In this document: positions 1 to 21,984 of the stretch, in pieces
How the letters are laid out: each line of letters begins with the position of its first letter
Numbering within the stretch: the first letter of the stretch is position 1
Origin: a virus
Reading direction: 5' to 3' (one strand)
Length of the DNA stretch: 21,984 nucleotides
IMG/VR virus record: IMGVR_UViG_3300029309_003600
Span: 1-21,984 of that record
Translations under genes and position numbers: made by a program
Notes under the pieces: model-generated
Databases searched by the model: none
Told to the model about the DNA's origin: nothing
What the model saw: the letters and a program-made list of their open reading frames with translations, nothing else

Positions 1-1345
1 CAGAGTTATATTCCTGCCATAATCGAGTAACTGTTTCCATTGACGCCCGATACAAATCTACTGCGGCATCTGCTTCTGCTTGAGTCATACCTGACATCTC
101 AGCAAAACGTTTTTTACCGGCTCCGTAACCACACCCCAGAACCATCGCTTTTACTTTGTGCCGCAGTTTTGGTTCTTGTTTCAAAGACCCCTTATCTTTG
201 TCCCAGCTACCAAAACGAATGGCAAAGGCTTCATAAATATCTTCAGTCTCCTCGATCTCACTAAGCATCTTTTTGTCTCCCGCTAACCAACAAAGAGTGC
301 GAACTTCAATCTGGCTCAAGTCGGCTACGACTAATCGCTTGTCTTCTTTTGTTGATATAAGATGACGGAGATTTACCCCAAACATTTCATCACGGGGCAA
401 GTTCTGAAGATTAAGGTTTCCTCCGCTCCCACTAAATCTTCCAGTGTGTGCTCCAAAATACATAAACCCTCCGTAGTATCGACCGTCAGGCATCGTAGCC
501 ACATCAAAACTCTCTACCTTCTTTTTGATCGCATTTATTCTCCGCCAGTTTTGCGTCGCCTCTATCCAGTCATGCTTCTTACTGTTGTAGTCGATCCATT
601 TTTTACTCTCGGCGTTGGTCTTCGCAAGACTAGCTGGAGGCTCTAGCCCTACCTTTTGGCACTCCTCATCAAATGCAGCGCGGCTTAGCAGTGGCTTCGT
701 TCCAAGCCAAGGAATCGCGGACTCCGCCTCGAATAACTTTTCATTTATAATCTCTAACTGTTTCTTCAAAAGTTCAGAGTCAATTGGTATGCCGCCCTGA
801 CAGATCCTACGGTTCAACAAACTTATTCGACGCTCTTCTTCCGGCCATTTATCGCTATATTCTTCCCACAATCGCAGACATAGCTCTGCATCTTTCATCG
901 CATACTGGCTAACTTCCGCACGGAATTCTTCCGTCATTGCCTCCCACCGTTTCCCGCTCATATTATCGCGGGTGCTCTTGTCTACTTCAATCCCAAATGC
1001 TTTGTTAGTCGCGCCTTTAAGCGAACGAGGAAGTCGAACATACGCCGCCATATCGGCTGTGCAGTGCCATTCGACCGGACTGACTTCCGGCCACCACCCT
1101 TGGGTAGCGCCATATAAATATAAGGTTTCATCAAATGATGCGTTGTGGCTAAGTGCTGTATTTCCAATTAATAAGTCCCAGTTAAACTCCTTGGGGTGCC
1201 CAACAAATTCTGTCCCATCGGTTCCTTTTACTGTAAGCATGTAAGCGTCGAAATCGGGGTGGGAAAAATACCCCATCGGGCCGAGGGTCTTAATGCTACA
1301 CCGCTTGTCGTAATAAGTCTCAAAGTCGAGCGCGTAGATTTTCAT
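1..1345 (-). CDS. polA: DNA polymerase family A with 3'-5' exonuclease domain, partial (C-terminus beyond left edge)
   Basis: Phage replicative DNA polymerase. 448 codons are present from ATG at 1345 and the frame stays open to base 1. The protein starts directly in the proofreading exonuclease domain: Exo I D7/E9 (LDFET), Exo II N-A-S-F-D72, Exo III Y148-x3-D152, so proofreading looks intact. There is no 5'-3' exonuclease domain. The polymerase domain shows QNLPR, motif A at D342 (DLSQIE) and motif B from R395 to Y407 (R-x3-K399-x7-YG). Motif C (HDE in this family) lies off the window. Counting in E. coli Pol I numbering from R754=R395, K758=K399 and Y766=Y407, position 762 is L403, where E. 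coli has Phe and T7 has Tyr. It is the last visible gene of the minus-strand replication block. A terminator-like hairpin sits just before its ATG, and I see no convincing Shine-Dalgarno sequence. Confidence 0.95.
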   Translation of the reverse strand, partial: MKIYALDFETYYDKRCSIKTLGPMGYFSHPDFDAYMLTVKGTDGTEFVGHPKEFNWDLLIGNTALSHNASFDETLYLYGATQGWWPEVSPVEWHCTADMAAYVRLPRSLKGATNKAFGIEVDKSTRDNMSGKRWEAMTEEFRAEVSQYAMKDAELCLRLWEEYSDKWPEEERRISLLNRRICQGGIPIDSELLKKQLEIINEKLFEAESAIPWLGTKPLLSRAAFDEECQKVGLEPPASLAKTNAESKKWIDYNSKKHDWIEATQNWRRINAIKKKVESFDVATMPDGRYYGGFMYFGAHTGRFSGSGGNLNLQNLPRDEMFGVNLRHLISTKEDKRLVVADLSQIEVRTLCWLAGDKKMLSEIEETEDIYEAFAIRFGSWDKDKGSLKQEPKLRHKVKAMVLGCGYGAGKKRFAEMSGMTQAEADAAVDLYRASMETVTRLWQEYNS

Positions 1346-1351
1346 AGCTTC

Positions 1352-1391
1352 AAAAAACCCCCCACTGGGAAATTAGAAAACCAGTGGGGGG
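1352..1391 (-). terminator. Rho-independent terminator or attenuator just upstream of the polymerase start
   Basis: Read on the minus strand, bases 1391-1381 form a perfect 11-bp stem with 1368-1358 (CCCCCCACTGG paired to CCAGTGGGGGG). The loop is 12 nt and six T follow at 1357-1352. There is no T-run on the other side, so it works leftward only. It ends transcription from the small gene at 1480-1710. It also stands 6 nt before the polymerase ATG, so read-through would be needed to express the polymerase from upstream. Confidence 0.85.
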
Positions 1392-1479
1392 TAAAGGGTG
1401 CCGCCGTTTTTATGTGGTTACGGCGAAGGCAACGTTGATAACCAGACCTAACAACAAGTCCGCCACAATACCTGATTTG
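1392..1479. other. Short non-coding stretch between the coiled-coil gene and the terminator
   Basis: I see no gene in these 88 bases. There is a weak 5-bp inverted repeat (CGCCG at 1402-1406 with CGGCG at 1421-1425). No good promoter hexamers are visible on the minus strand. Confidence 0.4.
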
Positions 1480-1710
1480 TTACTCGCTTTCTGTTGGTGT
1501 TTCTTTTCCATCTACAACAAAGGTCAGATTCAACTGATCTTTGTCTTCAGTTTCCAAGTCAACTCCAATAGAAGAAGCTAAGGCTGCTCGAATGTTTACG
1601 AGTTTTATTTTGCCCTGCTTTGTTTGCTCCAATTGTGTGTCGAGTTCCTCGATCATGCCCCCCAGCATGGTGATCTCTTCCTCGATTGTCGTATGATTAA
1701 AATCCGCCAT
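1480..1710 (-). CDS. Small acidic coiled-coil protein, unknown function
   Basis: A 76-residue protein that I do not recognise. Residues about 8-35 (IEEEITMLGGMIEELDTQLE and onward) have the heptad-like spacing of a short coiled coil, and the tail is acidic and polar. Its ATG overlaps the TAA of the upstream putative ssDNA-binding gene as TAATG, so it is probably translated by coupling from that gene. It is followed by the intrinsic terminator at 1352-1391. Its place between the SSB-like protein and the polymerase suggests an accessory replication role, but this is only context. Confidence 0.7.
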   Translation of the reverse strand: MADFNHTTIEEEITMLGGMIEELDTQLEQTKQGKIKLVNIRAALASSIGVDLETEDKDQLNLTFVVDGKETPTESE

Positions 1711-2345
1711 TAGCTTGAAAAGTTATTAGCGAATTTCTGAACGGCCTCACTTGTCTCCTTGTCGGTGAAAGTGAGTGATGGGGCATACCACGAATACTTA
1801 CCGCGAGAAATGAGGGCGGACGTAAAATCCCAGAACCTCGTAAACGCGGGGGTTTCGGGGTTAAACAGGGTAAACGTAGCCAGACGTTTGAATGTCTGAC
1901 GATACGCATCCTTAGCCACATTAATGCGACCAAGAGCGAAAAACTCGTTTCCTATTGGGAACGGGAAGGCGGCTTCCACAGCGGTATCCTCTGGCTTTGC
2001 GATAGCCAAAGTAATGTCTGCGAACTCCAACATTGGATAATCAGACGACTTAGCAATCTCGTCACGCTCTTCTTGCGAATTAGCGATGCGAGGAACTTCG
2101 TCATCATCATACGGTATGTCTTCCCTCCAACCCTTCAACACAGACACAGGAATAGCCGCGACAGCTTTCTCTGGTTCTGCGATTACGAACTGCTTATCTA
2201 AAACGATGCTGCCAAAAGGAGCATCAATCTCAGATGTTTTTTGCACCACATTAATCCTTGGGATTTCAATATCGCTTGGTTCAATCATCATGGCTGCTGG
2301 GCTCATGATTTCCGTCGTGGTGGCTTCCTTAATTTTACCTGCCAT
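1710..2345 (-). CDS. Putative phage ssDNA-binding/replication-associated protein
   Basis: 211 residues. After a flexible start, a conserved-looking core begins with 'IPRINVVQKTS' (about residues 28-38), passes through 'GSIVLDKQFVIAEP', and ends with 'FWDFTSAL...YSWYAPSLTF' (about 168-192). From memory this resembles a widespread phage family that sits beside exonuclease and polymerase genes and is often called a putative single-strand DNA-binding protein. The resemblance is to the overall pattern rather than to a catalytic motif, so the function is tentative. It lies between the Cas4-like nuclease (33-nt gap) and the coiled-coil gene (1-bp overlap). The start has no Shine-Dalgarno sequence; its leader is an A-rich repeat, (AAGAAAC)3 on the minus strand. 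Confidence 0.8.
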   Translation of the reverse strand: MAGKIKEATTTEIMSPAAMMIEPSDIEIPRINVVQKTSEIDAPFGSIVLDKQFVIAEPEKAVAAIPVSVLKGWREDIPYDDDEVPRIANSQEERDEIAKSSDYPMLEFADITLAIAKPEDTAVEAAFPFPIGNEFFALGRINVAKDAYRQTFKRLATFTLFNPETPAFTRFWDFTSALISRGKYSWYAPSLTFTDKETSEAVQKFANNFSS

Positions 2346-2354
2346 TGTTTTTGT

Positions 2355-2375
2355 GTTTCTTGTTTCTTGTTTCTT
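2355..2375 (-). repeat. Three perfect tandem copies of a 7-bp unit in the leader of the SSB-like gene
   Basis: The plus strand reads GTTTCTT three times in a row; the mRNA sense is AAGAAAC x3. It ends 9 nt before the ATG at 2345. The unstructured, purine-rich run may serve as a ribosome-recruiting leader in place of a Shine-Dalgarno sequence. That role is inference. Confidence 0.75.
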
Positions 2376-2378
2376 TGT

Positions 2379-3509
2379 TTAAGCGAGAGTGTGTCTCGCT
2401 TGAGATGACGTGACAATACCCGCATCGATGCAGGCGTCAACAAATTCTTGAGAAATTTTTTTCTTTTCTCCTTTTTCGGCTTTTTCACCGAGGGCTTTTG
2501 CAATTTTTGACAGGGGTAAGTTTGCAGATTCGATTACTTCTTCAGCGCTCATACCAAACTGTTCTGCTATGGCTACGAGTCCCATGTTGTCTTCTACTTT
2601 CTTTGGAGCCCCCATGCTTCTTAGACGTAAACTCGGAAACTCAACTCCATCTTTAGCCATGCCAATAGCTCTTTTCTTTAATTGATCCGCCCAGTTAGAA
2701 ACCATTTTTGCCACCAGCCACAGTTGCTCAATAACTTCAGGGTCTTCGACAGAGTTGATGTCAACATCTGGGAGCTCGGTATTGATCTTCTTTGCTACCG
2801 ATATGACTAAGCCCCCCAAAGCAGGACACGCATCTTCGTGTCGACAAAAGCGACAGTTTACTGTTGGCGTTAAATCAGAGAGTTCTGGAGTTCCTGTTTC
2901 CCATTTTGGTCTAACCTGTTCCCCCTTCTTAATTACCTCCGAAAGCTTGCGGACCAGCGCGGGAACATCAGCTCTTGTGAATTTGTAAAATAAAGTTTCG
3001 TTGCGAACGGGAACATAAAAAACAAATATGATCTCTTTAAGATCTTTGAATTTTTGAAAGGCCCCTACGGTGTATGCTTGCGCCTGCCAGTTTTTTTCTG
3101 GTGGGTCAATTATACTGATACCCGTTTTGTAATCGGCAAGAATACCTGTGTTATCATCAAACACCGTAAGACGGTCACAAGTCCCCCATGTTCCGGTGCC
3201 TTCTAATTCCACAGTAAGTTGAACTTCTTTAAAGTCTTCTTTCTGAGACCTCCCCGTTTGAGCATAGTTAGTTAAGAACGACTGTTCTTCTTCTACGATT
3301 TGATCAAAGATAGATATCTCTTCTTCGCTCTCAAGATTAGAGGTATCATTAACCTCTAACGCTTCGTGTATTCGAGTGCCTTTTTCAGCAGCCGCGCTAG
3401 TCCCTTCTCTTCCGTGATAGCCCGCGCATCCGGCAATATATTTAAGGGCGGACGGAGAAAACTCTGCATGATCTCTATCTGAGTGAGCGTCGGGCATAGC
3501 CTCGATCAT
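2379..3509 (-). CDS. Cas4/RecB-like PD-(D/E)XK nuclease with cysteine cluster (DUF2800-like)
   Basis: 376 residues. RecB/Cas4-family nuclease signs are H48 in GTRIHE, D112 in the strand before the core, D126-Y-K128 (ADYKTG, the catalytic D and ExK-type lysine) and the Q142/Q144 helix (WQAQAY). Four cysteines, C28 near the N-terminus and C219, C222 and C228 in CRFCRHEDAC, have the spacing of the Fe-S cluster of Cas4/AddB-type nucleases. The C-terminal ~130 residues are helical and unassigned. It probably resects DNA ends for recombination or degrades DNA during replication, together with the RuvC-like nuclease upstream and the SSB-like protein downstream. The ATG overlaps the upstream TGA (ATGA), so translation is coupled. 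A second possible start is Met5 at 3497; see the promoter at 3505-3532. Confidence 0.88.
   Translation of the reverse strand: MIEAMPDAHSDRDHAEFSPSALKYIAGCAGYHGREGTSAAAEKGTRIHEALEVNDTSNLESEEEISIFDQIVEEEQSFLTNYAQTGRSQKEDFKEVQLTVELEGTGTWGTCDRLTVFDDNTGILADYKTGISIIDPPEKNWQAQAYTVGAFQKFKDLKEIIFVFYVPVRNETLFYKFTRADVPALVRKLSEVIKKGEQVRPKWETGTPELSDLTPTVNCRFCRHEDACPALGGLVISVAKKINTELPDVDINSVEDPEVIEQLWLVAKMVSNWADQLKKRAIGMAKDGVEFPSLRLRSMGAPKKVEDNMGLVAIAEQFGMSAEEVIESANLPLSKIAKALGEKAEKGEKKKISQEFVDACIDAGIVTSSQARHTLA
2381..2401 (-). promoter_or_regulatory. Stem-loop at the end of the nuclease gene
   Basis: A perfect 8-bp stem (AAGCGAGA with TCTCGCTT) and a 5-nt loop overlap the stop codon of the Cas4-like nuclease. 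No T-run follows on either strand, so it is not a clear terminator. It may protect or separate the downstream mRNA that starts with the SSB-like gene. Confidence 0.45.
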
Positions 3510-3532
3510 ACACGATCTTTGCGACCTGTCAA
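3505..3532 (-). promoter_or_regulatory. Sigma70-like promoter overlapping the nuclease start
   Basis: On the minus strand TTGACA (3532-3527) is followed after 16 nt by TATGAT (3510-3505), 11 of 12 consensus bases. The -10 box covers the first ATG of the nuclease gene. A transcript would begin near 3498, immediately before Met5 at 3497, giving a leaderless or very short-leader mRNA. This would give internal transcription of the nuclease and replication genes apart from the upstream genes. Chance occurrence is possible. Confidence 0.45.
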
Positions 3533-4015
3533 AATATATTGAGCAATCAAGTAAGCGTCGATCATTCCGTCATGCGGAGTTCGACATCGTTTGTTTTTTA
3601 ACCAGTTCTCTTCAGGGGCCATTCTTTCAACAGTATTTAACGCCGCAACTTTAGACATTCCCTTTGGTATGTTACCTAACATTTTCTTTTGCCACTTATG
3701 AACCGACACTCTAAAGAGCTCAAAATCTTTTACTTCTGCCAGTCCAACAATCTTGCCAAAACTTAACGCCATTGATCTAACAGCTTGAGAACTTTTCGCG
3801 TGAGCGAGGGGTTCTTCTACAGCAAGGACAAACGGTGTATTAAGATTCATTAGCCAGTCATAAACTTTTTTTGCGTCAACCTCACGCTTCTTACTTAGAT
3901 GCTTACAGGGCATCGCTGTTTTACTAATTATCTTTCCGGAAAAAGTTGAGACCGCGCATAGGCCCCCATCAAGACCGTTATCGACGCCTACTATTATGTC
4001 GTGTTCTTCAGACAT
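3506..4015 (-). CDS. RuvC-like Holliday-junction resolvase / RNase H-fold nuclease
   Basis: 169 residues, the usual size for RuvC. The first strand reads IIVGVDNG with D12. The second acidic site is E67/E68 after a hydrophobic strand (FVLAVEEP). The last helix has HD149GMID153AYLIAQ. These match the RuvC layout of four acidic metal-binding residues on an RNase H fold. It would resolve branched DNA before packaging and act with the neighbouring Cas4-like nuclease. The start at 4015 lies within the previous gene (22-bp overlap) and the stop overlaps the next ATG. No Shine-Dalgarno sequence is seen, so coupling is likely. Confidence 0.85.
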   Translation of the reverse strand: MSEEHDIIVGVDNGLDGGLCAVSTFSGKIISKTAMPCKHLSKKREVDAKKVYDWLMNLNTPFVLAVEEPLAHAKSSQAVRSMALSFGKIVGLAEVKDFELFRVSVHKWQKKMLGNIPKGMSKVAALNTVERMAPEENWLKNKRCRTPHDGMIDAYLIAQYILTGRKDRV

Positions 4016-4242
4016 GACGGCGATATAATTAAGCCATTCCCATGCTCAGGAGTGAACACAAGATAATTTTTTGGGAGCGCTTGAATAAAAAATACTTCTC
4101 TTGCCGTCGATGGAACTACTCTGAAAAAAGTTCCTACTAAGGTTTTTCTAATAAAGACAAAATCATTTTTTGCACTTTCATCTTTTCTGATGAGCACCTT
4201 TGGGTTTACTTCTATCACTCGATTAAGGAAAAATTTTTCCAT
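3994..4242 (-). CDS. Small basic protein, unknown function
   Basis: 82 residues, beginning MEKFFLNRVIEVNPKVL. I do not recognise it. It is rich in Phe, Val and Lys with alternating hydrophobic residues, suggesting a small beta-rich fold. I chose ATG at 4242 because its A is shared with the TGA of the upstream gene (TGATG), with GGAG just before it. A longer in-frame reading from 4296 would overlap the upstream gene by 55 bases. It overlaps the RuvC-like gene by 22 bp. It belongs to the coupled minus-strand operon. Confidence 0.65.
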   Translation of the reverse strand: MEKFFLNRVIEVNPKVLIRKDESAKNDFVFIRKTLVGTFFRVVPSTAREVFFIQALPKNYLVFTPEHGNGLIISPSCLKNTT

Positions 4243-4604
4243 CACTCCAAAGAAGTAGAGTCTAAAAAACACGGAGTGCTTGGCCCAAGGTCGCAAGACA
4301 TTAACTGATCGAGAGCCATATCAATTTCTTCTTCGTTTAGTCCGTGTTTTTCTTTTAAAATCATTTTTGTGCCCGCAATAGAATAACAAGCAATCGAAGG
4401 GTTACTCGCATGTTCTACAACTCCGATGTAAGCGTCTTTAAGTTCGCTAAACATCAGCATACTTTTTTTCTTAAAAGATTTAGCGCCTTCTGAAAATCCT
4501 TCATAACAAGTAGGGTCGAGCTGCCTGTAAAAATAAGGATCATCTGAAGGATGATAATCGGCTCCTTCAAATTCAGGAGCTCCTGAATTAAAGTCAAAAA
4601 TCAT
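4242..4604 (-). CDS. Conserved-looking phage hypothetical protein
   Basis: 120 residues. The acidic, aromatic first 35 residues are followed by a helical part, and the protein ends with a helix (EEEIDMALDQLMSC) and 'GPSTPCFL'. That kind of ending recalls small hypothetical proteins I have seen next to phage terminase or resolvase genes, but I cannot assign a function. The ATG at 4604 overlaps the TAA of the putative small terminase (TAATG), and its TGA overlaps the next start (TGATG). It is therefore coupled on both sides and probably made in proportion to the small terminase. Confidence 0.7.
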   Translation of the reverse strand: MIFDFNSGAPEFEGADYHPSDDPYFYRQLDPTCYEGFSEGAKSFKKKSMLMFSELKDAYIGVVEHASNPSIACYSIAGTKMILKEKHGLNEEEIDMALDQLMSCDLGPSTPCFLDSTSLE

Positions 4605-5173
4605 TAATCTAAATCAATTACGGGTTTTACTGCGCCCTCTCCACGATCTGCTTTTGTGTTATTCAAAATAGAAATATCAATTTGCATTTTGCTACTCCCT
4701 CCTGACTTGGCGTTTAGCCCTAAGTTACGCCGAATAAATTGATCGAGCTCAGATAGTTCTCGCACAGTTTTTGCAGGGCGCAGATTTTTTACACTATCCC
4801 GCATTAACTTGATCCCCGTTGCAGCAGCGTAATGCTGATACTTGTCTGCGGGAGTTGATTGTCTCTCGGCTATTTCAAGTATCGCTTCGTCTTCTTCTGT
4901 CCGCGCATCGTGGCTTGCTCGGAGTATTGCTTCGTCCGTAGTAGAGTTCAGCTGGCTGTCAATAGCCTCGGCTAAATCATCTTGCTTTATTTCGTTTACT
5001 TCGGCAGGAGGATGGAGCCCGTTCTTTTTAGCCGGAATCCCCATCTTTTTAAACCACCTTCGCACCGTGCCGGGGTGAACTCCGAGCTCTTTAGCAATGG
5101 AAACAGTTTTCCAGTCTGCTTTATACATCGCCAGCGCACGTTGTTGGAGAGAATCTTTAGATTTGTCAGGCAC
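4604..5173 (-). CDS. terS: Putative terminase small subunit (HTH DNA-binding)
   Basis: 189 residues. Residues about 21-45 form a helix-turn-helix (WKTVSIAKELGVHPGTVRRW), the kind used by small terminases to bind the packaging site. The middle is acidic and helical. The C-terminal part has 'ELSELDQFIRRNLGL' (about 139-153) and 'MQIDISILNN', a pattern that recalls phage small terminases and fits binding to the large subunit. The start is GTG at 5173, without a clear Shine-Dalgarno sequence; the next methionine (residue 16) would fall just before the HTH. It is transcribed away from the large terminase, which starts 29 bases to the right on the other strand, an unusual arrangement because the two are normally codirectional. 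A transcription regulator is the main alternative, given the HTH next to a divergent promoter. Confidence 0.7.
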   Translation of the reverse strand: MPDKSKDSLQQRALAMYKADWKTVSIAKELGVHPGTVRRWFKKMGIPAKKNGLHPPAEVNEIKQDDLAEAIDSQLNSTTDEAILRASHDARTEEDEAILEIAERQSTPADKYQHYAAATGIKLMRDSVKNLRPAKTVRELSELDQFIRRNLGLNAKSGGSSKMQIDISILNNTKADRGEGAVKPVIDLD

Positions 5174-5191
5174 AGCAAGGGGTCGTATTGT
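5163..5191 (+). promoter_or_regulatory. Rightward sigma70-like promoter for the large terminase
   Basis: TTGTCA (5163-5168, 5 of 6), a 17-nt spacer and TATTGT (5186-5191, 4 of 6). Transcription would start near 5198, about 5 nt before ATG 5203, so the mRNA would be nearly leaderless. It lies back-to-back with the leftward promoter at 5200-5228. The two could not easily be used by polymerase at the same moment. Confidence 0.4.
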
Positions 5192-5199
5192 GTAAATTT

Positions 5200-5228
5200 A
5201 TTATGGCGGTAAGCAATCCTTCCATCAA
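5200..5228 (-). promoter_or_regulatory. Leftward sigma70-like promoter for the small-terminase operon
   Basis: On the minus strand TTGATG (5228-5223), a 17-nt spacer and CATAAT (5205-5200). The -10 box matches 5 of 6 bases and the -35 box 4 of 6. Start of transcription would be near 5193, about 20 nt before the GTG at 5173. The -10 box covers the ATG of the large terminase gene. Confidence 0.5.
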
Positions 5229-6990
5229 GCAGATACTCGAACCGAGGATTGACGCGAAAACAAAACGAATGGATGTCGGAGGGCTTTTGATCCCGCCTAC
5301 AAGTATTATTACCGCATTGTTGTATGGGTTTGCTCATCACGAACATCTTCGTGCTAAAGAGTATTACTTCTGGAGAATCTGCGACGAGTTGTGGAATCAC
5401 GATGATCTTCCTGAAAAGTTAATGATTCGTCATCCGTGGGCCGAACAAATGATTTGGGCGGCTTTGAATAACAAATATCTCGCAATTGGGGGGAGCGCTT
5501 CTTCCGGTAAGAGCCACACCATGGCCGCATGGGGGATTATTAACTGGTTGTCTCAGCCTAAAAACACGTTGGTTCTGATGACCTCAACTACGCTGCGTGA
5601 AGCACGCAAGCGGATCTGGGGATCGGTCATGTCGTTGCTGTCCGTGATTGACGGAGCACCAATCAAGATTCGGGATTCAATAGGAAACGCTGCTTACATT
5701 GACGAAAAGGGAACCCTTATCGAACGAGCAGGCATTTCACTTATTGCAGCTGAGAAATCAAAAACACGCGAGGCAGTCGGCAAGTTTATTGGTATCAAAC
5801 AAAAGAGAGTGATCTTGATCGGTGATGAGCTTTCTGAATTGTCAGAAGCTATCTTGCAAGCAGGGCTATCTAACTTGTCAAAAAACCCTGAGTTTCAACT
5901 GATTGGAATGTCTAACCCAAACAGTCGGTTTGATGCGTTCGGGATATGGTCGGAGCCTATCAACGGGTGGGATTCTATTGATACTAATAAAGATGACGGG
6001 TGGCCCACCAAATGGGGCGGAGATTACATCCGATTAGACGGAGAGCGTTCCCCCAACATTGTAGCCGGAGAAGTGCTTTACCCTTGGCTCCCTACTCAAG
6101 AAAAGATTGACGAAGATAAAGGGCTTCTTGGTCCTGAGTCACGCGGATATATGCGGATGGTCCGCGCTATCTTTTTTGATTCTGACGAAACTACGGGAAT
6201 ATACGGCGAAAACGAATTAACAATGAGCAAAGCCATGAACAAAGTTCAATGGCAAGGCAAACCAGTTTTAGTAGCCGGAGTTGACCCTGCGTTTACTAAC
6301 GGGGGCGACCGCACAATTTTATACACGGCTGCTGTGGGGTATGACACAACAGGTCAATACGTCATTGAGTTCGGTGATGCTGTTCATTTGAACGACGACG
6401 CTACCAATAAATCAGTCCCTCGGACGTATCAAATTGTAAGACAGATAAAAAATTATTGTGTTAAACACAACATCTCTGCTGAAAATGTCGCTGTGGATGC
6501 GACTGGAGCAGGGGCTCCTTTTTGTGACGTTCTTGCGGGAGAGTGGGCGAGTGGGTTTTTACGAGTAGGGTTTGGGGGCAAAGCTAGTGAGAAACGAGTT
6601 AGTGCTAATAGTCAGGCTATAGGCACCGAATTGTATGTAAATCGTGTTTCTGAGCTCTGGTTTGTAGGCAAAGAACTGATGCGGACTCGTCAAGTGTTTG
6701 GGGTGTCTGCAGATTTAGCGCGTGAAATAACGAGCCGAAACTATGACATGGTCAAAAGCGGAACCTTGAGGGTTAAGATTGAGACTAAGCCGGAGTTCAA
6801 AGCCCGCTTTGGCCGAAGCCCCGACCTCGCAGACGCTGCGTTTTTGGCCCTTGATTGTGCGCGTCAACGGATGGGGCTGGTAGCGGTAGATCCTCCAGAA
6901 AATTCTGCTAAAGGTCAGCCGTATCGAAGGACTACGATTAAACAGCTGGGGACTGCTTTACAGAATAGGGATGCAGTTTTGCTGGATTGA
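5203..6990 (+). CDS. terL: Terminase large subunit (packaging ATPase and nuclease)
   Basis: Motor that drives phage DNA into the prohead and cuts it. The frame is 595 residues from ATG 5203. An earlier TTG at 5188, five bases after AAGGGG, would add five residues; residue numbers below count from that TTG. Walker A is G101-x6-K108-S109 (GGSASSGKS) and Walker B is VILIGDE with D213/E214. A coupling-type motif MSNPNS follows at 241-246. The nuclease domain has the three acidic sites of the RNase H-like fold: D366 (AGVDPA), D437 (AVDATGAG) and D546/D549 (RSPDLADA). All catalytic residues are present, so it should be active. It opens the plus-strand block. A promoter overlaps its stop codon. Confidence 0.95.
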   Translation: MAVSNPSIKQILEPRIDAKTKRMDVGGLLIPPTSIITALLYGFAHHEHLRAKEYYFWRICDELWNHDDLPEKLMIRHPWAEQMIWAALNNKYLAIGGSASSGKSHTMAAWGIINWLSQPKNTLVLMTSTTLREARKRIWGSVMSLLSVIDGAPIKIRDSIGNAAYIDEKGTLIERAGISLIAAEKSKTREAVGKFIGIKQKRVILIGDELSELSEAILQAGLSNLSKNPEFQLIGMSNPNSRFDAFGIWSEPINGWDSIDTNKDDGWPTKWGGDYIRLDGERSPNIVAGEVLYPWLPTQEKIDEDKGLLGPESRGYMRMVRAIFFDSDETTGIYGENELTMSKAMNKVQWQGKPVLVAGVDPAFTNGGDRTILYTAAVGYDTTGQYVIEFGDAVHLNDDATNKSVPRTYQIVRQIKNYCVKHNISAENVAVDATGAGAPFCDVLAGEWASGFLRVGFGGKASEKRVSANSQAIGTELYVNRVSELWFVGKELMRTRQVFGVSADLAREITSRNYDMVKSGTLRVKIETKPEFKARFGRSPDLADAAFLALDCARQRMGLVAVDPPENSAKGQPYRRTTIKQLGTALQNRDAVLLD

Positions 6991-7013
6991 CACAAAACCC
7001 TTTAATTTATATT
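6987..7013 (+). promoter_or_regulatory. Sigma70-like promoter overlapping the large-terminase stop
   Basis: A perfect TTGACA (6987-6992) includes the terminase TGA. TATATT (7008-7013, 5 of 6) follows after a 15-nt spacer, or TATTCT (7010-7015) after 17. The predicted start of transcription, near 7020, is only about 9 nt before the ATG at 7029, which has no Shine-Dalgarno sequence. It would drive the three small virion-type genes and the giant gene. Confidence 0.5.
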
Positions 7014-7028
7014 CTTTATCCGCACTTT

Positions 7029-7544
7029 ATGTCAGATCCCACTAAGCCTCGTAAGAAAAAATCTTCCTTGTTTCCTGATGGCTTCGTTATCCCAAAAGGA
7101 ATGCGCCAGCAAGATTTTGCATCGCCTCAACTTTTTGCCCGCGCAGCCATGGATCAGGCAAAAGCAGCCGAGATAGCTGGCGCTCCTCAAGGAGCTGAGA
7201 ATGAGTTTGAAGAAGGACGAGGGGCAACCCCGATTGGGTTTGGACTTACAACCGGAAAAACAGGAGGGGGCGCGTTTGGGTCGGGAAGAAAAATTGGTGA
7301 ATCAAACATTGGAAAAAATTCAAAGAAGGAGTTTGAAGCTAAAGAAGCCGAGCGCAAAGCAGCCTTAAAAGCGGCAAAAGATGCGGCTGACAAAAAGAAA
7401 AAAGAGAAGGAAGAGAACCAACAAGATCCACAAAAAGGTGGGGGTGCTGGGCAAGGTCTGCGCACAGGAGGTTTAAGAACTGGGCGTTTGTCTGACGACG
7501 CTGGTTTTGGAAACAGGCCAAAAGTAGGATCAAGAGGATACTAA
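7029..7544 (+). CDS. Low-complexity Gly/Lys/Ala-rich protein, possible virion or scaffold component
   Basis: 171 residues, no recognised domain. The N-terminus is basic (KPRKKKSS). A glycine-rich stretch follows (about 63-95), then a highly charged Lys/Glu/Ala helix (about 99-132) and a Gly/Arg-rich tail. It is likely mostly disordered, with one long charged helix. I chose ATG 7029 because the upstream TTG at 6987 overlaps the terminase stop and gives an odd hydrophobic leader. The gene ends one base before the next start. Its position between terminase and the giant gene suggests a structural, scaffolding or packaged protein; this is context only. Confidence 0.75.
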   Translation: MSDPTKPRKKKSSLFPDGFVIPKGMRQQDFASPQLFARAAMDQAKAAEIAGAPQGAENEFEEGRGATPIGFGLTTGKTGGGAFGSGRKIGESNIGKNSKKEFEAKEAERKAALKAAKDAADKKKKEKEENQQDPQKGGGAGQGLRTGGLRTGRLSDDAGFGNRPKVGSRGY

Positions 7545-7545
7545 C

Positions 7546-8688
7546 ATGAGTGAGATAAAAAAATTCGCCGACAAACTTGTAGCTGCCCGAGACAGGGCTA
7601 CTGCAGCGAAATATCCTGAAGTAGCTAAGTTGTTTTTAGAAACAGGCGAAGAAGGATCTGCCGCTGCGGTTTCAGAAGAAGATCGGGCTTTGCTACGTAG
7701 AATATTTTTAGGCTCAATTAACGATGAAGAATATCGTGAATTAGTGGATCGCGAAAGAGCTGGAGCAAAGCCGCCACCATATAAACCTCCTGTTAGTAAT
7801 ACGGCAATAGGGTCGGGTAGGGCTCCTTTCACTCGTGGCCCGTCACCCGCAGAAGTAGCACGATCTAAAGCAAACCTGACTGATGCAGATTTAGACGCCG
7901 CTATTTCTAAGATTGATGATGTCGAACAAGGGTTTTTTGAAGGTAAAACGGCAACTCCTTTCAATGAGGCAGAACGAAAGGCATTTGTGGAGCGGTATAA
8001 ATCAAACGCATTTGACTCGAACGCGGACGGCAAAACATCTTTTAAAGAGGTTATTGCTGCTCTTCGCTCAGAACAGCAGGGAGTCGGATACGGGATACCA
8101 GTGGAGCCTATGTCTAAACGGCGGGTGACGCCTGAAGAAAAAGTAGAAGGGCCTGTTGATACTTTTGGTTCGACATTATTAGAAGGCGTAAAGCTCGAAG
8201 TAGACGAAGAGCCGTTTGAGGAAGAGGAAGAGAAAAAAGAAGAGCAGCCAAAGACCCCAGAGCAAATACGAAAAGAGATTATAGCAGAAGGACGCCTTTA
8301 TGGATTAAGAACTAAAGATTTTGCTTCATACGGCGGGTTTAAAACAGCTACAGATATTGCAGCAGGAAGAAGACCGGCAAGAGGCGCGACTGCTTTAACG
8401 GGTTCTGTCGGGGGGCTAAACGCTCCATCTCGTCAGCTTATGTCCGAGCGCGGACGGATAAAGAAAAAAATTCGCGAGGCAAAGAGACTTGGGCTTAATA
8501 GAGTAGCGGAAGAATTGGGTATGAAGCTCGCTAATCTTAACGAGCCAACTTTGAAATCTGCAGCGGACGTTCGTGCGGAACAAGAGAGGAAAAAAAGACT
8601 GGCAGACGCACAGGCACGACAAGCCAGAATTGCAGAACTCGACGAACAAAAAAGACTCGAAAAACTCGAAGAAGAGTTAGGGGAATAA
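7546..8688 (+). CDS. Charged, largely disordered protein with an EF-hand-like loop
   Basis: 380 residues, family not recognised. Residues 157-168 (DSNADGKTSFKE) fit the 12-residue calcium-binding EF-hand loop: D157, N159, D161, G162 and E168 in the right places, with Thr instead of the usual hydrophobic residue at loop position 8. The flanks are helical, as in an EF-hand. Around 217-232 there is a strongly acidic run, and the last ~100 residues are Arg/Lys/Glu-rich and predicted coiled coil. The ATG has a good Shine-Dalgarno sequence (GAGGA, 8 nt upstream). It follows the preceding gene after one base and is followed by the next ATG after one base. Probably a virion-associated or scaffold-type protein. 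Confidence 0.8.
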   Translation: MSEIKKFADKLVAARDRATAAKYPEVAKLFLETGEEGSAAAVSEEDRALLRRIFLGSINDEEYRELVDRERAGAKPPPYKPPVSNTAIGSGRAPFTRGPSPAEVARSKANLTDADLDAAISKIDDVEQGFFEGKTATPFNEAERKAFVERYKSNAFDSNADGKTSFKEVIAALRSEQQGVGYGIPVEPMSKRRVTPEEKVEGPVDTFGSTLLEGVKLEVDEEPFEEEEEKKEEQPKTPEQIRKEIIAEGRLYGLRTKDFASYGGFKTATDIAAGRRPARGATALTGSVGGLNAPSRQLMSERGRIKKKIREAKRLGLNRVAEELGMKLANLNEPTLKSAADVRAEQERKKRLADAQARQARIAELDEQKRLEKLEEELGE

Positions 8689-8689
8689 A

Positions 8690-9634
8690 ATGGCTACCAC
8701 GTTTACTTACGCTGATGATATTGCCCCGATGAAGGGGGACTACTTTGGGCGACCAATTTCGACCAGAATGTCTCAGTATCTTTACGAGCAGTATGACCGC
8801 CCTATGATGCAGATGCAGGCAGAGGAAAACAAGTTACGGGCGCAGCAACTAGCTTTTGAACGTGCTGAGTTAGAACTCGAAAGAGTTCGAGAAGAGAATC
8901 GCAGGCAGCAAGATGAGGCCGATGCTATTGCACGGGTATCTCAAGATCTAACAATGGGGTTAAGTTCAGACATGGACCCGACGGATCAAATCGGGTTTAT
9001 TAATAAAACACGGCAAGACACATTTGCACAAAGCCCACGTTTGGCGGGCAGCCCGTTATTCAAAAGTCTCTTTGATAGCGCGACTAAATCGGCGCTTGGC
9101 TCCCAGCAGCAACAAAATATTAACGTGCCCCAAATGCAACAGACCGCAGGTCTTGGAGATGTGGAGGCTACTGAACGGCTTGCTGATGCTGACGGGGTGC
9201 GAACACGCACTGAACTTGGAATAATCGAAACCGCTAAGTCTCAGCGCGAAGCGAACAAAGCAAAAGTTCAATCAGCGCGCGCTAAAGCGTTTGGCGCAGA
9301 ACTTAAAACCAGTCTGTCTGAGGTTAAAAATTTCGGGGACGTAGTTCCGGCTACTCCTCAAAGTGGAGACGACGAACAATCTTTCCAACCTGTTGATACG
9401 TTCCAAATATCTGATGATCAGAATCAACAAATGATGGGGATCGTAAATAAGTTCCTTACTCCTGAAGATCAAAAGAAATACAAAGAAAACGCAGCCGCTC
9501 AAAAAGAGGGCACAGGAGGATTCTTTGATGACGCATCCCGCAAAAATTTCCTTATCAACAAGCTCCGCGACCGCGCAGTTGACGTGCTCGCTGAAGCCCC
9601 CGAATCAGAAGCCGAAAGACTTTCTACTAGTTAA
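8690..9634 (+). CDS. Coiled-coil, glutamine-rich protein, possible virion component
   Basis: 314 residues, family not recognised. Residues about 38-85 are a long charged helix with heptad character (many Glu, Arg, Gln). The middle is Gln/Ala-rich and polar (LGSQQQQNINVPQMQQ, about 136-151), and the C-terminus is helical. There is no signal peptide or membrane segment. An AGGGGA element lies about 5 nt before the ATG. It sits immediately before the giant gene and could be a chaperone, scaffold or co-packaged partner for it. This is positional inference. Confidence 0.8.
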   Translation: MATTFTYADDIAPMKGDYFGRPISTRMSQYLYEQYDRPMMQMQAEENKLRAQQLAFERAELELERVREENRRQQDEADAIARVSQDLTMGLSSDMDPTDQIGFINKTRQDTFAQSPRLAGSPLFKSLFDSATKSALGSQQQQNINVPQMQQTAGLGDVEATERLADADGVRTRTELGIIETAKSQREANKAKVQSARAKAFGAELKTSLSEVKNFGDVVPATPQSGDDEQSFQPVDTFQISDDQNQQMMGIVNKFLTPEDQKKYKENAAAQKEGTGGFFDDASRKNFLINKLRDRAVDVLAEAPESEAERLSTS

Positions 9635-9665
9635 TTAATCCCACACATATCCCATCGCTTCAGCT

Positions 9666-12600
9666 ATGTCTGAACAACCCGATACCCCTGCCTCCAACCC
9701 ACTCGCATTTTCCGAGTGGTCCGCTTCTAATGTGTTTGATGACCCGCTCGAAAGCAGGTTGCGATACGGAAATTATCTGCGAGAAGAATACATAAACGAG
9801 GGAGTTTATGATGCTAAAACAGAAGGGGAAATTCGTGCGGGATTTTCAAAGTCGTTAGTCAAAGGGGGGCTGTTGAATGAAGATGGCTCGAATCAAGAAG
9901 AGCTTGAAGAGCGTATTAATACGCTGCTACGTAAAGACGTAGCCGACGACACGCAGCTGCAAGATCAAGTGAATGCAGGAGAGTTGCCTATGGCGCGGCT
10001 CTCTACAGGGCAATTACTTGTTGGTGATGCGGCTGCTAATACAGATATTGTTTCTGCGATTAAGGCATCATCTTTTGGCGGGGTGAATATGTCAGACGCG
10101 CTCGCAGCGCAGGCGCAACTAGACACTCCCGACGGATTTGATGATATGCCGCTGTATAAAATACAGCGTGTTGCCAACGCGACCCGATTGTTACAAACAG
10201 AGCGCAAAAACAATACGGCTTTTGATATTCAGATTGATGGCTTGTCTACTGAAGCGGCCCAAAATGAGTATAGCACTCTTGATTGGCTTGAGCACAGTGC
10301 TGATGCAGCTGGAAGGGGCGTGGTAAATTTCTTTGCCAGAATTTTGGGTAGGGGAGATCAAGTCGACGAAGAAGAAAAAAGAAGGGACGCTTTAAAAGAA
10401 GCGCAAGGGGCCGACGTGTCGCAACTGGCTACTCAATATGCGATGAAGTTAGACCTAGCTCCTGAAGACACGCAAATGGCATTGGAGCAAATGATTCTGG
10501 AGAACGGGGTCAACAAAGGAATGTTTGAGCTTCATGATTTGGATGACAAAGACGTAGGCAAAAACCTTCGGATGGGTGGGTATGGCCTGCCTGTTATGTC
10601 CGCGCAAGCCATGGTCAATAAAGACCTGTTTGATGCTACGATTGCTGCTCACCCTGAGCTTAGTGAAGAAGTTAAAACTATGCTTAACAAGCAGAGAATA
10701 CAAGTTCTGCGCGGCGAGTTTACTAGCTTAGATAAATTCTTGTCAGGATCAAACGTATCGGATTCATGGAACACGGCGCTGGTTGCAGGTAGGTCGGCTG
10801 GGTTAGCGGATTACAAAATCCTTGAAGCGTTCGTTGCCGACGAAGATAACTACAACGAGTTTAAAGAACGCGCTGCAGGAATCGGAATGTCTTTCGTAAA
10901 CGGAGTAGGGCAGCTATTCGCGGCTATCCCCGCTGCTATGGGGTTTGAAGGAGCAAAAGATTACTTGGCGGATGTTGCTCAAAAGAATGCTGATCGAAGA
11001 CAACTAGCAGAAGTATTCGGGCAAGAATTTGGTTTGTTCCAAGATTTAGGAGAAACAGCATTCCCCATGCTCGTTGATATGGGGGCTACTGTTCTACTTT
11101 CTGTAGCAACCGCGCCTGCTGGTGGAGTCGGAGGTGTAGCTTATCTCGGCGCGAAGAGTGCGGGGACTGTGGGAGCTAGGCTTACGGCTAAAGGAATTGT
11201 TAAAGGTTTGACCAGCAGAACTCTGATGCGGACAACAGCAAAAGGAGCGGCAGATCAAGCGGACGATCTCATAAAAGACGGCATCATTAAAGGGTCTAAA
11301 GAAGGAGCTATTGACATCATCAAAGCGTATAACGGAAAAGTCGCACAGAGATTACGAAATGTTCCTGCTGTATTTGTTCCTGCAGCTACTCGTTCTGGGT
11401 CCGCTACATATGGTGCTGTTTACAATCAGCTCCAACAAAACCCCGACGTGTCTGCAGACGAGGCTCACGACAGAGCACTCGGTGCCGCTTTGATGGCGGG
11501 CACGTTTACGGGGATGCTCACGGGAGCGTTCTCTGCAATCGGTAAGGGAGGATTAGAAGATGCTCTACTAAAGGGGTTAAGCACAAAGCAAATGAATCGA
11601 GTTGCTCAGAGCATTACTGATCGATTCGAGGGAGACATGCTTAGCTCTGCTCGCAAAGCAATATCAAAAGCCATGAAAGATGCGGGCATGGTAAGCACTA
11701 TCAAAGGGCTCAAAGTCCCAGTTCTTAGTGAAGGCGCTGAAGAAGGTATCGACGAATTTGTTAATTCACTTATCACGGATGCTGCTCTTGATGAAGACAC
11801 TCCGATGATCGACCGGATTATGCAGGGGTTCCACGCCGCTCTTTTAGGTGGGATTATGGGCGGCTCTGTCCCATTGGTGCAGAGAGGGTTTAGAAGACTG
11901 CGCCCTGAAGCAGCGGTTATGCAAGAGAAGGCATCGTTCTTTGATGACATCCTTGAAAACATGACGGCTAATCTCAATGAGAGTGGCTCGCCGATTACCG
12001 CTGAAGTTATCAACGCTATTCTTACGGACCCTACTCGTAAAGATACACGCATGGCGGATGTTCCTACTGAAGAAGAGCAACGACAAATCTTAGAAGAAGA
12101 CGAACAAGATGTTGCTGAAGAAGGCGAAAGTCTTGGTTCTGGGATTAACCCAGATCCTGAGATGGAGGCTTTGTTGGATGAAAAGATAACTCCTGATAAT
12201 GTTCAAAAAGCAGTTGCCAGTGTTTTAGCAGAGGATGTTCCTACTATTGAAGGGGCCGACACTACTACTGTAGAAGCCAAAGGCGCGATGATGGAGCAGT
12301 TGAATCTTCCGTTGCAAGAGACAAGCGCGGCTGAAAACTCAGATCACTTAGCTGTGCGGGGATTGATAGGCGGTAGGAGAGTCACCCGTGAAGGAAGTCA
12401 GTTTGCGAAACGCTTACAGGACGCACGACCTGCTGAAGAAAACACTATCATCGACCCTGCGCGTAAAGCAGAAGCCGAACAAATCGAAGCTGCCTTTAGA
12501 GAAGAAGCAGCAAAGATTGATGAAGCCGCTGCCCTTTACAATAAACTAGAGCGTCAAGTCCAAGGGGCTGAAGACGCATCGGGAGCTTCCTCTTCAGTAA

Positions 12601-15600
12601 GGCGCGGATTGCAACAGCGCGTGTCAGAAGGCAAAGCCTTATCTCCAGAAAAAGCTACAGAGTTAAAAGGCGAGGCGTTTAAGAAACGAGTCCTTGCTTT
12701 AAAAGGGCTCAAGATAAAGACAAAAGTTGAGCTAGAAGAAGTTATCGAGTCTGAAGAAGAGACTCAATCGATAGAAAAAATTGCAAGTCATGGGTTTCCC
12801 CATGTGCTGAATGCAGCTAAGCTCAAAAAGCTAGGCGTTCCTGTAAACGAACGAACGGTCTCTAACACTTTCCTGAACGCGGCGAGCGACCGTATTGAAT
12901 CAGAAATCAACAATCGATTCCCCCGAATCAAACAATCAAAACCAAATGGCGGGTTTGCCATCGATTCTTTATACGGGAAGGGCAAAGTTTACATGGATCG
13001 ATTTGGGGTTGGTAAATTTGACAATGATCCTTTGAATATGCTCACCTTGTTAGAGATGGGCAACCCTGTTGTTGTAACTCCAGATCAACTAAACTCGTCT
13101 ACAATAAACCCCGCCTTTAGATTTACTCGGCTGGGAGATCAGGTAGTCGTATCCGATATCGTAGCCCCACAATCTGGAGGATTAGTCTCGGTGCTCACTC
13201 CAGCTACACGGGCAGTGAATATCCAGCCAGACTACACACGGTTAGTTAATCTCATAGATAGAGTTTCTGCTTTACGCAAAGAAGGACTGACCAATCCTGA
13301 TGAATTAGTCCCTTCTCCTTTTGACGAGGAGGCGCAGATTAGCAAAGCCGATCTGTTGCAGAGGTTAGAGACAAGCGCTTCTGTTGCTGAGTTTTTCCCC
13401 AGAGCAAGGCTGACAAACAACTTTGCTGAATCAGCGCTCATTGAGCTACGGCTCAGGGCGCAGGAATCATTGTTCACCGGAAAGAGAGTAGAACTCGTTT
13501 CATTAGGGCGAGAAGTTCAAGAGCTTTATGTCGATGAACAATTAGCTCGTTTAAGAGGAGTAAACGAAAGCTATCTTTCCACCGTCGAAGTCAGCCAAAC
13601 ATCAGCGCTTGCCGAAGACAACGAGTTTCGAGCCGACACAGAAGCGCAAGATAACTATACGCCCTTCCCTGAAAACGCTCCGGCACCATTTGCAGAGTCG
13701 CAAATAAAAAATGTGCTGCGGCAAACGCAAGCGGATGCTGTTGCAGCGGTAGATGGAGATATTGCTATTCGCAATAGCCTAATCAACTTACTCCGCAACG
13801 AAGCATTTGAAGGGGCCTCCCCTAACTTCGACAAGATGTCGGGGAAAAAACTATTCGACTTTACGCTGCAGTGGATGGCCCAAGGTAACAACCGCTCGAA
13901 TCGTTCGAGCCTAGAATTCCAACGAGCGTTGCGGGGTAACAGCTTTGAGTTGGCTGCTCCAATTAGAGAAGCCCTACAGGTCATGGGGCTATCCCCCGTT
14001 TCGCTAGAGGGGACACCCGACACAAACCCAGCATACAAAGAATTATTGCGGGCCAAACTAAGTGAAATGAAAGGAGGAGCTGTTCCTTCTGATAACGAAA
14101 TATCATCTTTTTACAATTACGTCAGGCGCTCCGTAGGCACATTGTTGCTACGGTCGCAACCTTTCTCCGGCGGCATAGGAATGCTGGACATGCTCAACGG
14201 TAACGCTGTTGAAGCGTTGGGATTAAAGAGTGGCGACTCCTCATCTATTGTAGAAGCGCTTGAAAGAATAGTTGGTGTATCTGATCGAGCTCAGAAAGAA
14301 TATGACTCGCATCTCGTAGCTATCGCACGGCTGTTGCTGCGCTCGCCAGACTTTCTTAATTCCATTGAGCTATCGATTGTTAAATCGAAGCTGCCTTTTG
14401 CTGGGACTTTCGATGTCCTCACCGATGGCACTCCTGCTATAACGATAAACATTCACGGGCATAATCCAAGAGGAGTTGCGGACACGTTGGTTCACGAATT
14501 AATCCACGCCTACGTCACGGGGATAACCCGCAAAGCGCCCGCTGAGCTAACTGTTCAAGAAGCTAACGCACTCAAAGGTTTAGAGAATGTTATTGGGGCA
14601 GTAAAAAAAGAATTCATCTCTCGTTCAAAAGCTGGAATGAGTTCCGCTATTTTGAGTGGTCCTTCATTCAAAGAAGCTGAAGGCGGGTATAAGTTTTATG
14701 ACTCCCGAGTATCCGACGCACTGCGAAATGTAGACGAGTTTGTAGCACACTTCTTGACCTCTACTGACTTCCAGAAGTTCGTTAAGTCGGTCCTCGCTAA
14801 TTCTACCTTAGAGACGCAGGCGATTAATCAAAATCAAACTTTGTTTGAGCGTATCATTACGGCCATACGGACTCTGTTCAAAGACTCCTCGGTAAAATTT
14901 GATGCTGCCTTTTCATCTGTGCTCGACCTGTCGCACGCTGCAGTGCTCACCAAACAAGGAGCTCGCAGAAAGAATAAGGATCTTATTAGCCTCAGTGATT
15001 TCAAGGCACTGTCAGATGTTTCATCGAAAGGTGCCAAAGACTTTATTGCAGATAAAGTATTCTCAGATACGCCCGCTACTAATGATACCGCAAGAAGAGA
15101 GCCGGTTACTGCCGATGCGATTGTGGGTAAAATCTCTGAAGATGTAAGCCGCGAACAACACGAAGCCGTTCGCTTGTCTTCGGGGCTGAACGAGACAACT
15201 TCGGAACAAACAGAGCTAGATCGCATACGCAAAAGAGATGTAAGCCGCGTTGTATCCTTTATTCAGAACTTCATTATCCCGCCAGAAATGCGGGTAGAGC
15301 TTGATCCAAACCATAAGGGGCTGGCTGACGTTAATAACAAGACGGGCGTAATGCGGATTAATCCAGTCCGCTTAACAAAACTGCTACACGATCTGAAGAT
15401 TCGTAATGGGGGCAACCCAGTATCTACACGGACTCAGATGAATATGCTGGCTGTGGTTTTGAACGAAGAGGTATCCCACGCTGCGTCAGTTGCTGTGATT
15501 ACTCGTGAAGATCAAGACGCCATCATTAATGAAATGACTCTAGCGCAAGCAGAGGAAGCTGTTAAAAACTACGGAGATGAGGGGAATGAAAGCGAGCGTG

Positions 15601-18600
15601 TTAGGTTAATCGAAGGGTGGAAACGTGGAGAACGTGATGCACAGGTAACAGTCATGGAAGAGTATCTGCGGATGTATTCCCAGAAAGTTACTCGCGGGTT
15701 CACCACAGAGGAGGAAGTGTCTTTCCTTCGACAGAACCCCAGCGCAATCAGCGTCGTCAAGCGCCACTTCAAGCGGTATGTAAACAAGCTGGGATTCTAT
15801 CGCTCCCGTAAAAACATCAGCCCGCAGCTTAGAACTGCAGTTGGACGAGTGGTCAACGAGATCAGAGCCATGGAATCAGGGTTCAGGTTAGGGTCAAACT
15901 TCAGGGCTTTCGATCCGAATGACCCCGAATCTGTAATCAACCTGTTCCGCAAACAAGCGGAGATGAACAAGCCGGTTGGTTCTCCTGAAGAAGAAGAGCG
16001 GAGCATGCCTGTCGCTGCTTCGGGCATATCTGCAGACATCCCAGCCGATGCGACTACTGTGCTCGACGGCGACGAATGGGAAAATGTCGGCCCCCAGCTG
16101 GGTTCAAACAAAGGAGGTCAATATGTAGATCCAGCTACCGGAGTTAAGTATTACTACAAAGAGAGCCAGACCCCTGACCATGCCCGAAACGAAGTTCTCG
16201 CTACAGTCCTGTATGAAACAGCAGGGGCCAAAGTAGTTCCCGTCCGCCTTACGAATCGAGAGGGTGAGCTGGGGACATCTTCTGTCTTCAGAGAAGACCT
16301 CAAAGAATTTGACCCTAAGAACGAGACGATGCGGAAAGCCGCATTCCCCGACTTCGCAGTTCATGCGCTGCTCGCTAACTGGGATGTGGTTGGTTTGGTT
16401 TACGACAACCTGATGGTTGACCCAGACGGTAATGTCGTCCACCTCGACACGGGCGGGGCGCTCAAGTTCAGGGCGCAGGGTGAGCCAAAAGGTGACGCAT
16501 GGAACGGTGGCGGTTCTGAGTTTTCTACGCTCAGGGTGATGGGCCAAGCGGGTGAAGTCTTCAAAGGCATGACCGAGCAGGATCTTCAGGACAGTGCTCG
16601 CAAGCTGCTTTCGTTAAGTAACGAAACTATTACTGAGGTAGTGCAGCAGGTTCTTGGCACTGACAACGATAGCCAAGAGATGATCAACACGCTCATCGAA
16701 AGAAGAGATAACATTCTTACGGCAGCATTTACTGACAAGGAGTTTTATTTAGAGAGTAAGGCTCTGGGTTCAGGGATCACGGAACAATCAACCGATGATC
16801 AAATAGCTAAAATGATTCCCGAGCTTCTCCCTGCTGGAGTGCTCGGCCCTATCCGTATGCGTAGCTCTAAGAGGGCCATGCTTCGAGAGAAAAAGCCTGT
16901 TGCTAGGAAAAATCTTTCCGCTGAAGAACGCGCAGAACTGAAAGAGCTGGGCGAACAGTATGCAAAGATCATCGACGATAATGCGGAAGAGATAATCAAA
17001 ATACAGAACACGCTAACTATCACGCCCGATATCGCGGATACGGTTCAACAGTTTCAGTATGTTGAGATGGAGAGCGAGGATGAAAGCGTTGAAAGCTATC
17101 TCGACGAAATTAAGAACGACTCGCCTAGTAAGCTGACAAAAGATAGAGCGGCTGGCATACCCCAATTCGGGGCAGACCGCCCCCGCTCAAAAGAAGGCAT
17201 AGGGTTCATGGCCCCTGAAATACCTACCGCGATAAGGAAACAACTCCAGCCTCTCGTCGACAGAGCCGCAGAGATCGCGGGGTATAACGTCCAAGCCAGC
17301 CATATTAGTCGAGATATTGTGACTGGGAAGGTTGTTCGTTACGTCCACGGCACCTCCGTGGCTGACGAGATGGGCGTTGCACAGTATGATACGTTTGATT
17401 CTTCAAAGTCAGACTATGCTGGGGCACCTCAAGGTAAGAGAGGACTTACCTTTTTTGGTAATACTAACACCATTTCTCGCGTTCAGAGCTTTATTGATAT
17501 GCAGGGGCATGGCTACGGAGAATCATATATTCCTATAGCGCTTAAAGATGATGCGAAGATTTTTGACCCGCGAGTAAACTTTGGCGAGTTCGAAGACACC
17601 ATCGAATTGGCGATGGCTTATAGAGAAGCAGGGTTTGAAAGAAGAGAGCATGCGGATAACCCTTACGCAGAGAGGCAAGTGTTGCTTAGATGGCGGGAGG
17701 ATTCACGATACAAAGAAACTATGAAGCGTGCCAAATATGGGCACTGGCAGGAGATGGAACATCCAGATGTCGTGGAGGCGATTATGGAAAAATACGACGG
17801 GATGCTCGTAACAGATGGAGTAGACGATGATTTTTTCATGGATTATAACACGGGCGAGATAGCCGATGAATATATGAACTTAGCTCTTCAAGATCCTAAC
17901 TTGGTGAAGAGCACGGCTCCGGTAACTTTTGGACCGGACAACCAAATCATCCCGCTCGAAGAAAGATTCAACCCTAACAGCGATAAGTTCCTCGAATCAG
18001 GAATCACCTTCGGTGACTCATCAGACCTGCCATCAGATTTCAATGGTGACGGCGTCGACTACAGCGACTTTGTAGGAGTGTTGGAAATGCCCATAGCTGA
18101 GAAGGGCGGGTTCAAGAACGTCAAGAACGGGTTCATGAAACTGTTCGTCGGCGAGACTGATCCTACAGTGCAAAGGTATGTGCGCCAGAGAGATGCCTTT
18201 GTCAGAACATCTGACGATATGGTCGAGGAGTATTACTCCAAATACAAAGCTGCCGTAGAGAAAGACTTCAAAGATCCCGATGAGATACCTTGGGATGTTA
18301 TCCAAACAGCTACAGGAACCACGGACAATATTGATCCCGATCCCGATAACACGTTACTGAAAGACAGAAACACGAAGCGGGATGCAGCTATGGTTGTTTA
18401 TCAGAATGATTTATCTTCTGAATACCAGAGGTTCGCGCAGGAGGAGGAAGCCGAAAAGATCAACATAAGAAAGACAGAACCCTCGAATGCTAAGCGGGCG
18501 GAACTTCTCAAACAAGCGGCGATAGATCGCAGGAAGAAAGAAGAGCAAGCCAAAGAAACCCTTGGGGCTACCAAGCAGGCGGCTTACGAAAAAGCGCAGG

Positions 18601-21404
18601 ACGAATACAAGGAAGCTAAAGACAAAGCCTTCGACATAAAGAAGGCGGAGTTTATCAGAGAACGCAACGAAGCCTTTGCTACTCTGAAAGACATCGCACC
18701 AAATCTGTTCCCCGTGATCCTCGATCTGCGGCGGCTCACAGATGAGCTATCAAAGTCGGCTAAGAATTTGTTCGGCGCATTCTCCAGCAAAGACCTGAGC
18801 GTTAAGTTCGATAACAATATGGGACTTTACGTTACGCGGAGATACCAGATGTTCTCCGATCCTGACTACAAAGAAAGGATTCTTACAAGTGAGGATGAAA
18901 GATCACGAGCTGTGCGTGATGCCGCTATTGATTTCATGCGCGAGCAATACATCGAGTTCGAGTTCCAGAATCAAAAGAAGCAAGGGCGCTCTGACTCAGA
19001 TGCCAAAGCGTTCGCTCGGGCTGAGTATGATAGGCAGGACAGTGACGGAGTTCCTCTCGGATTCAAAATGATATCTGAGTTTCTTAACTCGTATGACACC
19101 GAGTCGGGAACGGTTGACTTTGCTTCGGCCTTCGACTTCGCAGGTAAACCCGCAACGAAACAAGCGACTATGGGGGGAGCCCTCAAAGCGCTGACTAAGA
19201 ATCTCGAAGGACGGGCTGAGATTCCAAAGCCGCTTGCGGATCTTATGGGCGCAAACAATATTCCAGAAGACAGTCTGGACTCGCTGCTCTACACCTTCGG
19301 AACCGTTGCTAAGATCGCGGCGCATCAGAACTTCCTTGTGAAGATGCGAATGCAGGGTGAGCAGAATGGTTGGCTAATCAGCGCCAAGCAACACGCAGAA
19401 GATGTTAAAAATGCTAACACGGAAAAACAAATTGTCGAAGTAGGACAGCGAAGGTTGATCCAGCCGACCGGCTCTGACAGTGGGTTGAATCCGCTGGCTG
19501 GTTTGTATGTCGACAAAGATATCTATGAGTCAATCAAGCCCATGTTCCAGCAGACCGTGCGCCAACCAAATGACGCGGCGTCGAAGGTTCTTCAAGGGGG
19601 CTTGAGGTTTATGCAAAAAGCTACGGGTAATGCGATGGCAGCTAAGACTCTGGGCTCCGTTGGATTCTATATGCGTAACGCTTTGGGTAACGTGATGTTC
19701 TTTGGCCCCGCGCAAGGATACTTCGGGGCTCCGAAAGATTTGTTCTTAGGATCGTCCAAGCGCGGAACGGGCATGTCCGCAATGGAGGGAGTTATCAGAT
19801 CTTTCAAAGGAAGAAAGGCGGAAGCTAATGGATACCTTCGGAGCTTGGAAGCGCTTGGAGTATTCGGTGACGAAGTCCGCTCGGAGATCATGATGAAGCT
19901 GATGACGGGAGAGGAGACCTTCAACTCTCTCGACGAACAACTCGAAAGCCTCGCCAAGAAGTCAGAGAACTTGGTGGGTAAACCTCTTCGCGCGGCTCAA
20001 CAAACAGCGGCCCGCTTGGCCTCGGCAATGGATTCGTTCTACAAGATCGGATACTTCGAGAACGAATTAGCTACAGTTAAGAGGGCGGCTAAAGCAGAAA
20101 AAGATAATCCTAAGTTAGCCCGCAAGTTCTCTGCCATGACAGAGTTGCAGCAAAAAGAATATGCTGCCGACATTATTTCTGCCACGGCTCAGTCTTACGC
20201 TAGAGCCTTGCCGGTGATCAAGAAGCTCAGCGGATCTAGCGCAGGGCTTCTCATAGCTCCGTTTGTCCGGTTCACGTCGGAGGTTCCACGAATCACGGTG
20301 AACACCGTGCGGCAGTTCTCTAAAGAGATAGCTGACAGCAACCCCGTGATTAGAGCAAGGGGATACAAGAGAGCCGTAGGGTTCACGAGCGTCATGGCTG
20401 TGAGCACGGCGGTGCCAGTTCTGCTGGGCAAGTTCCTCTCAGGACTCGGAGAAGATGAGGACGAGGCATACCGTATGTCCCTTCCTCCTTATCTCAGAAA
20501 TCATACATTCTATTACTTCACGGAAAAGGCGGGCACGGCTTACGACTTTGCCAAGATGATCTCGGGCGGAAAAGATGGGGATGTTGTCACGCTTGACCTT
20601 ACCTACTTGAATCCATTCTCGGTGGTAGCTGATCCAATCTTGCGGGGAATGGAGCATGCTCTGAGAGGAGAACCGCTGCAGGCTACGACTAAGTTCCTCT
20701 ACACTGCTTTGTTCGAGCCATACCTCGGTGATCAGATCCTTGCCGGATCGGTGATTGATATCAAAGAGAATCGTGACGCGAGAACGGGCAGACCGATCTT
20801 TGAAGAGTCGGATCCTGCCGCCCTCAAAACAGGAAAGATGCTGACGTATATTGGTCGTGAAGCCTATGGCCCGCGCACTGTCTTGAAAGCTATCGAGGCT
20901 TATCAAGCGGCTGGCGGAAAGGTCACAAAGTTTGCTGACTCTCCCTTCGGCATAATCATGAGTGAGTTTTTACCAGTAAGGCCCCGCGCTAATGATCCAT
21001 CCGATCAGTTCTCAAGGGTAGCCTTCAGGCTCAGAGATGAGCAGCGGAGAGTGCAGCAGAGATTTGGTGAACTGAAGCAGAGCAAAGGAATGAGTGAGGG
21101 CTCCGTTCGTGGGGTGTATGAAGATGTCTTGAAGTCTCGCTTGAGGATAAACAATCGAATGGCCCAAGCTATGCGCGGGTTCCAAGGACTCGGCGTTACT
21201 AACTACAAGATTTACCAAGGGCTGCAGTCCGCTAACTACGGTGACCGCCGATCCAAGCTACTGTTCTCAGGGTTCATGGAGAACCCCGTGCCTACTAAAA
21301 ACTTGGTCGACTTCCTGATGCGCTCTCCCCAAGGGCAACAGAGATTGGGCTGGCTGATGCAGGCGCAGTCAGAGAACCCACGCTTCATCAAGCTGGAGGA
21401 TTAG
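9666..21404 (+). CDS. Giant (3,912-residue) polyvalent protein with zincin, kinase-like, ADP-ribosyltransferase-like and LPD38-like domains
   Basis: One uninterrupted frame of 11,739 bases. Approximate layout: 1-400 helical; 404-428, 468-500, 604-627 and 722-738 hydrophobic Gly/Ala-rich segments that may insert in or cross membranes; 800-1570 charged and helical with one unassigned compact part; 1576-1738 zincin with HELIH 1610-1614; 1860-2087 second zincin-like domain with degenerate EEVSH; 2132-2331 PI3K/HipA-like kinase; 2541-2775 ADP-ribosyltransferase-like; 2791-2801 DxNxDG loop; 2820-3050 charged coiled coil; 3311-3912 helical LPD38-like region with a hydrophobic segment at 3570-3595. 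Such combinations define phage polyvalent proteins, thought to be packaged and injected with the DNA. The start ATG 9666 has no Shine-Dalgarno sequence and follows a 31-nt gap. It is not an N4-type virion RNA polymerase: no RNA polymerase motifs are visible. Confidence 0.9.
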   Translation: MSEQPDTPASNPLAFSEWSASNVFDDPLESRLRYGNYLREEYINEGVYDAKTEGEIRAGFSKSLVKGGLLNEDGSNQEELEERINTLLRKDVADDTQLQDQVNAGELPMARLSTGQLLVGDAAANTDIVSAIKASSFGGVNMSDALAAQAQLDTPDGFDDMPLYKIQRVANATRLLQTERKNNTAFDIQIDGLSTEAAQNEYSTLDWLEHSADAAGRGVVNFFARILGRGDQVDEEEKRRDALKEAQGADVSQLATQYAMKLDLAPEDTQMALEQMILENGVNKGMFELHDLDDKDVGKNLRMGGYGLPVMSAQAMVNKDLFDATIAAHPELSEEVKTMLNKQRIQVLRGEFTSLDKFLSGSNVSDSWNTALVAGRSAGLADYKILEAFVADEDNYNEFKERAAGIGMSFVNGVGQLFAAIPAAMGFEGAKDYLADVAQKNADRRQLAEVFGQEFGLFQDLGETAFPMLVDMGATVLLSVATAPAGGVGGVAYLGAKSAGTVGARLTAKGIVKGLTSRTLMRTTAKGAADQADDLIKDGIIKGSKEGAIDIIKAYNGKVAQRLRNVPAVFVPAATRSGSATYGAVYNQLQQNPDVSADEAHDRALGAALMAGTFTGMLTGAFSAIGKGGLEDALLKGLSTKQMNRVAQSITDRFEGDMLSSARKAISKAMKDAGMVSTIKGLKVPVLSEGAEEGIDEFVNSLITDAALDEDTPMIDRIMQGFHAALLGGIMGGSVPLVQRGFRRLRPEAAVMQEKASFFDDILENMTANLNESGSPITAEVINAILTDPTRKDTRMADVPTEEEQRQILEEDEQDVAEEGESLGSGINPDPEMEALLDEKITPDNVQKAVASVLAEDVPTIEGADTTTVEAKGAMMEQLNLPLQETSAAENSDHLAVRGLIGGRRVTREGSQFAKRLQDARPAEENTIIDPARKAEAEQIEAAFREEAAKIDEAAALYNKLERQVQGAEDASGASSSVRRGLQQRVSEGKALSPEKATELKGEAFKKRVLALKGLKIKTKVELEEVIESEEETQSIEKIASHGFPHVLNAAKLKKLGVPVNERTVSNTFLNAASDRIESEINNRFPRIKQSKPNGGFAIDSLYGKGKVYMDRFGVGKFDNDPLNMLTLLEMGNPVVVTPDQLNSSTINPAFRFTRLGDQVVVSDIVAPQSGGLVSVLTPATRAVNIQPDYTRLVNLIDRVSALRKEGLTNPDELVPSPFDEEAQISKADLLQRLETSASVAEFFPRARLTNNFAESALIELRLRAQESLFTGKRVELVSLGREVQELYVDEQLARLRGVNESYLSTVEVSQTSALAEDNEFRADTEAQDNYTPFPENAPAPFAESQIKNVLRQTQADAVAAVDGDIAIRNSLINLLRNEAFEGASPNFDKMSGKKLFDFTLQWMAQGNNRSNRSSLEFQRALRGNSFELAAPIREALQVMGLSPVSLEGTPDTNPAYKELLRAKLSEMKGGAVPSDNEISSFYNYVRRSVGTLLLRSQPFSGGIGMLDMLNGNAVEALGLKSGDSSSIVEALERIVGVSDRAQKEYDSHLVAIARLLLRSPDFLNSIELSIVKSKLPFAGTFDVLTDGTPAITINIHGHNPRGVADTLVHELIHAYVTGITRKAPAELTVQEANALKGLENVIGAVKKEFISRSKAGMSSAILSGPSFKEAEGGYKFYDSRVSDALRNVDEFVAHFLTSTDFQKFVKSVLANSTLETQAINQNQTLFERIITAIRTLFKDSSVKFDAAFSSVLDLSHAAVLTKQGARRKNKDLISLSDFKALSDVSSKGAKDFIADKVFSDTPATNDTARREPVTADAIVGKISEDVSREQHEAVRLSSGLNETTSEQTELDRIRKRDVSRVVSFIQNFIIPPEMRVELDPNHKGLADVNNKTGVMRINPVRLTKLLHDLKIRNGGNPVSTRTQMNMLAVVLNEEVSHAASVAVITREDQDAIINEMTLAQAEEAVKNYGDEGNESERVRLIEGWKRGERDAQVTVMEEYLRMYSQKVTRGFTTEEEVSFLRQNPSAISVVKRHFKRYVNKLGFYRSRKNISPQLRTAVGRVVNEIRAMESGFRLGSNFRAFDPNDPESVINLFRKQAEMNKPVGSPEEEERSMPVAASGISADIPADATTVLDGDEWENVGPQLGSNKGGQYVDPATGVKYYYKESQTPDHARNEVLATVLYETAGAKVVPVRLTNREGELGTSSVFREDLKEFDPKNETMRKAAFPDFAVHALLANWDVVGLVYDNLMVDPDGNVVHLDTGGALKFRAQGEPKGDAWNGGGSEFSTLRVMGQAGEVFKGMTEQDLQDSARKLLSLSNETITEVVQQVLGTDNDSQEMINTLIERRDNILTAAFTDKEFYLESKALGSGITEQSTDDQIAKMIPELLPAGVLGPIRMRSSKRAMLREKKPVARKNLSAEERAELKELGEQYAKIIDDNAEEIIKIQNTLTITPDIADTVQQFQYVEMESEDESVESYLDEIKNDSPSKLTKDRAAGIPQFGADRPRSKEGIGFMAPEIPTAIRKQLQPLVDRAAEIAGYNVQASHISRDIVTGKVVRYVHGTSVADEMGVAQYDTFDSSKSDYAGAPQGKRGLTFFGNTNTISRVQSFIDMQGHGYGESYIPIALKDDAKIFDPRVNFGEFEDTIELAMAYREAGFERREHADNPYAERQVLLRWREDSRYKETMKRAKYGHWQEMEHPDVVEAIMEKYDGMLVTDGVDDDFFMDYNTGEIADEYMNLALQDPNLVKSTAPVTFGPDNQIIPLEERFNPNSDKFLESGITFGDSSDLPSDFNGDGVDYSDFVGVLEMPIAEKGGFKNVKNGFMKLFVGETDPTVQRYVRQRDAFVRTSDDMVEEYYSKYKAAVEKDFKDPDEIPWDVIQTATGTTDNIDPDPDNTLLKDRNTKRDAAMVVYQNDLSSEYQRFAQEEEAEKINIRKTEPSNAKRAELLKQAAIDRRKKEEQAKETLGATKQAAYEKAQDEYKEAKDKAFDIKKAEFIRERNEAFATLKDIAPNLFPVILDLRRLTDELSKSAKNLFGAFSSKDLSVKFDNNMGLYVTRRYQMFSDPDYKERILTSEDERSRAVRDAAIDFMREQYIEFEFQNQKKQGRSDSDAKAFARAEYDRQDSDGVPLGFKMISEFLNSYDTESGTVDFASAFDFAGKPATKQATMGGALKALTKNLEGRAEIPKPLADLMGANNIPEDSLDSLLYTFGTVAKIAAHQNFLVKMRMQGEQNGWLISAKQHAEDVKNANTEKQIVEVGQRRLIQPTGSDSGLNPLAGLYVDKDIYESIKPMFQQTVRQPNDAASKVLQGGLRFMQKATGNAMAAKTLGSVGFYMRNALGNVMFFGPAQGYFGAPKDLFLGSSKRGTGMSAMEGVIRSFKGRKAEANGYLRSLEALGVFGDEVRSEIMMKLMTGEETFNSLDEQLESLAKKSENLVGKPLRAAQQTAARLASAMDSFYKIGYFENELATVKRAAKAEKDNPKLARKFSAMTELQQKEYAADIISATAQSYARALPVIKKLSGSSAGLLIAPFVRFTSEVPRITVNTVRQFSKEIADSNPVIRARGYKRAVGFTSVMAVSTAVPVLLGKFLSGLGEDEDEAYRMSLPPYLRNHTFYYFTEKAGTAYDFAKMISGGKDGDVVTLDLTYLNPFSVVADPILRGMEHALRGEPLQATTKFLYTALFEPYLGDQILAGSVIDIKENRDARTGRPIFEESDPAALKTGKMLTYIGREAYGPRTVLKAIEAYQAAGGKVTKFADSPFGIIMSEFLPVRPRANDPSDQFSRVAFRLRDEQRRVQQRFGELKQSKGMSEGSVRGVYEDVLKSRLRINNRMAQAMRGFQGLGVTNYKIYQGLQSANYGDRRSKLLFSGFMENPVPTKNLVDFLMRSPQGQQRLGWLMQAQSENPRFIKLED
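14391..14879 (+). other. Domain of the giant protein: zincin metallopeptidase, active-site complete
   Basis: Residues 1576-1738. HELIHAY places H1610 and H1614 as zinc ligands and E1611 as catalytic base. Downstream, 'NVDEFVAHFLTS' provides E1691 as the likely third ligand, as in PolyVal-type zincins where a helix with E follows the HExxH helix. The preceding strand (ITINIHGHN) fits the edge strand of the fold. It may mature the giant protein or cleave host proteins; the sequence does not say which. Confidence 0.75.
15243..15926 (+). other. Domain of the giant protein: second zincin-like domain, first zinc ligand lost
   Basis: Residues 1860-2087. A strand ending in 'GVMRINPVRL' is followed by a helix carrying LNEEVSHA (1932-1939). 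This aligns with HExxH as E1934-E1935-x-x-H1938, so the first His is Glu. 'VMEEYLRMYSQ' further on could supply the third acidic ligand. It is probably a decayed or binding-only copy, or a zincin with altered metal binding. The assignment rests on pattern alone. Confidence 0.4.
16059..16658 (+). other. Domain of the giant protein: PI3K/HipA-like kinase
   Basis: Residues 2132-2331. The glycine-rich 'GSNKGGQY' (2146-2153) is followed by a strand with K2165 (YYYK), the expected ATP-binding lysine, and by E2176 in the next helix. The catalytic loop reads N2238-W-D2240-x6-D2247-N2248. 'LDTGGAL' (D2261) matches the metal-binding DxG segment. This motif series is familiar from phage and effector kinases of the PI3K/actin-fragmin kinase/HipA superfamily. 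All expected residues are kept, so activity is plausible. The substrate is unknown. Confidence 0.7.
17286..17990 (+). other. Domain of the giant protein: ADP-ribosyltransferase-like (ART-PolyVal type)
   Basis: Residues 2541-2775. 'RYVHGTS' (H2561-G2562) fits the first NAD-binding motif of ART folds. It is followed by 'GLTFFGNT' and then 'YIPIALK', and the domain closes with 'NQIIPLEERFNPNSDKF' (N2769), much like the end of phage polyvalent ADP-ribosyltransferases. Which residue is the catalytic acid is not clear from sequence alone. Target unknown; phage ARTs often modify host transcription or translation proteins. Confidence 0.6.
19596..21404 (+). other. Domain of the giant protein: helical C-terminal region, LPD38-like
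   Basis: Residues 3311-3912. Helical with 'FYMRNALGNVMF', 'MDSFYKIGYFENEL' and 'IAPFVRFTSEVPRI', patterns typical of the large polyvalent protein-associated domain LPD38. A hydrophobic segment at about 3570-3595 (VGFTSVMAVSTAVPVLLG) could be membrane-inserting. In this protein class the C-terminal region is thought to serve packaging or delivery rather than catalysis. Confidence 0.55.
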
Positions 21405-21579
21405 ACGCGAGCTCATGAGCGGCTTCACATCCGTGCCGGTATCCCATAAGGTAAAGATTAGATAGTTGTTCCCGCAATTTAGTCTTTGTCCATTTGCGCT
21501 CGGCTACATTTTTAAGAATGTGCTCCTCTAGCTTAGAGTGCTCGTCACGTTGCTTGTCTTGGATTTCGTATATTGTCAT
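21388..21579 (-). CDS. Small charged helical protein, unknown function
   Basis: 63 residues, no recognised family. The first two thirds are strongly charged and helical (KQRDEHSKLEEHILKNVAER); the last third contains 'LMGYRHGCEAAHELA'. Its ATG overlaps the TGA of the upstream small gene (ATGA), so it is translated by coupling from the helicase operon. Its 3' end overlaps the 3' end of the giant gene by 17 bp on the opposite strand, with no terminator visible between them. Confidence 0.65.
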   Translation of the reverse strand: MTIYEIQDKQRDEHSKLEEHILKNVAERKWTKTKLREQLSNLYLMGYRHGCEAAHELASNPPA

Positions 21580-21818
21580 CTTGGATTTGGTGTATCGTCA
21601 TAAGATAAAATCTTGTTAAGGCGACGAGCTATTTTTCTTCGGACGAACATCTCCTCATCTTTATTATCACACGGGGGTTCTTCAAGAATCTTATTGTTTA
21701 TTATGGGGAACATCTTACACGCTTCCGGCTCGACGGCATCATCATCAAAGTAAAACCCTTGGAGTAAAACAGGGGCACCCTCGGGGAAGAACTCCCTCAC
21801 TACTCCGTTATACTCCAT
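21576..21818 (-). CDS. Small acidic protein downstream of the helicase, unknown function
   Basis: 80 residues starting MEYNGVVREFFPEG. Not recognised. It has acidic patches (FYFDDDAVEPE, DNKDEE) and a basic helix near the end (FVRRKIARRLNKIL). I chose ATG 21818 because it overlaps the helicase stop by 11 bases; a longer in-frame reading from 21923 would run over 116 bases of the helicase gene. Its stop overlaps the next ATG. It is part of the leftward helicase operon. Confidence 0.65.
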   Translation of the reverse strand: MEYNGVVREFFPEGAPVLLQGFYFDDDAVEPEACKMFPIINNKILEEPPCDNKDEEMFVRRKIARRLNKILSYDDTPNPR

Positions 21819-21984
21819 GAAGGTCGGCAAGGTTGTTGAGTCTACGAGAGATGGAGCGCATGACATTCTCCTCGATGGAATCCGTTGCGACCAGCACTTG
21901 CTGCAGCGCGTCACTCTTCCCACCGTTGCGGTGAATCCGGCCTAGCACTTGCTTGTATGTCTTGCAGTTAAAGGTCGGGGATAT
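21808..21984 (-). CDS. SF2/SNF2-type helicase, C-terminal 58 residues (rest beyond right edge)
   Basis: The frame is open at the right edge and ends with TAA at 21808. The visible part contains 'YKQVLGRIHRNG', which is helicase motif VI of superfamily 2 (Q-x2-G-R-x2-R, the arginine fingers). 'VLVATDSIEENVMRSISRR' follows, typical of the end of SNF2-like phage DNA helicases. It would unwind DNA for replication or recombination with the polymerase at the other end of the window. It heads the two small coupled genes to its left. Confidence 0.85.
   Translation of the reverse strand: MSPTFNCKTYKQVLGRIHRNGGKSDALQQVLVATDSIEENVMRSISRRLNNLADLHGV

Follow-up and report, generated by a model that had tools for sequence, protein, structure and literature searches.

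In nearly every tailed phage the two terminase genes are adjacent and lie on one strand, the available part of one description naming Yersinia phage PY100 as an exception (PMC3488191), while the accessible text of another source treats adjacency of the small (TerS) and large (TerL) subunit genes as typical, not universal (PMC9611059). In phage lambda, according to the available portion of PMC9026076, TerS binds TerL via its C-terminus and the TerS-binding domain of TerL lies within the N-terminal domain of that protein. The premise of the initial annotation of the DNA studied here, that side-by-side terminase genes on one strand are the norm, thus agrees with what PMC3488191 states in its accessible part.

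The window analysed here is the entire IMG/VR record IMGVR_UViG_3300029309_003600, a stretch of 21,984 bases that is classed as linear. Its terminase locus contains the following features:

4604-5173, minus strand: ORF for an HTH protein of 189 residues, starting at GTG 5173; start conserved; most likely TerS
5174-5202, no strand: gap of 29 nt separating both start codons, read from the sequence
5203-6990, plus strand: TerL gene, 595 residues, starting at ATG 5203; match to PHROG 2 (E 1.2e-17); start conserved

The pair on opposite strands had been proposed beforehand, and both ORFs are present as described. A comparison of starts indicates that relatives share ATG 5203 as the TerL start rather than the upstream TTG 5188, and across the same relatives the HTH gene begins with GTG, TTG or ATG at or near the position of 5173. 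In the first locus set (161 loci) the aligned gene starts are 27-118 nt apart.

The divergent arrangement of HTH gene and TerL was found in 160 of the 161 loci of this first set, the window's own included, the sole exception (L078) being a locus where the contig end leaves 77 bases before TerL. The locus sets consist of the best 80 of 118, 309, 473, 84 and 488 relatives, and since only the best 80 per search were kept, distant members of the lineage may differ in layout. Among 384 pooled loci all 345 complete pairs, defined as a TerL of at least 560 residues together with a complete HTH-protein match, are divergent; the remainder comprise 32 loci without a complete TerL, 6 with TerL but lacking a complete HTH-protein ORF, and 1 with a short TerL. 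Many of these 384 loci are repeats of one contig, and the set has 134 distinct TerL cores. The divergence is nonetheless far beyond chance. The HTH gene adjoins TerL, as a TerS gene is expected to, in the same 160 loci and 345 complete pairs, and the usual order, with TerS first and on the strand of TerL, occurs in none of these complete pairs. Our data therefore show an HTH gene that is stably inverted relative to TerL across a repeatedly sampled lineage of uncultivated phages.

The PHROG 2 match of TerL is to the terminase large subunit family and covers residues 82-564, in keeping with the large-subunit identity first assigned to it; no Pfam match was found at E 1. Against cultured phages a search limited to 1e-5 returned no match and one limited to 10 returned 20 records, the best being the TerL of Streptomyces phage Marky (23%, E 1e-6), a value at odds with the null result at 1e-5. 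TerS is absent from the annotations of Marky and PTXU04, and in Chambord one strand carries both terminase genes.

The two genes open onto different sides of the genome. Three relatives, 61, 67 and 68 kb long, have the HTH gene at the head of a replication-gene run, and in them TerL leads a run whose last member is a giant ORF (5134, 4448 and 4274 residues). In the relative G001 the replication run continues into a DNA polymerase and a primase-like protein. The window's genes on this side are:

2379-3509, minus strand: exonuclease, PHROG 69 (E 1.1e-32); same run as the HTH gene
3506-4015, minus strand: RuvC-like resolvase, PHROG 1770 (E 1e-10); same run as the HTH gene
4242-4604, minus strand: gene of 120 residues adjoining the 3' end of the HTH gene, unreplaced in the L309/L310 swap described below and used as a linkage control

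On the other side, an ORF of 3912 residues at 9666-21404 of the window occupies the same place as the giant ORFs of the relatives and has no Pfam match above cut-off. In a presumed structural block of G001 (40001-60000) several large proteins, for example of 738, 643 and 439 residues, lack a PHROG match at E 0.05. Of 13 window genes only 1 is preceded, within 20 nt of its start, by a Shine-Dalgarno-like stretch, and the host may not rely on such sites. Four contigs of this lineage (L393-L396) were binned with metagenome-assembled genomes of three unrelated taxa, two with Opitutae and one each with Blastopirellula and Altibacter; at least some of these bins are probably contaminated, which makes them unusable for naming a host.

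Because the HTH gene and TerL head different runs, each run would need a start signal in or beside the 29-nt gap, so that the two transcripts would probably begin within a few bases of each other and compete. Two candidate signals were predicted:

5163-5191, plus strand: predicted promoter toward TerL, TTGTCA (5163-5168), 17 nt, TATTGT (5186-5191); consensus match only
5200-5228, minus strand: predicted promoter toward the HTH gene, TTGATG (5228-5223), 17 nt, CATAAT (5205-5200); consensus match only

The initial annotation had described these as overlapping, back-to-back promoters with -10 boxes within 20 bp, and as far as the letters go this holds: both pairs of hexamers are there, and the minus-strand -10 box includes the TerL start codon. 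As promoters they fare less well, being at chance level in the window, where a scan of 3.5 kb gave 4 sites against 3.8 expected from shuffles. When 85 non-identical homologous junctions were compared with shuffled versions, 32 had a pair on the plus strand (shuffle mean 7.2), 33 had one on the minus strand (6.7) and 7 had both (0.9). Independent support is overstated by this enrichment, given the kinship of the loci and the partial overlap of the hexamers with conserved codons. It is close to an even call, leaning slightly against, that the predicted overlapping promoters are a product of chance and that both runs start elsewhere or with a non-sigma-70 signal. The local count, the few junctions with both directions and the overlap of hexamers with codons all point that way; on the other hand, the matches in either direction exceed the shuffle means 4 to 5 fold across the 85 junctions, with hexamers that differ by clade, and a pair of runs that part from a gap of 29 nt must have start signals nearby. 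We therefore consider the promoters plausible only. If both were real, transcription would start near 5198 on the plus strand, giving an almost leaderless transcript, and near 5193 on the minus strand, so that two polymerases could hardly sit there together.

A dyad of the form TAATC-N5 to 12-GATTA was also observed in 12 of the 85 junctions (shuffle mean 0.12), all of them from close relatives (L005, L006, L008-L011, L081, L082, L085, L088, L089 and L096); the window and the other 73 junctions lack it.

Two parts of the HTH protein stand out:

5039-5143, minus strand: HTH, residues 11-45; Pfam HTH_23, 29.8 bits against a cut-off of 24.6; three model helices, residues 5-43
4658-4687, minus strand: C-terminal tail motif MQIDISILNN, residues 163-172, conserved; candidate TerL-binding tail

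An N-terminal DNA-binding HTH, as expected of a TerS, is supported by both the HTH_23 score and the model helices. The AlphaFold2 model (mean pLDDT 67.8) places after the HTH the helices 64-103, 108-127 and 137-150 and a disordered tail; a model of the core only reached a pLDDT of 56.5, too poor for a fold search. Within 41 homologues 27 residues are invariant, 4 in the HTH and 23 in core and tail, the latter including I165, D166, I167 and I169-N172 of the tail motif, whose candidate role in TerL binding is suggested by analogy with lambda and P22 TerS as described in the available text of PMC9026076.

Beyond the HTH no similarity was found in PHROGs, Pfam, PDB sequences or INPHARED (residues 60-189 are without a PHROG match and residues 64-189 without a Pfam match), and in fold searches the model aligns only in the HTH, to regulators, transposases and others alike, with no TerS among the top 50 PDB matches listed by either program. 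A structural match to an unrelated regulator had been named beforehand as another way to overturn the small-subunit assignment; an alignment confined to the HTH and shared by regulators and other proteins does not distinguish the two. Two BFVD matches named terminase small subunit (E 0.044 and 0.14, TM near 0.2) were unusable, and a weak match to Mx8 p21 (26%, E 0.7), a protein sited among replication genes, was likewise set aside.

Such a profile has to be weighed against the possibility that the HTH protein is instead a regulator at a divergent early/late promoter, switching between replication and TerL genes, with the real TerS unrecognised elsewhere or absent. Its gene stands first in the replication run, beside the divergent promoter region; regulators are among the protein's best PHROG matches and are frequent among the structural neighbours of its HTH; and the dyad of the 12 junctions is a candidate operator, while its absence from the window and 73 junctions speaks against it. 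The most conserved parts, moreover, are the core and tail and not the HTH. We consider a regulator of this kind unlikely.

A second TerS elsewhere in the genome had been named in advance as the finding that would overturn the small-subunit assignment. None appeared among 40 of the 58 ORFs of G001 (PHROGs, E up to 0.05; the giant ORF and 17 others lay outside this set), and the same search of the same ORFs gave no RNA polymerase; another TerS could have been missed, TerS being strongly divergent. By profile, each of 22 related contigs (12/12 and 10/10), which may be incomplete, carries one copy of the HTH-protein gene, and what look like two copies in G012 are two pieces of one HTH-protein gene. 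PHROG 57 was tried as a TerS probe and rejected as unspecific, because it matched all 14 control genomes; among relatives it matched 2 of 12, both times within the HTH gene.

The evidence that carries the TerS reading comes from changes shared between the HTH protein and the N-terminus of TerL. Correlations were computed from 85 exactly non-redundant loci, reduced to 76 with neighbour and RuvC genes, to 49 without near-duplicates and to 48 without L310. With overall TerL divergence removed, HTH-protein distance correlates with that of TerL residues 1-45 at r 0.71 and with that of residues 46-90 at 0.43 (49 loci), against -0.26 to 0.18 for later TerL segments and 0.16 for RuvC. Within 38 close loci the correlation with TerL 1-45 falls to 0.01-0.29, with its maximum in the tail; in this set the HTH part tracks the neighbour gene (r 0.64) more closely than it tracks TerL. 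The neighbour-gene control over 49 loci held non-homologous genes (mean distance 0.68), and its repeat used the 43 homologues among 48. The signal thus consists of a few deep events rather than a continuous trend.

These correlations cannot separate an interface from hitchhiking, that is, from a situation in which the HTH protein is TerS and the shared change arises from recombination tracts running into the 5' end of TerL, with no interface at residues 12-47. The two genes are adjacent, and every part of the HTH protein correlates alike with TerL 1-45, both of which suit hitchhiking. Since the correlation is much weaker in the close set, we relied on matched comparisons, which single out one segment:

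5236-5343, plus strand: TerL residues 12-47, co-changing with the HTH protein; candidate TerS-binding segment, from matched comparisons

In L309-L311 a different, double-HTH protein occupies the same divergent slot (L309:939-1565, L310:2605-3273). The TerL N-terminus of L309 and L310/L311 shares 6-8 of 41 residues with that of L306/L308, whereas later blocks of 50 residues are 64-98% identical. Between L309 and L310 themselves identity is 428/470 over TerL 91-560, 12/36 over TerL 12-47 and 28/95 over the HTH-protein core and tail. In L309/L310 the replacement extends without a break across the HTH gene, from its 3' end up to roughly codon 45 of TerL, as hitchhiking would have it, but the gene adjoining that 3' end is not replaced.

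L068 gives a second case. Against L045 it is identical at 422/470 positions of TerL 91-560, 33/43 of 48-90, 17/36 of 12-47 and 6/11 of 1-11, while five comparators against the same L045 range over 414-426, 31-39, 30-33 and 6-8, respectively, so that TerL 12-47 is the sole segment out of line (Fisher p 1.2e-7; the pooled comparators used for this test all share L045 and are hence not independent). Residues 1-11, which lie nearest the HTH gene and nearest any operator in the gap, are no more diverged in L068 than in the comparators. Small as these numbers are, this pattern argues against both hitchhiking and a regulator. In the TerL tree the L309 clade does not group with L068/L069, and both changes stop before residue 48. 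Further versions of the HTH protein occur in L321/L322 and L323.

Scoring of the 134 cores against a consensus, with a cut at 0.4 and TerL 9-45 compared with the HTH-protein core, gave 5 with both low, 0 with TerL alone, 5 with the HTH-protein core alone and 124 with neither. The five with the core alone are L068 and L069, whose TerL lies just above the cut at 0.43-0.46, and L305, L306 and L308, in which the core is strongly changed and the TerL N-terminus scores no lower than in neighbours. The latter three are a partial exception and count against strict coupling, although compared with L338 they retain 19/36 residues of TerL 12-47 while L303 retains 26/36. Drastic changes of the HTH protein are usually accompanied by change in TerL 12-47 and not in TerL 91-560. 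Few lineages carry the co-change, and adjacent genes that are inherited together could look as if they shared an interface. An interface is favoured by L068, where TerL 1-11 is spared, and by L309/L310, where the neighbour gene is unreplaced, and we regard hitchhiking as a real if less probable explanation.

Taken together, we consider it likely that this lineage of phages has the HTH protein as its small terminase, encoded by a gene stably inverted relative to TerL. This small-subunit assignment, already made in the initial annotation, now has comparative support from the co-change with TerL 12-47 and not from similarity. By analogy with known TerS proteins, it would oligomerise via its conserved helical core, use the N-terminal HTH to bind the packaging site and recruit TerL with its C-terminal tail (IDISILNN) at the N-terminal segment of TerL. 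TerS might also bind the 29-nt junction, shut its own replication-side promoter, free or drive the TerL side and mark the packaging start, a ring-forming protein thereby timing the passage from replication to packaging. This is speculative and in our view quite improbable, but the lineage makes a small terminase doubling as a replication/packaging switch a directly testable question. For annotators, such HTH genes are not to be called regulators by position alone. The natural swaps also suggest that TerS partners with TerL 12-47; for lambda, the accessible text of PMC9026076 calls this interaction molecularly unknown.

In the literature searched, largely outside subscription papers, we found no description of TerS and TerL genes that are both adjacent and divergent. 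The comparisons that follow draw on those parts of the cited papers that were available. Sulfitobacter phage PhiGT1 offers a parallel in method, its TerS having been assigned by constant linkage to TerL and without similarity to characterised TerS proteins, but there TerS is always upstream of TerL and the available text mentions no divergent layout (PMC10386132). The Bcep22-like podovirus JC1, compared by description, resembles our relatives in its genome of about 61 kb, a TerS displaced from TerL and a DarB-like protein among the late genes, yet its TerS and TerL lie on one strand, several genes apart (PMC9144972). In Pseudomonas phage E217 TerS likewise does not precede TerL in an operon, but is located about 58 kb away (PMC9611059). 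Yersinia phage PY100 shares with this locus TerS and TerL genes on opposite strands, which there are widely separated (ORF2 and ORF18) and here are 29 nt apart (PMC3488191). With lambda, P22 and SPP1 the lineage has in common adjacent genes, a TerS-sized HTH protein beside TerL and, as predicted by the model, the order of HTH, helical core and flexible tail (PMC9026076, PMC4669245); in contrast to these phages, the pair is divergent here in every complete case and the HTH gene heads the replication run, which indicates that a whole phage lineage can stably keep its terminase genes in an inverted form of the usual TerS-TerL operon.
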